DNA of 64,000 nt from Klebsiella pneumoniae (lineage in GTDB: Bacteria; Pseudomonadota; Gammaproteobacteria; Pseudomonadales; UBA5518): the NCBI GenBank assembly GCA_945862145.1, contig CAMAXE010000017.1:1-64000 (forward strand), read 5' to 3'. Of this stretch, positions 1 to 64,000 are shown one piece after another. Under the pieces are notes generated by a model that was not told the origin of the DNA, searched no databases, and worked only from the letters and a program-made list of their open reading frames with translations. Both the position numbers and the translations under genes were made by a program. Position 1 is the stretch's first letter. The number at the start of each line of letters is the position of its first letter.

Positions 1-1608
1 GCCTCGGTGGACGTGAAACTGCTGCTTGCCAGTTTTCTGGCGCAGCGCGACAAGCAGTCAGCCATCCAGGCCTTGCAGGGTTTCGTGAAGGAGTCACCTG
101 ATGCCGCGAAGCTGAAGTTTGCGCTCGCGCAGGCGTATATCAGCGAAGGCGATTTGGGCGACGCCACGGCCGTCTATCGGGAAATCGCCACGGGCGAAGC
201 TGCCAGCGAGGATGTAATCGGAGCCAAAAATGAGTTGGTGCGGATAGCCCTGCGCGAGAACGATCCCAAGGAAGCCCGCCGTATTGTCGACGAGGTACTG
301 GCAGCTGACGCCCAGAACGGCCAAGCGCTCCAGGCGCGGGCTATTATTGCGTTGAGCGAGCGCCGGACAGACGATGCCATTGCCGACCTGCGCATCGTGG
401 TTCGCGACCAACCCGACTCTGATCAGGCAAGACTGCTGCTGGCGCGGGCCTATTTGCAGAACAGCGCACTAGAACTTGCTGAGCAAAGTCTTGATGACAC
501 CCTGAAGATCAATCCATTGAACGCCGAGGCCGCGTTGCTGTATGCGCGCAACAGAATGCGCAAGCAGGATTTCAAGGGTGCCCTCCAGACCCTCGACAGG
601 CTGCTGGCAGGTGGCGTACCGAGTCGTGATGCAGAAAACCTCCGTATCCAGATTCGTTTGATGCAGAAAGACTGGAACTCGGCGGCCGATCTTGCCTCGG
701 GCGTGGCGCGCTCCACATCCAATCCCGGCTACGAGCGCTACGTCCTTGCGCTCACGCTCTTTGGTCAGGAGCGCTACGCAGAGGCGATTGAACTCTTCAA
801 GGAAGTGCTTTCCGGCAACCCTGATATGGAAGGTGCAATCAGCGGGATTGCGCGAGCATACCGTGCAGCCGGCAAACCCGAGGAGGGCATTGCCTTCCTG
901 CGCGCTCAGGTGGCGGCCAAGCCGGATAGTATCGGTGTCCGCGTCGCGCTGACCGATGAGCTGATACGCTCGGAAGACGTCCCGGGTGCCATTGCGGTTT
1001 ACCGTGAGGCCATCCAGCTCAAGCCCGATGTGTCGGCGCTCTACCGTCGTTTGGCTTCAGTGCTGAGCACCCAGAAGCAGCCCGCCGAGGCTGAAAAGGT
1101 ACTCCGGGAAGGACTTGCCGCTGTTCCGGCGGCGCTGGATCTCACGCTACAGCTGGCTACCCTGCTGGACAACCAGGGCAAAAAAGACGAGGCGCAGGTT
1201 CTCTACCGCGAACTTCTAGACAAGGACCCGACGCTCGATGTGGCGGCCAACAATTTAGCCGTTCTGGTTGCTGGCGATGGCTCCGACCCGGCAAAGCTCG
1301 ACGAGGCCGCAAAAATTGCTGGCCGTTTTGCCACCGCCGACCAGCCTTGGTTTGCCGATACGCTGGGCTGGATCTATTTCCAGCAGAAGAATTTCCCGAA
1401 AGCTACCGAAATGCTGGCCCGGGCGAGCCGGGGTGCGCCTGATGTGCCTCTCTTCCACTATCACATGGGCGCTGCACTTTACGAACTCAAGGACTACGCG
1501 GGTGCTCGCAAGGCGCTCGAAGCAGCGGAAAAGCTGGCGCAGGCTGGCAAGACCTATCCTGAGCAGCCACAGGCGGCAGCCTTGATGGCAAAACTGCCAG
1601 AAGCCTGA
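1..1608 (+). CDS. prsT: PEP-CTERM system TPR-repeat protein PrsT (C-terminal part)
   Basis: The reading frame is open from the first base, so the true start lies upstream; about 535 residues are present and the gene ends at TGA 1606-1608. The protein is almost entirely tetratricopeptide repeats: helical pairs with alanine, leucine and glycine at TPR spacing recur about every 34 residues (for example DPKEARRIVDEVLAADAQNG, then QPDSDQARLLLARAYLQNSA). PrsT proteins are long TPR lipoproteins that co-occur with exosortase, PrsK and PrsR in proteobacteria making PEP-CTERM proteins. The identification rests on repeat content plus context: galU and EPS genes follow directly and prsK/prsR lie 6 kb downstream. 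The lipoprotein signal, if present, is outside the window. A generic TPR protein of an EPS locus is the alternative. Confidence 0.82.
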   Translation, partial: ASVDVKLLLASFLAQRDKQSAIQALQGFVKESPDAAKLKFALAQAYISEGDLGDATAVYREIATGEAASEDVIGAKNELVRIALRENDPKEARRIVDEVLAADAQNGQALQARAIIALSERRTDDAIADLRIVVRDQPDSDQARLLLARAYLQNSALELAEQSLDDTLKINPLNAEAALLYARNRMRKQDFKGALQTLDRLLAGGVPSRDAENLRIQIRLMQKDWNSAADLASGVARSTSNPGYERYVLALTLFGQERYAEAIELFKEVLSGNPDMEGAISGIARAYRAAGKPEEGIAFLRAQVAAKPDSIGVRVALTDELIRSEDVPGAIAVYREAIQLKPDVSALYRRLASVLSTQKQPAEAEKVLREGLAAVPAALDLTLQLATLLDNQGKKDEAQVLYRELLDKDPTLDVAANNLAVLVAGDGSDPAKLDEAAKIAGRFATADQPWFADTLGWIYFQQKNFPKATEMLARASRGAPDVPLFHYHMGAALYELKDYAGARKALEAAEKLAQAGKTYPEQPQAAALMAKLPEA

Positions 1609-1647
1609 GTTTGAAGCCCCGGAAGCATGCCTGAGGAGGACTGATCG

Positions 1648-2487
1648 GTGATCAAGAAGTGCCTGTTCCCCGTTGCCGGCTACGGCACACGTTTTTTGCC
1701 TGCCACCAAGGCGATGCCGAAGGAAATGCTTCCCATCGTGAACAAGCCTCTGGTCCAGTACGGAGTAGAGGAAGCCCTCGATGCCGGGCTCTTCGAGATC
1801 GCCTTTGTAACGGGCCGTGGCAAGCGCACGATCAACGACCATTTCGACACCAGTTACGAGTTGGAACATCAGATTGCCGGCAGCGACAAGGAGCAGTATC
1901 TGCACGGCATCCGCAGCGTCATCGAGCGAGCGGTGTTTTCCACGACGCGCCAGCGTGAAATGAAAGGCTTGGGCCACGCGATCCTGACTGGACAGACGCT
2001 GATCGGTGACGAGCCCTTCGGTGTGATCCTGGCTGATGACCTGTGTTTCAACCCGGGCGGTGATTCAGTCATGGCCCAGATGGTCAAGATTTTCCGACAA
2101 GTTCGCTGCAGTATCGTGGCGGTGCAGGAGGTGGCACCTGACCAGATTCACAAATTCGGCGTGATCGCCGGAGAGCAGGTCAGGGATGATCTCTACCGCG
2201 TCACCAACATGGTCGAGAAACCCGCCGCTGCCGACGCCCCCAGCAATCTTGCCATCATCGGCCGCTACATTCTGACGCAGGATATCTTTGACTACATCAA
2301 GGACACGCCCCCGGGAAAGAACGGGGAAATCCAGATCACCGACGCACTGCTGAGGCAGGCACAAGCCGGCTGCGTAATGGCCTATAAATTCAAGGGCTTC
2401 CGTTTTGATTGCGGCAGTATCGATGGCTTTGTCGAGGCCACTAATTATTGTTACGAGCACTTCTATAAAAAGGGCCTTCCCCGGTGA
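1648..2487 (+). CDS. galU: UTP--glucose-1-phosphate uridylyltransferase
   Basis: This enzyme makes UDP-glucose from UTP and glucose-1-phosphate in the cytoplasm, supplying glucose units for polysaccharide. The 279-residue length fits the family. The N-terminal nucleotide-binding signature is clear (PVAGYGTRFLPATKAMPKEM, residues 8-27), followed by VEKP around 190 and the GEIQITDAL segment near 225. The start is GTG at 1648, chosen because TGAGGAGGA ends 7 bases upstream and the signature lies at the usual distance. It follows prsT by 39 bp and precedes the glucose phosphotransferase, so UDP-glucose synthesis is placed next to the enzyme likely to use it. This is a locus-associated copy; whether another galU exists elsewhere cannot be seen. 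Confidence 0.96.
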   Translation: MIKKCLFPVAGYGTRFLPATKAMPKEMLPIVNKPLVQYGVEEALDAGLFEIAFVTGRGKRTINDHFDTSYELEHQIAGSDKEQYLHGIRSVIERAVFSTTRQREMKGLGHAILTGQTLIGDEPFGVILADDLCFNPGGDSVMAQMVKIFRQVRCSIVAVQEVAPDQIHKFGVIAGEQVRDDLYRVTNMVEKPAAADAPSNLAIIGRYILTQDIFDYIKDTPPGKNGEIQITDALLRQAQAGCVMAYKFKGFRFDCGSIDGFVEATNYCYEHFYKKGLPR

Positions 2488-2539
2488 CTGGTCCTATGTC
2501 AGCGCCCACCGAGCCTGACCTGCAGGATCCCCTGCCCGG

Positions 2540-3958
2540 ATGACGGACAGCGCATTCAGAGCCCCTGCGCGCCGTCTGCTGCAGAACCACGACACACTTA
2601 TCGTATGGGTGCAGCGACTGTTGAATATGGCGGCCGCCATAGGCCCGCTGCTGTGGCTTGCAGAGTGGCGTGATGGCGAGGTCAAGGACAACTACCGCTA
2701 TCTGGGCGTCGTCGCCGTGCTGTTGATGTTCGTCATTTATCAGGAAGTTGGCGTTTACCGGCGTTATGCCGGACCGCTGGAGGGCGTCCAGAAACTTGCG
2801 CGGGCGTGGGGCGTGCTGGTGATGACGCTTGGCGTGATGGCCGTATTTACAAAGACGGCTGATCAGTTTTCGAGGCAGGTCCTGCTCGTCTGGGTGCTGA
2901 TGGCCTTCATTCTGCAAGCTTTTTTCTACCTCTTGACCTTGGCTTTGTTTCGCCGGATTCAGGGCCGTGAGCAGCGCGTACCGGCGCTTGTTCTGGGTAC
3001 CGGGCCGCTGGCGCGTCATCTTTGCCGGAGCATCAACCGCAACCCTTGGCTGCCTGATCGTGTCACTGGCGTACTCTCGGAGCACGCAGGCGAGATTAGT
3101 CATTGGGATGTGCAGGGCGTGCCGGTGCTCGGAACCACCGCGGAGTTGGTGCGAGTGGTCCAGGAGCAGGGTATCCGTAGGGTTTATGCCGCATTACCTC
3201 TGCGCCTGACACATCATGTCGATCAGATCCAGACTGAACTCTTCGATTGCAACGTGGACATCGTCTGGGCCCCAGACATTTTCAGTCTCAACCTGCTCAA
3301 CCATAGCGTGCGCGAAGTGGCTGGTGTGCCGCTCATTACGCTTTCTGAGACGCCGCTGATCGGCGGTGGCAGGGCATTTCTGAAGGCGGTGATGGATCGG
3401 GTGCTCGCGGTGCTCGCCGTTGTGGCGTTGAGCCCGGTGATGCTCCTCGTTGCCTTGGCGATCAAGCTTGATTCTGAAGGCCCCGTTTTTTTCCGGCAGC
3501 CGCGTCATGGCTGGGACGGCCGTGGGTTTCAGGTCCTCAAGTTCCGCAGCATGGTCGTGCATCAGGAGTCGCAAGGTACGGTGACGCAGACCCAGAAGCA
3601 CGATGCGCGGGTCACGCGCGTCGGACGGTTCATCCGCCGCACGAGCATTGACGAGCTTCCCCAGCTGTTCAATGTGCTTGAGGGCTCCATGTCTCTGGTG
3701 GGGCCACGGCCGCATGCCATTTCCCACAACAATTATTATTCCGACAAGGTGAACGCCTATCTGGCGCGGCACCGTATCAAGCCGGGAATGACCGGGCTCG
3801 CGCAGATCCGGGGCTATCGCGGCGAGACCGACTCGATAGAAAAAATGAAGATGCGGGTGGAGTGCGACCTCGAATACATCAACCAGTGGTCGCTATGGCT
3901 GGATGTCAAAATCCTGTTTCTCACGCCGTTCGCGCTGTTTTCCAGAAATGCCTACTGA
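2540..3958 (+). CDS. Undecaprenyl-phosphate glucose phosphotransferase (WcaJ-type priming enzyme)
   Basis: It should transfer glucose-1-phosphate from UDP-glucose to undecaprenyl phosphate at the inner membrane, the first step of repeat-unit assembly for an exopolysaccharide. The 472-residue protein has several hydrophobic segments in residues 25-135, a nucleotide-binding-like middle domain (about 145-260) and the bacterial sugar transferase domain (about 275-472). That domain shows a membrane helix, the [11 protein letters not shown] and KFRSM segments, [20 protein letters not shown], and the [18 protein letters not shown] stretch. These are standard landmarks of the polyisoprenylphosphate hexose-1-phosphotransferase family. 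It starts 52 bp after galU. Glucose as the donor sugar is inferred from galU and overall family resemblance; galactose cannot be excluded. Confidence 0.92.
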
Positions 3959-4031
3959 CCGGCTGGCCCACTGACGTGCTTGGGCCCGTCATATACTGCC
4001 GTTGCACCATCTGACACAGGGAGATTGGTTC

Positions 4032-4658
4032 ATGCTGCACATGCGGTTCATCCTGACAGCTATCTTCGGACTGCTTTTGCTGGGCTGTGAGTCTACGGGG
4101 AGCGGTGCCCCGGCGCCGGCTGCAGCCCCGGCTGCGGAGCAGGCAGCGGTGGAGCAGTACCGCATTGGCCCCGGTGACCAGCTGCAAATCAGCGTCTGGC
4201 AGCACCCTGAGCTTTCGCCGTCCGTGACGGTCCTTCCTGATGGCGAAATCAGCCTGCCGCTGATTGGCGAGGTGAAAGCATCTGGCCTCGAGGAAAAAGA
4301 GCTCGCTGTGCTCGTTCGCGACAAGCTGGCCGAGTATGTCCGGAGCCCCGAGGTCACGGTGACGGTGGTCAATGCGGAGAGCGCGAATTTCCAGCAGCGC
4401 ATTCGTGTGACGGGTGCCGTGATGCGCCCTGCCTCGGTACCCTTCCGCAAGGGCATGACCGTGCTTGATGTCGTGCTCGAGGCGGGCGGCCCTAATGAAT
4501 TCGCATCAGCTAATAAGACCAAGCTCTACCGTACTACCGGCGGCAACTCGGCGGTGTTGAAGGTGGATCTCGACGATATCCTGAAGAAAGGCAAGATGGA
4601 GACCAACTACGAACTCCAGCCTTCCGATGTGATCACGGTGCCCGAGCGGCTGTTTTAG
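4032..4658 (+). CDS. Polysaccharide export lipoprotein (Wza/EpsA-like)
   Basis: It is a predicted outer-membrane or periplasmic component of polysaccharide export. I place the start at ATG 4032, not the TTG 30 bases upstream, because GGGAGA lies about 7 bases before it and the product then begins with a compact lipoprotein signal ending LLLLGC, lipidated Cys19. After an Ala/Pro-rich linker (residues 23-42), YRIGPGDQLQISVWQHPELS opens the polysaccharide export domain (about 46-118). A SLBB-like beta-grasp follows (about 122-200, beginning RVTGAVMRPASVPF). At 208 residues it is shorter than E. coli Wza and lacks the long C-terminal barrel region, as is usual for exporters of PEP-CTERM-associated EPS loci. 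It probably works with the adjacent beta-barrel protein. Confidence 0.92.
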   Translation: MLHMRFILTAIFGLLLLGCESTGSGAPAPAAAPAAEQAAVEQYRIGPGDQLQISVWQHPELSPSVTVLPDGEISLPLIGEVKASGLEEKELAVLVRDKLAEYVRSPEVTVTVVNAESANFQQRIRVTGAVMRPASVPFRKGMTVLDVVLEAGGPNEFASANKTKLYRTTGGNSAVLKVDLDDILKKGKMETNYELQPSDVITVPERLF

Positions 4659-4784
4659 CCGCCGCTCACGCAGATGACGCTGTCTCAGGCGCTGCGCCGC
4701 TAGGTCGGACGGAAGTGCTTCCGGGGCCCTGATGCTATTCTTCAGTCTGGTATCAACTCAAAGCCGCGCCGAGCGGGAGGCATC

Positions 4785-6116
4785 ATGACACCGAGCTTTG
4801 GACGTTCCTGGCTGTGGACGGCTCTGTTTGCTGCCGCAGGTGTGCACGCGCAGGAAACCCCCAAGCAGGGCCCCAGCATCGTGCTTGGCGCCGGCGTCGA
4901 GCAGACGGACAACGCTTTCAAGAGTTCGAGCGACGAGCAGGACGAGACCAAGGAGTACCTCAATCTCGGGCTCGGTTATGGGCGCAGCGGGGAGGCGCTG
5001 TCGGCACAGATCGACTACAACGGCGAGTTTGCGAATTACGAGAACAACACCATCGATGACGATGTGGTGGTTACCGGCTCCAGCAAGCTGGGCTGGAGCC
5101 CGCTCCCGGGGCGGCTCCAGCTTGGAGTGAGCCACGAGCGCTCCGAGCAACTTCGCAATTCGCGCGATGTGGATATCCGAAACAACCGGCAGATACGGGA
5201 CATGCTTTCTGCGGGCCCCGCGATCACCGCCCGGATGAGCCCTGTCGACCACTTGGTCTTGTCGGGGCAACTCACTCAGGTCGTGTATGACAAATCAGCT
5301 ACCGATACAGTGGACGGTCAGAATGCCGGGCGCGACAGTGATCGCGTTCAGGGTGGTCTGGCGTGGCAGCATCGTTTGAACAAGACCGATTTGCTGTCAG
5401 CCAACTACCAGCACTCGACCTCCAAGTTCGATGACTCCGATGTCGAAATCACCTTCCAGCAGGTCTTCGGCACCTACGAGGTGCGGCTGCGCAACAGTGG
5501 TTATACCGCCTCGTTAGGATTAAACAGGTCGGAGCGCAAGGGTAGTTCGAGTAATGACGGCTTCTACGGTCAGCTGGGTTGGGACCTCACTCTGGGAGTG
5601 CACCGATTCAAGGCTGTACTCATCAACCAGCTCACGGATTCCGGCATCGGACTTGGCGGCAACAGCCTGAGCAGCGCCAATATCTCCTCCAATGACACCA
5701 ATTTCGATGTCGTAGACGTGCTTGAGCGCAGCAGTTTGGATTTGGGTTATGGCTTTGACGGCCTGTGCGAGCGCTGCTTATTGGACATTGGTCTGAGCTA
5801 CGACGAGCAGGACTTCGACATCGAGCCCCGAGATCAGAAACAGAGTGGCGTGAGCGCCTCGTTCGGGTACCGCTTGACGCCAACACTCAGGGCTTCGCTG
5901 AGGGCCGGGTATGCGGAGCTCGAGTTCCCCCAGGATACCGATGGAGGCCGTAAGGACGAGCGGAGCAATTACGGCTTCTCCCTTGATTGGACTGCGTCAC
6001 GTCAGCTGACGGCACATCTCTCCCTCAGGACCGATTCACGAGACTCCTCTCAGTCAGGAGTGGGTAATTACGATGAGGCCTTCGGGGGGCTGTCGGTGAG
6101 CTACCGCTTCCGCTGA
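4785..6116 (+). CDS. Outer-membrane beta-barrel protein of the EPS/PEP-CTERM locus
   Basis: The 443-residue product has a short signal peptide (about residues 1-23, ending GVHA). The rest is alternating polar/hydrophobic strands typical of an outer-membrane barrel, closing with LSVSYRFR, a terminal aromatic strand recognised by the BAM machinery. GGGAGG at 4775-4780 sits 4 bases before the ATG. Position, length and strand pattern match the uncharacterised beta-barrel family often found beside the export lipoprotein in exosortase-linked EPS clusters, where it may form the outer-membrane channel or anchor the polymer. That role is inferred. Two cysteines (in LCERCLLD near residue 330) could form a disulfide. 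No catalytic motif is visible. A promoter may lie in the 126-bp gap upstream, but I do not see a clear one. Confidence 0.8.
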   Translation: MTPSFGRSWLWTALFAAAGVHAQETPKQGPSIVLGAGVEQTDNAFKSSSDEQDETKEYLNLGLGYGRSGEALSAQIDYNGEFANYENNTIDDDVVVTGSSKLGWSPLPGRLQLGVSHERSEQLRNSRDVDIRNNRQIRDMLSAGPAITARMSPVDHLVLSGQLTQVVYDKSATDTVDGQNAGRDSDRVQGGLAWQHRLNKTDLLSANYQHSTSKFDDSDVEITFQQVFGTYEVRLRNSGYTASLGLNRSERKGSSSNDGFYGQLGWDLTLGVHRFKAVLINQLTDSGIGLGGNSLSSANISSNDTNFDVVDVLERSSLDLGYGFDGLCERCLLDIGLSYDEQDFDIEPRDQKQSGVSASFGYRLTPTLRASLRAGYAELEFPQDTDGGRKDERSNYGFSLDWTASRQLTAHLSLRTDSRDSSQSGVGNYDEAFGGLSVSYRFR

Positions 6117-6285
6117 GTCAGCGATTGCAGATGGGGTAGCACCGTGACCAGCGGGTCGCGATCCGGCCACCCTGAAAAAGCGTTGACCCTGTGGTACCGC
6201 AATGCAGCCTGGAAGTGCCTGATAAATCCAGCCGATTGGCATGGCGGCATCACTGCTGAACGGCCCACGACGAGCCATCAACCCC

Positions 6286-6337
6286 TCCGAAAGTGTCGGA
6301 AAATTTTACAAACTTGAGATATAAAGTTTTCCGAAAA
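6286..6337. promoter_or_regulatory. Candidate PrsR upstream activating sites (TCCGA/TCGGA dyads)
   Basis: TCCGA-AAGTG-TCGGA (6286-6300) is an inverted repeat with 5-bp arms. TTTTC-C-GAAAA (6327-6337) is a second dyad that repeats the TCCGA half-site. They lie about 40-90 bp upstream of the sigma-54-like promoter, where response-regulator enhancer sites usually sit. Assignment to PrsR is inference from position and from the prsR gene close by. Confidence 0.5.
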
Positions 6338-6374
6338 TACACAAAACCTAATAAAAACAAACATCTAAGGTTTG

Positions 6375-6390
6375 TGGCATGCTTCCTGTA
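6375..6390 (+). promoter_or_regulatory. Candidate sigma-54 promoter of the PEP-CTERM gene
   Basis: TGGCATGCTTCCTGTA matches the -24 element well (TGGCA-G). The -12 element is weaker: TGT replaces TGC. The GG-to-G spacing is the canonical ten bases. It ends 83 bp before the start codon. Proteobacterial PEP-CTERM genes are known to share upstream sites containing sigma-54 motifs. Confidence 0.6.
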
Positions 6391-6473
6391 TATTAGTTTT
6401 TGCCAAAGATTTGTTGCGACCAGCTTCAAGTCTCATGGCTCAAGATTCTTAGTGATATCCAAGGAGAGCGGAA

Positions 6474-7154
6474 ATGAAGAAAACACTGATTGCTGCCAGC
6501 CTCGCGCTGGGATTTGGCCTGAGTAGCGGCGCCATGGCGAGCACCTTCGATTTCGATGCAGAGACCAATGAGCGCGGTGCCAATCCGCTTTATTTCTCTT
6601 CGGGCGGCATGACCATCGCCGCGTTCGGCTTGGCGGGTTCGTATAATTTTGAGGCCGCAGACTGGACGTACGCCTACTTGGACGCAGGCCCCAAGTCCGG
6701 ACTTGGCGTTTGCGGCAGTGTGTACCGGGCTGACAGATTGGGTGATACCAGCGACGGTAATGATTTCTCAGGGGGCACAAACGAGTGCAACCCCAGTTCG
6801 GACGATAATATGGCGGATGCCAAGTCTGAGTGGCTTGCCTTTTTCAAGGGAACGAGCTGGTCAGGTGCCTTCCGTGTCGGCGGCTTTCAGCTGTTCGGCA
6901 ATCACGTGGATTATGGCAGTGATACTGCATATATCACCGTAGATGGTTTCACTTGGGAAACTGTGGCCGTAAGCGAGACTGGCTATGTCGACATGGGCGG
7001 TCGCGTGGTCGTGGGCTTGGGGATTCGCGTAGACCAGGGCTTGGAAGGTTACGTGGGTAACTTGGATGTGTCTCAGGTCCCCGTACCTGGCACGCTTGGT
7101 CTGCTCGGCCTGGGCCTGCTCGGCCTCGGAGCGATGCGTCGCAAGACAGCCTGA
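6474..7154 (+). CDS. PEP-CTERM sorting-domain protein
   Basis: A secreted 226-residue protein, expected to be cut and anchored or released by an exosortase not in this window. It has a signal peptide (residues 1-22, ending SSGAMA), a roughly 175-residue beta-rich middle with no family I recognise, and a C-terminal sorting signal. The signal begins VPVPGTLGLLGLG near residue 201, continues as a Gly/Leu helix and ends in the basic cluster MRRKTA. The signature Glu of Pro-Glu-Pro is replaced by Val, a variation I believe occurs in gammaproteobacterial members. Two cysteines (in VCGSVY and ECNPSS) may form a disulfide. It stands alone between a long regulated upstream region and a strong terminator, the usual monocistronic layout. 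Polymer association is inferred from the EPS neighbours. Confidence 0.9.
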   Translation: MKKTLIAASLALGFGLSSGAMASTFDFDAETNERGANPLYFSSGGMTIAAFGLAGSYNFEAADWTYAYLDAGPKSGLGVCGSVYRADRLGDTSDGNDFSGGTNECNPSSDDNMADAKSEWLAFFKGTSWSGAFRVGGFQLFGNHVDYGSDTAYITVDGFTWETVAVSETGYVDMGGRVVVGLGIRVDQGLEGYVGNLDVSQVPVPGTLGLLGLGLLGLGAMRRKTA

Positions 7155-7178
7155 TTGCGGCCAGATTCGGCAGCAAAC

Positions 7179-7207
7179 AAAAGGGCGCCCTCCGGGCGCC
7201 CTTTTTT
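7179..7207. terminator. Bidirectional rho-independent terminator between PEP-CTERM gene and prsR
   Basis: A perfect stem (AAAGGGCGCCC / GGGCGCCCTTT, loop TCC) is followed by a T run on the plus strand and by TTTTG on the minus strand. It can therefore stop transcription from both converging units. Confidence 0.92.
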
Positions 7208-7256
7208 ATTGGGGAGTAGAGTCCTCAGGGCACGCTGTTCTGGTGCAGAGCCGCCT

Positions 7257-8624
7257 CTATTCGGCCGCCACCAACCCGTACTTGCTCATCAAGTCATAGA
7301 GCGTCGGGCGCGTCACGCCCAGCATCTTGGCCGCGTTGGAGTGGTTCCCGTCTGCGAGCGCCAGCGCCCGGTTGATGGCGGTGGTCTCCGCGGCTTGCCG
7401 TACTTCCCGCAGGTTCAGCGCCAGGGGATTAGCGCCTGCCACGCCGGGCAAACCAAGATCCTCCGCGCCGATGTGCCGGTTCTCGGCCATGATCACGGCG
7501 CGCTTGATGCGGTTCTGCATCTCGCGGATGTTTCCCGGCCAGGCATAGGCTTCGATTGAATCGGCGGCATCGCTACCCAAGGTCGCGACCCGCGGGTTGT
7601 GCTCCTTGGCGAACTGCGTCAACAGGTGCCGTGCAAGTAGCACCTTGTCGCCGCCACGCTCGCGCAGCGGCGGAATATCCACCACGATCTCGCTGATCCG
7701 GTAGAAGAGATCTTCGCGAAAACTGCCCTGGGTCACCATCTGCTGCAGATTCTTGTTGGTCGCGCACACCACCCGCACGTCCACGGGTACTTCCTCGCGG
7801 CCACCCACCCGGTCCACCACGCGCTGTTGCAGGAAACGCAGCATCTTGGCCTGCAGGCTGAGCGGCATATCGCCTATTTCGTCCAGAAACAGGGTGCCGC
7901 GATTGGCGGTTTCAACTTTCCCGAAGGTGCGTTTGTTGGCGCCGGTGAAGGCGCCTTTCTCATAGCCGAAGAGCTCGCTCTCCATCAGCGTTTCGGGTAC
8001 CGCCGCGCAGTTGATTGCCACAAAGGCCTCATCCGCGCGGGGGCTGAGGTCGTGGATCGCGCGTGCCAGCACCTCCTTGCCGGTGCCGCTTTCGCCAAGC
8101 AGCAGGCAGGTGACGCTGGTGGGTGCCACCTTCTCGATCATGCGGCATACGGCCAGCATGCGGGCGTCGGCTGCGATCACGCCCTCGAGTGGCGCGCGCG
8201 CATTCAATCGCAGCCGGCGGTTCTGTTCTTCGAGTTGATAGATGTGGAAAGCGCGCTGGACGATCAGGTCCAACACATCGGTGTCCACGGGTTTCTCGTA
8301 GAAGTCACAGGCGCCCATCGAGATCGCGCGCATGGCGTTCTGCGTTTCGTGGTGGCCGGTGATCACGATGATCTTAGTGTGCGGTCGAAGCCCCAGAATC
8401 TCCTGCACGCAGCGGAAGCCTTCGCTCACGCCCTCAGCGTCCGGTGGCAGACCTAAATCTTGCAAGACCACCGCAGGTTCCGAACGCCGCACCTCGGCCA
8501 ACGCGCTCTCACGATCACAGGCCTGCAACACCTCCCAGCCCTCGAAGTGCCAGCGCAACTGCCGCTGCATGCCGTCATCGTCCTCCACGATCAGGAGGCG
8601 GCGGTTCTCTTCGGTACCAGCCAT
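7257..8624 (-). CDS. prsR: Sigma-54-dependent response regulator PrsR
   Basis: A 455-residue NtrC-type activator. The receiver domain (about 8-125) has the acidic pair EDDD near residue 14, phospho-acceptor Asp56 (LQDLGLP) and KPVD near 110. The AAA+ sigma-54 interaction domain (about 145-380) shows Walker A GESGTGKE, the sigma-54 contact loop GAFTGA and the Walker B-like LFLDEIGDM. A Fis-type helix-turn-helix closes the protein (about 415-452). Its ATG overlaps the prsK stop as TAATG, so the pair is translationally coupled. PrsK/PrsR track with PEP-CTERM proteins and their sigma-54 sites across proteobacteria. The divergent arrangement with a PEP-CTERM gene 100 bp away supports this over a generic NtrC-family call. 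Confidence 0.95.
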   Translation of the reverse strand: MAGTEENRRLLIVEDDDGMQRQLRWHFEGWEVLQACDRESALAEVRRSEPAVVLQDLGLPPDAEGVSEGFRCVQEILGLRPHTKIIVITGHHETQNAMRAISMGACDFYEKPVDTDVLDLIVQRAFHIYQLEEQNRRLRLNARAPLEGVIAADARMLAVCRMIEKVAPTSVTCLLLGESGTGKEVLARAIHDLSPRADEAFVAINCAAVPETLMESELFGYEKGAFTGANKRTFGKVETANRGTLFLDEIGDMPLSLQAKMLRFLQQRVVDRVGGREEVPVDVRVVCATNKNLQQMVTQGSFREDLFYRISEIVVDIPPLRERGGDKVLLARHLLTQFAKEHNPRVATLGSDAADSIEAYAWPGNIREMQNRIKRAVIMAENRHIGAEDLGLPGVAGANPLALNLREVRQAAETTAINRALALADGNHSNAAKMLGVTRPTLYDLMSKYGLVAAE

Positions 8625-10681
8625 TAGCCAACGCCTTTAAGGATGTCTGCCGGCATCTGGGCCAGCGGTAAAGTCAGGCTGAACGTGGTGCCAGCGCCCG
8701 GTGCGCTCATCACCTGCACCTCGCCGCCAAGATCACGCACGAACTGCCGCGCCTGGTAGGCGCCTATGCCCATTCCCTTTCCCATCTTGGTGCTCTCGAA
8801 GGGCTTGAACAGGCGGTTGCGCACGAAGTCCGGGTCCATGCCGCTGCCATTGTCCTCGACTTCTATCAGGGCGCTGTCGCCGGAGCGCCTGAGACGTACA
8901 TCGACGTAGCCATCCTCTGCGGTGGCTTCCTGCGCGTTCTTGATGAGGTGGCTCAAGATCATCACTAAGTGATCCCTGTCGCTCAACACACGCAGCCCCG
9001 TATCTTCGATGCGCAGCGCAGGCTTTGGTGTGAGTTGCTGGCATTTGCGTACCGCCTCGAGCAGCACTTCCTGCAGCCCTAGCACGCGGCGCTCGGGGTT
9101 GCTGCGTTGCTGCAGCTTGCCGAGCAGTGCGCTCATACGGGCCACGGAATTCTGAACGGTGTCGATGGCGTCCTCGACGAACGCCGGATTGTCCTTGTGC
9201 TTTGCCGCGTTCTTGACCACCAGTTCCTGCTGGGCGATCAGGTTCTTGAGATCGTGCATGATAAAGGCAGTGAGCTGGTTATAGGTCTCGAATTGCCGTG
9301 CTCGCGCTAACTGCTCGCCGGCCTGATGGCGCGCGATATAGCTCGCGATCTGCCGCGCGGCGGTTTTCAGGATGCTCAGGTCTTCCCAGTCGAGAGCGGC
9401 GAAGCCCAGCGAGCGCTGTAGCCCTACGAAACCTATCAACTCGTCCTCGAGCAGCAGCGGCACGATCACGCCGAGGTCTGGTACCCGGTTTATCCAGCCC
9501 GGCGCAGGCGGCAGGACCGTGTTTGGTGGTGGGCTCACGTTGAGTTCGAAGACCCAGTCCGTGGCGAGCTTGCGGCAGAAAGCTGAATCCGCCGGCTCCC
9601 TGGAGTCCTCCGGCAGTCTCATCCGGCACGGCGCCACGGGCACGAACTCCTCGTCGTAGCGCAGCCACAGCAGGCCCCCGGGGCATTTGTAGAGGTCCGA
9701 CATCAGGCGAACTGCGCGCACGTAGAGTTCATCGCCGTCGCCGCCCCTGGCGCTCATCTCCCTGATCAGTTGCAGCCACTCCTCGCGGTAGTCGTAGCGC
9801 AGCGCAAAAAAGTTCCTGGTGATCTGCCCGCGCAGGCTGTCGCGGAACCGTTGTGACATGGATGCCGTGACGATCAGCAGCACTGCCCCGAAAAACAGCA
9901 TTAACTGCAGCACCACGCCCCAAGAACCGCCCACGCTGCGCAGCGAGAAGCCGATCACCGACACCGTGAACAGGAACAGTCCGGCCGCTGTCAGGCTGGC
10001 GGTGTAGAACACCACGCTGCGCGAGAAGGAAATAGCCTTGGTGACGCGGCTGCGGCTGATGGCGACGCTCAGGAATACCGCGCACATGGCATTTACTCCA
10101 CCACGCGCTGCCCACAGATCGGGGTCCATGTACTCGCGCTCGAGGATCAGCGCATCGGCGAAGAGGTAGAGATCGAAGACGACCGTGACGCCCAGCGCCA
10201 CGCATGAATAACGCAGCAGTGACAGTGATTCGGCGGCGTTGCGGAATACCTGCTCCAGCGCGATCAGCAGGCCCACCGCGATGAACACCCCGCTCCAGGC
10301 ACGCAGTGCGGTGAATTCCATGCCGCTGCTGCCGGCGAGCTGGGGCACCAGCGCAAGCAAAAGCGGTATGCCGAGCGCCATGACCGTCGAGGTGATCGTC
10401 GCAGCCGTTGCGGGCCAGTGCCCGGTCGCCGCGCGTAGCGACCGGGCCAGATACACCAGCAGCCCGAGCACGCGCACAGCTTCGGCTGCCATCAGCAGCG
10501 CCCCCGACAAGGGGTGCACGGTGTTCCATGCGAGCGTGGCCTGCCAGGCGGACAAGGCGAGCACGGCTGCCAATGCGGATGCAGGCTCGAACACTTGTCG
10601 GCGGCGCAGGAAGATGACCGCTGCCGCCACGAGGAAAGCGAGCGATGCTCCACCGTAGAGAAACAGGGCGGTACTCTGCAC
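8624..10681 (-). CDS. prsK: Membrane histidine kinase PrsK (XrtA/PEP-CTERM system)
   Basis: A 685-residue sensor kinase. Residues 1-285 carry about eight hydrophobic helices. A GAF-like domain follows (about 295-450, ending IASYIARHQAGEQL). The dimerisation/phospho-acceptor region contains FIMHDLKNLIAQQE with His476. The ATPase domain follows, with N box HLIKNAQEA, DNGSGM, and KGMGIGAYQARQFVRDLGG. This architecture is that of PrsK, the partner of PrsR encoded immediately downstream. The start is GTG at 10681, 14 bp after the DUF1631 stop. The signal sensed is unknown; the many membrane helices suggest a membrane or envelope cue. No second kinase gene is nearby, so PrsK-to-PrsR phosphotransfer is the simple reading. 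Confidence 0.95.
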   Translation of the reverse strand: MQSTALFLYGGASLAFLVAAAVIFLRRRQVFEPASALAAVLALSAWQATLAWNTVHPLSGALLMAAEAVRVLGLLVYLARSLRAATGHWPATAATITSTVMALGIPLLLALVPQLAGSSGMEFTALRAWSGVFIAVGLLIALEQVFRNAAESLSLLRYSCVALGVTVVFDLYLFADALILEREYMDPDLWAARGGVNAMCAVFLSVAISRSRVTKAISFSRSVVFYTASLTAAGLFLFTVSVIGFSLRSVGGSWGVVLQLMLFFGAVLLIVTASMSQRFRDSLRGQITRNFFALRYDYREEWLQLIREMSARGGDGDELYVRAVRLMSDLYKCPGGLLWLRYDEEFVPVAPCRMRLPEDSREPADSAFCRKLATDWVFELNVSPPPNTVLPPAPGWINRVPDLGVIVPLLLEDELIGFVGLQRSLGFAALDWEDLSILKTAARQIASYIARHQAGEQLARARQFETYNQLTAFIMHDLKNLIAQQELVVKNAAKHKDNPAFVEDAIDTVQNSVARMSALLGKLQQRSNPERRVLGLQEVLLEAVRKCQQLTPKPALRIEDTGLRVLSDRDHLVMILSHLIKNAQEATAEDGYVDVRLRRSGDSALIEVEDNGSGMDPDFVRNRLFKPFESTKMGKGMGIGAYQARQFVRDLGGEVQVMSAPGAGTTFSLTLPLAQMPADILKGVG

Positions 10682-10695
10682 GGCCGTGTTGCCTG

Positions 10696-12939
10696 TTATT
10701 CCCCGGCGAGCCTGCGCAGGTTGGAGGCAATCCGGTCGACCGTGCGGTCAAACAGCGGTGCGTCCTCGACGGGCCGCGCATGCCCCATCTGCATATCGTA
10801 GGCAAAGGCTTTGCGCGGCTTTTCGTAGACCTGCACGCCCATGCGGCTGACGAAAATCAGAGTCTGCGTCTCGTCGATGCGGGTGGCGAGCTTGCAGCGG
10901 CGGCTGACGGCCTGACGCAGATCGTCGTACTCGAACCAGGAGCCGACGGGCACCTCGTCGGCGCGCTTCAGGTACTCGAACATCAGCGCCTCGTACTGTA
11001 CGCGCTGGCGCTCCACCGCCGTCATCTCACGCCAGGCTTTTTCGTCCGGGGAGGGCGCCGGGGTGATTCGGCTGCGCTGTTCGGGGCTGAGAGGCGCGAC
11101 GACCGGCAGCGGATCGGGCGACACGCCTGTCAGCACCCGGTGGATCCCGCGGATCACATCGATGCGTGCCCGGGCATCCTCGGGCGTACTCTGGGTCTGG
11201 TCCAGGCCGACCGAGATCCGATCGTAAAGGCCGGGCAGCAGATGCTCGAGGCGGCGCTTGGAGCGTTCGTCGGTGTGGGGCTGCGCCGACCAGAGCAGGT
11301 CGTCGGCGACCTGCACGGCGGTGCTCCACTCGACGCCATCCTTGCCGTGTTTCAGGTAGACCAGCTGCAGCACCTGCTGCCAGTCCTCGATCAGGAAGGT
11401 GGTGATCTCGGCCGGAAGCTGCTTGGCCTCCAGGCGTTCGTGCAGCACCTGCCGCGACATGTCACGCGCCTTGCTGGTGCGTGCCTCTGCCTGCGCCCGT
11501 TCGCTGATGCGACGCTCAGTCTTGGCGGCACGCTGGTCGCTGCGCTCGATAAACCCGAGCAATGTCGACAGGCTGCGTTCGAAGACGCCCGGGTCCTCGC
11601 CGGAAGCGAGGAGGATCTCATCGACGAGTGCGGTGAGCCGCACGAAGAGCTCGTCCTGCGATTCCTTGTCGGCGGCATCCCAGCCCATGCTGGTGCGCGC
11701 GATCTCGTTGATCAGCTGACGCGCGGGATGTTTGCGATCGCTGAAGAAGCTGCGGTCTTTGAGCGCGACCCGCAGGATCGGCAGCTGCAGCCTGCCAACC
11801 AGCGCTTTGATCTCGGACGGCAGATTGCGGTCATCGAGCACCAGGTCGAAGAACATCGAGATGACATTGATGATGTCCTCGTCGGCTTGCCCCACGCTCA
11901 GGTTGCCGTGGGTCTCGACGATCCCTCTGATGGCCTGGCGTATGTCGAGGGGCGCAGGAGGCTGCCCGGCTGTCATGCCTTGGGACTGTGCTTCGGCAAT
12001 CAGTCCAACCAGCTCCTCACGGCCGATCGGCGTGCCCGACGCGAGCGGTCCCCCTGGCACCGGGACATTGGGTACCTGCACGCCAACATTGCGCAAGCGC
12101 ACCAGCAACTGGGCGAGCTCCCGCATCTGCGGCTCGGAATCCGGTATGTCCTCGAGCCCTGAACCGTGGGCTTCCTGCGTTGGTGAGGCGCGTGGTTTGT
12201 CCGTGACGGCAGCCTCAGGCTTGCGTTTGAGGGATTGGCTTGCGAGCGGCTTGAGGTCTGGTAGCACGCCGTCATCGATCAGCAGCTGGTTGGCGCTCGC
12301 GTAGAGTTCCTCGAGCTGTCGCATCACGTGGCGGTCGAATTGCTTGTAGAGCAGTTTCAGAATCTTGATATCGGCCTGAATCAGATTGCATGACTCGATG
12401 AATGCCCGGGCGATACGCTCGGGATCCAGGGGCATCTCGCGCTCTGCGAAGCTCTGCGAGGCGATGGACTGGATGCGTTCCTGCAGCTGGAACAACTCTT
12501 CCTGCCACTCCATGCGGGCCTTGGAGACCATGTCGATGATGACGACGTCTTTCTCGAGTTCCTCGTTGCCGACGAGTTCAAGGGACTCTGGTGTGCGGGC
12601 AACGGGGGTAGTTTGGGTGTCTGCCGAGCCGCCGGAACGCTGGGCCAGAATGTTGAACCCGGCGCTGAGGCGCCTGCAGAAATCGGGAGCCACGATCGGC
12701 TTTTTGACGCGTATCTCGCGCAATGATTCGAAATACAGGTTTTGGTCGTTGTTGGTCTTGGCGCGGCTCGCCAGGTCGAAAAAGTAATCGTCACAGGAGG
12801 CGAACATGGCCTCGAGCCGCGGGGTCAGGGTGTCTGTCGTGAGGCGCGTCAGATTTTCGAGCCGCACCGCACCCAGACCCCGTGAGGGAGGCGCTGGGGC
12901 CTTGCCGCCCATGCTCTGCTCGCCACTCATTCGTTGCAC
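10696..12939 (-). CDS. DUF1631 family protein
   Basis: A 747-residue, largely helical, charged, soluble protein without signal peptide or membrane helix. The N-terminus (YFFDLASRAKTNNDQNLYFE, near residues 52-71) and the C-terminal segment around 680-735 (LIFVSRMGVQVYEKPRKAF) look like the DUF1631 family of gammaproteobacteria; the latter part is a small beta-rich domain. Function is unknown. The gene is the first of a three-gene minus-strand unit with prsK (14 bp gap) and prsR (coupled), so it may be co-expressed with the PEP-CTERM regulators. The family is also found without prsK, so a dedicated role is only a possibility. The upstream 170 bp to the next gene show no clear promoter. Confidence 0.8.
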   Translation of the reverse strand: MQRMSGEQSMGGKAPAPPSRGLGAVRLENLTRLTTDTLTPRLEAMFASCDDYFFDLASRAKTNNDQNLYFESLREIRVKKPIVAPDFCRRLSAGFNILAQRSGGSADTQTTPVARTPESLELVGNEELEKDVVIIDMVSKARMEWQEELFQLQERIQSIASQSFAEREMPLDPERIARAFIESCNLIQADIKILKLLYKQFDRHVMRQLEELYASANQLLIDDGVLPDLKPLASQSLKRKPEAAVTDKPRASPTQEAHGSGLEDIPDSEPQMRELAQLLVRLRNVGVQVPNVPVPGGPLASGTPIGREELVGLIAEAQSQGMTAGQPPAPLDIRQAIRGIVETHGNLSVGQADEDIINVISMFFDLVLDDRNLPSEIKALVGRLQLPILRVALKDRSFFSDRKHPARQLINEIARTSMGWDAADKESQDELFVRLTALVDEILLASGEDPGVFERSLSTLLGFIERSDQRAAKTERRISERAQAEARTSKARDMSRQVLHERLEAKQLPAEITTFLIEDWQQVLQLVYLKHGKDGVEWSTAVQVADDLLWSAQPHTDERSKRRLEHLLPGLYDRISVGLDQTQSTPEDARARIDVIRGIHRVLTGVSPDPLPVVAPLSPEQRSRITPAPSPDEKAWREMTAVERQRVQYEALMFEYLKRADEVPVGSWFEYDDLRQAVSRRCKLATRIDETQTLIFVSRMGVQVYEKPRKAFAYDMQMGHARPVEDAPLFDRTVDRIASNLRRLAGE

Positions 12940-13108
12940 TTTCCCGCAGTTCAGATGTGTAGTTCACAGCGCATTCGGCCGCTCTGTTTCCGCTCGCCCG
13001 GTGATTGAATCCCCTCGCAGTGCAATTCGCAAGCCTAAGTTCCCGAGCCTCCCTCTCGGGGATGCCAAGGGCGCCCTCTGGTGTAGGGACGGCCCGTGAT
13101 CGACAGGC

Positions 13109-14599
13109 TCAGGGAGCTATTGTTTTGGCTACGACCGGCGACAGGGCACTCAGGTTTCCGGCCGAGTCCTTTGCTGCCATCGAGAAGTCGTAGGTGTCAG
13201 GAGAGAGTCCCGTCACGGTGTAGGTAGTGGTCGTACCGCCGGTCACGGTGATCACCGAACTCACCCCGGTGCCTTCGGCCAGCACATAAATCTCGTAGCC
13301 TGCGATCTCGCTGACTGCGATCGGGCTGCCGTCGGCGCGGGTGGTGGGGATGCTCCAGCTGAGCACCGCAGATTTGGCGGCTGCCGGCGCCGGCGCCGGC
13401 GCCGGCGCGGGGGCTGCAGAGACCGAGACGGTCACAGTGCCGGTGGCGGTGCCACCTTTGCCATCGCTCAGGGTGTACGTGAACGAGTTGGTGCCCGAGA
13501 AACCGGCCGCCGGGGTGTAGGTGGCGGAACCACCGGTGCGGGTCACGGTGCCGTTGGCCGGTGCGGTGTTGGCGGTGACGCTCAAGGTGTCGCCGTTGGC
13601 ATCAGTGTCATTGGCGAGCAGGTTGATGGTGACAGGGTTTGGCGAGACAGTACTCGCACTGTCGGCACCGGCCACGGGAGCTACGTTCGGGGGTGGTGCC
13701 ACCGAGACGGTCACAGTGCCAGTGGCGGTGCCACCGTTACCATCGCTCAGGGTGTAGCCAAACGAGTCGCTGCCCGAGAAACCCGCCGCCGGGGTGTACG
13801 TAGAGGAACCGCCGGCGCGGGTCACGGTGCCGTTGGCCGGTGCGGTGTTGGCGGTGACGCTCAAGGTGTCGCCATTGGCATCAGTGTCATTGGCGAGCAG
13901 GGTGATGGTCACGGGGTTGGGCGAGACAGTGCTGGCGCTGTCGGCGCCGGCCACGGGGGCTACGTTCGGGGGTGGTGCCACCGAGACCGCCACAGTGCCG
14001 GTGGCTGTGCCACCGTTACCATCGCTCAGGGTGTAGTCAAAGGAGTCACTGCCCGAGAAACCCGCCGCCGGGGTGTACGTAGCGGAACCACCGGTGCGGG
14101 TCACGGTACCGTTGGTCGGTGCGGTGTTGGCGGTGACGCTCAAGGTGTCGCCATTGGCATCAGTGTCATTGGCGAGCAGGTTGATGGTGACGGGGTTGGG
14201 TGAGACCGTACTCGCACTGTCGGCACCTGCCAGGGGGGCTGTATTGACCGGCGCCGACACAGTGACCGTGACTTGGGCATTCGCCGTCAGATTCGTGCTG
14301 TCCTTGATCCGGTAGACGAAGGTATCGACACCTGAAAAGCCGGCTTTGGGTGTGTACCTGACTGCCGTGGTAGATCGCGTTACGGAACCGTTGACGGGCC
14401 TCGCGGGGAAGGCACTGGTTGAAAAGGTATTGCCGTCCGGGTCACTGTCGTTTGCCAGGACGGGAATGGTCACGGCCACGCCAGCTGGCGTGGTGGCGGT
14501 GTCAGGGTTGGCAATGGGTGCGGCGGCATTTGCCATGGCGCTGCCTAACAGCAGTCCGGCGGTCGCACATGAGACCAATCCCTTCGTCCAAGCGCGCAT
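13109..14599 (-). CDS. Secreted protein with tandem cadherin/Big_9-like repeats and a C-terminal fibronectin III-like domain
   Basis: The start is ATG 14599, preceded by AAGGGGGA; a TTG 24 bases further out lacks this. The 496-residue product has a signal peptide (about 1-25, ending ANAAA). Four roughly 93-residue repeats follow, each of the type PVAGADSASTVSPNPV, then LLANDTDANGDTLSV, then AAGFSGSDSF and TLSDGNGGTATGT. The first is divergent and the other three nearly identical. Then comes an Ala/Pro linker (about 398-410) and a C-terminal domain beginning VLSWSIPTTRADGSP that resembles FN3. Such repeats form extended, often calcium-binding beta-sandwich rods of surface proteins. No catalytic domain, PEP-CTERM tail or LPXTG is present, so how it is held at the surface is unknown. 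It is a paralogue of the next gene. Confidence 0.85.
   Translation of the reverse strand: MRAWTKGLVSCATAGLLLGSAMANAAAPIANPDTATTPAGVAVTIPVLANDSDPDGNTFSTSAFPARPVNGSVTRSTTAVRYTPKAGFSGVDTFVYRIKDSTNLTANAQVTVTVSAPVNTAPLAGADSASTVSPNPVTINLLANDTDANGDTLSVTANTAPTNGTVTRTGGSATYTPAAGFSGSDSFDYTLSDGNGGTATGTVAVSVAPPPNVAPVAGADSASTVSPNPVTITLLANDTDANGDTLSVTANTAPANGTVTRAGGSSTYTPAAGFSGSDSFGYTLSDGNGGTATGTVTVSVAPPPNVAPVAGADSASTVSPNPVTINLLANDTDANGDTLSVTANTAPANGTVTRTGGSATYTPAAGFSGTNSFTYTLSDGKGGTATGTVTVSVSAAPAPAPAPAPAAAKSAVLSWSIPTTRADGSPIAVSEIAGYEIYVLAEGTGVSSVITVTGGTTTTYTVTGLSPDTYDFSMAAKDSAGNLSALSPVVAKTIAP
13425..14261 (-). repeat. Three direct 279-bp units encoding Big_9-like repeats
   Basis: The same DNA sequence recurs at a period of exactly 279 bp; the segment reading GAGAC[C/G]G-CACAGTG on the plus strand begins at 13425, 13704 and 13983. 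Each unit encodes 93 residues, and the copies differ at few positions. Such near-identity suggests recent duplication or gene conversion. The next copy outward, beginning near 14262, is clearly divergent. Confidence 0.93.
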
Positions 14600-14756
14600 G
14601 ACGCAATCCCCCTTGTCTGCCAAACCCCGAACTCACAGCACATTATCGGCTGCATACCCCATTACGGGAGTCTACTCGCCCGCTAATCGTGGGCAATAGC
14701 ACGAAGGTCCAATCAAGGGGCGGGGTTTGCGGAAGCTTGACGTGCGTCACGCAATT

Positions 14757-14796
14757 AAAAAACCCGCGCCGCCGCCGGGACTGCACCTCGGTGCAG
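14757..14796 (-). terminator. Possible terminator downstream of the 304-residue repeat protein gene
   Basis: Reading the minus strand, a CTGCACC-GA-GGTGCAG-type hairpin (14781-14796) and a short GC-rich stem are followed by six T (14762-14757). The hairpin is not directly joined to the T run, so the call is moderate. Confidence 0.5.
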
Positions 14797-14839
14797 TTGC
14801 ATGCGGTGGACACATTGGACAGATCCAGGAAACTCCCAG

Positions 14840-15754
14840 CTAGCGCGGGATGGTCTTGCTGACGATGGGTGAAAGCTCGCTCAGATTGCCTTGGGCATCC
14901 ATCGCCGCCATCGAGAAATGATACGTGTCGGGCGACAACTCCGCCAAGGTATAAGACGATGTCATGCCATCGGATACCGGTATGACAGCGGTCTTGCCGG
15001 TGCTTTCGGCGATCATGTAGATCTCGTAGCCAGTGATCTCGCTGATGGGAATGGGGCTGCCGTCGGCTCGCGTGCTGGGGATACTCCACGACAAGCTGGC
15101 CGATCCGCTCGGCACAGCCGAGGCGGCTGCAACAGTGACCAACACCCTAGCCCGATCGGTGCCGCCCTTGCCATCGCCCACTTTATAAGTGAAAGCGTCA
15201 TCTCCTGCGAAGCCCGGGGCGGGGGTGTAGGTAATGACGCCGGCTGCCCGAGCCAGCGATCCGTGTCCCGGGGCAGACATACCCATGATCCTGAGTGCGT
15301 CTCCATCAGGGTCACGGTCGTTGGCGAGCACCGGAATGACTGCGCTTGTGTCTGCAGCGGTCGTGGCTCGGTCGGGTGATGCGCGCGGGGCCTCGTTTGA
15401 AGCCGCCCGTATGGTCACGGTCACTGTGGCAGTGCGCCCTATGCCGGTCGCGTCAGTGACTCGGTAGTTGAACTGGTCGGTCCCGGAAAAACCCGCATTG
15501 GGCTTATAGCGCGCAATGTTGCTGCTGCGACTCACGGCCCCGTTGAGGGGGCGGGTTGGAAATCCGGCCAGCGTGAGGACGTCGCCATCGGGGTCGGAGT
15601 CATTGGCAAGTAGGGGGATATCCACGCTCTTGTCTGTCAACGTGGTGACGGCATCGGGATTTGCTATGGGGGCAGCCGCGCTGGCTCCGGCAGCCATCAG
15701 GCCCAGAGCCAGTCCGCTGGCGAGAGACGCAGATACTAATGCGTTGCGTTGCAT
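14840..15754 (-). CDS. Secreted two-repeat Big_9-like protein with C-terminal FN3-like domain
   Basis: A 304-residue paralogue of the neighbouring 496-residue protein. It has a signal peptide (about 1-27, ending AGASAAA), two cadherin-like repeats (about 28-118 and 119-212; IPLLANDSDPDGDVL and VIPVLANDRDPDGDAL are the matching cores), and a C-terminal domain (about 218-304) beginning SLSWSIPSTRADGSP. That domain is nearly the same as the end of the other protein. The two genes are in tandem on the minus strand, 240 bp apart, and look like a duplication followed by expansion of repeats in the downstream copy. The shared C-terminal domain is the best conserved part and probably carries the common function; what it binds is unknown. 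Confidence 0.85.
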   Translation of the reverse strand: MQRNALVSASLASGLALGLMAAGASAAAPIANPDAVTTLTDKSVDIPLLANDSDPDGDVLTLAGFPTRPLNGAVSRSSNIARYKPNAGFSGTDQFNYRVTDATGIGRTATVTVTIRAASNEAPRASPDRATTAADTSAVIPVLANDRDPDGDALRIMGMSAPGHGSLARAAGVITYTPAPGFAGDDAFTYKVGDGKGGTDRARVLVTVAAASAVPSGSASLSWSIPSTRADGSPIPISEITGYEIYMIAESTGKTAVIPVSDGMTSSYTLAELSPDTYHFSMAAMDAQGNLSELSPIVSKTIPR

Positions 15755-15873
15755 GTGCCGAGCTGACGCTCCGGTACGTGGATTTGCCGACGCTTCAGTC
15801 TAGTCCCCGATTGCGCGCAATCAAACTGCGGTTGAAGGGGCGAGGGAGCAAAGCCACATTGACTGCGCCCGGA

Positions 15874-16836
15874 TCATGCGCTCCGCTGCACGGAGCGGCC
15901 CGCGATCTCCCGCAGATTGGCGCCGAACACACCCCCGTCCAGACCTGCCAGGGACTCCAGCGCCAGATAACGGAACTCCTCGGCGCGGGCCCGCGCATAG
16001 TCGAGGGCGCCGGTCACGCGCACTATCCTGAGCACTTCGGGCAGCGCGGACACATCTTTGTGCACGATGGCGGCGCGCACCGTGGCGGCTTGCTCTGGCG
16101 AGCCAGTCGCCAGCGCGCGGATCAGCGGCAGGGTGGACTTACCCTCGGCAAGGTCGTCACCGAGGTTCTTACCCATGAGTTCAGGGTCGCCCTCGTAGTC
16201 GAGGACGTCGTCGATGATCTGGAAGGTGAGCCCCAAATTGAGCCCGAAGCGTCCCATCGCCCGGCACCGAGCTGCATCCGCGCCGGCCAGCAGGGCGGCC
16301 CCCTCGCAGGCCGCCGCAAACATCACCGCGGTCTTCTTGCGGATGACCTCGAGGTACTGCTCTTCGGTGGTTGCGGGGTCTCCTGCCCGCGACAGTTGCT
16401 CCACCTCGCCCTCGGCGATCCGGTTGGTGGTGTCGGCGATCAGGCGCAGGAGCTCGATGTCGCCCAGCCCCACCAGCAGTTGGAAGGCACGCGAATAAAT
16501 GAAATCACCTACCAGGACGGTAGATGCATTGCCGAAGTGGACGTTGGCGCTGGGTCTGCCCCGACGCAGCGCGGAGACATCGACCACATCATCGTGCAGC
16601 AGGGTGGCCGTGTGGAGGAACTCGATCACCGTGGCCAGCTCGATATGCCGCTCGCCGGCGTAGCCCAGGGCCCGCGCGCAGAGCAGGGATAGCAAGGGGC
16701 GCAGGCGCTTGCCTCCACCCTCGACGATGTATTGGCCGATGTTCTCGACCAACCCCACCTCGGAGTGCAGTTGTGCGATGACGAGGCGATCGAGCGCCTC
16801 GAAATCCGGACGGATGGCCGCGCAGGCGTAATTCAT
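15874..16836 (-). CDS. ispB: Polyprenyl diphosphate synthase (octaprenyl type)
   Basis: It builds the polyprenyl tail of ubiquinone from isopentenyl diphosphate. The 320-residue protein has both aspartate-rich motifs of all-trans prenyl synthases: LLHDDVVD (about residues 78-85) and IIDDVLDYEGD (about 205-215), plus the GGGKRLRPLL substrate-binding segment near 40. The start is ATG 16836, since the TTG 21 bases upstream would add residues not usual for the family. It is transcribed divergently from rplU, the arrangement seen in Pseudomonas and E. coli. Chain length (C40 or C45) cannot be decided by eye. It fits the presence of the ubiquinone gene coq7 elsewhere in the window. Confidence 0.95.
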   Translation of the reverse strand: MNYACAAIRPDFEALDRLVIAQLHSEVGLVENIGQYIVEGGGKRLRPLLSLLCARALGYAGERHIELATVIEFLHTATLLHDDVVDVSALRRGRPSANVHFGNASTVLVGDFIYSRAFQLLVGLGDIELLRLIADTTNRIAEGEVEQLSRAGDPATTEEQYLEVIRKKTAVMFAAACEGAALLAGADAARCRAMGRFGLNLGLTFQIIDDVLDYEGDPELMGKNLGDDLAEGKSTLPLIRALATGSPEQAATVRAAIVHKDVSALPEVLRIVRVTGALDYARARAEEFRYLALESLAGLDGGVFGANLREIAGRSVQRSA

Positions 16837-16934
16837 GGTCTGGTGTTGGCCGGTCAACGAAGGCTAGGGCATGCTAGGAACCACCGCCGGGACTGTCAAC
16901 GCGAGCCGGCCAAGAATTCACGCCTTCAGGCCGC

Positions 16935-16964
16935 TTGCCCGCCCCCGCGGCTTTCTCCTACACT
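16935..16964 (+). promoter_or_regulatory. Candidate sigma-70 promoter for rplU-rpmA
   Basis: TTGCCC (16935-16940) and TACACT (16959-16964) are separated by 18 bp. They lie about 130 bp upstream of the rplU start in the ispB/rplU divergent region. I see no clear ribosomal-protein leader structure in the remaining leader. Confidence 0.55.
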
Positions 16965-17092
16965 TCGCGACCCTGAACAAAGCCCTGCGCCAATCCCGCG
17001 AGGGCTGCCCGGACTGCACCGGCGGGACCTCCCGCTCACAAGCCTTTACTGGCAACGCAGAACCGCAGACGGGCCTGGCACGGAGAACAGAC

Positions 17093-17407
17093 ATGTACGC
17101 AGTTATCGAGAGCGGTGGCAAGCAGCACCGCGTCAAGGAGGGCGAAGTCCTCAAGCTCGAGAAGATCGAAGCCGCCGCGGGCGACACCATCAGTTTTGAC
17201 AAGGTCCTGATGGTCGGCGCCGGCGCCGACATCCAGCTGGGTGCCCCCTATCTGGCGGGCAGCACGGTCAAGGCCGAGATCGTCTCGCACGGTCGCCATG
17301 ACAAGATCCGCATCGTCAAGTTCCGGCGCCGCAAGCACTACAAGCGCGAAACCGGCCACCGGCAGTGGTTTACCGAAGTACGTATCACGGGCATCAGTGC
17401 CGGCTGA
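17093..17407 (+). CDS. rplU: 50S ribosomal protein L21
   Basis: A 104-residue component of the large ribosomal subunit. It begins [20 protein letters not shown] and has the basic segment [19 protein letters not shown] (about 77-95), both diagnostic for L21. The longer in-frame extension upstream is not L21-like, so ATG 17093 is the start. rpmA follows after 18 bp, as in most proteobacteria. Confidence 0.98.
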
Positions 17408-17425
17408 CCGGCAGGGAGTTGAACA

Positions 17426-18953
<1,528 letters not shown>

Positions 18954-18981
18954 ACACCCACACCGCTGGTAAGTACCAGGC

Positions 18982-20103
18982 ATGTCAGATCGCAGCGAGC
19001 TCACCCACTCACGACGCTGGGTGATAAAGATAGGCAGTGCACTTCTCACCGACGGCGGACGTGGTCTGCATCGCGAGGCCATCGCCGGCTGGGTGGCCCA
19101 GATTGCGACGCTCCGTGCGCGCGGCTGCGAGGTGGTGCTGGTGTCCTCGGGGGCCGTTGCCGAGGGCATGACCCGTCTGGGCTGGAAGTCCCGTCCCGTC
19201 GAGGTGCACCGGCTGCAGGCAGCGGCCGCAGTCGGCCAGATGGGTCTGGTGCAGACCTGGGAGTCCTTCTTCCAGCAGCACGGGCTGCACACCGCGCAGG
19301 TGCTGCTGGTGCATGACGACCTCGCCAACCGTGGTCGCTACCTGAATGCCCGCAGCACGCTGCGCACCCTGCTCGAGCTCGGGGTGGTGCCTGTGGTGAA
19401 CGAAAACGACACCGTGGCCACCGACGAGATCCGCTTCGGCGACAACGACACGCTAGGCGCGCTGGTAGCCAACCTGATCGAGGCTGATGTGCTGCTGCTC
19501 CTTACCGATCAGCCGGGCCTCTTCGAGCGCGATCCGCGGCAGGATCCTCTGGCGCCTCTGGTTAACGAGGCCGAGGCCCACGACGAGGCGCTGGACGCCA
19601 TGGCCGGGGGCGGCGGGTTGCTCGGGCGGGGCGGCATGACCACCAAGGTCCGCGCGGCCCGACTGGCGGCACGCTCGGGTGCCGATACCGTGATCGTTGG
19701 CGGGCGTGCCGAGGACGTGATCCTCCGTATCGCCGCCGGCGAGGAACTGGGCACCTGGTTGCGTGCCGGGCAATTGCCGCTGGCGGCCCGCAAGCAATGG
19801 CTGGCCGGGCACCTGCAGGTACGCGGGCAACTGGTGCTGGACGAGGGCGCCGTGCGTGTGCTGCGCGAATCCGGTCGCAGCCTGCTGCCGGTCGGAGTGC
19901 AGGAAGTGCGCGGGGAGTTCACCCGCGGTGAACTGGTCCTGTGCCTGGGGCCTGATGGGCGCGAGGTGGCCAAGGGCCTGGTGAACTACGGCTCTGATGA
20001 AGCCCAGCGCATAAAAGGTCTGCCGACCGCCCGTATCCCGGAGGTGCTTGGCTACCGCGACGACGCGGAACTGATCCACCGCGACAACCTGGTGCTGATC
20101 TAG
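18982..20103 (+). CDS. proB: Glutamate 5-kinase
   Basis: It phosphorylates glutamate in the first step of proline synthesis. The 373-residue protein has the amino-acid kinase domain (about 8-260; [39 protein letters not shown], and [11 protein letters not shown]) and a C-terminal PUA domain (about 283-365). This is the long proteobacterial form. The obgE-proB order is conserved in Pseudomonas. A short GCCGA-TCGGC hairpin followed by GGCCTTTT (20179-20200) lies downstream and may be a weak terminator overlapping the rpsT promoter. Confidence 0.97.
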
Positions 20104-20159
20104 CCGCGCGCTGCGGGGCAGATATATGCCCACGGATGACGTGCATTTTCCCTGTCGCC

Positions 20160-20188
20160 TTGACACAACCCATCCCGGCCGAAATAAT
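20160..20188 (+). promoter_or_regulatory. Strong sigma-70 promoter for rpsT
   Basis: TTGACA (20160-20165), a 17-bp spacer and AATAAT (20183-20188) give a near-consensus promoter. Transcription would start about 40 bases before the rpsT GTG at 20233. Confidence 0.85.
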
Positions 20189-20232
20189 CGGCGGCCTTTT
20201 CGGCAGTACACAGATACCTAGAGGTTTCATTC

Positions 20233-20508
20233 GTGGCAAATACCGTCCAAGCCAAGAAACGCGCCCGCCAAGCCGAGAAGCATCGTCAGCACAACGCCAG
20301 CTTCCGCTCCATGGTGCGCACCGCGATCAAACGCGTGATCGCGGCTATCGAGACCGGTGACAAGGATAAGGCGCAGGCCGCTTACACCGCCGCCGTGCCC
20401 GTGATCGACCGGATGGCCGACAAGGGCATCATCCACAAGAACAAGGCAGCCCGTCACAAGAGCCGCCTGAACGCTCAGGTAAAAGAGCTCGCCCTGGCCG
20501 CAGCCTGA
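20233..20508 (+). CDS. rpsT: 30S ribosomal protein S20
   Basis: A 91-residue small-subunit protein. The basic N-terminus [19 protein letters not shown] and the RTAIKRV segment are typical for S20. The start codon is GTG with GAGG eight bases upstream. E. coli rpsT also uses a non-ATG start (UUG), which is linked to autogenous control; the same may apply here. It has its own promoter and terminator, so it is monocistronic. Confidence 0.97.
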
Positions 20509-20531
20509 GCGGCAAGGCCTGAGAATAGGCA

Positions 20532-20570
20532 TCCTGAAGAAAGCCTCCTGAAGAAAGCCTCCTGAAAAGG
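20532..20570 (+). repeat. 14-bp tandem repeat downstream of rpsT
   Basis: TCCTGAAGAAAGCC occurs twice in direct succession (20532-20545 and 20546-20559), followed by a partial third copy TCCTGAAAAGG. It lies between the rpsT stop and its terminator. No coding potential is evident. Confidence 0.85.
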
Positions 20571-20588
20571 CGTGATCTCACAATCTCG

Positions 20589-20613
20589 AAGACCGGCCCC
20601 GCGCCGGTCTTTG
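20589..20613 (+). terminator. rho-independent terminator of rpsT
   Basis: AAGACCGGC / GCCGGTCTT form a 9-bp stem around a CCCGC loop, followed by TTTGCGTTT. The T run is interrupted but the stem is strong. Confidence 0.8.
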
Positions 20614-20662
20614 CGTTTCTGGCCTCCGGGAATGCCGGAATGTGTCTGGTGAGCTGCAGGGC

Positions 20663-22381
20663 TCAGAGCGCTACGGTCACGGTGTCCCGTCCGGAGCGCA
20701 GCACGGTGCCGGGACGTTCACTGGTCAGTTCGCCACCACGCACGATTTCCATCCCGTTCACCACCACGTGGTGCACGCCGATCGCGTCGGCATAAAGCCG
20801 CCCGGCACCGCCCGGCAGATCAAATCGCGTGTGCGTGGGCCCGCTGGCGATGGTGGCGGCGTCAAAGACCACGATGTCGGCTTTGAGGCCTGCCTTCAGC
20901 ACGCCGCGATCGCGCAGCCCTACCATTTTTGCGGGGACTTCAGTCAGTTGGTGGATCGCCTGCTCCAGCCCGATCAGGTGGCGTTCGCGCACCCCGTGCT
21001 CCAGCACCTGTGTGGAAAAGGCGAAGGTGTCGATCATGTCGAGGTGCGCACCCGCGTCCGAGGCGCCGATCACGGTGCGGGGGTCTGCCCAGGCTTCGCC
21101 GCGCATGCGCCAGGATTCGTCGTCCGTGCCCATCACCGGCGGCGTGAAGCAGGTGCGCAGATCCTCCGAGATCGCGAGATCGAGCATGGCGTCCAAGGGT
21201 GCTTTGCCGGTTGCCGCGGCCAGCTCGCCTACCGTGCGGCCCTGCCAGCTGCGGTTGGCCTCGGTGAACACTTCCTCGATCGTCCAGGTCTGCCAGTAGG
21301 TCATCTGCGCGAAGACGCCCGCCGCTGCTGATTTGGAGCCGGCCTCCAGTGCCTCGCGCACGGCCGGGTCTGCCAAGGCTGTCATTCGCGCGGGTAGCGG
21401 TTTGGCGATCACCTCGGCCCAGCCGGGCAGGGCGTCGAACACAAAGCCGCTCACCAGGTTCAAGCGGAGCTTCATGGGCTGTGGCAGCGTGAGCGCGATG
21501 ATGCGCGCGCCGCGCTCGGCGGCGTAATCGCTGGCCGCCAGCTGGTTCACGTGCGCGAGCGGCATGTGGGAGTTGGGCGCGAGCAGGTTCCAGTTGACCG
21601 CGCGCTGCCCGGCGAGCGAGAAGCGGACCATGCGCTCGCGCTCGGCCTCGCTGAAGGAGCCGATGCCGGGCAGGAGTTCGAGCGAGGTGCCCGGGAACTC
21701 CGCGACCACCGAGGCGAGCGCGTAGAGCTCGTCATCCGTGGCGTGGCGCGAGGGCACGGGCTGGCCCTCGCCGTCGTTGTGGGTGGGTGAGACCGTGCTC
21801 GAGAAGCCCATGCCGCCGCCAGCGATGGACTCGCGCAGCAGCTGCTGCATGGCCGTGATGTCCTGCGGTGCCGCGGTCTCGCCTACGGCGCGCTCGCCCA
21901 TCACGCTGCGGCGGATGGCGGAGTGGCCCACCATGAAGCCCGCGTTGATGGCCAGCGTGCCCTCGAGCTGGTCGAGGTACTCGCGGAAGGAGCGCCAGTT
22001 CCACGGTACGCCCTGCTGCAGGCTCTCGAGCGGCATGCCCTCGACGCGCGAGAGCATGCGCATCAGATAAGCGCTGTCCTGCGGGTTGCCGTTCAGCGGG
22101 GCGATCGAGAAACCGCAATTGCCCCCGATCACGGTGGTGACGCCGTGGTAGCACGAGGGGCTGAGCGAGCCGTCCCAGAAGACCTGCGCGTCGTAGTGCG
22201 TGTGCACATCCACGAAGCCCGGTGCCACCACGCAACCGGTGGCGTCGATGGTCTGGCGCGCCGGCTCGTCAGCGTGGCCTATGGCCACGATGTGGCCATC
22301 GCGCACGGCAACGTCGGCTATCTGGCCCGGTGCTCCGGTGCCGTCGATGACGGTGCCTCCGCGGATGATCATGTCCAGCAT
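20663..22381 (-). CDS. N-acyl-D-amino-acid deacylase family amidohydrolase
   Basis: A 572-residue metal-dependent hydrolase of the D-aminoacylase/amidohydrolase type. Visible landmarks are the N-terminal small barrel (MLDMIIRGGTVIDGTGAPG), the metal-binding VDVHTHYDAQVFWD (about 58-71), GHSAIRR near 153, the ASDAGAHLDM segment (about 454-463), and the C-terminal KADIVVFDAATI strand. Family members hydrolyse N-acyl D-amino acids or related amides, but many paralogues of this length act on unknown substrates, so the specificity is open. There is no signal peptide, so it is cytoplasmic. It is divergent from the CMD-like pair, with a 160-bp shared upstream region. Confidence 0.88.
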   Translation of the reverse strand: MLDMIIRGGTVIDGTGAPGQIADVAVRDGHIVAIGHADEPARQTIDATGCVVAPGFVDVHTHYDAQVFWDGSLSPSCYHGVTTVIGGNCGFSIAPLNGNPQDSAYLMRMLSRVEGMPLESLQQGVPWNWRSFREYLDQLEGTLAINAGFMVGHSAIRRSVMGERAVGETAAPQDITAMQQLLRESIAGGGMGFSSTVSPTHNDGEGQPVPSRHATDDELYALASVVAEFPGTSLELLPGIGSFSEAERERMVRFSLAGQRAVNWNLLAPNSHMPLAHVNQLAASDYAAERGARIIALTLPQPMKLRLNLVSGFVFDALPGWAEVIAKPLPARMTALADPAVREALEAGSKSAAAGVFAQMTYWQTWTIEEVFTEANRSWQGRTVGELAAATGKAPLDAMLDLAISEDLRTCFTPPVMGTDDESWRMRGEAWADPRTVIGASDAGAHLDMIDTFAFSTQVLEHGVRERHLIGLEQAIHQLTEVPAKMVGLRDRGVLKAGLKADIVVFDAATIASGPTHTRFDLPGGAGRLYADAIGVHHVVVNGMEIVRGGELTSERPGTVLRSGRDTVTVAL

Positions 22382-22541
22382 GCGTGCGCTTCCCGTGTCC
22401 GACGATGGTCTGGCAACGTTCGCCCCAACGCCGGGTCAAGTCAAGGCGATACGCATGACGGTCTGGATAGCCGATTGCGCGCAGCTGGCCTGCACGGCAA
22501 CAATGCCACCGCCACGAGCACTGAGCGGAGCACCTGACACG

Positions 22542-23018
22542 ATGAACTGGATACTGGGTGGGGCCGAGCGCTCCTTTGCGGAATTGATGGCCCTGCGGCC
22601 CAACCTCGCCGCTGATGTGGCGGCCTTCACCGAGTTGCTCTGGCAGGCCCCGGGTATCGACCCGGTGACCCTCGAACTCTGCCGGCTGCGTGTGGCGCAG
22701 CTCCACGGCGCGCACGCAGCACTTGCCGAGCGCCGTCCGGAGGCGCGTCTGGCGGGCCTCGCCGAGGAGCGCATCGCGAGGCTCGCCGATTACGGCAGCG
22801 ATCCAGCTTTCAGCAAGGCCGAGCGAGCCTGCCTGGAGCTCTCCGAACTCTTCGTGATGGATCCCTCGGCGATCGATGACGCCACTTTCGCTACTGTGCG
22901 CGATGCGCTGGGCGAGGCGGGAACGGTGGCGCTGCTCGAGGCGCTGGCCGTGTTTGACGGCTTTTCGCGCGCCCAGGTCATGCTCGATGCGGCACCCGCC
23001 ACGCTGAGGTGCGCATGA
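22542..23018 (+). CDS. Carboxymuconolactone-decarboxylase-like protein lacking the CxxC motif
   Basis: A 158-residue helical protein with the overall pattern of the CMD/AhpD-like family (LELCRLRVAQLHGAHAALAERR near 46-67, then KAERACLELSELFVMDPSAI). The segment that normally reads as Gly-Cys-x-x-Cys is HGAHAAL here, so both redox cysteines are absent. The start is ATG 22542; a longer in-frame extension reaches back over the divergent gene and is not CMD-like. Its TGA overlaps the next gene's start as ATGA, so the two are translationally coupled. It may be a non-catalytic partner or binding subunit of the downstream cysteine-containing protein; that is inference. Confidence 0.75.
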   Translation: MNWILGGAERSFAELMALRPNLAADVAAFTELLWQAPGIDPVTLELCRLRVAQLHGAHAALAERRPEARLAGLAEERIARLADYGSDPAFSKAERACLELSELFVMDPSAIDDATFATVRDALGEAGTVALLEALAVFDGFSRAQVMLDAAPATLRCA

Positions 23019-23536
23019 ACGCCCGAGCGCGCATTCTTCCGCCCGCCGATGCGGGTGATGATCCGGTGAACGGCAGCGCGCTGGGGCATCAGCCGGCGCT
23101 GCTCGCGGCATTCAACAGGCTCTACGGTACGCTGTGGAGTCACGGCGAGCTCGATCATCCCGCCAAGGAGATCGCCCGGCTGCGCAACGCTCGTACTGTG
23201 AACTGCGTGTTCTGCCGCAATGCGCGTTTCTCGCAGGCGCTCGACGACGGTCTCACGGAAGACAAGGTCGAGCAGATCAACGATGCCTTCGAGGACAGCG
23301 CGCTGGACGCGCGCTCCAAGCTGATCATCCGCTACGCGGACGTGTTCCTGAAGGATCCGCAGTCCTTGAAGCACAAGCCCGACCTGCAGCAAGAGATGCT
23401 TCGGGAGTTCACGCCCGCCCAGGTGGTGGAGCTCACCTCCGCGTTGGCGCTTTTCATGGGTTTTTCCAAGATCGCGGTATCCGTGGGCGGCATGCCCGAG
23501 TCGATGCCTACGCTGGTGGTGCCGACGCCCCTTTGA
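23015..23536 (+). CDS. Carboxymuconolactone decarboxylase / AhpD-like protein with CxxC
   Basis: A 173-residue protein of the CMD family. The motif NCVFCRN (Cys64, Cys67) with downstream RFSQALDDGLTEDKV is the usual alkylhydroperoxidase-like core, followed by ARSKLIIRYADVFL and FTPAQVVELTSALALFMGFSK, the standard second half. Members act as small thiol peroxidases or as lactone decarboxylases; sequence alone does not decide. The start ATG 23015 sits inside the stop of the previous gene (ATGA), better than the GTG two codons upstream. The neighbours (amidohydrolase, SnoaL-like) suggest a small catabolic cluster. Confidence 0.88.
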   Translation: MNARARILPPADAGDDPVNGSALGHQPALLAAFNRLYGTLWSHGELDHPAKEIARLRNARTVNCVFCRNARFSQALDDGLTEDKVEQINDAFEDSALDARSKLIIRYADVFLKDPQSLKHKPDLQQEMLREFTPAQVVELTSALALFMGFSKIAVSVGGMPESMPTLVVPTPL

Positions 23537-23601
23537 GCGTGGCACCCCGGACCCGTCACGCCGGAGGCGAGCGGCTGTTGCAGCCGCAGCCTCCGGGAAA
23601 A

Positions 23602-24057
23602 CTAGTTCTTGATGGTTGCGGCGTCGTAGAGCAAGTGCTTGCTCAGGTCTCCCCAGAGATCCACGAACATCCGTCGCGTGCGGAAGCGCCAGGCACCGTC
23701 TGCCCGCTCGAAGCTGTCGTGGTAGCGGCCGGCGATGATCGGCTGCAGCGCCAACTCGCTGGTGGCCTGAAACACCGTGAAATAGGAGCGCGAAGTGGCG
23801 CTGCCGGCGGCCTCGTCGACCTCGATGATCGCGTTGGTGGTGACGTGCTTGGTGCACGGCGTGCCTGTTTCGGGGTAGAGGCGGGTTGAGGCGTTGTACA
23901 TGGCGAGCACGGCGTCGGTGCCTTTGACGCTTGAGCCTTCCGCCGGGGCCAGGATTTCGGCGTGCTCGAACAGAGCGGCCATGCGCGGCAGATCGCCGAG
24001 GTCGATCAATTCGGCGTAGCGGTAGAGCAGGTTCTCGATGGCGCGGTAGCTGTCCAT
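23602..24057 (-). CDS. SnoaL-like / nuclear transport factor 2 family protein
   Basis: A 151-residue alpha+beta barrel-type protein. The opening MDSYRAIENLLYRYAELIDL and the segments GTDAVLAMYNAST and YHDSFERADGAWRFRTRRMFVDLWGD match the SnoaL-like family, which includes polyketide cyclases, ring-hydroxylating dioxygenase small subunits and steroid isomerase relatives. The start is ATG 24057; the longer frame upstream has no family similarity. The gene converges on the CMD pair and is a likely single-gene unit. Substrate unknown; another member of the same broad family is at 53106. Confidence 0.82.
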   Translation of the reverse strand: MDSYRAIENLLYRYAELIDLGDLPRMAALFEHAEILAPAEGSSVKGTDAVLAMYNASTRLYPETGTPCTKHVTTNAIIEVDEAAGSATSRSYFTVFQATSELALQPIIAGRYHDSFERADGAWRFRTRRMFVDLWGDLSKHLLYDAATIKN

Positions 24058-24230
24058 GGTCTGATTCTCATTATGTGTGTACCCGCATGCTATACCGCCC
24101 CTACGTGTCTGTAACCCGCTGCCATGCACGCGCATGACCTTGCCGTCACAACGCCGCACTGCCGGGACAGATATCATGGCGCCGGCGCGGTCCTGCGGGC
24201 GCGTTTTATCAGCGAAGCATAGAGGGCGGC

Positions 24231-25232
24231 ATGAGCAAGGCGTTTCCGGTCAGCATCGACAGAACCCCCGACGGCGCGTACCGCCTTGACTGGACCGAGT
24301 CTTTCGCCAGCGCACCGGTGCGTGTGCGCGTCCATGCCGATGCGGCCCGTGCGGCGCAGGCCGATCCCCTGCTCGAGGCGGCGATGCCGGGCGCAGAGCT
24401 CGTGTTGCCGGCAGGCGAGCGCTATTACTTTCATCTGGAGCCCGCCAGCGGAGAGTCCGTCACCGCCGCGCAGCGCGATGTGCAGCTCCAGGGGGGCACC
24501 AATTTCCGCGATCTTGGCGGCTACCGTACGGCCGACGGGCGACGGGTGCGCTGGGGGCGGCTGTATCGCTCGGGTCATTCATCGGCGCTCACCGATCCGG
24601 ACCGACAGCAGCTGGAGGCGCTGGACATCCGGCTCTGTTGCGATTTTCGCCGTGACGAGGAGCGCGCCATGGAACCCAATGGCCTGCCCGCCTCGATCAC
24701 TATCGCAGGCCTGTCGCTCACCCCCGGCAGCGCCATCTCGTTCTACGAGCGCATCGCCTCGGGGGATGCCAGGCCGCAGGACATGGTGGATTTCATGGTC
24801 GCGATCAACCGCGACTTCGTCAACAACAACACCGAGCCGTTCCGGCGCATGTTCGAGTACCTGCTTGCGCATGAAGAGGGCGCCTTCATGATCAACTGCG
24901 CAGCGGGCAAGGATCGCACCGGCTTCGGTGCAGCGATGATCCTCTCAGCGCTCGGCGTGGATGAGGATACAGTCGTCGAGGACTACGCGCTCTCGATGAC
25001 CTACTTCCCCATCCAGCGCGAACTGGAGCGGGTGCGTCTCAAGTACGTGCCGCCAGGCGGGCGTTTCGACGTCGAACTGATGATGCCGATGATGGAAGCG
25101 CGTGTTCCTTACATCCGCGCCGCCCTGGACGAGATCCGGGTACGGCACGGCAGCAGGGAGGCGTTTCTGCAATCGGCGTTCGGGTTGGGAGAGCGCGAAC
25201 TCCAGATCTTGCGCGACCGGCTGACGGCCTGA
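24231..25232 (+). CDS. Tyrosine-phosphatase family protein (Y_phosphatase3 type)
   Basis: A 333-residue protein with a catalytic C(X)5R loop, NCAAGKDRTG (Cys223, Arg229), and the family's GGTNFRDLGGYRTADGRRV segment (about 87-105). These proteins resemble bacterial and eukaryotic-like protein tyrosine or lipid phosphatases with a Lys in the loop. Residues 1-85 form a separate beta-rich N-terminal part that is common in these proteins. There is no signal peptide. It stands alone; no kinase is adjacent, so the substrate is unknown. Confidence 0.87.
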   Translation: MSKAFPVSIDRTPDGAYRLDWTESFASAPVRVRVHADAARAAQADPLLEAAMPGAELVLPAGERYYFHLEPASGESVTAAQRDVQLQGGTNFRDLGGYRTADGRRVRWGRLYRSGHSSALTDPDRQQLEALDIRLCCDFRRDEERAMEPNGLPASITIAGLSLTPGSAISFYERIASGDARPQDMVDFMVAINRDFVNNNTEPFRRMFEYLLAHEEGAFMINCAAGKDRTGFGAAMILSALGVDEDTVVEDYALSMTYFPIQRELERVRLKYVPPGGRFDVELMMPMMEARVPYIRAALDEIRVRHGSREAFLQSAFGLGERELQILRDRLTA

Positions 25233-25235
25233 GAC

Positions 25236-25475
25236 TTATTCTTCGCGGGGCTGACGGCGCCGGCCGATGCCGCTGCTGGCACCCACGCTAGCCGTGCGCT
25301 GTCGCTGTTCGGCGCTGCCAGCTCGGAGGGCCGGTTCTGCGGGCTGCGGGGCGTAGGGATAGAACGCCGCCACCTGCGCGCCGAACTCGTCCGGTGAACC
25401 AGCGCGTTGCGCTGGCCGTCGATGCTCGGCGGTCTTGGGTGCTTGTGCGGCGAGACGGATCAGTTCCTGTTCCAT
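25236..25475 (-). CDS. Small hypothetical protein
   Basis: A 79-codon open frame filling most of a 450-bp gap between two well-supported genes. The product begins MEQELIRLAAQAPKTAEHRR and ends in a basic tail (GRRRQPREE), with a short central segment FGAQVAAFYPYAP. It has no signal peptide or membrane helix and I recognise no family. Two in-frame ATG codons lie upstream (25487 and 25484), and no good ribosome binding site decides among them. GC-rich DNA gives many chance frames, so this call is weak. No other gene is apparent in the remainder of the gap (25476-25684). Confidence 0.35.
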   Translation of the reverse strand: MEQELIRLAAQAPKTAEHRRPAQRAGSPDEFGAQVAAFYPYAPQPAEPALRAGSAEQRQRTASVGASSGIGRRRQPREE

Positions 25476-25684
25476 GGGTGGCATCATAGCGCCGGGGCCC
25501 TGCCACGGGGCAAGCGGTATCCTCGGCGGTCTGCCCGAAGCGCCGCTCGATGATGCACAACACGGCATCACTCGGATCGCTCATGGCTCGCCCTTGCGGT
25601 GGTGTCTGGCGGGCAGTCTAATGGCCGGTGGAGCACGCTTCGTTGATCCAGTCGATGCTGCACGAACACGCGCGGGGACACGCC

Positions 25685-26617
25685 ATGGCCACGGGATTTT
25701 TCAGTCACGAGAGCTGCCAGCGCCACGACATGGGCGCGGCACATCCCGAGTCGCCGGCACGGATCGCGGCGATCGTTGATTACCTGCGCGCGACCGGCGT
25801 CTACAGCGAGTTGAGCCTGCGTGATGCGCCCCTCGCCGATCGCCCGGACCTGCTGCGGGTCCATCCGGAAACCCACGTCGAGATGCTGCACCAGCTATCC
25901 CCGGCCGAGGGGCTGGCGCAGGTTGATCCTGACACGACGATGAATCCGCACACCCTCGAGGCCTCCATGCGTGCCGCCGGTGCGGTGGCCGCGGCGGTGC
26001 GTGCGGTGCTCGGTGGTGAAATGGCCAATGCCTTTTGCGCGGTGCGTCCGCCCGGCCACCATGCCGAGCGTGATGCCGCGATGGGTTTCTGTTTTTTCAA
26101 TAACGTTGCCGTTGGCGCCGGTGTTGCGCTGGCGGCGGGGCTCACCCGGGTGGCGATACTGGATTTCGACGTGCATCACGGCAATGGCACGGTGGACATC
26201 TTCCGCGATGATGAGCGCGTGATGGTGTGTTCGAGCTTCCAGCATCCTTTTTATCCCGGACGACTCCATGACATCGACCTCCCCCACATCGTGAACACGC
26301 CATTGGCCGAGGGTACCCGCGGCCTCGAATTCCGGCGTCGCGTGGAGCGCGACTGGCTGCGCGCGTTGGACGCGCACCGTCCGCAGCTCCTGCTGGTTTC
26401 CGCGGGCTTCGATGCCCACGCCGATGACCCGCTGGGCGGACTGGAGCTGCAGGAACCCGACTACCGCTGGGTCACCGAGCTGATCACCGACGTTGCGCGC
26501 CGTCACGCCGCGGGTCGCGTGGTTGCGGCGCTGGAGGGCGGTTACGATTTGAACGCACTCGCCCGCAGCGCCGATGCGCATATCCAGGTGCTGCGCGAGA
26601 CCGACACCTCCCGCTAG
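25685..26617 (+). CDS. Histone deacetylase family hydrolase (acetylpolyamine amidohydrolase-like)
   Basis: A zinc-dependent deacetylase of the arginase/HDAC fold, about 310 residues. Key motifs are AVRPPGHHAERDAAMGFCFF (catalytic His pair), ILDFDVHHGNGT (zinc Asp/His), SAGFDAHADDPLGGLEL (zinc Asp) and ALEGGYD near the end. Bacterial members deacetylate small acetylated amines or amides, and some act on protein lysines. The start is placed at ATG 25685, where the conserved TGFFSHESCQRHDMG region begins; GTG 25628 and ATG 25655 are possible but add unrelated residues. It converges with the RTX gene, leaving only 3 bp between stops. Confidence 0.92.
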   Translation: MATGFFSHESCQRHDMGAAHPESPARIAAIVDYLRATGVYSELSLRDAPLADRPDLLRVHPETHVEMLHQLSPAEGLAQVDPDTTMNPHTLEASMRAAGAVAAAVRAVLGGEMANAFCAVRPPGHHAERDAAMGFCFFNNVAVGAGVALAAGLTRVAILDFDVHHGNGTVDIFRDDERVMVCSSFQHPFYPGRLHDIDLPHIVNTPLAEGTRGLEFRRRVERDWLRALDAHRPQLLLVSAGFDAHADDPLGGLELQEPDYRWVTELITDVARRHAAGRVVAALEGGYDLNALARSADAHIQVLRETDTSR

Positions 26618-26620
26618 CCC

Positions 26621-29600
26621 CTACGGCAGCGTGCGCCCCGCTGCGGCCAACACCGGCTCGAAGACCGCTACCGACTCGCCGTACCATGTCATCGCGGATG
26701 CCGCGGGCGGCTCGAACACCGCCATCGCCTGCACCAGACGCTCGACCTCGGCTGCATAGATCACGCTACCCTCGATGTGGATTTCGTCGAGGCGTGCCGC
26801 CTCTGACAGGAACCAGTCGTCCACCGTGACGCGGTCTTCGTTGTTGTTGAAGCCGATCACCAGATCGTTGGCCTGTCGCAAGAACCACAACGCATCGCGG
26901 CTCTGGCCGGCGGTGAACCACAGCGAGTCTACGTCCGTGCTGCGGGCGCTGCGGTTGTCGATGAGATCAGCGCCATCGCCGCGGTGGAACACATAGGCGT
27001 CGTTGCCGGCGCTGCCCTCGAGCGTGTCGTTGCCCGTGCCGCCGACCAGCTGGTCGTTGCCACGATCGGCGCGCAGGGTGTCGTTGCCCGCCAGCCCATA
27101 CAGGCGATCATCGCCCCGTGATCCCGTCAGGCTGTCTGCTGCCGCGGTGCCGCGGCGCGCGTTGCCCCCGGTGGCGATTGCGACATCTACGCCCACCTGC
27201 ACGCTGACGCTCTGCGAGCCGTCACTCAGGGCGTAGCTGAACGACGCCGCGCCGGTGAAGTAGCGCTCCGGCGTGAACACGATCTGACCTGATACGGGGT
27301 CGCGGGTCACCGTTCCACCCGAACCGTTCTGCACGGCGCTGATCGAGAGCGTGTTGCCGTCGATGTCCCAGTCGTTCGCGAGCAGCGTGCCCGGCGCGAT
27401 GCCCAGCGTGATCCCCTCGGTCGCCGCCAGACGGTCGGTGACGCCGTTCGGCGCACTGTTGGCAGGCAGCAGGGGAGCCGACTGCAGATCCGCGCGCCGC
27501 CATTCGGTGCCATCGGCAAAGCGCAGGGCCTCGATGCCTCTGCCCGCATCGCCCGCATCGAGAAAAAACCCCTGCACGCGCACGATATCGCCGCCGCCTG
27601 CCACCAGCAGCAGGTCGGCATTGCTGCGCCACGCGCTCACATCAACTGGCGCGATGCCACTGCCGAACTGCAGCAGGTCCTGGCGCGTCGAGGTGTCATC
27701 GTCCTGCAGCAGGTCGCGGCCATCGCCCCGCTGGAATTCGTAGGTGTCAGCGCCCTTGCCACCCTGCAATGTGTCATTGCCCGCGCCGCCCGCCAACACA
27801 TCGTCGCCGGCGCCGGCACGCAACAGATCGGCCCCGCCCGCGCCACGCAACGTGTCGTTGCCGCCGAGCGCATCCAGCGTATCGGCGAGCTCGGTGCCGG
27901 CGAGCGACCAGTTGCCGTTGGTGCCCCGGGACGCAAGGTCCAGCAAGGTGCTGCGCGACCAGCTCGCGCCATCGGCGAAGCGCAGTTCGTCGATGTGATA
28001 ACCGATGTCCTTGCCCTTCACCACGAAATGCCTGCCCACCGTGATCGAGTCGCCGCTGTCGGGCAGGGCGAGGATCAGGTCATCACCGCTGCGCGTGATG
28101 CGCACATCAGAGGCGGTGATTCCGGTGCCGAGCAGAATGCGATCCCAGCGCGCGGTGCTCTTGTCGGCATCGAGGATGCGGTCGTTGCCGCTGCCGCTGC
28201 CGAAGCGGTAATCGTCGCTGCCGGCGCCTCCGGCCAGCGTGTCGTTACCGGCGCCGCCATCGAGCACATCGTTGCCGGTGCCACCCGCGAGTGTGTCCGC
28301 GCCACTGCCACCGAAGAGCAGGTCGTTGCCGTCGGCGCCGAGCAGCGTGTCATCGCCGCCCATGCCGTTCACCGTGTCGTTGCCGGTGGCTGCATCGATG
28401 GCATCGCCCAGGGTGTCGGAGCCGGTGATGCTGTCATCGCCCGCCGTGACCTGCGCGAGGATCAGGGTCTCGACCAGTTTGCGCTCCACGGCATCGAGCC
28501 GGTACTCCGCGCCGCTGCTATCGTGGATACGCAGTTGCTGGTGGCCGCTGCTGAAGTAATCGAGCACCGTCAGGCGGTCGGTGGTGTTCGGCAGGAAGAG
28601 GCTCAGGCTGTCCCCCGTGCGCTCGGCGCGCAGATCACCCCAGACGGTGCCGTTCAGGTCGAGGATGTCGGCCGGGAAGGGCAGGCCGTTCTCGGTCCAG
28701 TAGAGGCGGTCGGGACGCGCCCATACGGTGTCATGTCCGTAACCGCGCCCCCACACGTAGTGATCGACCAGCCCCACATTGGGGTTGGGATCATCGCCAC
28801 CGCGCAGGAAGTCATCGCCCGCGCCGCCGTCCAGCGTGTCGGCACCGGCCCCGCCCAGCAGCGAATCCCGCCCGGCACCACCCAGCAGGGCGTCATTGCC
28901 ATCGGCCCCCCAGAGGATGTCATCGCCTCCTTGCCCGTTAAGGCTGTCGGCAGCACTGCCGCCCTCGAGCAGATCGCTGCCGGCATCGGCGATGCGCAGC
29001 GCGGCCGCGGTGTCGCTCCAGCGCAGCACCGTTGCAGGCGAATCCTCGAAGCGGATTTCGTCGATCGTCGAATCGAACAGCCAGGGATCATCAGGGCCTC
29101 GCAGCCGCACGCTGCCGTCGCCGATGCGGTAGAGCACATCGACGTTCTGCTCTAAAAAATTGACGCTGCCGAGCGCACCGGTCGGGTTGCGCAGTTCGAG
29201 CCCCATGACGAGTTCTGCCGGCGCGATGCCGGCGCCGAAGCGCAGCACGTCGATAGACGCGCCAGCGGTCGTCTGGGCATCGAGTTCCACCACCAGATCA
29301 TGGCCATCGCCGCGGTTGAAGATGTAAGTGTCGGCTCCGGCACCTCCCCGCAGTGTGTCGGCTGCGGTGCCCCCCGTGAGTTGGTCGTTGCCCTCGTCGC
29401 CTTCCAGCAGGTCGGAATCCGCACCTCCGGCTAGCGTGTCCGCCCCGCTACTGCCATGGAGTGCGTCCAGTCCGGCGCCACCTTCGGCGAGATCATCGCC
29501 ACCGCCACCCTGAAGCGTGTCGTTACCCGTGCCGCCGCGCAGCGTGTCGTTGCCTGCCCCGCCCAGCACAAGATCGTTGCCGGCATCGCCGTCTAACACG

Positions 29601-32600
29601 ACGGCGCCGCCAAAACCTTCGAGCGTATCGTTGCCCGCGGTGCCGGGCCCGAAGGTGCGCGCCAGAATCGCCGTGCGGTCCCAGCTCACCCCGGGAGCAT
29701 CGGCGAAGCGGATCTCGAGCGCCGGGCTGTCTACTGCTGCGAAATAACCCTGCACCTGCAGTGTGTCGCCCGAGGGCAGCTCCACGAAGAGGTCACTGCC
29801 GCCGTAGCTGCGAAAGCGCAGGGATTCCGGTGTGACGCCTGTGCCTATCAGCAGCTGGTCGGTCTCGCTGGTGTTGGCGCGCAGCACGTCGCGGCCGTCT
29901 CCAATGCCGAAGAGCACGGTGTCCGCGCCGGCGCCGGCTTCCAGCGTGTCGCTGCCCGCACCGCCCGTCAGCGTGTCGTTGCCAGCGCCTCCCCACAGAC
30001 TGTCATCGGCCGCGCCGCCATCCATGAAATCATTACCGCCCTCACCCTGCAGCGAGTCATTGCCGGATTCGCCGTGCAGTGTGTCGTTGCCGTCTCCTGC
30101 GAGTACGGCGTCGGCGCCGGCGCCGGCGCTGAAGTCATCATCGGATGCCGCGAGCAGTACTTCGTCATCGCCATCCGTGGCGCGCACCATCTGCGCCGAG
30201 CTGAATGCCCCTGCGGCGGTTGCGAAGCCGCTCATCTCGCGGTAGGCCGAGACCGCAAGGCGGAGTTCGCCACCGCTAAAACCCACCCGCACTTCTGCAT
30301 CGCCCGGCTGCCATGAGAGCCGCAGGGCATTCGGGCTCAGTACATCAGCGAACAGTACGCGATCCGTGCCCGTAGCATCGACGATGCGATCCGAGCTGCC
30401 GTCGTTGCGCAGCATGAACACATCCACACCCGCGCCACCGTACAGCTGGTCATCGCCCGCGCCGCCATCGAGCGTATCGGCGCCGTCGCCGCCCAGCAGG
30501 ACATCGGCGCCCGCACCACCGGCGAGCAGATCGTCGCCCGCATCGCCCCACAGCTGGTCGGCGTCGTTGCCGCCCGCCAGGGTGTCAGCGCCCTCGCCAC
30601 CCTGAAGCTCATCGTTGCCGCTGCCGCCCTCCAGGGTGTCATCCCCCACGCCGCCGCTCAGCAGATCGGCGTCGGCATCGCCGCGCAGTACATCGTTGCC
30701 CGTGCCGCCATTCAGCGTATCGATGCCGGCGCCGCCGAAGAGCAGGTCGGCGCCGTCTTCACCGTACACGCCGTCGGCGCCGGTGCCGCCACGCAGCGTG
30801 TCGTTGCCGATGCTGCCATACAGACGGTCAATGCCGTTGCCGCCCAGCAGGCTGTCGCTGCCGTCGAGGCCCCAGAGCCGGTCGTCGTCGTCGCCGCCCG
30901 CCAGCGTGTCGTCGCCGCCGCCGCCCACGAGTTCGTCGTTGCCGGCATCGCCCTCCAGGCGGTCGTTACCGTCGTTCTCCGGCACCAGCGAGGTGTTGTC
31001 GCCCCAGAGCCGGTCATCGCCCGCGCCACCGCTGATCACGTCGTCGCCGGCCTCGCCGCCGGCGATATCGGCGCCATCGCCACAGCGTATTTCGTCATTG
31101 CCAGCGCCGCCGTAAAGCGAGTCCGCGCCCGCGCCGCCGTCCAGGGTGTCGTTGCCGTGGGAGGTGGCGGGCGCGTCCGCGGCATCGCCGTAGAGTTCAT
31201 CATTGCCCGCCCCGCCGAGCAGCAGGTCCGCGCCACCGTCGCCGCTCAGTGAGTCGTTGCCCTCACCGCCGTCCAGCTGGTCGTTGCCATGCAGCACCGG
31301 GTCGAGCTGGCTTGCGCGCGCATCGCCATTCAAGGCGTCGTCGCCGGCACCGCCCGCGAGGGTGTCGTCGCCCTGATGTCCGCCGAGGCGATCGTTGCCG
31401 TCTTCGCCGAACACGAGATCGGCGCCACGCCCTGCGGAGAGCCAGTCGTTGCCCTCGCCGCCGTGCAGTGTGTCGTCACCGGCGCCCGGCGGATCCTGGA
31501 TGCCGGTTGCGGGCGAGAACTCCCGCAGGCCCCGCTCGATGTCATCCCTGAAACTCCAGTCTGTGCCGGTGGCGACGATATCGGCATCCCCCATGATCTG
31601 GTCGTCGCCGGCACCGCCGAAAATCAGATCGCGCCCGGCCCCGCCGGAGAAGCCCTCCGCGCCGGCGCCACCGTACAGGGTGTCATCCCCTGCGCCGCCG
31701 GCCAGCCAGTCGTGCGTACCGGCTGCGCCCGGGTTGCTGCGCGTACCGCTGAACAAACGGTCATTGCCCGCCTGTCCGTAGAGGATGTCGCTGCCCTCGC
31801 CGCCCTCCATCCAGTCACTGCCAGCGCTGCCGTACAGCGTGTCGTTTCGTGCGACCGGACTCGCAGGATCGACAATCAGGTTCCCCAGCGAATCCCAGCC
31901 GTACTGCATGCCGGCGCCAGCGGGATCCATGTCGATGGGGCTTAAGTCACCGCGCAGCAGCAGGCTCCCGGGGTCCGGTTGCGGATCCGGTCGCGGTGTA
32001 GGCGCCGGCAGCACGATGCCGAAGTCACCGTTGCCTCGCCAGGTCGTGAGTTGCACCAGCCCGCCGCCCAGGCCGCTCCCGGTGCGTATCACCAGTGCGC
32101 CCTCAAGGCGGATGATCTCGACGTCCCAGCCATTGCTATCGCGGTAAACGCCCGCGCCGGGCTCGATCTCGAGGAATGTCAGCATCCCGAGATCGAGCCC
32201 TTCAACGAGGATGCGATCGCCGCCGCTGTCTGCGGCGCAGACCAGATCGCTGCCGTGCTCAGAGTTGAAAACGTAGGTGTCCGCGCCGGCGCCGCCATCG
32301 AGCGTATCGCCGCCCCGGCCGCCTGCGAGCAGGTCCTCACCCGCATCGCCCCGCAGCACGTCACGGCCGTCGCCGCCGAGCAGTGTGTCGTTGCCCTCGC
32401 CGCCACCGAGCGTGTCGTTGCCGGCGGCGCCGCCGAGGTTGTCGTTGCCTTCCAGACCGAAGAGGGCGTCGCTTAGTTGGCCGCCTGCGATCGTGTCATC
32501 ACCCGCGGAGCCGAAGTTCCGCTGTGTCGTTTGTTCGGCAGGAAAGGGCGTGGCCGCGCGCGAGGACGTGAAATCCAGATCGAGGCCGAGGTCGCTGAAT

Positions 32601-33880
32601 CGCTCGGCCTCGCGCCCGGCCTCTGTAACCAGCAGGGCATCGGTGGCGTTGCGCAGCAGCAGGCTCTGCAGCAGGTAGCCGCGATGCTCGAGGTAGTCGG
32701 GCGAAAATCCGGCGGGGCCCACGGTGGCGGCCGCGGTATCCGCGCCGATCAGCGCAAAGGCATGCAGATTCTGCAGGGCAAAGCGGTAACCGCTGCCGGC
32801 GATGGAGTCGGCGCTGGCGAGGTCAGCGATTTCTCGCCCCGTCAGAGCCTCGATGCGCAAACCGTCCCAGCGGCCCGAGTCGATATCCTCGCGCAGCGTG
32901 TTCAGCAGAATCACCGGATCGGCAATGTTCGTGAACCTCTCGCCGAGCGCATCACCGAGCGCGATGCAGAGCGTGGCGATCGAACCTACGCCCCGATTGG
33001 CGGCACCCTCGAGAATGGTGGTGGCATCGCCGAGTTCGAGCGCGGGATCAAGCGCCGCGAGCAGGCGGTAGGCAGAGAGCGCGGTGACGAGGTTTTCCAT
33101 CGAGTGCGAGGCAGCCGGGGTGAGGCCGCTGCCCGCACCGTACTCGATGAACAGCGCCACGTGCTCGCCAGGGCGATAGACGTTTTCCGATTCGGACACC
33201 AGCTCGGGGCCCGGCTCGGCGTAGTAGTGGTGCACGCGTGATAAATCGAGCAAGCCGTTCTGGTCGAGGCCGCGCCAGAGGATGTCGAGCGAGGTCAGTA
33301 TCGGCGAGTTGTAGAGCAGCGCGGCGCTGTCGAAAGTGTCGACGCGCTCTACCAGATCGGCGTAATTCTGCGCTGCGAACATCGCCAGGTAGCCGCCCAG
33401 TGAATGCCCGGTCAGCGTGAGCTTGCCCTTGAAGTCGGGGATCGCGCGGCCCGCGCTGTCTATCACTCCGGCGGTTTCCAGGAACGACTGCAGCGCGCCG
33501 TTCTGCAGACTGTCCTGCAGCAGGTAGGCAAGGCCCGCCGCGATGGCGGTGTCCATCAGGTAGTCCGGGAGATCGTTCGTGCCGCGAAAGGCGACGAATA
33601 ACTCGCCGCTGCCTTTCAGCCGGAAAAACGTGGCCGAAAACCCGGTTCCGGTATCCGGCTGGTGCCGCAGGACTTCGTAGGATTGCGTGAACTCACGGAA
33701 CTGCTCGAACGTGAATCCCGCATCGCGGAAGGTGAAATCCCCGGCCTTGCGATCGGCCCCGCTGTCCCAGGCCTCGGGGCTGATTTCCGTGCCCGCGAGG
33801 AAGTTGTCGGCGTTGAAAGTCACGTAGGCTGCATCGGCGAGCAGCGCGGACTGGTAGATGTTCTCGATTGACTGGCTCAT
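26621..33880 (-). CDS. Giant RTX (hemolysin-type calcium-binding) protein with N-terminal lipase-like domain
   Basis: A 2,419-residue predicted type I secretion substrate. The start is ATG 33880, preceded by AGGGAGGT; the ATG seven codons upstream has no such site. Residues 1-420 resemble a class 3 lipase: FVAFRGTND near 96-104, and the nucleophile elbow LTGHSLGGYLAMFA with Ser160. From about residue 455 to the end runs a long series of GGxGxDxLx nonapeptide repeats, which bind calcium and fold outside the cell. They are broken by hemolysin-related beta domains (for example FADGASWSRSTLLDLA and FADGTEWRRADL). A cadherin-like domain lies near 2195-2285 (LLANDWDIDGNTLSI). There is no N-terminal signal peptide; the C-terminal 60 residues (LVQAMAVFEPPAASA) fit an uncleaved secretion signal. 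The transporter genes are upstream in the same operon. Lipase activity is predicted only. Confidence 0.93.
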   Translation of the reverse strand: MSQSIENIYQSALLADAAYVTFNADNFLAGTEISPEAWDSGADRKAGDFTFRDAGFTFEQFREFTQSYEVLRHQPDTGTGFSATFFRLKGSGELFVAFRGTNDLPDYLMDTAIAAGLAYLLQDSLQNGALQSFLETAGVIDSAGRAIPDFKGKLTLTGHSLGGYLAMFAAQNYADLVERVDTFDSAALLYNSPILTSLDILWRGLDQNGLLDLSRVHHYYAEPGPELVSESENVYRPGEHVALFIEYGAGSGLTPAASHSMENLVTALSAYRLLAALDPALELGDATTILEGAANRGVGSIATLCIALGDALGERFTNIADPVILLNTLREDIDSGRWDGLRIEALTGREIADLASADSIAGSGYRFALQNLHAFALIGADTAAATVGPAGFSPDYLEHRGYLLQSLLLRNATDALLVTEAGREAERFSDLGLDLDFTSSRAATPFPAEQTTQRNFGSAGDDTIAGGQLSDALFGLEGNDNLGGAAGNDTLGGGEGNDTLLGGDGRDVLRGDAGEDLLAGGRGGDTLDGGAGADTYVFNSEHGSDLVCAADSGGDRILVEGLDLGMLTFLEIEPGAGVYRDSNGWDVEIIRLEGALVIRTGSGLGGGLVQLTTWRGNGDFGIVLPAPTPRPDPQPDPGSLLLRGDLSPIDMDPAGAGMQYGWDSLGNLIVDPASPVARNDTLYGSAGSDWMEGGEGSDILYGQAGNDRLFSGTRSNPGAAGTHDWLAGGAGDDTLYGGAGAEGFSGGAGRDLIFGGAGDDQIMGDADIVATGTDWSFRDDIERGLREFSPATGIQDPPGAGDDTLHGGEGNDWLSAGRGADLVFGEDGNDRLGGHQGDDTLAGGAGDDALNGDARASQLDPVLHGNDQLDGGEGNDSLSGDGGADLLLGGAGNDELYGDAADAPATSHGNDTLDGGAGADSLYGGAGNDEIRCGDGADIAGGEAGDDVISGGAGDDRLWGDNTSLVPENDGNDRLEGDAGNDELVGGGGDDTLAGGDDDDRLWGLDGSDSLLGGNGIDRLYGSIGNDTLRGGTGADGVYGEDGADLLFGGAGIDTLNGGTGNDVLRGDADADLLSGGVGDDTLEGGSGNDELQGGEGADTLAGGNDADQLWGDAGDDLLAGGAGADVLLGGDGADTLDGGAGDDQLYGGAGVDVFMLRNDGSSDRIVDATGTDRVLFADVLSPNALRLSWQPGDAEVRVGFSGGELRLAVSAYREMSGFATAAGAFSSAQMVRATDGDDEVLLAASDDDFSAGAGADAVLAGDGNDTLHGESGNDSLQGEGGNDFMDGGAADDSLWGGAGNDTLTGGAGSDTLEAGAGADTVLFGIGDGRDVLRANTSETDQLLIGTGVTPESLRFRSYGGSDLFVELPSGDTLQVQGYFAAVDSPALEIRFADAPGVSWDRTAILARTFGPGTAGNDTLEGFGGAVVLDGDAGNDLVLGGAGNDTLRGGTGNDTLQGGGGDDLAEGGAGLDALHGSSGADTLAGGADSDLLEGDEGNDQLTGGTAADTLRGGAGADTYIFNRGDGHDLVVELDAQTTAGASIDVLRFGAGIAPAELVMGLELRNPTGALGSVNFLEQNVDVLYRIGDGSVRLRGPDDPWLFDSTIDEIRFEDSPATVLRWSDTAAALRIADAGSDLLEGGSAADSLNGQGGDDILWGADGNDALLGGAGRDSLLGGAGADTLDGGAGDDFLRGGDDPNPNVGLVDHYVWGRGYGHDTVWARPDRLYWTENGLPFPADILDLNGTVWGDLRAERTGDSLSLFLPNTTDRLTVLDYFSSGHQQLRIHDSSGAEYRLDAVERKLVETLILAQVTAGDDSITGSDTLGDAIDAATGNDTVNGMGGDDTLLGADGNDLLFGGSGADTLAGGTGNDVLDGGAGNDTLAGGAGSDDYRFGSGSGNDRILDADKSTARWDRILLGTGITASDVRITRSGDDLILALPDSGDSITVGRHFVVKGKDIGYHIDELRFADGASWSRSTLLDLASRGTNGNWSLAGTELADTLDALGGNDTLRGAGGADLLRAGAGDDVLAGGAGNDTLQGGKGADTYEFQRGDGRDLLQDDDTSTRQDLLQFGSGIAPVDVSAWRSNADLLLVAGGGDIVRVQGFFLDAGDAGRGIEALRFADGTEWRRADLQSAPLLPANSAPNGVTDRLAATEGITLGIAPGTLLANDWDIDGNTLSISAVQNGSGGTVTRDPVSGQIVFTPERYFTGAASFSYALSDGSQSVSVQVGVDVAIATGGNARRGTAAADSLTGSRGDDRLYGLAGNDTLRADRGNDQLVGGTGNDTLEGSAGNDAYVFHRGDGADLIDNRSARSTDVDSLWFTAGQSRDALWFLRQANDLVIGFNNNEDRVTVDDWFLSEAARLDEIHIEGSVIYAAEVERLVQAMAVFEPPAASAMTWYGESVAVFEPVLAAAGRTLP
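26995..32520 (-). repeat. Arrays of RTX nonapeptide-coding repeats
   Basis: The coding strand repeats short 27-bp and 54-bp units encoding GGAGNDTLxG-type nonapeptides. Several blocks are separated by non-repeat stretches (for example around 31900-32260, 29640-29900, 28450-28780 and 27400-27700). On the plus strand the units appear as repeated gtcgttgcc and gccgccc words. The array accounts for the many long antisense open frames here. Confidence 0.92.
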
Positions 33881-33897
33881 GTCCACCTCCCTGTGGA

Positions 33898-34620
33898 TCA
33901 TTCGGGTTTCAGGTACGCCTTCACCTCGAGCAGGCTGGGCCAGCGGTCAGCTGGTCCGATGCCTCTCGATTCGCAATGCAGCATCGTCCTGAAGCTGCTG
34001 AAAGACGGCATGGAATTCTGGTAGAGGTTGTAGAACGTCTGCTCGGCCAGTATCTCGCCGGTCTGCATGTCCTTGATCACGGCGCGTGATACGCCGATCG
34101 AGGAGTCCCACCAGTTGTGCAGAGTGATATCTGGCTGGTGTTCCATGAAGATGCCGTAGCGTGCCTCGGGTGCGTTCAGCCGGTCGATCCTGAGACACCC
34201 GCCCTCGCGCACGAAGTCATAGGTATTGCGCCGGCTTTCGACGTCTTTTTGCACTACACGGTCGCAGTCCGGATCTCTGGAGCGCACTTTCACGGCCCGG
34301 TAAAAACCGGGTTTTTGCAGCAGCTCGCTCGGGCGGATGGTGGCGTTCTCGAACTCGATGAAGCGGTAGGGCGAGTTGGTGATGTTTTCCCAGCAGCCGT
34401 TTTCCAGGCAGCTTCCCCGGCCATCGAAATAGCCGCTGGCCGATACCTGCCGATGCAGTTTTGGCTGGAAGTTTTTCTCGCAGAGCGCGCGCAGATCGTC
34501 ACGCCCGGCTGCATGGGCGAGATACAGATACACCGGCGCGATCAGCACGCAGGCGAGCGTGCCCTGCGAGAACGCCCGCGCAAGGATCACGCGGTAGAGT
34601 GGCGGGGTGTAGTCGTTCAT
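33898..34620 (-). CDS. Membrane-anchored protein of the RTX operon, family unknown
   Basis: A 240-residue protein I do not recognise. One hydrophobic helix (about 17-37, GTLACVLIAPVYLYLAHAAG) is followed by a roughly 200-residue hydrophilic part, predicted to be periplasmic. This part has cysteines in a C-rich stretch (ALCEKN, SCLENGCWEN), and others in DCDRVV, GCLRID and LHCESRG; disulfides are likely. It contains a GIFMEHQPDITLHNWWDSSI segment and ends LLEVKAYLKPE. Its start overlaps the stop of the glycosyltransferase-like gene (ATGA), and the RTX gene starts 17 bp downstream, so all three are coupled. An accessory secretion or maturation factor is the natural guess. The longer frame to 34851 is rejected because its extra residues lie over the upstream gene. 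Confidence 0.8.
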   Translation of the reverse strand: MNDYTPPLYRVILARAFSQGTLACVLIAPVYLYLAHAAGRDDLRALCEKNFQPKLHRQVSASGYFDGRGSCLENGCWENITNSPYRFIEFENATIRPSELLQKPGFYRAVKVRSRDPDCDRVVQKDVESRRNTYDFVREGGCLRIDRLNAPEARYGIFMEHQPDITLHNWWDSSIGVSRAVIKDMQTGEILAEQTFYNLYQNSMPSFSSFRTMLHCESRGIGPADRWPSLLEVKAYLKPE

Positions 34621-36056
34621 GGCGCGTCCGTCGCGACTGCCAGGGTGGTGGGCGGGCCGGCGCTGCTCGCGCGCGCCTTGCTCCAGCGGCGCAGCAGGGC
34701 CGTGGCATCGCGCATCACCGAGTTCCAGTCGCCCGGCGCGGGCTGGCGCAGCAGCCTGCTGGCGGGATACCAGGGCGTGCTCTCGCCGCGCAGCCCGTAG
34801 AGCCAGTGCGGCCTGAACGGCAGCAGCGTAAGGCTCGGCTTGCCGAGGCAACCCGCAAGATGTGCAGTGGTGCCATCAGCCACGATGCAGACGTCCATCA
34901 ACGACACCGCTCCTGCCAGATCGGCGAGATCCTCGCAGCGCGATCCCAGATCCGTGAGCAGCCCGGTGGCGCCGTTTTGCGCCAGCGCGGCGGCGGCCGC
35001 ATCGTGCTGCAGGCTGTAGAGCCGCACGCCCGGCAGCAGCGCGAGCGCGAGGAACAGCGTCAGTGGCGGCGCGGCAACGGGGGATTCGCGGGTTCCGGTG
35101 CCGCCGTGCCACGCGATGCCCACGCGCAGTGTGCGGGGGTCGGCCGTCACCAGATCCCGCAGCCACGCGGGGGGCGCGGCGAGCCCTGGCTCGAAGGGGG
35201 CGGGAATGGTTGCCACACGCGGATCCACCAGTGCCGCAAGGCTCTCCAGCGGGCAGCGCAGATCGAAGTGCTCGGAGGCAGCCGCCAGTTGTTGTTCACT
35301 GGCAGCGCGTGCGGGCAGTGCCCCCAGCACCCGGTGCATCGCTGGCTCCACAAGCAGGCTGCATGCGGCGCCACGCCGTGTGAGCATCCCCACGTAGCGG
35401 GCCGCCCACAGCGTGGTGCCGGCATCGGGCCCGCTGGTGAGCAGGATGCGCTTGCCGGCGATGCGCTCACCCTGCCAGCGTGGAATGGCTGCCAGCGAGG
35501 GCGGCAGCGGCGGTTCGACGAGCGCCGCATAGTCGGCCCAGCCCTCGCGCAGCCGCCCGAGCTGCAGGCGCAGCAGGCCGCGCTCGAGTTGCAGATCGCG
35601 GCGCCCCGGCTCCTGGCGCAGGCAACTGTCGATCAGACGCTCGGCTTCGTCGAGTCTGCAGGCCTCGCGCAGCGCAGCGGCGCAGTCGATGCGGGTGGCG
35701 ATCCGCGCGGGGTCCAGTTCCACCGCGCGCCGGTGCGCGCGAAGTCCCTGCTCGAACTGCCCGAGTTCGGCCCACAGGCGCCCGAGGCTGCTCCAGATGC
35801 CGGCATCACGCGGGCAGAGCCGCAACGCCCGCTGGTAGCACACCAGTGCGGCGTCGAACCGGCTGGCGCGGCGCAGCGCCGTGCCGAGGCTCATCCACGC
35901 ACCGGCATCATCGGGTGACTGCAGCAGATGATGCTCCAGCGACCTTATGGCGGCCTCGGTGTCGCCGCTGCGCTGGCGTTCCAGCGCGGTGAGCCAGTGG
36001 CTCTGCCGGCGGCTGCCGGAAAGCGGTGCAGGCGTTGAAACTAGAGCGTGTTCCAT
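34617..36056 (-). CDS. TPR protein with C-terminal glycosyltransferase-9-like domain
   Basis: A 479-residue soluble protein. Residues about 18-190 form four or five TPR units (GAWMSLGTALRRASRFDAAL, GIWSSLGRLWAELGQFEQGL). Residues about 205-465 resemble the heptosyltransferase-like domain of TPR-glycosyltransferase proteins: VGIAWHGG near 335, LYSLQHD, the nucleotide-sugar-binding-like VADGTTAHLAGCLGKPSLTL near 395-420, and STPWYPASRLLRQ with GDWNSVM. Related proteins are thought to act on proteins or surface sugars. Here it sits between the HlyD-like adaptor (2 bp gap) and an unknown membrane protein (4 bp overlap), inside the RTX secretion operon. Modification of the RTX protein before export is an attractive but untested reading. 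No signal peptide, so cytoplasmic. Confidence 0.85.
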   Translation of the reverse strand: MEHALVSTPAPLSGSRRQSHWLTALERQRSGDTEAAIRSLEHHLLQSPDDAGAWMSLGTALRRASRFDAALVCYQRALRLCPRDAGIWSSLGRLWAELGQFEQGLRAHRRAVELDPARIATRIDCAAALREACRLDEAERLIDSCLRQEPGRRDLQLERGLLRLQLGRLREGWADYAALVEPPLPPSLAAIPRWQGERIAGKRILLTSGPDAGTTLWAARYVGMLTRRGAACSLLVEPAMHRVLGALPARAASEQQLAAASEHFDLRCPLESLAALVDPRVATIPAPFEPGLAAPPAWLRDLVTADPRTLRVGIAWHGGTGTRESPVAAPPLTLFLALALLPGVRLYSLQHDAAAAALAQNGATGLLTDLGSRCEDLADLAGAVSLMDVCIVADGTTAHLAGCLGKPSLTLLPFRPHWLYGLRGESTPWYPASRLLRQPAPGDWNSVMRDATALLRRWSKARASSAGPPTTLAVATDAP

Positions 36057-36058
36057 GG

Positions 36059-37444
36059 CTATCTCTCCCTCAGGCTGTCGCGCACCGCGCCCCGGAGCGG
36101 TGACAGGAAATAATCGATTACACGTCGGCTGCCGGTATGAATCTCGACCTGCACCGACATGCCCGGCGCGAGCGGCGCGCGCCCGGGGCCCACGTCGAAA
36201 TAGTCCTGCGCCAGCGTTATGCGCGCGGCATAGACCGTCCCCAGGCCCTCTCGCTGCTCGGCCTCGGCGGCGAGCGAGCGGACGCTGGCGGGCAGGAGTC
36301 CGTGGTGCGTGAAGTCGAAGGCCTCGACCTTTACGGCGGCTTTCTGCCCGGGCCCGACGAAACCGGCGTCGCGATCGGGCAGCCAGGCCTCGACCTCGAG
36401 CTTTGCGTCCTCCGGCACCACCACCAGCGCGGTCTGCGCGGGGCGCAGTACCGCACCCGCATGCCGCACCGCCAGCTGTTGCACGGTCCCCGTAACTGGC
36501 GCGCGCAGCTCCGAACGCGCGAGGCGCTCATCGAGACGCTGCAGATCACGCATCTGCGACTGCACGCTGCGCGCCTGCCGCTCCACCTCGGCAAGCGCCG
36601 CGCGGCGTGCACCCTGGGTGAGTGCATCGCGCTCGGCGGCGATCCCGGCGCGCTCCTCGGTAATGGCGATGAGTTCCTCGCGGGTTGTGGCGAGTTCCTG
36701 CTCGGTGCCGATGCGCGCGAGGTCGCGCTCCATGAATTGCTCGCGCGATACCAGGCCCCGTGCGGCGAGCGTTCCGGCGGAGCGTGCCCTTTCCTCCAGC
36801 ACGGGCAGGGTTTGCTCCAGGCGCCGCTCGGTGGCAGCCGCGCCGCGGCGGTTGGCATCGCGGGCAGCGCCATGCCGGTCCAGCGCCGCCAGGCGCTCAC
36901 CGTGTTCGCGCAGGCTTGCGCCGAGCAACTCGAGTTGGAAATCCCGTTCGCGCAGGCTCGGCTGCGCCCCGACCTGGCCCTGCGCGCTGTCCAACGCGCG
37001 ACGCAGGGCGGCGGCGTCGGGGTGGGGTTCCAGAACCAGATCCGACAGCGCTGTGGATGCGGCAAGCGCGAGGCGCTCGGCATGGAGTTCGCCCGCGAGA
37101 CGCGCACGCTCTGCCTGCAGCTCGGCCGATTCCAGTCGCAGCAGCACCGCGCCCCGGCTGACTCGCTCGCCTTCCTGAGCCCGCACCTCTGCGACGGTGC
37201 CGCCCTCGGCCGATTGCAGCGGCTTGCTGCCGCCCACCGGCACCACGTGCCCGCGTGCCACCGCGACCACATCGACGCGCGCGGTGCAGGCCCACAGCAG
37301 TGACAGCGCGAGCAGCGCCAGCACGCTGCGCAATACGGCGCGAGCGCCGGGCGCGGGCAGGTGGTCGCGCATCTCGAGAAGAGCAGGCAGGAACTCGCGG
37401 ACGGCGGGTTCCATGACGGCGGGTTTACGACGAAGGGTGCGCAT
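36059..37444 (-). CDS. Type I secretion membrane fusion protein (HlyD family)
   Basis: A 461-residue periplasmic adaptor that links the inner-membrane ABC transporter to a TolC-type outer-membrane channel. A short cytoplasmic tail is followed by one membrane helix (about 40-57, VLALLALSLLWACTARV) and the HlyD beta-barrel start (VVAVARGHVVPVGGSKPLQS). A long coiled-coil hairpin rich in Arg/Glu/Ala follows (about 95-300), then the second half of the lipoyl and barrel domains (ELRAPVTGTVQQLAVRHAGA, VVPEDAKLEVEAWL). It ends in MSVQVEIHTGSRRVIDYFLS, characteristic of HlyD C-termini. The gene starts 11 bp after the transporter stop. No tolC homologue is in the window, so the channel must be encoded elsewhere. 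Confidence 0.94.
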   Translation of the reverse strand: MRTLRRKPAVMEPAVREFLPALLEMRDHLPAPGARAVLRSVLALLALSLLWACTARVDVVAVARGHVVPVGGSKPLQSAEGGTVAEVRAQEGERVSRGAVLLRLESAELQAERARLAGELHAERLALAASTALSDLVLEPHPDAAALRRALDSAQGQVGAQPSLRERDFQLELLGASLREHGERLAALDRHGAARDANRRGAAATERRLEQTLPVLEERARSAGTLAARGLVSREQFMERDLARIGTEQELATTREELIAITEERAGIAAERDALTQGARRAALAEVERQARSVQSQMRDLQRLDERLARSELRAPVTGTVQQLAVRHAGAVLRPAQTALVVVPEDAKLEVEAWLPDRDAGFVGPGQKAAVKVEAFDFTHHGLLPASVRSLAAEAEQREGLGTVYAARITLAQDYFDVGPGRAPLAPGMSVQVEIHTGSRRVIDYFLSPLRGAVRDSLRER

Positions 37445-37455
37445 GTGACGAGTCC

Positions 37456-39582
37456 TCAGGCGGCGTGCTGCAGCGCGTGCAGCCGTGCGTAGATGCCACC
37501 CAGCGCGAGCAGCTCGGGGCTGCTGCCGGACTCCGCGATCCGGCCCTGGTCCATCACCACGAGACGTGAGCAGTGCTGCAGGGCGGAGAGCCGGTGCGCC
37601 ACGATGATCACGGTGCGGCCTGCGCAGATCTCGCCCAGCCGCGCCGACACTGCAGCTTCGGACTCGTAGTCGAGCGCGCTGGTTGCCTCGTCGAAAACGA
37701 GAATCCGCGGATCGCGAACCAGCGCGCGGGCAATCGCTATGCGCTGGCGCTGACCACCCGACAGGCGGCGGCCATGCTCCCCCAGCCGGGTGTCATAGGC
37801 CTGGGGCAGGGCGCTGATGAACTCGTGGGCGCCGGCCATGCGGGCGGCCTCGATGATGCGCTCCAGCGGCATGCCGGGATCATCGGGGGCGATGTTCTCG
37901 CGCACGGTGGCGTCGAACAGGAAACACTCCTGCGGCACCACCGCGATCTGGCGCCGCAGCGAATCGGGCGTGACAACGGCAAGATCAATCCCGTCGGCCA
38001 GCACGCGGCCGTGCTCCGGGGGGTGCAGGCGTTCCAGCAGCCTGATCAGGGTGCTCTTGCCGGAGCCCGAGCGCCCGACCACGCCCACCACCTCGCCTGG
38101 CGCGATCTGCAGGTCGAGATCCCGCAGTGCGGGTGCGTTGCTGCCCGGATAACGAAAACTCACCTGCTCGAAACGGAGCGCTCCCTGCAGTGACGGCAGT
38201 TGCAGCCCGGCGCCAGCCCCCTCGGCGGGAGCGCGCAGGATGTCGGCCAGCCTGGCCGTTGCCACGCGGGCTTGCTGAAAGTCCTGCCATACCTGGAACA
38301 GGCGCAGCACCGGGGTGCCGATACGCGCCGCGAACATGTTGAAGGCCACCAGTTCGCCAACGCTGAGCGCGCCGCGCAGCACGGCCTGCGCGCCAAACCA
38401 CAGCAGTGCCACGCTCACCAGCCGGTTCACCAGAGTGGCTGCCTGTGTGCTCCAGCCCGCGGTGTGGGCGGCGCGGAAGCCTGCCTGTGCGTGCTCCGCA
38501 AGCTGGCTTTCCCAGCGCCTCCCGATCGCCGGCTCCAGGGCCAGCGACTTCAGTGTCCGGATGCCTGAAACGGCCTCAACCAGCAGCGCGTGGTTGTCGG
38601 CGCCGAGCTGCAATCGCCGTTCTGCCCGTTCCCGCAGGCGTGGCGCCGAGGCGATCGACAGCACTGCATACAGCGGTATGGAGGCCATCACCACCAGCGT
38701 GAGGCTAGCGCTGTAGGCACACAGCAGCCCCAGTGCGACCAGCGTGAACCCGAGGTCGAGGAACAGGGTGAGCGAGGCGCTGGTCACGAAGTTGCGCAGC
38801 GTTTCCAGTTCTCGCACCCGGGAGACGGTGTCACCCACGCGTCGCGCCTCGAACCAGGCAAGCGGCAGGCGCAGCAGGTGCGCAAAAAGCCGTGCCCCGA
38901 GCAGGGCGTCCATGCGGTGCGTGGCGTGGGCGAGGAGCGTGCTGCGCAGGCCCCCCAGAATGCACTCGAAGACCACCACGCCGAGGAACGCGACGACGAG
39001 GACCTGCAGGGTGCCGAGGGCCTGATGCGACAGCACCTTGTCGACCGTCACCTGGAAGAAGAGCGGGGTCAGCAGGCCGAGAACCTGGATCGCGACCGAG
39101 GCGAGCAGGATCTCGATGACGACACGGCGGTGTGGCAGAGCGGCCTCGAGCACCCAGCGCAGGCCGTGGGTCTCGTGGCGGTGCCACAGGCCCTGGCGGG
39201 CGAGCAGCAGCGCCCGGCCGGTCCACAACTCAGCGAATGCCTGGCCGCCCATGATGCGGGGTTCGGGCTCGCGGCCACACTGCAGGAGCACACGGTCCGC
39301 GGCGCTGCGGGCAAGGATGCGCCAGCAACCGTCGTTGCATTCGACCAGTGCCGGCAAAGGCAGGCTGCAGGGGTCGCGCGCCGGAAACTCGCGGATGCCC
39401 GCTTTGAGCCCCAGCCCGCGTGCGGCCCGCAGCAGGTCCGGCGCCCGGAGCGGATCTGACCCGGTAGCATGCAGGTGCCGCAGCGCTGCTGGATCGCAGG
39501 CAACGCCATAATATCTCGCGAGCAGCACGAGGCTTGCGAGGCTGTCATCGGCTAAAGGGAAAACACTGTCCGTGTGGCCCAT
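37456..39582 (-). CDS. Type I secretion ABC transporter with C39-like domain (HlyB family)
   Basis: A 708-residue inner-membrane exporter. Residues 1-130 form a C39-like domain. The position of the catalytic Cys of true C39 peptidases is occupied by a non-cysteine in DDSLASLVLLARYYGV, as in HlyB, so it should dock the substrate and not cut it. Six membrane helices span about 155-430. The ATPase domain (about 470-700) has Walker A GRSGSGKST (Lys509), signature LSGGQRQR, Walker B ILVFDEATSALD and the H-loop VAHRLSAL. It is first in the five-gene operon ending with the RTX gene, its likely cargo. Confidence 0.95.
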   Translation of the reverse strand: MGHTDSVFPLADDSLASLVLLARYYGVACDPAALRHLHATGSDPLRAPDLLRAARGLGLKAGIREFPARDPCSLPLPALVECNDGCWRILARSAADRVLLQCGREPEPRIMGGQAFAELWTGRALLLARQGLWHRHETHGLRWVLEAALPHRRVVIEILLASVAIQVLGLLTPLFFQVTVDKVLSHQALGTLQVLVVAFLGVVVFECILGGLRSTLLAHATHRMDALLGARLFAHLLRLPLAWFEARRVGDTVSRVRELETLRNFVTSASLTLFLDLGFTLVALGLLCAYSASLTLVVMASIPLYAVLSIASAPRLRERAERRLQLGADNHALLVEAVSGIRTLKSLALEPAIGRRWESQLAEHAQAGFRAAHTAGWSTQAATLVNRLVSVALLWFGAQAVLRGALSVGELVAFNMFAARIGTPVLRLFQVWQDFQQARVATARLADILRAPAEGAGAGLQLPSLQGALRFEQVSFRYPGSNAPALRDLDLQIAPGEVVGVVGRSGSGKSTLIRLLERLHPPEHGRVLADGIDLAVVTPDSLRRQIAVVPQECFLFDATVRENIAPDDPGMPLERIIEAARMAGAHEFISALPQAYDTRLGEHGRRLSGGQRQRIAIARALVRDPRILVFDEATSALDYESEAAVSARLGEICAGRTVIIVAHRLSALQHCSRLVVMDQGRIAESGSSPELLALGGIYARLHALQHAA

Positions 39583-39598
39583 GTTACGTCCTTGTAAC
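39583..39598 (-). promoter_or_regulatory. Hairpin placing the hlyB-like gene's ribosome binding site in the loop
   Basis: Read on the minus strand, GTTAC-AAGGAC-GTAAC directly precedes the start codon. The Shine-Dalgarno AAGGA is in the 6-base loop. A weak 5-bp stem could tune translation, but it may be chance. Confidence 0.35.
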
Positions 39599-39809
39599 GG
39601 GAAGGCTTTTTAACGCTACCTGCTTTGCCGGATGCTGGCAACCCCCCAATTCATTTTATTTTCTGTGACCGATGGGCCCTTGGCGTTGGCGAGGTGCAGA
39701 CTCGCGGCGGGTGTTGCCGCTGACCGCGAGGAAGCGTGTTCGCGGGCGTCCGCTGCGGTGGTGACTTCCCATATACTGAATCGACTCTTGAACCGCCCGG
39801 TACGCCGCG

Positions 39810-41390
39810 ATGCAGACCACCGTGACCCCGATCTTCGGCGACGGCGCGCCCGCCGCCCCCCCTGCGCGACGTGCGCATATCATCGCCGTGACCGGTGGCA
39901 AGGGTGGCGTGGGCAAGACCAGCGTCAGCGCCAACCTTGCCGTAAGTCTTGCGCTGCGCGGCAACCGTGTCTGCATCTTCGACGCTGACACGGGTCTTGC
40001 GAACATCAACATCCTGCTGGGCCTGCAGCCCAAAAATACCCTGGAGCAGTTCCTGGACGGCGGGCTCTCCATGCAGGAGCTTCTGGTCGAGGGGCCACGC
40101 GGTGTGTGCGTCGTGCCCGGCGCCTCCGGCATCGCCGATTACGCAGATCTCGACCGTCCGCGCCAGCAGGCGCTGCTGAACGGTTTTGCGCAACTCGAGA
40201 GCCAGTTCGACTACCTGCTGATCGATACCGCAGCCGGTATCGGCAAGACGGTGGTGGCGTTCGTGCTGGCGGCCGAACACGCGCTACTCGTGGTCTCGCC
40301 AGATCCGACCTCGCTCACGGATTCTTTTGCACTCACGCGTGTGCTGAAGCGCAATGGCTACGCCGGTCGCCTGCACGTTGTGGTAAACAATTCCGAGGGC
40401 ATGGACGCCGCCAAGAAGGTGTATCAGCGCTTCTCGCAAGCGGTGGAAAAATATCTGCAAGCCACTGTCGAGTGGTTCGGCCACGTCAACGCCGACCGCG
40501 CGGTGGTCTCCTCGATCCGCCTGCAGCATCCGGTGGTGCTGGCCCAGCCCGAAGCGCCCGCCAGCCGCTGTTTCACGGCGCTGGCCGCCGCCATGGACGA
40601 GCTCTGCGCCAGCGAGCCGGTGAGTTCTTTCGGTGAGCATCTGCGCGCGCAGGTTCCCGAGGCCGCCGTGGATCCCGCGCGCGTTGCCATGGAGCTCTTC
40701 AAGACGCCTGAGTCAGAGCTGCCGATGGCGCGCGCCGCCAATCTTGCCGAACTGAACCGCCAGTTCGTCGACTGCATCCAGGGCGAGAAAGGTTCCCCCG
40801 AAGAACTGGTCGCGGCCATCAAGCCGATCATCGATGCCTTCGTGGCGCGCTTTCAATGTTTCCCGATGGACATGCGCGAGGCGATCTACCGCTACCTCGA
40901 GATGGCGGATCTCCCCGACCAGGAAATCCGCAGTCAGGTGATGCTGCTCGAGCAGCTCTACGAGAAGCGCTACCAGCGCCCGCTGATGGACAAGGAAGAC
41001 AGCCTCTTCCGGCTGCTGAACCAGGTGCGCCACTCGGAGCCCGAATTTGCGGATGCGATTTCGCGGCTCCAGCGCAACTACGAGCGGCAGTTCCACCCTG
41101 GCCCGCAACAGGCGCTTGCCTCGCTGGTCGAGCGGTTGCGCCAGTCCGGTGTGCGCGAGGATGATTTCGTCGACTGCATCGAGACGCTACGTCACGCATT
41201 CGCCGAGAATTTCGGCCGCAGCTACACGGTGCCCGATCTCGAACTGCGCGAGAAAGCCGCAGATCTGATCGGCGGAATTCTCGAGCGCGAGACCTCGCGC
41301 CAGGCCACGCTCGCGGTCATTGCGAGCGAGATCGAGCAGTCGTCCACGGCGCAGGAGCGCTTGCAGCAGTTTCTGGACGAGTTGGAGTAG
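39810..41390 (+). CDS. MinD/FlhG-like ATPase with a long C-terminal extension
   Basis: A 526-residue protein. Residues about 22-275 are a ParA/MinD-type ATPase: deviant Walker A GGKGGVGKTSVSANLA, DADTGLANINILLG, DTAAGIGKTVVAFVLAAEH, and DPTSLTDSFALTRVL. This resembles FlhG/YlxH, which sets flagellar number, or other MinD-like positioning factors. Residues about 280-526 are an additional all-helical domain I do not recognise (EAIYRYLEMADLPDQEIRSQ, LMDKEDSLFRLLNQVRH, SLVERLRQSGVREDDFVDCI). The usual family members are about 270-300 residues. No flagellar, pilus or chemotaxis gene is nearby. It is a single-gene unit divergent from the secretion operon and converges with the sulfotransferase gene. 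Confidence 0.87.
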   Translation: MQTTVTPIFGDGAPAAPPARRAHIIAVTGGKGGVGKTSVSANLAVSLALRGNRVCIFDADTGLANINILLGLQPKNTLEQFLDGGLSMQELLVEGPRGVCVVPGASGIADYADLDRPRQQALLNGFAQLESQFDYLLIDTAAGIGKTVVAFVLAAEHALLVVSPDPTSLTDSFALTRVLKRNGYAGRLHVVVNNSEGMDAAKKVYQRFSQAVEKYLQATVEWFGHVNADRAVVSSIRLQHPVVLAQPEAPASRCFTALAAAMDELCASEPVSSFGEHLRAQVPEAAVDPARVAMELFKTPESELPMARAANLAELNRQFVDCIQGEKGSPEELVAAIKPIIDAFVARFQCFPMDMREAIYRYLEMADLPDQEIRSQVMLLEQLYEKRYQRPLMDKEDSLFRLLNQVRHSEPEFADAISRLQRNYERQFHPGPQQALASLVERLRQSGVREDDFVDCIETLRHAFAENFGRSYTVPDLELREKAADLIGGILERETSRQATLAVIASEIEQSSTAQERLQQFLDELE

Positions 41391-41453
41391 GTACCTGGCT
41401 CAAGCCGGACGGCAAATGCCTGGGTGCAATCGCGCCCACGCTGGAAGAGCAGG

Positions 41454-42626
41454 TTATTGACTCTCTTTTTGCGAGCTTTCCGCAGCGTCACCCTGCTCTC
41501 GTAACCAGCCGAAACGCGCGAACAGATCGTCCAGTTCGGTGTCTATCCGTTGGCGCAGGGCTTCGTCTTTCAGACCTTCGTACTCGTGCTTGCTGCGAAA
41601 CGAGAGGGCGTGCTGGCGCTCGCCTTCGAGGTACTCGTCGAAGGCCGGCGATACGGAAAGGCCGAAGCGACGGTACAGATCGAGCACCACGGCCTTGGGG
41701 TCGGCCAGCAGGTCCTCGAAACGTACCATGGCGCAGCGATCCGTCGGCATGTCGTCTGCCACATCCACGGCGTAGCGGAACTGCTCGATCATCTTTTCCC
41801 GGAATTGCCGCGCCTCGGTCTCGATGACCGCCTCGGATGCGCCCATGTTGCGCCAGTACCATGACATCAGGTCGATCAGGCTGGGGATGCATTCGTAGGG
41901 ATGACGCATCATCACCACGAAGCGAGCACCGGGAAATGTCTCGGCGAGCGCTCGCATTTTCAGCGTGAACTGCGGGCTTTTGGCGCAGTGGATTAACGTC
42001 GGCCCGTTGGTGTAGAGCTGGCGCTTGATCATGTCGCGGTACCAGCCAACGATCCGGCGCCGGTCCTGCTCGGGCATTTTGTCGGTGTCGTAGAGGTACC
42101 CCAGTTCCGGGTACGGGAAGGGCCAGATCAGCGACAGGGCGCTGAAGTTGTGGAGCATGATGAAGTCATCCTCCTCCGAACCGGTCGACTGCCAGTCGTG
42201 AAGCTTTCGCACCTCCTCGAGTGAGGCTCCTTCCTTGGCCTGGAACCAGCGCGCACCTGCACCACCGAAGCAGCGACGGTCGATCAAGGCAATGACCTGA
42301 AACATTTTCTTCTGCACCACGGCGGGCATCAGGAGTTCGTAGGTCTTGAAGTAGCTGAACCTGCCCTGATCGGCGGTCAGCAGGCGGTGCAAGTGGGTGG
42401 TGCCACTGCGGCCGTTACCGATGATGAATATCGGCGGTTGCGGTTTCACGTTGCGCCAGCCCCGGAACAGCAGGTTGTCCAGCGCCAGCGCCAGTGCGGA
42501 GACCGCTGACATCACGGTAAGGCCACCGAATACACCGAACAGAAAAAGCTTGCGCTTGCCCGCGCTGCGTTCGCGCGCGATGAGTTTGGCCAGACGTCCC
42601 CAGGTCGCGAAATCGAAATAAGCCAC
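41454..42626 (-). CDS. Sulfotransferase family protein
   Basis: A 390-residue member of the PAPS-dependent sulfotransferase family. A hydrophobic N-terminal segment (about 26-50, KLFLFGVFGGLTVMSAVSAL) precedes the 5'-phosphosulfate loop IIGNGRSGTTHLHRLL (about 67-82). The 3'-phosphate region is FVVMMRHPYECIPSLIDLM near 230. These motifs are standard for the family, whose members sulfate small molecules, carbohydrates or proteins; the acceptor is unknown. The start is GTG 42626, 9 bp after the LLM gene stop, so it is the last gene of a four-gene unit. The N-terminal hydrophobic segment suggests membrane association. Confidence 0.88.
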   Translation of the reverse strand: MAYFDFATWGRLAKLIARERSAGKRKLFLFGVFGGLTVMSAVSALALALDNLLFRGWRNVKPQPPIFIIGNGRSGTTHLHRLLTADQGRFSYFKTYELLMPAVVQKKMFQVIALIDRRCFGGAGARWFQAKEGASLEEVRKLHDWQSTGSEEDDFIMLHNFSALSLIWPFPYPELGYLYDTDKMPEQDRRRIVGWYRDMIKRQLYTNGPTLIHCAKSPQFTLKMRALAETFPGARFVVMMRHPYECIPSLIDLMSWYWRNMGASEAVIETEARQFREKMIEQFRYAVDVADDMPTDRCAMVRFEDLLADPKAVVLDLYRRFGLSVSPAFDEYLEGERQHALSFRSKHEYEGLKDEALRQRIDTELDDLFARFGWLREQGDAAESSQKESQ

Positions 42627-42635
42627 GCTGCGCCC

Positions 42636-43508
42636 TCAGGAAACCGTACTGGTCAGACCGACGCGGGCCAGCGCTTCGAGATGCCGCCGGCGTGCGGTGA
42701 GGTCCCGACGAGTGGGGTCGAGCGGTGCGGGAGGGTGGATGAGCAACGTCACGCCGACTTCGGCCAAGTGCTCTATCGTCTCGCGGTCGAGGGGCTCGTT
42801 GATGGCCAGAGTCACTTCGAAAGGGTATTCGCCAGCATGCTCTCCGGCTGCGGCTCTGGCGGCGAGTACCTGCGCTACCCGCGCGGGGACTTCGGCCCGT
42901 GGGTAGTTGACGCCAATCCAGCCGTCGTGGCGCGCCGCGCGTCGCAGAGCGGCCTCCGAATGTCCTCCCACCAGAATTGGCGGAACCCGCCGGGGCGTGG
43001 GCGACATGTAGAGCGGAGGCACCGTGTAAAACCTGCCCTGATGCTCGACCGGACCCGGGCTCAGGAGCTTCTCGATCAGCGCGAGCATTTCATCGGTGCG
43101 CGCCCCTCTGCCCTCGAAGGCCTGACCGGTCAGTTCGAACTCCTCACGCATCCAACCCAGACCCACGCCGATCATCACGCGGTCACCCGACAGCACCGCC
43201 GCAGTGGCGAGCGCCTTGGCCGCGGTGAAGGGATCCCGCGCGGGCAGTATGTACACCGAGCTCAGGACGTTCAGCCGCGTCGTGGCCTGAGTGATTGCTG
43301 CGGCCGCCACCCATACATCCGGGTACGGCGTTTCCGGAGCAGCTGCCATCAGCCCGTCTGCGCTGTAGGGATAGGACGAGGCAATGCTCACGGGACGGAC
43401 AAGGTGATCGCTGAGCGAAACCCCGGCGAATCCCAGGTCCTCCGCCACGCGCGCCAGTTCCACCAGTTCCTCGGTGGGGGTGCGCGCTAACGACTGGAAT
43501 ATTTTCAT
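42636..43508 (-). CDS. LLM class flavin-dependent oxidoreductase (F420-type family)
   Basis: A 290-residue luciferase-like monooxygenase. Features are GFAGVSLSDHLVRP (about 28-41), the ATTRLNVLSSVYILPARDPF strand-helix, GDRVMIGVGLGWMREEFELTG (about 129-149) and PPILVGGHSEAALRRAARHDGWIG (about 178-201). The latter two are hallmarks of the F420-dependent-like LLM subfamily. Real cofactor preference (FMN or F420) cannot be read by eye; gammaproteobacteria usually lack F420. ATG 43508 is taken as the start because it overlaps the EthD stop as TGATG. Its substrate is probably linked to that of the DUF1214, EthD and sulfotransferase neighbours. Confidence 0.88.
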   Translation of the reverse strand: MKIFQSLARTPTEELVELARVAEDLGFAGVSLSDHLVRPVSIASSYPYSADGLMAAAPETPYPDVWVAAAAITQATTRLNVLSSVYILPARDPFTAAKALATAAVLSGDRVMIGVGLGWMREEFELTGQAFEGRGARTDEMLALIEKLLSPGPVEHQGRFYTVPPLYMSPTPRRVPPILVGGHSEAALRRAARHDGWIGVNYPRAEVPARVAQVLAARAAAGEHAGEYPFEVTLAINEPLDRETIEHLAEVGVTLLIHPPAPLDPTRRDLTARRRHLEALARVGLTSTVS

Positions 43509-44158
43509 CACACCTGTCCGGATAGATCACGGTGAACTGTAAGCGAAGTAAAGGCGCCGGTACGGCTGTCGTCGAGGAACCGCGCTGCGTCGGCAGCGCC
43601 CCGCGCCGCATCCTCGGGGTGGTCCTGATAGCGCTCCCGGAAGTGCTCGAAAGACCTGAAGTGCATGCTGGCAATGCCATCGATCGGTTGTCCGTGAAGA
43701 CACTCGAGGACCACGTTCTGCTGGTACGCCATCAGGGCGACGCTGAAGGACTGCGCCACTGCCGCGTGCGGTCCAAGCCAGTATTCGCGGAATGCCTGCG
43801 GTGTTAGTCCGGCACGCCGGTGGCACAAGGACAGCATACGGAGCCCGGGTGTTGGTGCTCCGATCGGTGTGGACGGCAGCGCGATCGGCTCGAATTCCTC
43901 AACGGACACGGCAGTGAGTATGCCCGCAGTTGGCCAGAGAGCCTCGAGGCTGCGGGTGACGTCGCCGCGCTCCACCGAGGGGTCCGTCCACGCCTCGAGC
44001 ACGGCGCCCAGCCCCGGCGGGAAGGCGCCCGGAACATCGACGCGCACACTCGATGCGCAACGCCGCAGGCCAGGCATGGCGAGCAGCCTGGCAACGATAT
44101 CGGCCATCCCGGTCGGCGAGGCCGCAGCCTCCACGTCCAGCACGATCATGATTTTCAT
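43508..44158 (-). CDS. EthD domain-containing protein
   Basis: A 216-residue protein with two ferredoxin-like halves. The second half (about 110-205) matches the EthD family: LRMLSLCHRRAGLTPQAFRE, YWLGPHAAVAQSF, and SFEHFRERYQDHPEDAARG. EthD proteins accompany oxygenase systems and aromatic or sterol catabolism; many are stand-alone dimeric proteins of unknown activity. Both ends are coupled: it starts at the stop of the DUF1214 gene and ends at the start of the LLM gene, each as TGATG. The N-terminal half is more divergent (MKIMIVLDVEAAASPTGMAD). Confidence 0.85.
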   Translation of the reverse strand: MKIMIVLDVEAAASPTGMADIVARLLAMPGLRRCASSVRVDVPGAFPPGLGAVLEAWTDPSVERGDVTRSLEALWPTAGILTAVSVEEFEPIALPSTPIGAPTPGLRMLSLCHRRAGLTPQAFREYWLGPHAAVAQSFSVALMAYQQNVVLECLHGQPIDGIASMHFRSFEHFRERYQDHPEDAARGAADAARFLDDSRTGAFTSLTVHRDLSGQV

Positions 44159-45273
44159 CAGGCGTTGGCTGGGCTAACCGGGCTGCTGCTGGATATCACC
44201 GTGCACACCGGCACCGGATGGCTGTCGGCTTGCACCCAGCGCAGCAGCAGCGCGCCGCTGCGATGCCCTGCGGTGTCGATCCAGTCGCCGAGCCCCGTAT
44301 CCCTGGCGGAAATGGCGATACGCACCTGGCCATCGGGGCCGGGATGCGCGGTTGCTGCATTGACGCTGACCTTGTGATGGCGGTAGTCGGGGGTTTCCAG
44401 CCAGTAGTTGTAGAGCGTCAGGCTCCAGTATTCGCAGGCGGGAGGCGTGAATTCGACCAGCAAGACCTCGTGTTCGTCCAAGGCCCAGCCGCCCGTGACG
44501 TAGGCGTAGGCCGGGTCTGCATGCACGGCGTCCATCCGCGCCCGATCCATGAGCTGCATCTGGTTTGGTCGGCTGGCGAATTCCCTGGACCACTCGGCAA
44601 ACACCTGGGCTGAGCCGAGGACATAACGGCCTGCTGCCGCCAGCCCGCGCCGCAGGTCCGGGGGCTTGAGCGGCGGCGGTGGGCCATCGGCGTCGACCCG
44701 CTCGATCGCGAGCTCCGCAAGAACCTCCACCGAGCGGTCGAGACAGAGTTGGCGAATCATCAGGCGGTGGGTTTCCGGATCCATCGGCAGCCAATTCCCG
44801 GGGCGTGGCTCGACGCTCACTGCAATCTCGAAGGTGCCGTCGGCGTTCAACTGCAGCTGGGAGGCGTCGAGGCTACCGCCGCGGCCAGATCGGCCGCTGC
44901 GACCGTAGTCGCCCCCGTAGTAGGTGGCGAAACTGAGGAACACCACGGTGCCGCGTTTGCCGCGTATCCGGTATTCGTGCGCGCCATTGATCGCCGCCAG
45001 CAAGGCGACCTGGTCGGGATTATCGAACCCCGGCCCCTTGATCGTTTCGTGGTTGCCGCGCAGCAGTGCGGGCGCTTCAGGGGAGCGATACTCGATGTGT
45101 TGCTCGAGCGCGCTACGGGCCAAGCGCGTGAGATATCTGTGGCCTTCGGCCACGCTGAGGTCATCGAGTGCCGATGCGGCAACGCGCAGCACCTCTCCCG
45201 CTGCAAGCAGATCAGCGCAAAAAGCCGCCCATGCACTGCCATCTCGCAGCGCCATCAGATCGTCGATCTCCAT
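44158..45273 (-). CDS. DUF1214 domain-containing protein
   Basis: A 371-residue protein. The C-terminal portion (about 255-355) contains FTPPACEYWSLTLYNYWLET, then DYRHHKVSVNAATAH and DTGLGDWIDTAGHRSGALLL, matching DUF1214. Upstream is an alpha/beta region with AINGAHEYRIRGKRGTVVF. The function is unknown; the domain is common in actinobacterial and marine proteobacterial catabolic operons. The start is ATG 45273, and the longer frame over the lon end is rejected. It begins only 31 bp after the lon stop and heads a tightly coupled unit with EthD, LLM and sulfotransferase, so co-transcription from lon is plausible. Confidence 0.82.
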   Translation of the reverse strand: MEIDDLMALRDGSAWAAFCADLLAAGEVLRVAASALDDLSVAEGHRYLTRLARSALEQHIEYRSPEAPALLRGNHETIKGPGFDNPDQVALLAAINGAHEYRIRGKRGTVVFLSFATYYGGDYGRSGRSGRGGSLDASQLQLNADGTFEIAVSVEPRPGNWLPMDPETHRLMIRQLCLDRSVEVLAELAIERVDADGPPPPLKPPDLRRGLAAAGRYVLGSAQVFAEWSREFASRPNQMQLMDRARMDAVHADPAYAYVTGGWALDEHEVLLVEFTPPACEYWSLTLYNYWLETPDYRHHKVSVNAATAHPGPDGQVRIAISARDTGLGDWIDTAGHRSGALLLRWVQADSHPVPVCTVISSSSPVSPANA

Positions 45274-45304
45274 CGCAATGACCTCGCGTGCTCTCGCTAA
45301 TGCC

Positions 45305-47698
45305 CTACCGTTTAAACACCACCCCGAACACATCCTCGTAGTTCCCCGCGAAATGCACCGTGAAGCCTTCGCGCAGGTATTCCGGCAACTCCTCGAAGTC
45401 CTTGCGGTTGGCATCCGGCAGCACCAGTTCGCGGATGCCCACCCGGCGGGCGGCGATCACTTTCTCGCGGATGCCGCCCACGGGCAGCACCTGGCCGGTG
45501 AGCGTGAGTTCGCCGGTCATGGCCAAGGGGCGGGCGATGCGCTGGTTGCGCGCCAGCGAGAGCAGCGCCGTGGCCATGGTGACACCGGCGCTGGGGCCGT
45601 CCTTGGGCGTTGCGCCTTCGGGCACGTGCAGGTGCACCAGGGATTCGTCGAAGAACTTCGCGTCCGCGCCGAAGTGCTCGAGGTGTGACATCGCGTAGCT
45701 GTAGGCGATTTCCGCGGATTCGCGCATCACCTCGCCGAGCCTGCCGGTCTGCTTGAAGCCGCGGCTCAGCGAGTGCACGCGCGTGGCCTCCACCGGCAGC
45801 GTGGCGCCACCCATGGATGTCCACGCAAGGCCCGTGACCACACCGACACCGCGCTGGGGTTTTTCCCTGGCGAAGATCGGCGCACCGAGCATCTTCTCCA
45901 CCTCGGGCTTGCCGATGGACAGCTTTGCCTTGGGGTTCTCGACGAGCTTGACCACGCTTTTGCGCACCAGGCCCGCGAGTTTCTTTTCGAGGTTGCGTAC
46001 ACCCGCTTCGCGCGCGTAGCCGTCGATCACATGGCGCAGTGCGGCGTCACTGATCTTCAGCGTGGTGCCTTTTACGCCCGCGCGCTCCAGCAGCCGCGGC
46101 CAGAGATGGTTCTTCGCGATCGCGAGTTTTTCCTCGGCGATATAGCCCGCGAGGCGGATCACTTCCATGCGGTCGAGCAGCGGGCCAGGGATGGTGTCCA
46201 GCTGGTTCGCGGTGCACACGAACAGCACCTTCGAGAGATCCACGCGCAGGTCGAGGTAGTGGTCGAGGAACTCGGCGTTCTGCTCCGGATCGAGCGCTTC
46301 CAGTAGCGCCGAGGCGGGGTCGCCCTGGTAGCTCGCGCCGATCTTGTCGATCTCGTCCAACATGATCACGGGGTTGGCCACCTTCACCTGCTTCAGCGCC
46401 TGCACGAACTTGCCGGGCATGGCGCCGATGTAGGTGCGACGGTGGCCCTTGATCTCGGCCTCGTCGCGCATGCCGCCCAGCGAGAAGCGGTAGAACTCGC
46501 GCCCCAACGCGTTGGCGATCGAGCGGCCGATGGACGTCTTGCCCACGCCGGGGGGGCCTGCGAGCAGGATGATCGAGCCGCTGATCTCGCCCTTCCACGC
46601 GCCCACGGCGATGAACTCCAGGATGCGCTCCTTCACGTCCTCCAGCCCGTCGTGTTCGCGCGCCAGCACGTCGCGCGCGTGCGCCAGGTCAAGCTTGTCG
46701 GTGGAGTGCACGCCCCAGGGCACCGAGGTGGCCCAGTCGAGGTAGTTGCGCGTCACGCCGTACTCGGGCGAGCCGGTTTCCAGGACGGCCAGTTTCTCCA
46801 GTTCATCCTTTATGCGTTCGGCCACGACAGGCGGCGGCTTGAGTGCCGCCATGCGGGTCTCGAATTTCTCGGCATCGGCGCTGCGGTCGTCCTTGGAAAG
46901 CCCGAGTTCCTGTTTTATGACTTTCAGCTGCTCTTTCAGGAAGAACTCGCGCTGCCGCTCGCTCACCGTCTCGTTTACCTGGCTGCTGATCTTGTCCTGC
47001 AGCCGTGCGACCTCGATTTCCTTCTTCAACAGCGGCAGCACGATCCGCATACGGTCGAGTACGTCCAGCGTTTCCAGCACATCCTGCAGTTCGCGGCCCT
47101 TGGCGCTGGTGAGCGTGGCGGCAAAGTCCGTGAGCGGGGAGGGATCCTCCGGACTGAAGCGCATCAGGTAATGCTTCAGCTCCTCGTTATAGAGAGGGTT
47201 CAGCGGCACCAGTTCCTTGATGGCACCCACCATTGCGAGCGCGTAAGCGCGGGTTTCATCGTCTTTTTTCAGGTAAGTGCGCGGGTGCTCCACCTGCACC
47301 ACGAAAGGCGCCTTGCGGTTGATCCAGCGCTTGATCTTGATGCGCCCGAGGCCCTGCGAGATGAACTGCACGCGGCGTCCGTCTCCAGAGGCATTCAGCA
47401 GCCGCACCGAGCAGCCGATGGCGGGTATGTCCTCGGCGCGGATCGAGTTCAGATCCTGCGATTCGACGAAGAACAGGCCCATCACCTTGTGTTCGGTCTC
47501 GGCCACCCGTTGGATGGTCTGACCCCACTGTTCGGCATCGGCCATCATCGGCTGGATCTGCGCCGGCATGAACGGCCGCGTAGTCACCGGCATCAGGTAG
47601 AGAATGTCCGGGAGCGTCTGCTCCGGGATGGTCAGGCTGTTGTGCGGGGAAGAGTCAGGCGACTCGGGGCCGGCATCTGGGGTCTCGGACTCTGCCAT
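45305..47698 (-). CDS. lon: ATP-dependent Lon protease
   Basis: A 797-residue AAA+ serine protease of LonA architecture. There is an N-terminal substrate domain (about 30-225), a coiled-coil linker (KKEIEVARLQDKISSQVNET), the ATPase domain with Walker A GPPGVGKTS, Walker B VIMLDEIDKIG, and sensor regions. The proteolytic domain has catalytic Ser703 in PKDGPSAGV and Lys746 in GGIREKV, the Lon Ser/Lys dyad. The N-terminal motif LPDILYLMPVTTRPFMPAQI differs from the canonical LonA start and recalls the AsrA-type Lon of Pseudomonas. A sigma-32-type promoter at 47726-47754 points to heat-shock control, as expected for a quality-control protease. The DUF1214 gene follows after 31 bp. Confidence 0.95.
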   Translation of the reverse strand: MAESETPDAGPESPDSSPHNSLTIPEQTLPDILYLMPVTTRPFMPAQIQPMMADAEQWGQTIQRVAETEHKVMGLFFVESQDLNSIRAEDIPAIGCSVRLLNASGDGRRVQFISQGLGRIKIKRWINRKAPFVVQVEHPRTYLKKDDETRAYALAMVGAIKELVPLNPLYNEELKHYLMRFSPEDPSPLTDFAATLTSAKGRELQDVLETLDVLDRMRIVLPLLKKEIEVARLQDKISSQVNETVSERQREFFLKEQLKVIKQELGLSKDDRSADAEKFETRMAALKPPPVVAERIKDELEKLAVLETGSPEYGVTRNYLDWATSVPWGVHSTDKLDLAHARDVLAREHDGLEDVKERILEFIAVGAWKGEISGSIILLAGPPGVGKTSIGRSIANALGREFYRFSLGGMRDEAEIKGHRRTYIGAMPGKFVQALKQVKVANPVIMLDEIDKIGASYQGDPASALLEALDPEQNAEFLDHYLDLRVDLSKVLFVCTANQLDTIPGPLLDRMEVIRLAGYIAEEKLAIAKNHLWPRLLERAGVKGTTLKISDAALRHVIDGYAREAGVRNLEKKLAGLVRKSVVKLVENPKAKLSIGKPEVEKMLGAPIFAREKPQRGVGVVTGLAWTSMGGATLPVEATRVHSLSRGFKQTGRLGEVMRESAEIAYSYAMSHLEHFGADAKFFDESLVHLHVPEGATPKDGPSAGVTMATALLSLARNQRIARPLAMTGELTLTGQVLPVGGIREKVIAARRVGIRELVLPDANRKDFEELPEYLREGFTVHFAGNYEDVFGVVFKR

Positions 47699-47725
47699 GG
47701 AGCGTCTCCGTTGCGAACATCCGGG

Positions 47726-47754
47726 ATATGGGGCCTCGCGTAGACTACTTCAAC
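47726..47754 (-). promoter_or_regulatory. Sigma-32 (heat-shock) promoter of lon
   Basis: Reading the minus strand, GTTGAAG (47754-47748), a 14-bp spacer and CCCCATAT (47733-47726) match the heat-shock consensus CTTGAAA / CCCCATnT with correct spacing. GGAGA lies six bases before the lon ATG. The leader would be about 20 bases. Confidence 0.82.
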
Positions 47755-47781
47755 GTCGCCCCGATCCCAAGGAACCCGCTC

Positions 47782-48675
47782 ATGCGCTGCCTGCTCACTG
47801 GAGGGACCGGGTTCATCGGCGCGGCGCTGTGCCGCCGTCTTGCTGCGGGCGGTGCGGTTCTCACCGTGCTCACCCGCGAACCTGCTCGCGCGGCGACGCG
47901 CTTGCCGCCGGGCACGCGCTGCATCGGGCATCTTGCCGAGCTCGGACCTGCGGATGCCTTCGATGCGGTCATCAACCTGGCGGGCGAACCCATCGCCAGC
48001 GGACGCTGGACACCGGCCCGCAAGCGCCTGCTGGCCGCGAGTCGCATCGACCTCACCCGTGAGTTGGTGGATTGGATGGAGCGCGCCGCGTCGCGCCCGG
48101 CGGTGCTGATCAGTGCCTCGGCCATCGGTTTCTACGGTGATCAGGGCGATGTCGCCGTGACCGAGGACAGTGCTCCGAACGATGAGTACCAGCACCAACT
48201 CTGCCGCGACTGGGAGCAGGCCGCGCTGCGGGCGCAGGCGATCGGCGTGCGCACTGCGGTGCTGCGGATCGGGCTGGTGGTGGGAGCCGGTGGTGGTTTT
48301 CTGCAGCGCATGCTGCCGCCGTTTCGACTCGGGCTGGGCGGCCCGGTCGGGAGCGGGCGCCAGTGGATGAGCTGGGTACACCGCGATGACGTTCTGGGGA
48401 TCATCGAGCTGCTGCTCGCGCGCGGTGATCTCGCGGGGGTTTTCAATGTCACGGCGCCAGCGCCGGTCACCTCGAAAGCGTTTGCCAGTGCGCTTGGTCG
48501 CGCGCTACGCCGGCCAGCGGTGATGCCGCTGCCGGCAGGCGTGCTGCAGCTGGCTTTCGGGGAGATGTCGCGATTGCTGCTCACTGGCCAGCGTGTATTG
48601 CCTGCCCGTCTGCAGGCGGCGGGTTATGCGTTCCGGTTTCCGGACATTGACGGCGCCCTGCGCGAGGCGCTGTGA
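47782..48675 (+). CDS. TIGR01777-family epimerase (YfcH-like)
   Basis: A 297-residue short-chain dehydrogenase/reductase-like protein. The nucleotide-binding motif LLTGGTGFIGAAL (about 4-16) is followed by VINLAGEPIASGRWTPARK, SASAIGFYGDQGD and SWVHRDDVLGIIELLL, and a C-terminal DUF1731-type segment (RLLLTGQRVLPARLQAAGYAFRFP, about 266-289). These are the standard YfcH family marks; the reaction is unknown. ATG 47782 is the start: the 18-codon extension to 47728 would run over the divergent lon promoter. It converges with crp, leaving 16 bp. Confidence 0.9.
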   Translation: MRCLLTGGTGFIGAALCRRLAAGGAVLTVLTREPARAATRLPPGTRCIGHLAELGPADAFDAVINLAGEPIASGRWTPARKRLLAASRIDLTRELVDWMERAASRPAVLISASAIGFYGDQGDVAVTEDSAPNDEYQHQLCRDWEQAALRAQAIGVRTAVLRIGLVVGAGGGFLQRMLPPFRLGLGGPVGSGRQWMSWVHRDDVLGIIELLLARGDLAGVFNVTAPAPVTSKAFASALGRALRRPAVMPLPAGVLQLAFGEMSRLLLTGQRVLPARLQAAGYAFRFPDIDGALREAL

Positions 48676-48691
48676 GGCCTCGCGAACGCGC

Positions 48692-49318
48692 TCAGCGGGT
48701 ACCGAACACCACCATCGTCTTGCCGCGTACGCGCACCAGCCCTTGATCCTCGAGAGTCTTCAGCACGCGGCCGACCATTTCGCGCGAGCAGCCCACGATG
48801 CGGCCGATTTCCTGGCGGGTGATCTTGATCTGCATGCCGTCGGGGTGGGTCATGGCGTCGGGTTGCTTGCACAGATCGAGCAGCGTTCGCGCCACGCGTC
48901 CGGTCACGTCGAGGAACGCGAGATCGCCCACCTTGCGCGTGGTGGAGCGCAGGCGATCGGCCATCTGGGTGCCCAGCTCGAAGAGAATCTCGGGATGCCG
49001 CTCGCTCACCTCGCGGAATTTCCCGTAGCTGATCTCGGCCACATGGCACTCGGTCTTGGCGCGCACCCAGGCGCTGCGGCGCTCATCGGGCTTGAACAGG
49101 CCCATCTCGCCGAAGAAGTCGCCGGGGTTCAGGTAGGCAACGATCATCTCCTTGCCCTCATCGTCCTCGATCAGCACCGTGACCGAGCCCTTGATGATGT
49201 AGAAGAGGCTGTCGCCCTGGTCGCCGGCGAAAATGATGCTGCTGCGCGCCGGGAAACGGCGACGGTTGCAGTGTGCAAGGAAGGCATCGAGGTTGCGCAA
49301 GCGCGGAGCAAGTGTCAT
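48692..49318 (-). CDS. crp: cAMP receptor protein family regulator (Crp/Vfr)
   Basis: A 208-residue global regulator. The cyclic-nucleotide-binding domain (about 1-120) shows [33 protein letters not shown] (phosphate-binding cassette) and [18 protein letters not shown]. The long dimer helix follows (about 120-145), then the winged helix [26 protein letters not shown] (quoted segments are adjacent; recognition helix around CSREMVGR). Length and motifs fit Crp/Vfr of gammaproteobacteria. The start is ATG 49318; the 39-residue extension upstream is not family-like. A matching CRP-type site lies in the divergent region at 49405, suggesting autoregulation. Confidence 0.94.
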
Positions 49319-49404
49319 CGACAGCACGGGCAGTACCTCGGCGTCGGCCGTTGATCGGTCAGGAGCAATGATAGTACGGGAAGCGGACTCGGCCACACGC
49401 GCCT

Positions 49405-49420
49405 TGTGAGCCAGATCACG
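49405..49420. promoter_or_regulatory. CRP/Vfr-type binding site between crp and osmC
   Basis: TGTGAGCCAGATCACG has the TGTGA-N6-TCAC core with nine of ten consensus bases (TGTGA-N6-TCACA). It is 87 bp from the crp start and 74 bp from the osmC start, so it could control both. Confidence 0.8.
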
Positions 49421-49493
49421 GAGTTGGCTCTGCACAGGTGCGAATTGTTAAGCTCGGCGCGTATTCCTGGCGGCAACTCGGTGAGGGAACAAC

Positions 49494-49907
49494 ATGCAGG
49501 CAACAGTGACCTGGCTCGACGGACGGGCTTTCGTGGGCGAGTCCGGCAGCGGGCATACGGTGGTGATGGACGGTGCCGCTGACGCGGGCGGTCGCAACAT
49601 CGGCGTTCGCCCAATGGAGATGCTGTTGCTCGGGGTGGGCGGTTGCTCGGCCTACGATGTGGTGAGCATCCTCGAGAAGGCCCGTCAGAAAGTCACCGAC
49701 TGCCGCGTCGAACTGCAGGCCGAGCGTGCCGATGCCATCCCCGCGGTGTTCACGAAAATCCATCTGCAGTTCAAGGTCTCAGGCGTGGATCTCAACGCGC
49801 AGCAGGTGGAGCGTGCGGTGAAACTCTCGGCAGATAAATATTGCTCGGCCTCGATCATGCTGCGCGGCGCCGGCGTCGAGGTGACGCACGGCTTCGAGAT
49901 TGTCTGA
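49494..49907 (+). CDS. OsmC family protein (YhfA-like)
   Basis: A 137-residue peroxiredoxin-fold protein. GVGGCSAYDVVSILEK (about 46-61) and the second cysteine in SADKYCSASIML (about 110-121) are the paired-Cys landmarks of OsmC/Ohr-type proteins. These reduce organic hydroperoxides or have unknown roles. The start is ATG 49494, with GTGAGGGA seven bases upstream. An OsmC-family gene beside the crp homologue, with coq7 nearby, is a known Pseudomonas-type arrangement; here no speD intervenes. It converges with coq7, 3 bp apart. Confidence 0.93.
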   Translation: MQATVTWLDGRAFVGESGSGHTVVMDGAADAGGRNIGVRPMEMLLLGVGGCSAYDVVSILEKARQKVTDCRVELQAERADAIPAVFTKIHLQFKVSGVDLNAQQVERAVKLSADKYCSASIMLRGAGVEVTHGFEIV

Positions 49908-49910
49908 GGC

Positions 49911-50552
49911 TCAGATGCGGTAGGTGCTGGCGGTCATCAGCCCCGACATCAGGCGCATCGCTTCCTTCAATTGAGGCGGCAACTCGGTGCCGCCCGCCGC
50001 CAGCGCCTGCTGGCCGTGGCGCTCTTCGTCCTCGATCATCTGCTGCACGATGGCGCGGCTGCGGGTGTCGTCTTCCGGCAGGCGTTCCAGATGATCACGC
50101 AGATGGCGGCAGACCTGCTCCTCGGTCGCAGCCACGAAACCCAGGCTCCAGCGGTCGCCGATCGCACCTGCCAGCGCACCCATGCCGAATGACATCGCAT
50201 AGAACAGCGGATTCAGGTGACTGGTGTGGCCGCCGAGTTGCGTCACGCGCTCCTCGCACCAGGCGAGGTGATCGATCTCCTCGCCCGCAGCCTGCTGCAT
50301 GTCCTCGCGCACGCCAGCCTGCCGCGCGGTGAGGGCCTGGCCCTGGTAGAGCGCCTGCGCGCAGACCTCGCCCGTGTGATTGATGCGCATCAGGCCTGCC
50401 GCGTGCCGTCTGGCCGCCTCGGCGAGGACGGCATCGGGGTGATCTTTGGCGGGGCTGGCGCGGGCCGGGGCGGGCGCCTCGCCGGTGGCGGAGCGGCGCA
50501 TGCGGTCTATGCCGATCACCAGATGGTCGATGAACGAGAGCTGACGGGCCAT
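49911..50552 (-). CDS. coq7: 2-polyprenyl-3-methyl-6-methoxy-1,4-benzoquinone monooxygenase
   Basis: A 213-residue di-iron hydroxylase of ubiquinone synthesis that hydroxylates the ring at the membrane. Metal-ligand segments are visible: MRINHTGEVCAQALYQGQ (about 53-70), EEIDHLAWCEERV (about 90-102) and MIEDEERHGQQAL (about 178-190). This is the full-length Coq7 form seen in Pseudomonas. It fits with the ispB gene at 15874, which provides the polyprenyl tail. Confidence 0.95.
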   Translation of the reverse strand: MARQLSFIDHLVIGIDRMRRSATGEAPAPARASPAKDHPDAVLAEAARRHAAGLMRINHTGEVCAQALYQGQALTARQAGVREDMQQAAGEEIDHLAWCEERVTQLGGHTSHLNPLFYAMSFGMGALAGAIGDRWSLGFVAATEEQVCRHLRDHLERLPEDDTRSRAIVQQMIEDEERHGQQALAAGGTELPPQLKEAMRLMSGLMTASTYRI

Positions 50553-50714
50553 GGCTGTCTGTCCGGCAAGATGGGGTGATTCTAGCGCTGACTGCTGCTG
50601 CCCGGGTACCGCAGGCGTGGGCGCGGCGCGCTATGATCGACGGCACATACTCATTGCAGATCGCAGCGGATCCCCGCGCCCACCCGCGGGCAGGGTTCGT
50701 GGAGGGCTTGAAGC

Positions 50715-52232
50715 ATGTCCCAGCCGGCCGCCCAGGCTCCGCTCGCCGAGGATTTCCAGGATCTCTGCCTGCTGGTGCGTTCGCGCGTCCCGATCATCGT
50801 GCTGGAGACACACGACGAGACGCGGGCTCTCGAGATGCTCACGCGTCTGGCCGTGAAGGAAGCCCTGCCGCTCTTCAACTGGTCGGCTACCGAGGGCCTG
50901 CAGCAACTCGGTTTTGGTGTGGGCATGCCCGAGCCGGCGGCGGATCTTGCCGATCCCGAGGCCATGCTGGCGGGCATCAGGAAGCGGTGTGATGCGGGGC
51001 TCTACGTGCTCTGCGACCTGCACCCCTGGCTGAAGGAGCCGCGGGTGGTGCGCCTGCTGAAGGATGTTGCGCTGCGCTACCGCGAGGTGGGCCACACGGT
51101 GGTGCTGCTCAGTCATCGGGTGGAGATTCCGCCCGAGCTGACACGCCTTACGGCGCGGGTTGCACTCAGCCTGCCCGGCGAGGAGGAGATCATGTCCATC
51201 GTCCGCGAGGAGGCGCGAAACTGGCAGGAGGGCAACGGTGGGAGCAAGGTGAAGACCGATTCGCGCACCCTGACGCAACTCATGCGCAGCCTGCGCGGAC
51301 TCACACACGCCGACTGCCGTCGCCTGATCCGCAGCGCCATTTTCGATGACGGCAGCATCGCCGACTCCGATATCCCCGAGATGAATCGCGCCAAGTTCGA
51401 GTTGATGAGCCTCGAGGGGGTGCTCAGTTTCGAGTACCGCACCGAGGCCTTTGCCAACGTGGCTGGCATGAAGAATCTGCGCGCCTGGCTCGACAAGCGG
51501 CGCGATGTGGCCACGGGCGGCGCGGCTGCGCGCGGGCTCGACGCGCCCAAGGGCGTGCTGCTGCTGGGCGTGCAAGGCGCCGGCAAGAGCCTGACGGCGC
51601 GTGCCGTAGCGGGGGCTTGGGGCATGCCTTTGCTGCGACTCGATATGGCGGTGCTCTATAACAAGTTCATCGGCGAGACCGAGCGCAATCTGCGCGAATC
51701 GCTGCGCTCGGCTGAGTTGATGGCGCCCTGCGTGCTGTGGATGGACGAGATCGAGAAAGGGCTCGCCGGTGGTGACAGCGACGAGGGCACCTCGCGCCGG
51801 GTGCTCGGCAGCCTGCTCACCTGGATGGCCGAGCAGCGCGCCGGCGTGTTCATCGTGGCCACCGCCAACGATGTCGGCTCGCTGCCGCCGGAGTTGCTGC
51901 GCAAGGGCCGTTTCGATGAGATCTTCTTTGTCGATCTTCCTGATGAAGACACGCGCGCCGAGATTTTCCGCATACACTTGCGGCGCCGCGGCATCGAGCC
52001 CGCCGGCATCGACGTCGCCACTCTGGCCCAGCATGCCGAGGGCTACTCGGGCGCCGAAATCGAGCAGGTGGTGGTGAGTGCGCTCTACCGTGCCGCCGCC
52101 GAGAAAACCGCGCTGGACAGTGCGCATCTCGTGGCCGAAATTCGCGCCACGGTGCCGCTGTCCGTGACCATGGCCGAGAAAGTGGCAGACCTCCGGACTT
52201 GGGCCGAGGGTCGCACCGTACCCGCCAACTGA
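50715..52232 (+). CDS. AAA family ATPase (Ycf46-like)
   Basis: A 505-residue protein with an N-terminal region (about 1-240; IIVLETHDETRALEMLTRLA) like the Ycf46 family, and a C-terminal AAA+ domain (about 250-480). Walker A is LLGVQGAGKSLTARAVAG, Walker B VLWMDEIEKG, sensor 1 VIVATAND-type (VFIVATANDVG), and arginine-finger region LRKGRFDEIFFVDLP. These proteins occur in chloroplasts and bacteria and their role is largely unknown; in cyanobacteria one is linked to carbon uptake. GGAGGG lies eight bases before the start. queT follows after 24 bp and may be co-transcribed. Confidence 0.9.
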   Translation: MSQPAAQAPLAEDFQDLCLLVRSRVPIIVLETHDETRALEMLTRLAVKEALPLFNWSATEGLQQLGFGVGMPEPAADLADPEAMLAGIRKRCDAGLYVLCDLHPWLKEPRVVRLLKDVALRYREVGHTVVLLSHRVEIPPELTRLTARVALSLPGEEEIMSIVREEARNWQEGNGGSKVKTDSRTLTQLMRSLRGLTHADCRRLIRSAIFDDGSIADSDIPEMNRAKFELMSLEGVLSFEYRTEAFANVAGMKNLRAWLDKRRDVATGGAAARGLDAPKGVLLLGVQGAGKSLTARAVAGAWGMPLLRLDMAVLYNKFIGETERNLRESLRSAELMAPCVLWMDEIEKGLAGGDSDEGTSRRVLGSLLTWMAEQRAGVFIVATANDVGSLPPELLRKGRFDEIFFVDLPDEDTRAEIFRIHLRRRGIEPAGIDVATLAQHAEGYSGAEIEQVVVSALYRAAAEKTALDSAHLVAEIRATVPLSVTMAEKVADLRTWAEGRTVPAN

Positions 52233-52256
52233 ACTCTGACAATCCAGGACACCGCC

Positions 52257-52991
52257 ATGCAGGCCCATGCCCATCACGAACCCCATGCGCTCAGCGCGCC
52301 ACAGAAAATGTACCTGTGGCTCGCCATGGTCTTTGTCGCCTCGCTGCTGGTGGCGGATATCGTAGGCGTCAAACTCTTTCGCATCCCGTTGCCGTTCACG
52401 GTGTTTGGCTTTGATGCCATCGAGCACACCTGCGGGATGATCACCTTCCCCATCACATTCCTGCTCACGGATCTGGTGAACGAGTACTACGGCCCGCGTG
52501 CAGCGCGCCGGCTCACCTACATCGGCTTTGCCGCTGCGACCTATGTTTTCATCATCCTCAACATCGCCCAGGCGCTGCCCTACCTGGACGCGCCTTATAA
52601 CGTGAGCCCCGCTGCGTTCAACTCGATTTTCGGCTCCGCGAAGATCATGTACGTGGCCTCGCTCAGCGCCTACCTGGTCGGGCAGATGAGCGACATCGCG
52701 ATCTTCGGCATGCTGAAACGCGCCACCGGGGATCGTCTGATCTGGCTGCGGGCTACCGGAAGCACGTTGATCTCGCAGTTCATCGACTCGTTTATCGTGA
52801 GCTATCTGGCCTTCAGCCTCGGACGCGAGATTTTTCCCGACCCCTCCAGTCCGGCCGCCCCGATCGCGGCGATTCCCGCCATCGCCGTCACGGGTTACGC
52901 CCTGAAATTCGTGCTGGCGATTGCCGTAACGCCGCTGATCTACCTCGGCCGCCATCTGATGCGGCGCTATGTGATCACGCACCCGGGCTGA
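52257..52991 (+). CDS. yhhQ: Queuosine precursor transporter (YhhQ/VUT family)
   Basis: A 244-residue inner-membrane protein with about six hydrophobic helices. The motifs TFPITFLLTDLVNEYYGPRA (about 62-81) and ISQFIDSFIVSYLAF (about 173-187) are characteristic of the vitamin-uptake-transporter-like YhhQ family, which imports preQ0/preQ1 for tRNA queuosine. The N-terminus is hydrophilic (MQAHAHHEPHALSAPQKMYL). It follows the AAA gene in the same direction with a 24-bp gap. Confidence 0.93.
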   Translation: MQAHAHHEPHALSAPQKMYLWLAMVFVASLLVADIVGVKLFRIPLPFTVFGFDAIEHTCGMITFPITFLLTDLVNEYYGPRAARRLTYIGFAAATYVFIILNIAQALPYLDAPYNVSPAAFNSIFGSAKIMYVASLSAYLVGQMSDIAIFGMLKRATGDRLIWLRATGSTLISQFIDSFIVSYLAFSLGREIFPDPSSPAAPIAAIPAIAVTGYALKFVLAIAVTPLIYLGRHLMRRYVITHPG

Positions 52992-53020
52992 GCGGGGCAT
53001 CAGTACCTGGCCGGGCCCGG

Positions 53021-53076
53021 AATTTAATTGGGGTCAGACCCCATTAATTTAATTGGGGTCTGACCCCAATTAAATT
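53021..53076. repeat. Nested palindromic repeat (GGGGTCAGACCCC type)
   Basis: A 56-bp element. The outer 22-bp arms are perfect reverse complements around a 12-bp AT loop. Each arm itself holds GGGGTC-A/T-GACCCC flanked by AATT, so it can fold as one long hairpin or two short ones. This type of sequence recurs in many proteobacterial genomes, sometimes near REP-associated transposases. It lies between the queuosine transporter stop and the SnoaL-like gene. Confidence 0.92.
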
Positions 53077-53105
53077 CGACCCGAGCACACTGGGAGGAGC
53101 GAGCC

Positions 53106-53555
53106 GTGCTGAGCCTGCAGGAACTGTCGGACCGCGCCGAGATCGGCGATCTGTTGGTGCGCGAGGCGAGCGCCATGGACCGGCGTGACTGGGCTGCGTG
53201 GGAGGCGGTGTTCACGCCGGATGCCTTTATCGACTACAGCGCCAACGACGGTGCGCGGGGCAATCCGGCCGAGGTCGGGGCGTGGCTCGCTGCGGTGTTG
53301 GGGCGTTTTCACGCCTGCCAGCACCTGTCGTCGAATTACGAGATCAACCTCGACGGCGATCGGGCGACAGTGCGCAGCATGCAGTACATCGGCGTGAAGA
53401 TGGACGCGAGCGACGGTCCGCGCGTGGTGTTTTCGGGAATCTGGTTTCGCGATTCGCTGGAGCGCGGCCCCACGGGTTGGCGTATCGCCGGGCGCGTTGA
53501 GGATCTGGCGTGGAGGCACAATTTTCCGGGGGATTTCAGGCCGCCGCAGGCCTGA
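53106..53555 (+). CDS. SnoaL-like / NTF2-like protein
   Basis: A 149-residue protein of the nuclear transport factor 2 superfamily. The start LSLQELSDRAEIGDLLVREA, then MDRRDWAAWEAVFTPDAFID (about 23-42) and GRFHACQHLSSNYEINLDGD, RIAGRVEDLAWRHNF near the end are typical of the SnoaL_4 group. These include small subunits of aromatic dioxygenases and steroid-related isomerases. The start is GTG 53106 with GGGAGGAG before it. It is flanked by the nested palindrome upstream and REP-like units downstream, so it looks like an inserted or isolated gene. Confidence 0.83.
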   Translation: MLSLQELSDRAEIGDLLVREASAMDRRDWAAWEAVFTPDAFIDYSANDGARGNPAEVGAWLAAVLGRFHACQHLSSNYEINLDGDRATVRSMQYIGVKMDASDGPRVVFSGIWFRDSLERGPTGWRIAGRVEDLAWRHNFPGDFRPPQA

Positions 53556-53578
53556 GGACTTGGTAGTGCCGGCATGGA

Positions 53579-53683
53579 CGGATCGCGGGCATGGCCCGCT
53601 CCTACGGGGTCTCGGGCATGGCCGGATCGCGGGCATGGCGGGGTTGCGGGCAGGGCCGGATCGCGGGCACGGCCCGCTCCTAC
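53579..53683. repeat. REP-like units (GGATCGCGGGCATGGCCCGC type)
   Basis: CGGATCGCGGGCATGGCCCG followed by CTCCTAC (53579-53605) is repeated at 53657-53683 with one change (CACGG for CATGG). A truncated copy lies at 53624-53638 (GGATCGCGGGCATGG). The GCGGGC-AT-GGCCCGC core is imperfectly palindromic. This resembles REP sequences of Pseudomonas-type genomes. Confidence 0.88.
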
Positions 53684-53755
53684 TCGGCATCCGGCATTCT
53701 CCACCCAGAGCCCTCAGCCAGCGTCTTCCTGCGCGCGCCGCTGGGCCTCCCGCTC

Positions 53756-54886
53756 TTACATCAGCCACTTCACGATCGCGATGCCGATGAAGTTGGCGAT
53801 CACATAGCCCAGGATGCCGATTGTGATGCCGGGCGAGATCAGCGACTTCCAACCCTTCGTGGTGGCGATTGCCGCCGCCGCCGCCGCACCGACGATCGCC
53901 GCGGCGGAGCCGATCACCAGCGGTGCGAGATCGATCTTGAACAGCTTTCCGCCAATCAGCAGCACCACGAAATGCACCCCGAGCATGAAGCAGCAGTAGA
54001 CGAAAAGAACCGGGGCCGACTCAACGAAGCCCAGCGCGTCGGTGCCGGCGCCGATCATTGCGAAGAAGGCGTACATGCACAGCATGCCGATCAGGAAATC
54101 GCCTTCCAGCCGGGCCATCTGGCGCGGCGCGACATTGGCCAGGATCGCGGTGATGACCGTGATGACGAACAGGTTGTAGGTGCCGATTTCCAGGTAGGTG
54201 GAGATCGCATGTGACACCGCGCAGATTGCCAGGCTGATCGAAATCGCTGCGGCGACGTGGTCTATACGCAGGCGCGGCAGCTCCTCCGCACCCTGTCCGG
54301 CTTCGTCCAGATCAGTGCCGTCGATGATCGGCGAGGCGATGTGCCTGCGCACGAATGGAATGGACGGCAGCGTTACCAGCAGCAGCAAGCCGAGGATGCT
54401 CGCGGGTGCGCTGGCGCTCAGCGCCACGCTGAACTGAGTGGGCGTCATTTCCACCGCCTGCGATATGGCGACGAAATTCACGACCCCGCCGATGAAGGCG
54501 CCCGCATAGGTGCCAGCAATCTTGGAACCCTCCGGTCCGAGATCGAACAGAAAGAACCCCGCAACGGCGCCGGCACACACGCCGACACTGGCGATCAAGA
54601 AGGCCGGCAGCACCCAGCCGCCGTCCCTTATCAAGTTGCGCAGGTCCGATTTGAGCAGCAGTAGCGGCACCCCCATGGGCAGGAGGTACTGCCCGACGAA
54701 GCCGAAGGCGGGCGATTCGCGGGGGATCACGCCGGTGTTCGAGAGCAGTAGCCCGATCGCGATGACCCATGGCACGCCGGGCACTACCCGGGCGATCGGT
54801 TTGCTGTCGATCCAGAAGCCGAACCACGCGAGGCCGAAGATAACGGCGCTGAGCGCGAGTACGTTGTCTGGAGCGATCAGCGGCAT
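53756..54886 (-). CDS. DUF819 family membrane protein
   Basis: A 376-residue integral membrane protein with about ten hydrophobic helices. The pattern GTYAGAFIGGVVNFVAISQA (about 129-148) and the mirrored second-half segment VIGSAAAIVGAAAAAAIATTKGWKSL (near 320) are characteristic of the DUF819 (YjcL-like) family, a presumed transporter group. The substrate is unknown. The AAGGAGA site six bases before the ATG 54886 is strong. It diverges from the TonB receptor and could belong to the same uptake theme, though this is only positional. Confidence 0.87.
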   Translation of the reverse strand: MPLIAPDNVLALSAVIFGLAWFGFWIDSKPIARVVPGVPWVIAIGLLLSNTGVIPRESPAFGFVGQYLLPMGVPLLLLKSDLRNLIRDGGWVLPAFLIASVGVCAGAVAGFFLFDLGPEGSKIAGTYAGAFIGGVVNFVAISQAVEMTPTQFSVALSASAPASILGLLLLVTLPSIPFVRRHIASPIIDGTDLDEAGQGAEELPRLRIDHVAAAISISLAICAVSHAISTYLEIGTYNLFVITVITAILANVAPRQMARLEGDFLIGMLCMYAFFAMIGAGTDALGFVESAPVLFVYCCFMLGVHFVVLLIGGKLFKIDLAPLVIGSAAAIVGAAAAAAIATTKGWKSLISPGITIGILGYVIANFIGIAIVKWLM

Positions 54887-55336
54887 GTCTCTCTCCTTTT
54901 ATCCTGGCTGGTGCCGATCTCGAGCAGGGATGGTGGTTATGCGCGCAGCTTGAATGCCACGTCGGGGCGGTTACCGATCATAACTGAGCGCCTAGATGAA
55001 GCAATCTAATAGTGGGATAAAACAGAGAAAATCTCACTGGGTTGAAGTTGGCTGATTCTCCAGAGATGATAAAAGAAGCACATATAAAACAGCAGTTTAA
55101 ACAAAATTAATTCGTTTTTTCACCTGTGTTTCCGCGATTTTCAGTAGCGGTTTAAGGCCAAACATTCTGTTGACCTCAAATTATTAATGGGATGTAATTG
55201 CTCGGGGTCGACTGCTGGCGGACTGTATTGAAGGGGCTTTGGGGGGCGCGCTTGGGTTTGGCAGCGTGCCGGACAGTCAGTGGATCCGCTTTCAAGAACG
55301 TATAACCAGCGGCCATCCGGCCAACAGGAGCATGTG
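54887..55336. other. AT-rich divergent intergenic region of DUF819 gene and TonB receptor
   Basis: This 450-bp region has no supported gene. Bases about 55000-55140 are strongly AT-rich against the GC-rich background. It holds a sigma-70 promoter (55170-55198), AATGGGAT at 55186 and the related AGTGGGATAA at 55011. A frame starting at 55280 is only an extension of the receptor gene. Confidence 0.8.
55170..55198 (+). promoter_or_regulatory. Candidate promoter of the TonB receptor with operator-like AATGGGAT
   Basis: TTGACC (55170-55175), a 17-bp spacer and TGTAAT (55193-55198) give five of six matches each. AATGGGAT (55186-55193) lies in the spacer, where a repressor would block polymerase. 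The leader to the ATG would be about 130 bases. Confidence 0.65.
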
Positions 55337-57769
55337 ATGCGCAACAAGCTGAGCTTGATGATTTCGATGGTTTTGTCACCCCTTACGGCGCTGCCGGCAC
55401 TGGCGCAAAGCGCCGGCGGCGGTCTCGAGGAGGTCGTGGTCACGGCCCAGCGGCGCCAGCAAAATCTGCAGGACGTGCCGGTCAGCGTTACGGCGTTCAG
55501 CGGTGAAGCCCTGAGCAAGTCGAACATCCGCTCTGCCAGCGAATACCTGAGCCAGACGCCGAACGTCAGCTACACCGAGGACGGCCAGACCGGCTCGCGC
55601 GGCATCGGCATCAGCGTGCGCGGGGTCGGCACGATGGTGACCGGCGAGAACGCGTTCATCAACACCATCGGCATCTATATGGACGAGTTCAGCGTCGTCT
55701 CGGTTCCGAACCAGGTTTCGAACCCGGAGTTGCCGGACATGGAGCGCGTCGAGATCCTGCGCGGTCCGCAGGGCACCTATTTCGGACGCAATGCGGTCGG
55801 TGGCGCGCTGAACCTGACCACCAAACGCCCCACCAGCGACTTCGAGGGCGAAGTCCGCGCCGGTTACGAGTCGTACACCGGCGACAACAATATGTGGAAC
55901 ACGACTGGCGTGATCAACATTCCGGTGTCTGAGAACTTCCGCGTGCGCGGCGTCGCCTCATACGAGGAGAGCGACGGCTACGTGAACAACATCTGCGCCG
56001 CCGGCGAGAGCCGGGCCAACTGTCCCGCAGCGGCGGAGAACAACGTACGGCCGAACGGCGCCAAGGACTCTGGCCACGACACCACCTTCCTGCGCTTCAG
56101 CGCGGACTGGGACGTCTCGGATCGCACCAGCATCAAGACCACCTTCTTCCACACTGATGAGAGCCAGGGTACCGACGAGAACGTGCCCTCCGGCGTGCTC
56201 GACCTTGACTCGGCTGACACCTTCGGCATCGGTGTCGCCGAGGACCCCGGCACCGGCTTCTGGCCCCACAACCAGGACAGGCTGAGCCACGACCTCAACG
56301 AAGAGACCAACAACAAGTCCGACATCGCGATCCTGAACGTCAGCCACCAGCTTAGCGAGGCTGTGGCGGTGAAATGGATCACCGGCGTCATCGATGCCAC
56401 CACCAACCGCTATTTCGACCAGGATCTGGTAGGCGGCATGGACGCTCTGGCGCGCACCAACAGCTACGACGGCAATTCCTGGAGCACGGAGCTGCGCGTC
56501 GAGTTCACGCAGAAGGACTTCGACCTAGTGCTCGGCGGACTGTACGCCAAGGACGAGCAGACCCAAGACAACAATATCCATGTGTCGACGAATCCGACAG
56601 CGACGATCAACGGAACTGGCGTTTTGCCGCCCTTCCCCGAAGGTCTTTCCCTGTCCAAGAACCACAAGGAATTCGAAGTGGAGAGCAGGGCGATCTTTGC
56701 CGACCTGACCTATCACGTTACCGATCGGCTCGACCTGACCGCCGGCGCGCGCTACACGTCGGAAAATGTCACCAACTCCCTGCAGTCGTTTGGTATCAGG
56801 CCAACGGTTGGGGGCGGCCCGCCCAACCCGCTGTTTTTCCCGAGCTTCATCAACTTCTCCCGGCCCGAAGCCAACGGCGACGAGGACTTCGACGATCTGG
56901 CGCCGCGCTTTGTGGCGCGCTATGAATTCAGCGACGATCTCAGTGTGTACGGCACGATTTCCAAGGGCTACAAGGCCGGTGGTTCCAGCCTCGGCAACAA
57001 TACCAATCTGGACGGCAGTCCGGCGTTCACCGCGCCCTTCGACGAGGAGACGCTTTGGAACTACGAACTGGGGGTCAAGTCCGAGCTGCTCGACAACCGG
57101 CTGCGCCTGAACGCCTCGGTGTTCCATCTTGACTGGTCCGACATGCAGATGGAGGCCTTCCGCTTCCTGACGGCCGGTGACCTGTCCTCGAACTTCGAGC
57201 AGACGATCAACATCAAGGACGCCGAAGCGAATGGCATCGAAATCGAGATGTTGGCGTCGGTGACCGAGCACTTCACACTGAGCGGCTCGATGGGCTACCT
57301 CGACACTGAAATTACCAGCAACACACAGGCGCAGATAACTGGCGGTTTCGTGGTCGACCTGAAGGGACTGGAATTACCGAAGGCGCCGGAGTTGACCGCG
57401 AGCCTGGCCGGCGAGTACCGCTGGGATCTGGGTGGCAACGAGGCCTGGGTGCGGCTGGAGTACGTGCACCGCGACGGTCAGTATTCCGACGTCGAGGGAC
57501 TAACCAACAAGCAGACTCGCGGCCCCTCGCCGAACCAGGGTCTGGTGCGTGTGATGCCCAACGGAGAGTTCCCGTATCTCAGCCCCGACTTTGACGTCTG
57601 GAACCTGCGCGCGGGATACGACATGCAGAACTGGCAGTTCAACGCCTACGTGCAGAATGTCGGTGAAGAGGAGTACTACACCGGCACGCAGGAGAACTTC
57701 GGTATCAGCGGTATCCGCTTGCGGCCGCATCCCCGCATCGTGGGCGCTACCGTCAGCTACAAGTTCTGA
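55337..57769 (+). CDS. TonB-dependent outer-membrane receptor
   Basis: An 810-residue receptor for active import across the outer membrane. The start is ATG 55337, with CAGGAG six bases upstream. There is a signal peptide (about 1-24, ending ALAQS), then a TonB-box-like EEVVVTAQRR (about 31-40) and the plug domain (about 43-160). The 22-strand barrel runs to the C-terminus, ending PRIVGATVSYKF with terminal Phe. No C-terminal or N-terminal sigma-regulator domain is visible. The receptor heads the sugar-acid island and shares an operator-like motif with the mannonate dehydratase operon, so its cargo may be an oligomeric or modified uronic acid. The substrate is inference. Confidence 0.95.
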   Translation: MRNKLSLMISMVLSPLTALPALAQSAGGGLEEVVVTAQRRQQNLQDVPVSVTAFSGEALSKSNIRSASEYLSQTPNVSYTEDGQTGSRGIGISVRGVGTMVTGENAFINTIGIYMDEFSVVSVPNQVSNPELPDMERVEILRGPQGTYFGRNAVGGALNLTTKRPTSDFEGEVRAGYESYTGDNNMWNTTGVINIPVSENFRVRGVASYEESDGYVNNICAAGESRANCPAAAENNVRPNGAKDSGHDTTFLRFSADWDVSDRTSIKTTFFHTDESQGTDENVPSGVLDLDSADTFGIGVAEDPGTGFWPHNQDRLSHDLNEETNNKSDIAILNVSHQLSEAVAVKWITGVIDATTNRYFDQDLVGGMDALARTNSYDGNSWSTELRVEFTQKDFDLVLGGLYAKDEQTQDNNIHVSTNPTATINGTGVLPPFPEGLSLSKNHKEFEVESRAIFADLTYHVTDRLDLTAGARYTSENVTNSLQSFGIRPTVGGGPPNPLFFPSFINFSRPEANGDEDFDDLAPRFVARYEFSDDLSVYGTISKGYKAGGSSLGNNTNLDGSPAFTAPFDEETLWNYELGVKSELLDNRLRLNASVFHLDWSDMQMEAFRFLTAGDLSSNFEQTINIKDAEANGIEIEMLASVTEHFTLSGSMGYLDTEITSNTQAQITGGFVVDLKGLELPKAPELTASLAGEYRWDLGGNEAWVRLEYVHRDGQYSDVEGLTNKQTRGPSPNQGLVRVMPNGEFPYLSPDFDVWNLRAGYDMQNWQFNAYVQNVGEEEYYTGTQENFGISGIRLRPHPRIVGATVSYKF

Positions 57770-57790
57770 TCTGAGCCCCTGAGACGGTCA

Positions 57791-57823
57791 CGCTGCCCGG
57801 TCGTGGACCGGGCAGCGTTTTTT
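57791..57823 (+). terminator. rho-independent terminator after the TonB receptor
   Basis: A perfect 12-bp stem (CGCTGCCCGGTC / GACCGGGCAGCG, loop GTG) is followed by six T. It ends 24 bp before the kdgK start, so kdgK probably depends on read-through or a promoter I cannot identify. Confidence 0.95.
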
Positions 57824-57846
57824 GTTTGGTGCAGGCACTGGCGTTC

Positions 57847-58809
57847 ATGAATCAATACCCTGCGCGCATGCTGCGCTGTTCGGCGATTGGCGAGTGCATG
57901 ATCGAACTGCGCTCGCTCACGCCCGCCTCGCTGGCGCTTGCCCAAGGGGGTGACACGTTCAATACGCTTTACTACCTGGCTGCGCTGCTGCGCGGCAGCG
58001 GCGGCCGTTTCCGCTACCTCACTGCGCTCGGTGACGACGATCTCAGCGCAAGGATGCGTGCCGAGTGGCAGGCCTGGGGCATCGACACCTCGTTGGTGCA
58101 GACAAAGTCGGGCAAGCTTCCCGGCATCTACCGCATCAGTACCGACAGCGAGGGTGAGCGCCGATTTCACTACTGGCGTCGCGACTCAGCCGCGGGCTCC
58201 CTGATGGAGCAGCTCGACACCGAGGCGCTCGTGGCGCGGTTGCGCAGCGATGAGCTGGTGTATTTTTCAGGCATTTCCCTAGCGATCCTCCCTGCGAGCG
58301 GGCGTCTCGCGCTGCTCGAGGCGCTGCGTGCCTGCGCTCCTGGCGGGCCGCTGGTCGCCTTCGACGATAACTACCGACCGGTGTTGTGGGAGAGTCCTGC
58401 GGCGGCACGCGATGCGTTGCAGCTGGCATTTCAGCTTGCGGATATTGCCTTCGTGTCGTTCGCTGACCAGCAGACGCTGTTCGGTGACGCCGCACCGGAG
58501 CAGACGATGCAGCGCATCCGGGGGCTAGGCGTGCCGGAATTGGTGGTGCGCAACGGCGCGGCACCGAGTCTGGTTGCTAGTGCGCAAGGCCTGCAGGAGT
58601 ACCAGCCACCGGAATTCGCCCGCGCTCTGGACACCACCGGGGCCGGGGATTCGTTTAGCGCCGCTTACTTGGCGGCGCGTCTTTGTGGCTGCGAGCCGCT
58701 GGCCGCGCTGCGCGCCGCGAACGGCTTGTCAGCCCTCGTGGTTGGCGTCCCAGGGGCGCTCATGCCGCAGGGGCAGGTGCCGGCACTGGGTGAGCTGCTA
58801 GCGAAATGA
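57847..58809 (+). CDS. kdgK: 2-dehydro-3-deoxygluconokinase (PfkB family)
   Basis: A 320-residue sugar kinase that phosphorylates 2-keto-3-deoxygluconate to KDPG, feeding the Entner-Doudoroff lower pathway. GECMIEL near residue 16, AQGGDTFNTLYYLAALL (about 37-53) and the catalytic DTTGAGDSFSAAYLAARL (about 265-282, Asp in GAGD) are PfkB landmarks, and the N-terminus matches KDG kinases. The start is uncertain: ATG 57847 is chosen over ATG 57868 and GTG 57826. It is adjacent to the GntR regulator, and the mannonate dehydratase that makes its likely substrate is 1.2 kb away. Confidence 0.9.
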   Translation: MNQYPARMLRCSAIGECMIELRSLTPASLALAQGGDTFNTLYYLAALLRGSGGRFRYLTALGDDDLSARMRAEWQAWGIDTSLVQTKSGKLPGIYRISTDSEGERRFHYWRRDSAAGSLMEQLDTEALVARLRSDELVYFSGISLAILPASGRLALLEALRACAPGGPLVAFDDNYRPVLWESPAAARDALQLAFQLADIAFVSFADQQTLFGDAAPEQTMQRIRGLGVPELVVRNGAAPSLVASAQGLQEYQPPEFARALDTTGAGDSFSAAYLAARLCGCEPLAALRAANGLSALVVGVPGALMPQGQVPALGELLAK

Positions 58810-58838
58810 TGGGAGTGGGCGCGGCAAGGCGCGAGCGC

Positions 58839-59600
58839 CTATGGGGCTTCGCCCTCGCCCGGCTGCTGCGACTGGCGCACGCGCTGCCGGCCTTGATTCA
58901 ACATTTCGACGGTGTGCGCGTAGGCGCTTTTGGTCTTGCCGGCCGCGATGCTCCAGGCAAGCTGACGGTGCAGCTCAAGATCGTGCGCCAGGGCCGCGGT
59001 GTCGGCGGCGTCGTGGGGCATTCCTAGGTTGAAGTGGGCCTGAAGGTAGGTTGCCACGGCGTAGCGGAAGTGAGCGATCACCGCATTGTGTGATGCCTTG
59101 AGGATCGCGGTGTGCAGTTCGATGTCGGCGCTCATGCGCCGCTCGGGATCGTTCTGGGCTTGCTCCATGCGTTCGTAGGCCGAGATGATCGCAGCCACAT
59201 CCTCGCGCGTAGCCCGCGTCGCTGCCAGTTCTGCCGCCTTCGGCTCGATGATGCGGCGTGCCTCGAGCAGCGAGAGAAGAAACTCGGGGGTGGCCGTCTC
59301 CGGATCCGCGTGCCAGGACAGCACGTCCGGATCCAGCATGTTCCATTCTTCGCGCGGGCGGATGCGCGTACCGCTGCGTGGCGCGGTGACGATCAGCCCC
59401 TTGCCAGACAGCACTTTGACCGCTTCGCGCAGGGCGTTCCGGCCGACCCCCAAACTGTTCGCCAGTTCCTGCTCGATCGGTAGTGTTTCGCCCTCCCGGT
59501 AGAGACCGGTGGAAATGCGCTTGCCAATGGTGTTGACCACCACGGCGACCTGCCCTCGGCCCGCTGAGCGCACTTTCTGCGTGGCGTTGCTGGTCTGCAT
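58839..59600 (-). CDS. GntR/FadR-family transcriptional regulator (FCD type)
   Basis: A 253-residue regulator. The winged helix-turn-helix (about 15-80) shows GETLPIEQELANSLGVGRNALREAVKVLSGKGL (quoted as its two halves: ELANSLGVGRNALREAVKVL, then GKGLIVTAPRSGTRIRP). The FCD ligand domain (about 95-235) has RRIIEPKAAELAA and the metal-binding His positions in DIELHTAIL and HDLELHRQLA. Members of this family sense sugar acids, e.g. galactonate or glucuronate derivatives. The start is ATG 59600. It diverges from the mannonate dehydratase and converges with kdgK. It is the probable repressor of the island, perhaps through AATGGGATT-type sites. Confidence 0.92.
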   Translation of the reverse strand: MQTSNATQKVRSAGRGQVAVVVNTIGKRISTGLYREGETLPIEQELANSLGVGRNALREAVKVLSGKGLIVTAPRSGTRIRPREEWNMLDPDVLSWHADPETATPEFLLSLLEARRIIEPKAAELAATRATREDVAAIISAYERMEQAQNDPERRMSADIELHTAILKASHNAVIAHFRYAVATYLQAHFNLGMPHDAADTAALAHDLELHRQLAWSIAAGKTKSAYAHTVEMLNQGRQRVRQSQQPGEGEAP

Positions 59601-60008
59601 GCGTCGGTGCGTCCCAAAAATCAACATAGGGATGAAATAGTCGGCAAATCGCAGTGTATCCAATGCAAGGCGGGGCTACCAGAAGAAGGTTAAAATGGGA
59701 TTAAATGACGTAATTTACAGACGTTTAACGTCGAGCACCTTCAGCAGCGCAGAGCATTTTGCTGAGACTTGCAGCGCGGTCTAAGTCCTTTAGTAACCCA
59801 TTTATTCTATATATATCATTTCATTAAGAAAAAAATGGCGCATGAAAACTGTGCGCCAGTTGCAGCAGGAAGCCTTGCCAAGGACTGCTTGTGCATTGAC
59901 AAATAATGGGATTATTGATAATTTTTCAGCCTTGCCGGGTGGTAGGCTTTCGCCCTTCCACGTCGCGCCCGTAATGATATCAACCCATTGAAACGACCCT
60001 GCCCCGAT
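59601..60008. other. AT-rich divergent control region of the GntR and mannonate dehydratase genes
   Basis: These 408 bp hold no supported gene. They contain AATGGGATTA twice (59694-59703 and 59905-59914), the perfect inverted repeat GACGTT-T-AACGTC (59720-59732) and an AT-rich run around 59790-59835. A promoter for the plus-strand operon is at 59896-59922. I see no clear sigma-70 promoter on the minus strand. Confidence 0.8.
59896..59922 (+). promoter_or_regulatory. Candidate promoter with internal palindrome for the mannonate dehydratase operon
   Basis: TTGACA (59896-59901) is followed by the palindrome AATAAT-GGG-ATTATT (59902-59916) and GATAAT (59917-59922). The spacer is only 15 bp to GATAAT; a 17-bp spacer would give the weaker TAATTT. 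The palindrome lies between -35 and -10, the place for a repressor operator. Confidence 0.65.
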
Positions 60009-61217
60009 ATGAAGATCACCAGCGCGAACGTGATAGTCACCTGCCCCGGGCGAAATTTCGTCACCCTCAAGATCCGCACCGACGAGGGCGTACATGGCAT
60101 CGGCGATGCGACGCTGAACGGGCGTGAAATGGCCGTTGTCGCCTACCTGCAGGAGCATGTGATCCCCTGCCTGATCGGGCGCGACCCACAGCAGATCGAG
60201 GACATCTGGCAGTACCTCTACCGTGGCTGCTACTGGCGTCGCGGGCCCGTGACGATGAGCGCGATCGCCGCCGTCGACACCGCGCTGTGGGATATCAAGG
60301 CCAAGCTTGCTGGCCTGCCGCTCTACCAGTTGCTGGGCGGCAAGAGTCGCGGCGGCGTGATGGTGTACGGGCACGCCAACGGCCGCGATGTCGCGGAGAC
60401 CTGCGACGAGGTCGCGCGCTACATTGATCTCGGCTACAAGGCGATCCGCGCCCAGAGCGGTGTGCCGGGCCTCGACTCCACCTACGGCGTCTCGCGCGAC
60501 AAGCTGTTCTACGAACCCGCCGATGCGGCGCTGCCGAGCGAGAATATCTGGTCCACCGAGAAGTACTTGCGCCACGTGCCGCAGCTGTTCGAGACGCTGC
60601 GCGCAAAATTCGGCTTCGATCACCACTTGCTGCACGACGTGCACCACCGCCTGGCGCCGATCGAGGCGGCTCGGCTCGGCAAGGACCTAGAGCCCTATCG
60701 CCTGTTCTGGCTCGAGGATGCCGTGCCCGCCGAGAACCAGCGCGGCTTCGAGCTGATCCGCCGCCACACCGTGACGCCACTCGCTGTCGGCGAGGTGTTC
60801 AATACGGTGTGGGACTGCAAGGAGCTGATCGAGAACCAGTGGATCGACTACATCCGCATGACCGTTGTGCACGCGGGCGGTATCACGCATCTGCGCCGCA
60901 TCGCTGATTTCGCGGCCCTGCATCACGTGCGTATGGGCTCTCACGGCGCGACCGACCTGTCACCGGCCTGCATGGGTGCGGCGTTGCATTTCGATTTATG
61001 GGTGCCGAACTTCGGCGTGCAGGAGTACATGCGCCACAGCTTGGAAACGGATGCCGTGTTCCCGCACGCCTACACCTTCAGCGATGGGTATCTGCATCCG
61101 GGTGAAGCGCCGGGGCACGGCGTCGACATCGACGAGGCGCTCGCCGCGAAGTATCCGTACCAGCCTGCATACCTGCCGGTTAACCGGCTGCAGGACGGCA
61201 CGATGTGGAACTGGTAA
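60009..61217 (+). CDS. manD: D-mannonate dehydratase (enolase superfamily, ManD type)
   Basis: It dehydrates D-mannonate to 2-keto-3-deoxygluconate. The 402-residue protein matches ManD along its length: [20 protein letters not shown] at the start, RAQSGVPGL near 147, [20 protein letters not shown] near 210, [27 protein letters not shown], and the C-terminal [13 protein letters not shown]. The Asp/His of HDVHH and the Glu of LED and GEV correspond to the metal and catalytic residues of the family. Some ManD homologues are weakly active or inactive, but the KDG kinase nearby makes activity likely. The FAD oxidoreductase gene follows after 16 bp. Confidence 0.93.
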
Positions 61218-61233
61218 GACACGCGAGGACAAC

Positions 61234-62817
61234 GTGGCTGACTACGATATCGTCATAGCGGGCGGCGGGCACAACGCGCTCGCCTGCGCATCGCTGCTGG
61301 CGCTGAACGGCCTGCAAGTCTGCGTGCTCGAACGCAACCCCTGGGTCGGCGGCGGCGTGATCACACGCGAACTCACGCTGCCCGGTTTCAAGCACGACCC
61401 CTTTGGCTCCTCGCATGTGTGGATCCACCTGAACCCGGATTTTCGCGAGGTGATGCCGGAGCTTGCGAAGCATGGGCTCAGGTACATCTGGTCTGATGAC
61501 CACATCACGGGGCACCCTAACAAGTACGAAGGGCAAGGCATCATCGTGTATCGCGACATCGACAAGACCTGCGCGTCGATCGCCGAGTACTCGAAGCAGG
61601 ACGCGCGCCGTTACCGCGAGATCTATGAGGAGTTCGGTGAGATCCGCGAGGGTGTGACCAAGAGCATGTTCGCGCCGCCCGGCCCGCCGAGTCTCCTGTA
61701 CCAGGCGCTGGAGAACACCACCGAAGGATTGAAGCGGCTGCGCAACTACCAGCTTAGCTCGCGCCAGTTCACGCTCGAGAACTTCGAGAACGAGCACGTC
61801 CGTGCGTTCATCCTCGGCTGGTCAATGGCGCCGCAGACTCTGCCGGACCAGCTCGGCACGGGCTCGGGCTTCTACGTGATGATCCCCAGCATCCACTATT
61901 ACGGGCAATCGATACCCGAGGGCGGCAGCGGCATGTTGTCGGTGGCGATGCAGCGTTTCATCGAGTCGCGCGGTGGCAATGTCCAGACTGGCGCCACGGT
62001 GCGGCGCTTCCTCGTCGAGGGCGATCGCTGCCACGGCGTGCGGCTCGAGGACGGCACCGAGATCACGGCGAAGCTCGGCGTAGTGAGCGCGCTGGATCCC
62101 TACCAGACATTCTTACACGGCTTCGAGGAGGGCGTGCTGCCGCCGGACTTCGTCTCGATGGTGCGCAAATTCAGCTTCGGTGAGGTGACGATCGCGCGCG
62201 TGCACTACGCGCTGAACGAGGCGCCCCGGTTCCGCAACGGCAGCGAAATGGACAAGACCGCGTTCCAGCGCATGTTCGGCACCGTCGCCGATATCGATCG
62301 CCAGTACCACGAGATGGCGCAGGGCCTGGCGCCCAGCGACCCGTTCCTGTGGGCCGCGGCCTGGACCACCATGGACCCCACCCGCGCCCCGCCCGGCAAG
62401 CACACGCTGATCATGGACACCTTTGTGCCTGTGGAGCTGGCGAGTGGCGAGGACTGGGAGAAGATTGGCCCCGACTACTGCCGGAGCAAGCTGCTCACGC
62501 AATTGCGCAACTACACGACCAACATGGTCGACGACAACATCCTCGCCGAGTACGTGGAGACGGGGCCGAGCCTCGCACGCGCGAATCTGTGCTTCTACCG
62601 CGGCGTGACCACCGGTGGCGAACGCACGCTGGCGCAGATGGGCGCCTTCAGACCCTTCCCGAACTACGCGCATTACCGCGGACCGGTCAAGGGACTGTAC
62701 ATGACCGGCCCGTCCTGCCACCCCGGCGGTGGCATCTGCGCTATGGGCACGATCACGGCGAAGGTGATCCTGCGCGACATCGGCGCAGTGGACGAAGACG
62801 ACGATTTCGATTTCTGA
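61234..62817 (+). CDS. FAD-dependent oxidoreductase (phytoene-desaturase-like)
   Basis: A 527-residue flavoprotein of the COG1233 type. The dinucleotide-binding motif DYDIVIAGGGHNALACASLL (about 3-22), then VLERNPWVGGGVITREL and the C-terminal FAD contact GLYMTGPSCHPGGGICAMG (about 488-506) are clear. The start is GTG 61234 with GAGGA five bases upstream; a longer open frame back to 60865 runs antisense-like over manD and is rejected. Although such proteins include carotenoid desaturases, no carotenoid gene is here. In an operon with mannonate dehydratase and an amidase, it may oxidise an unusual sugar-derived or aminated compound. No signal peptide. Confidence 0.87.
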   Translation: MADYDIVIAGGGHNALACASLLALNGLQVCVLERNPWVGGGVITRELTLPGFKHDPFGSSHVWIHLNPDFREVMPELAKHGLRYIWSDDHITGHPNKYEGQGIIVYRDIDKTCASIAEYSKQDARRYREIYEEFGEIREGVTKSMFAPPGPPSLLYQALENTTEGLKRLRNYQLSSRQFTLENFENEHVRAFILGWSMAPQTLPDQLGTGSGFYVMIPSIHYYGQSIPEGGSGMLSVAMQRFIESRGGNVQTGATVRRFLVEGDRCHGVRLEDGTEITAKLGVVSALDPYQTFLHGFEEGVLPPDFVSMVRKFSFGEVTIARVHYALNEAPRFRNGSEMDKTAFQRMFGTVADIDRQYHEMAQGLAPSDPFLWAAAWTTMDPTRAPPGKHTLIMDTFVPVELASGEDWEKIGPDYCRSKLLTQLRNYTTNMVDDNILAEYVETGPSLARANLCFYRGVTTGGERTLAQMGAFRPFPNYAHYRGPVKGLYMTGPSCHPGGGICAMGTITAKVILRDIGAVDEDDDFDF

Positions 62818-62847
62818 CAACCCCAACCGATCATCTGGAAACCAGCC

Positions 62848-64000
62848 ATGACGACCCCGCGAGTAGAACCCTACACGGCCCTGATCGTGCAGCCCGAAGT
62901 GACTGTGATCAAGGATCGCAGCGACATCCAGAAGAACCTGGACCGCGTCTGCAACATGATCCACTTCGGCACCGGATATTTCTGGGAAGTGCCGGTGCGC
63001 CTGGTGGTCCTGCCCGAGTATTTCATGCAGGGCGTCGGTACGCCTGGCAAGGGCGAGAGCGGCATCGGCGACACGATGAAGAAGGCGGTCACGATCCCCG
63101 GGCCCGAGGTGCAGCAGCTCGGGGACATCGCGCGGCAGTACGGCATGTACATCTGCGCCGGTGGCGTGGTTGAGGAACTGCCGGAATTCCCCGACCGCTG
63201 GTTCAACACCAACTTCATCGTCGGCCCCACCGGCGAGATCGTACTGAAGTATCACAAGTGGCACATTCCTGCCTACCTTGGTCTCGGCACCTCGCCGCAC
63301 GACATCTTCGACGAGTACCAGGAGAAGATCGGCGGCGGCATAAAGAAGCTTTTCCCGGTGGTAGACACGCCGATCGGCAAGCTCGGCACCATGACCTGCC
63401 ACGACGGCTGCACGCCGGAGGTCTCGCGCGCGCTTGGCTACAACGGCGTGGAGGTGATCTGTCACCCGGGCGCAATCCAGGAAGTGGAAGGCGTCTCACC
63501 GCCGTGGGACTTCTGGATGTTCACGCGCCGCACGCGCGCCCACGACAACATGGCTTACCTGCTGGGCGCGAACTGGGGCTCGGTCAACTACGAGTTCTAC
63601 CCCAAGGCGTTCTGCCCCGGCAACTCCTTCGCGATCGACTACACCGGCATGTTGCTGCGCCACGCGCCCTACCCGTCCGAGCAAGTGCTCGCGGTGACCA
63701 TCGACATCGAGGCGCTGCGCCAGTACCGCACGCGCACCGCGCACAACTGCTGGGTCGACGTGCGCACCGAGGGCTTTCGCGAGATCTACGAAAAGCCAAT
63801 CTACCCACCGAACCGCTTCCCGAGCGGCAAGCCGCCACGCACGCTGTCCGACAAGATCTCGATCTGCAAGGAGGTGTTCGACGACCTCTACGAGCGCGGC
63901 CAGTTCACCCCGCCGGCGGGCATGGGTCCGAAGGACGTGTCGAAGCAACTCGAACGACGCATCCAGTACGCGCAGGAAACCGGGCGCCTCAAGAAAAGCT
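62848..64000 (+). CDS. Carbon-nitrogen hydrolase (nitrilase/amidase family), 3' end cut off
   Basis: The frame is open from ATG 62848 to the last base, at least 384 residues. Catalytic triad candidates are Glu57 (VVLPEYFMQG), Lys137 (KYHKWHIP) and Cys184 (TMTCHDGCTPE). The Cys-His-Asp-Gly pattern resembles formamidases and aliphatic amidases more than nitrilases. The ending of the protein and any further operon genes lie beyond the window. It follows the FAD oxidoreductase after 30 bp, so it is the third gene of the manD operon. It could release ammonia from an amidated sugar acid, but this is only inferred from context. Confidence 0.9.
   Translation, partial: MTTPRVEPYTALIVQPEVTVIKDRSDIQKNLDRVCNMIHFGTGYFWEVPVRLVVLPEYFMQGVGTPGKGESGIGDTMKKAVTIPGPEVQQLGDIARQYGMYICAGGVVEELPEFPDRWFNTNFIVGPTGEIVLKYHKWHIPAYLGLGTSPHDIFDEYQEKIGGGIKKLFPVVDTPIGKLGTMTCHDGCTPEVSRALGYNGVEVICHPGAIQEVEGVSPPWDFWMFTRRTRAHDNMAYLLGANWGSVNYEFYPKAFCPGNSFAIDYTGMLLRHAPYPSEQVLAVTIDIEALRQYRTRTAHNCWVDVRTEGFREIYEKPIYPPNRFPSGKPPRTLSDKISICKEVFDDLYERGQFTPPAGMGPKDVSKQLERRIQYAQETGRLKKS

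Follow-up and report, generated by a model that had tools for sequence, protein, structure and literature searches.

An inverted repeat that recurs around a GntR-family gene in the window, i.e. the whole stretch of 64,000 nucleotides analyzed here, is most probably the operator of the regulator encoded by that gene. We put at roughly 0.88 the probability that the motif is recognized by this GntR/FadR-subfamily protein (58839–59600, minus strand), acting as a dimeric, effector-released repressor of a local regulon. Computation established the sites, their conservation in relatives, the fact that they are confined to one island, and where they lie with respect to promoter-like boxes.

Sites in the window and in the genome

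The word AATGGGAT occurred at positions 55186, 59694, and 59905 of the window, with no fourth copy on either strand; AATGGGATTA was present at 59694 and 59905 and AGTGGGATAA at 55011. Positions 59902–59916 read AATAAT-GGG-ATTATT, a perfect palindrome around GGG. All these coordinates had been given by a first-pass annotation of the DNA and were confirmed, as was its placement of a GntR gene between the sites. The same annotation, working by eye, had seen no copies of the motif elsewhere. This held for AATGGGAT in the window, but a contig scan with a matrix derived from relatives (see below) revealed two additional sites beyond the window, at C17:72126–72140 and C17:72303–72317.

Four operator sites are predicted in the window, all on the plus strand. 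AATAGTGGGATAAAA (55008–55022) is located ~129 bp before the start of a DUF819 gene and is the fourth and weakest by profile score (16.0). ATTAATGGGATGTAA (55183–55197; score 25.7) lies ~147 bp before the start of a TonB receptor gene; inspection by eye placed it between TTGACC (55171) and TGTAAT (55194), in agreement with the earlier proposal that the motif resides in the spacer of the receptor promoter. TAAAATGGGATTAAA (59691–59705; score 23.6) is found ~98 bp before the start of the GntR gene, and autoregulation of GntR is predicted from it. AATAATGGGATTATT (59902–59916), ~100 bp before manD, has the best score of the window (35.2). All site-to-gene distances are approximate because the start codons are approximate. 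In the GntR/ManD divergon, one site is thus found near each start (98 bp for GntR and 100 bp for ManD), the two being 211 bp apart, and the matching interval of the relatives holds at least two sites, as fits a divergon that is autoregulated through double sites. Halfway between them, at 59809–59834, lies another A/T-rich palindrome; it is a weak candidate (score 15.6) and does not have the GGG center.

In an alignment of the window with five relatives (L005–L009), all have TTGACA followed by the operator and then by a stretch resembling TGATAATTT, and a candidate promoter of the manD/FAD operon, consisting of TTGACA, an operator-filled spacer, and TGATAATTT, was assigned to 59896–59924 on the plus strand. 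From this shared layout we deduced that the operator fills the promoter spacer. The promoter layout at 59896–59924 was read by eye; a strict promoter scan found no promoter.

The genome under study comprises 4.375 Mb in 51 contigs. AATGGGATTA occurs in it three times, twice in the window and once on contig C40, where it falls within a 681-aa coding frame and was rejected as an operator. The pattern WWWARTGGGAYDWWW, which covers all six sites and was composed after these had been seen, has exactly six matches in the genome, all in one island (the four window sites and the two outside), versus two for its reversed control; no match was obtained in five genus mates without the GntR gene at the threshold used. 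Many unrelated copies of the motif, which the first-pass annotation had named as evidence that would speak against its reading, were not encountered. A calibrated sequence-only profile searched against the whole genome returned just two matches with E ≤ 10, at 59899 (E 0.035; site 59902–59916, the best match genome-wide) and at 59690 (E 0.65), and the weaker sites at 55011 and 55186 missed this limit. Sites occur in pairs at both 55 kb and 72 kb, but promoter duplication as the origin of these pairs was rejected because the similarity between the two regions stops at the sites themselves (local alignment score 20.5 versus a shuffled maximum of 21.0).

Conservation and anatomy of the putative operator

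A search for GntR homologues in the family and in 369 genomes of the class recovered only the genome under study at the set thresholds. When genome contigs were scanned with GntR as the query, 43 loci were obtained, and 13 gammaproteobacterial loci (L005–L016 and L018), the GntR proteins of which are 60–72% identical (other loci, ≤45%), constitute the set of relatives. All 13 carry the motif near GntR, between this gene and the divergent operon, and it is also often found before a transporter, a TonB receptor, or an aldolase gene. Without use of the window, the 8-mers ATGGGATT and TGGGATTA proved to be the most widely shared words, being detected in the GntR intergenic regions of eight out of eight independent relatives, whereas the most shared 8-mer of 300 shuffled sets was never present in more than five of eight. 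When a matrix was built from 20 non-redundant sites of the relatives and none from the window, the four sites of the first-pass annotation took ranks 1–4 in the window with the scores given above; the best scores in 20 window shuffles ranged from 3.5 to 12.9. The site is 82–114 bp away from the GntR start in L005–L009 and L014 and ~30 bp away in the other loci. The spacing of two sites shrinks where the intergenic region is shorter, a behavior that has been tied to sites that act separately, one for each operon (PMC4494728).

Sites precede the TonB receptor gene in L007 (5083), L009, L012–L016, L018, and L073, and two sites precede eda in L009. In the whole genomes of the 13 relatives, most profile matches fell inside the GntR locus. 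Off-locus, three sites are located before a TonB receptor gene ~10 kb away in the L008 genome (L073), and in the L009 genome (Pseudoteredinibacter) two strong sites that lie far from the GntR locus precede a sulfatase gene, the product of which contains an SGSH_C domain (L071, 6153–7881). The substrate may be sulfated in the Pseudoteredinibacter lineage. In both L013 and L015, which are near relatives (L072/L089), a site overlaps the ATG of a gene for FGE, a sulfatase-modifying enzyme, beside an Eda aldolase gene; the next genes in L013 encode a sulfatase, a KDG kinase, and a TonB receptor. This case is weak because of the overlap with the start codon and the close kinship of the two genomes, and it may be due to chance. 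L010 and L011 are near-identical loci in two metagenome bins that are assigned to different groups (Halioglobus and Arenicellales), which may point to either a binning error or a very recent transfer. In 30 distant relatives, ATGGGAT was not found within the upstream 350 bp in any case, and a search for their operator did not retrieve a common palindrome.

The operator has the approximate consensus TNATGGGATNA and is surrounded by A/T-rich sequence. Among 56 non-redundant sites, the left half is defined by T at −5 (47/56), A at −4 (38/56), A at −3 (50/56), and T at −2 (54/56), and the right half by A at +2 (50/56), T at +3 (54/56), T at +4 (40/56), and A at +5 (44/56); the three G residues of the center are present in 37, 48, and 43 of the 56. 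Weak matches to a matrix that had been seeded with ATGGGATT are part of this set, and selection therefore favors the core to some extent; the 8-mer word count is free of that effect. FadR-subfamily operators are inverted repeats with TKGT/ACMA boxes, usually with 3 nt between GT and AC (PMC4494728). The box described here, TNAT-GGG-ATNA, retains the 3-nt center and the outer T/A, but the GT/AC step is missing: the place of the conserved G is taken by A in 50 of 56 sites and that of the counterpart C by T in 54 of 56. The kind of protein is known; the operator departs from the FadR-subfamily box. The GGG center is non-palindromic, although a dimer would be expected to bind.

Other origins of the motif were weighed against this body of evidence. 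That an A/T-rich word recurs in promoter DNA merely by chance is scarcely credible. Three copies of AATGGGAT in the window, against 1.03 expected, were equaled or exceeded in 10 of 100 dinucleotide shuffles, for which reason the raw count was dropped as proof, but a chance origin is contradicted by the independent conservation of the motif, which occupies matching positions in the 13 divergent loci, and the top-four ranking by the relatives-only matrix together with the six-match genome pattern refutes it. A role as a core promoter element or as a target of an alternative sigma factor, rather than as a GntR site, is very unlikely for the motif, although it sits exactly between TTGACA and a −10-like box before the operon and the surrounding DNA is A/T-rich. 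Such an element fails as an explanation because the orientation of the motif ignores the direction of transcription: all six genome sites read on the plus strand, yet four of them precede minus-strand genes. In addition, the distance to the start codon ranges from 17 to ~400 bp, and neither the remainder of the genome nor the five genus mates contain the motif. Binding by a different regulator, either one traveling with the island or one of the host, is unlikely as well. Co-occurrence by itself does not identify the binding protein, and some of the sites in the L009 locus and the genome to which it belongs have AraC-type regulators nearby; against this stand the findings that GntR is the sole regulator found in the island, that no further regulator was recognized among the conserved gene clusters of the relative loci, that a site is close to the GntR start in 13/13 loci, and that genus mates without GntR are also without the motif.

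The GntR regulator and known systems

The proposed operator-binding protein (58839–59600) is a GntR/FadR-subfamily regulator of 253 aa with an N-terminal GntR winged helix-turn-helix (HTH) domain (PF00392; 52.7 bits, cut-off 27) and a C-terminal FCD domain (PF07729; 65.9 bits, cut-off 24.3). It remained under every cut-off for the NCBIfam equivalogs UxuR, ExuR, LldR, GlcC, and PdhR. Its best match among solved structures is DgoR, the D-galactonate repressor of Escherichia coli (PDB 7c7e; E 1.6e-28), with which it shares the two-domain make-up and the linker stretch WN.LD.DVL.W. The DgoR metal residues Asp146, His150, and His195 as well as Arg102 and Gln173 are identical in the aligned GntR (roles according to PMC7674646), whereas Arg179, Trp181, Asp184, and Thr191 are changed and Ser221 and Arg224 lie outside the alignment; these residues do not mark GntR as a DgoR ortholog. 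A metal-bound carboxylate is a plausible ligand, but there is no support for D-galactonate itself.

The inverted repeats bound by DgoR overlap its target promoter and read TTGT-AGT-ACAA (PMC12288454), with a 3-nt center (PMC4494728). The center is of the same length here, but the half-sites differ (TTGT/ACAA in DgoR versus TNAT/ATNA), and the genes regulated by DgoR belong mostly to other families than those found here. BioR, another GntR-family member, recognizes TTATMKATAA and represents an exception without GT/AC in the FadR subfamily (PMC4494728). Its half-site TTAT/ATAA resembles the TNAT/ATNA of the present operator; however, BioR has a 2-nt rather than a 3-nt center and acts on biotin genes, and the comparison covers the operators. 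UxuR and ExuR are GntR/FadR-subfamily regulators of uronate catabolism, and their NCBIfam cut-offs were clearly missed by GntR (66.6 of 442 and 55.1 of 396 bits, respectively). The UxuR/ExuR operator contains GT/AC boxes (PMC4494728), unlike the operator described here.

Operator and recognition region of the regulator vary together: the HTH of proteins with the motif contains E-Q and VGRNALRE, whereas that of distant relatives without the motif is VSRTALRE-like. In the register of FadR numbering, the Gln presumably occupies the position usually held by Arg in the HTH. Arg at HTH position 28 is reported to pair with G/C at site positions 6/14 and to avoid A/T (PMC4494728). In this register, Gln in place of Arg and the predominance of A at site position 6 are consistent with the reported code; Asn at position 39 combined with G at 9/11 is contrary to the reported trend for Asn (PMC4494728).

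The putative regulon and its effector

Predicted regulated genes in the left part of the island encode a DUF819 membrane protein, a likely transporter (53756–54886, minus strand; PF05684) found in 9 of the 13 relative loci, and a TonB-dependent receptor (55337–57769, plus strand; PF00593 and PF07715); both, and an SDR, are frequent in relative loci. A PfkB-family kinase resembling 2-dehydro-3-deoxygluconokinase (57826–58809, plus strand; NF052444, 298 bits, under the cut-off of 400) is encoded without a site of its own. A strong terminator-like hairpin (57790–57818) lies between the receptor and kinase genes, and the kinase may therefore be transcribed separately. The operon on the other side of GntR starts with D-mannonate dehydratase ManD (60009–61217, plus strand; NF043051, 753 bits, cut-off 550) and continues with a CrtO/phytoene-dehydrogenase-like FAD oxidoreductase (61219–62817, plus strand; homologues 74–78% identical) and a carbon-nitrogen hydrolase (62848–64002, plus strand), the last two bases of which lie beyond the window end at 64000. 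It goes on to C17 67262 with an 86-aa protein that has no Pfam match, a ThDP enzyme, and a HisC-like aminotransferase. Also outside the window, the sites at C17 72126–72317 stand before an operon for an MDR-like dehydrogenase (named by eye), two SDRs, a Gfo/Idh oxidoreductase, and Eda aldolase (C17:67339–72046, minus strand). These sites mark the right edge of the island, beyond which purine-biosynthesis-like genes are located.

ManD was present at the matching place in only one of the 13 relatives (L006) and the KDG kinase in none. A homologue of the FAD oxidoreductase, the predicted conserved regulated partner, was found in 12 of the 13 loci and was absent solely from a short contig; it is followed by the C-N hydrolase, the 86-aa protein, the aminotransferase, and usually the ThDP enzyme, in some cases with an aldehyde dehydrogenase. 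The conserved unit under predicted control is the FAD oxidoreductase/C-N hydrolase/86-aa protein/ThDP enzyme/aminotransferase operon, not manD, and a KDG branch would be an addition to the core pathway in some genomes. The roles of the core enzymes were deduced from family names alone. The reading of the first-pass annotation is retained for an operator-like motif that is confined to the island and almost certainly belongs to the GntR encoded between the sites; it is modified in that manD is not the conserved unit and two more sites and a second operon lie past the window. Because the GntR gene is absent from the five genus mates, the island (53756 to C17 72.4 kb) was probably acquired by transfer. 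Its GC content (0.642) differs little from that of the flanks (0.652 and 0.677).

The mode of action proposed here, from binding by GntR and a negative instead of a positive effect on transcription to the type of ligand, is inferred. A GntR dimer would occupy each site. In the absence of effector, it would block its own promoter, those of the DUF819 transporter and TonB receptor genes, that of the operon running from manD through the genes for the FAD oxidoreductase, the C-N hydrolase, and the ThDP enzyme to that for the aminotransferase, and, beyond the window end, that of the MDR-SDR-SDR-Gfo/Idh-Eda operon, so that the local regulon would comprise five promoter regions including that of GntR itself. 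The effector would be an organic acid that is either imported by the system or formed within it; it would probably enter the metal-containing pocket of the FCD domain and free the protein from DNA.

Within this proposal, a sugar acid of the hexuronate pathway (mannonate, KDG, or KDPG) is a tentative candidate for the effector, at somewhat less than even odds. ManD, the KDG-kinase-like PfkB protein, and Eda aldolase are all encoded in the island, eda has its two sites in L009, an off-locus site in L013 is near the genes for Eda and KDG kinase, and DgoR, the nearest solved relative, senses D-galactonate. On the other hand, ManD is adjacent only in L006 and KDG kinase in none of the relatives, the constant partner is an unrelated operon, and Arg179, Trp181, Asp184, and Thr191 of DgoR are not conserved (roles according to PMC7674646).

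Among the 20 papers listed out of 74 matches, none used the motif words in a regulatory context, and no description of the operator was found in the literature searched, RegPrecise aside (where a prior listing is possible). We consider it somewhat more likely than not that an undescribed GntR/FadR-subfamily regulon, with the atypical operator TNAT-GGG-ATNA and its conserved one-sided GGG center, governs a likewise undescribed pathway of catabolism (TonB receptor, DUF819 transporter, FAD oxidoreductase, C-N hydrolase, ThDP enzyme, and aminotransferase, in some genomes also aldehyde dehydrogenase and sulfatase) and that the island has moved between scattered gammaproteobacterial lineages. A regulator, its site, and a full local regulon would thereby be linked by sequence alone. 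As the operator departs from the usual box of the FadR subfamily, the published code for protein-DNA recognition could be tested well on this pair. The regulon would mark out an uncharacterized uptake-and-breakdown pathway, and the operator site would offer a ready reporter for finding the substrate of that pathway.
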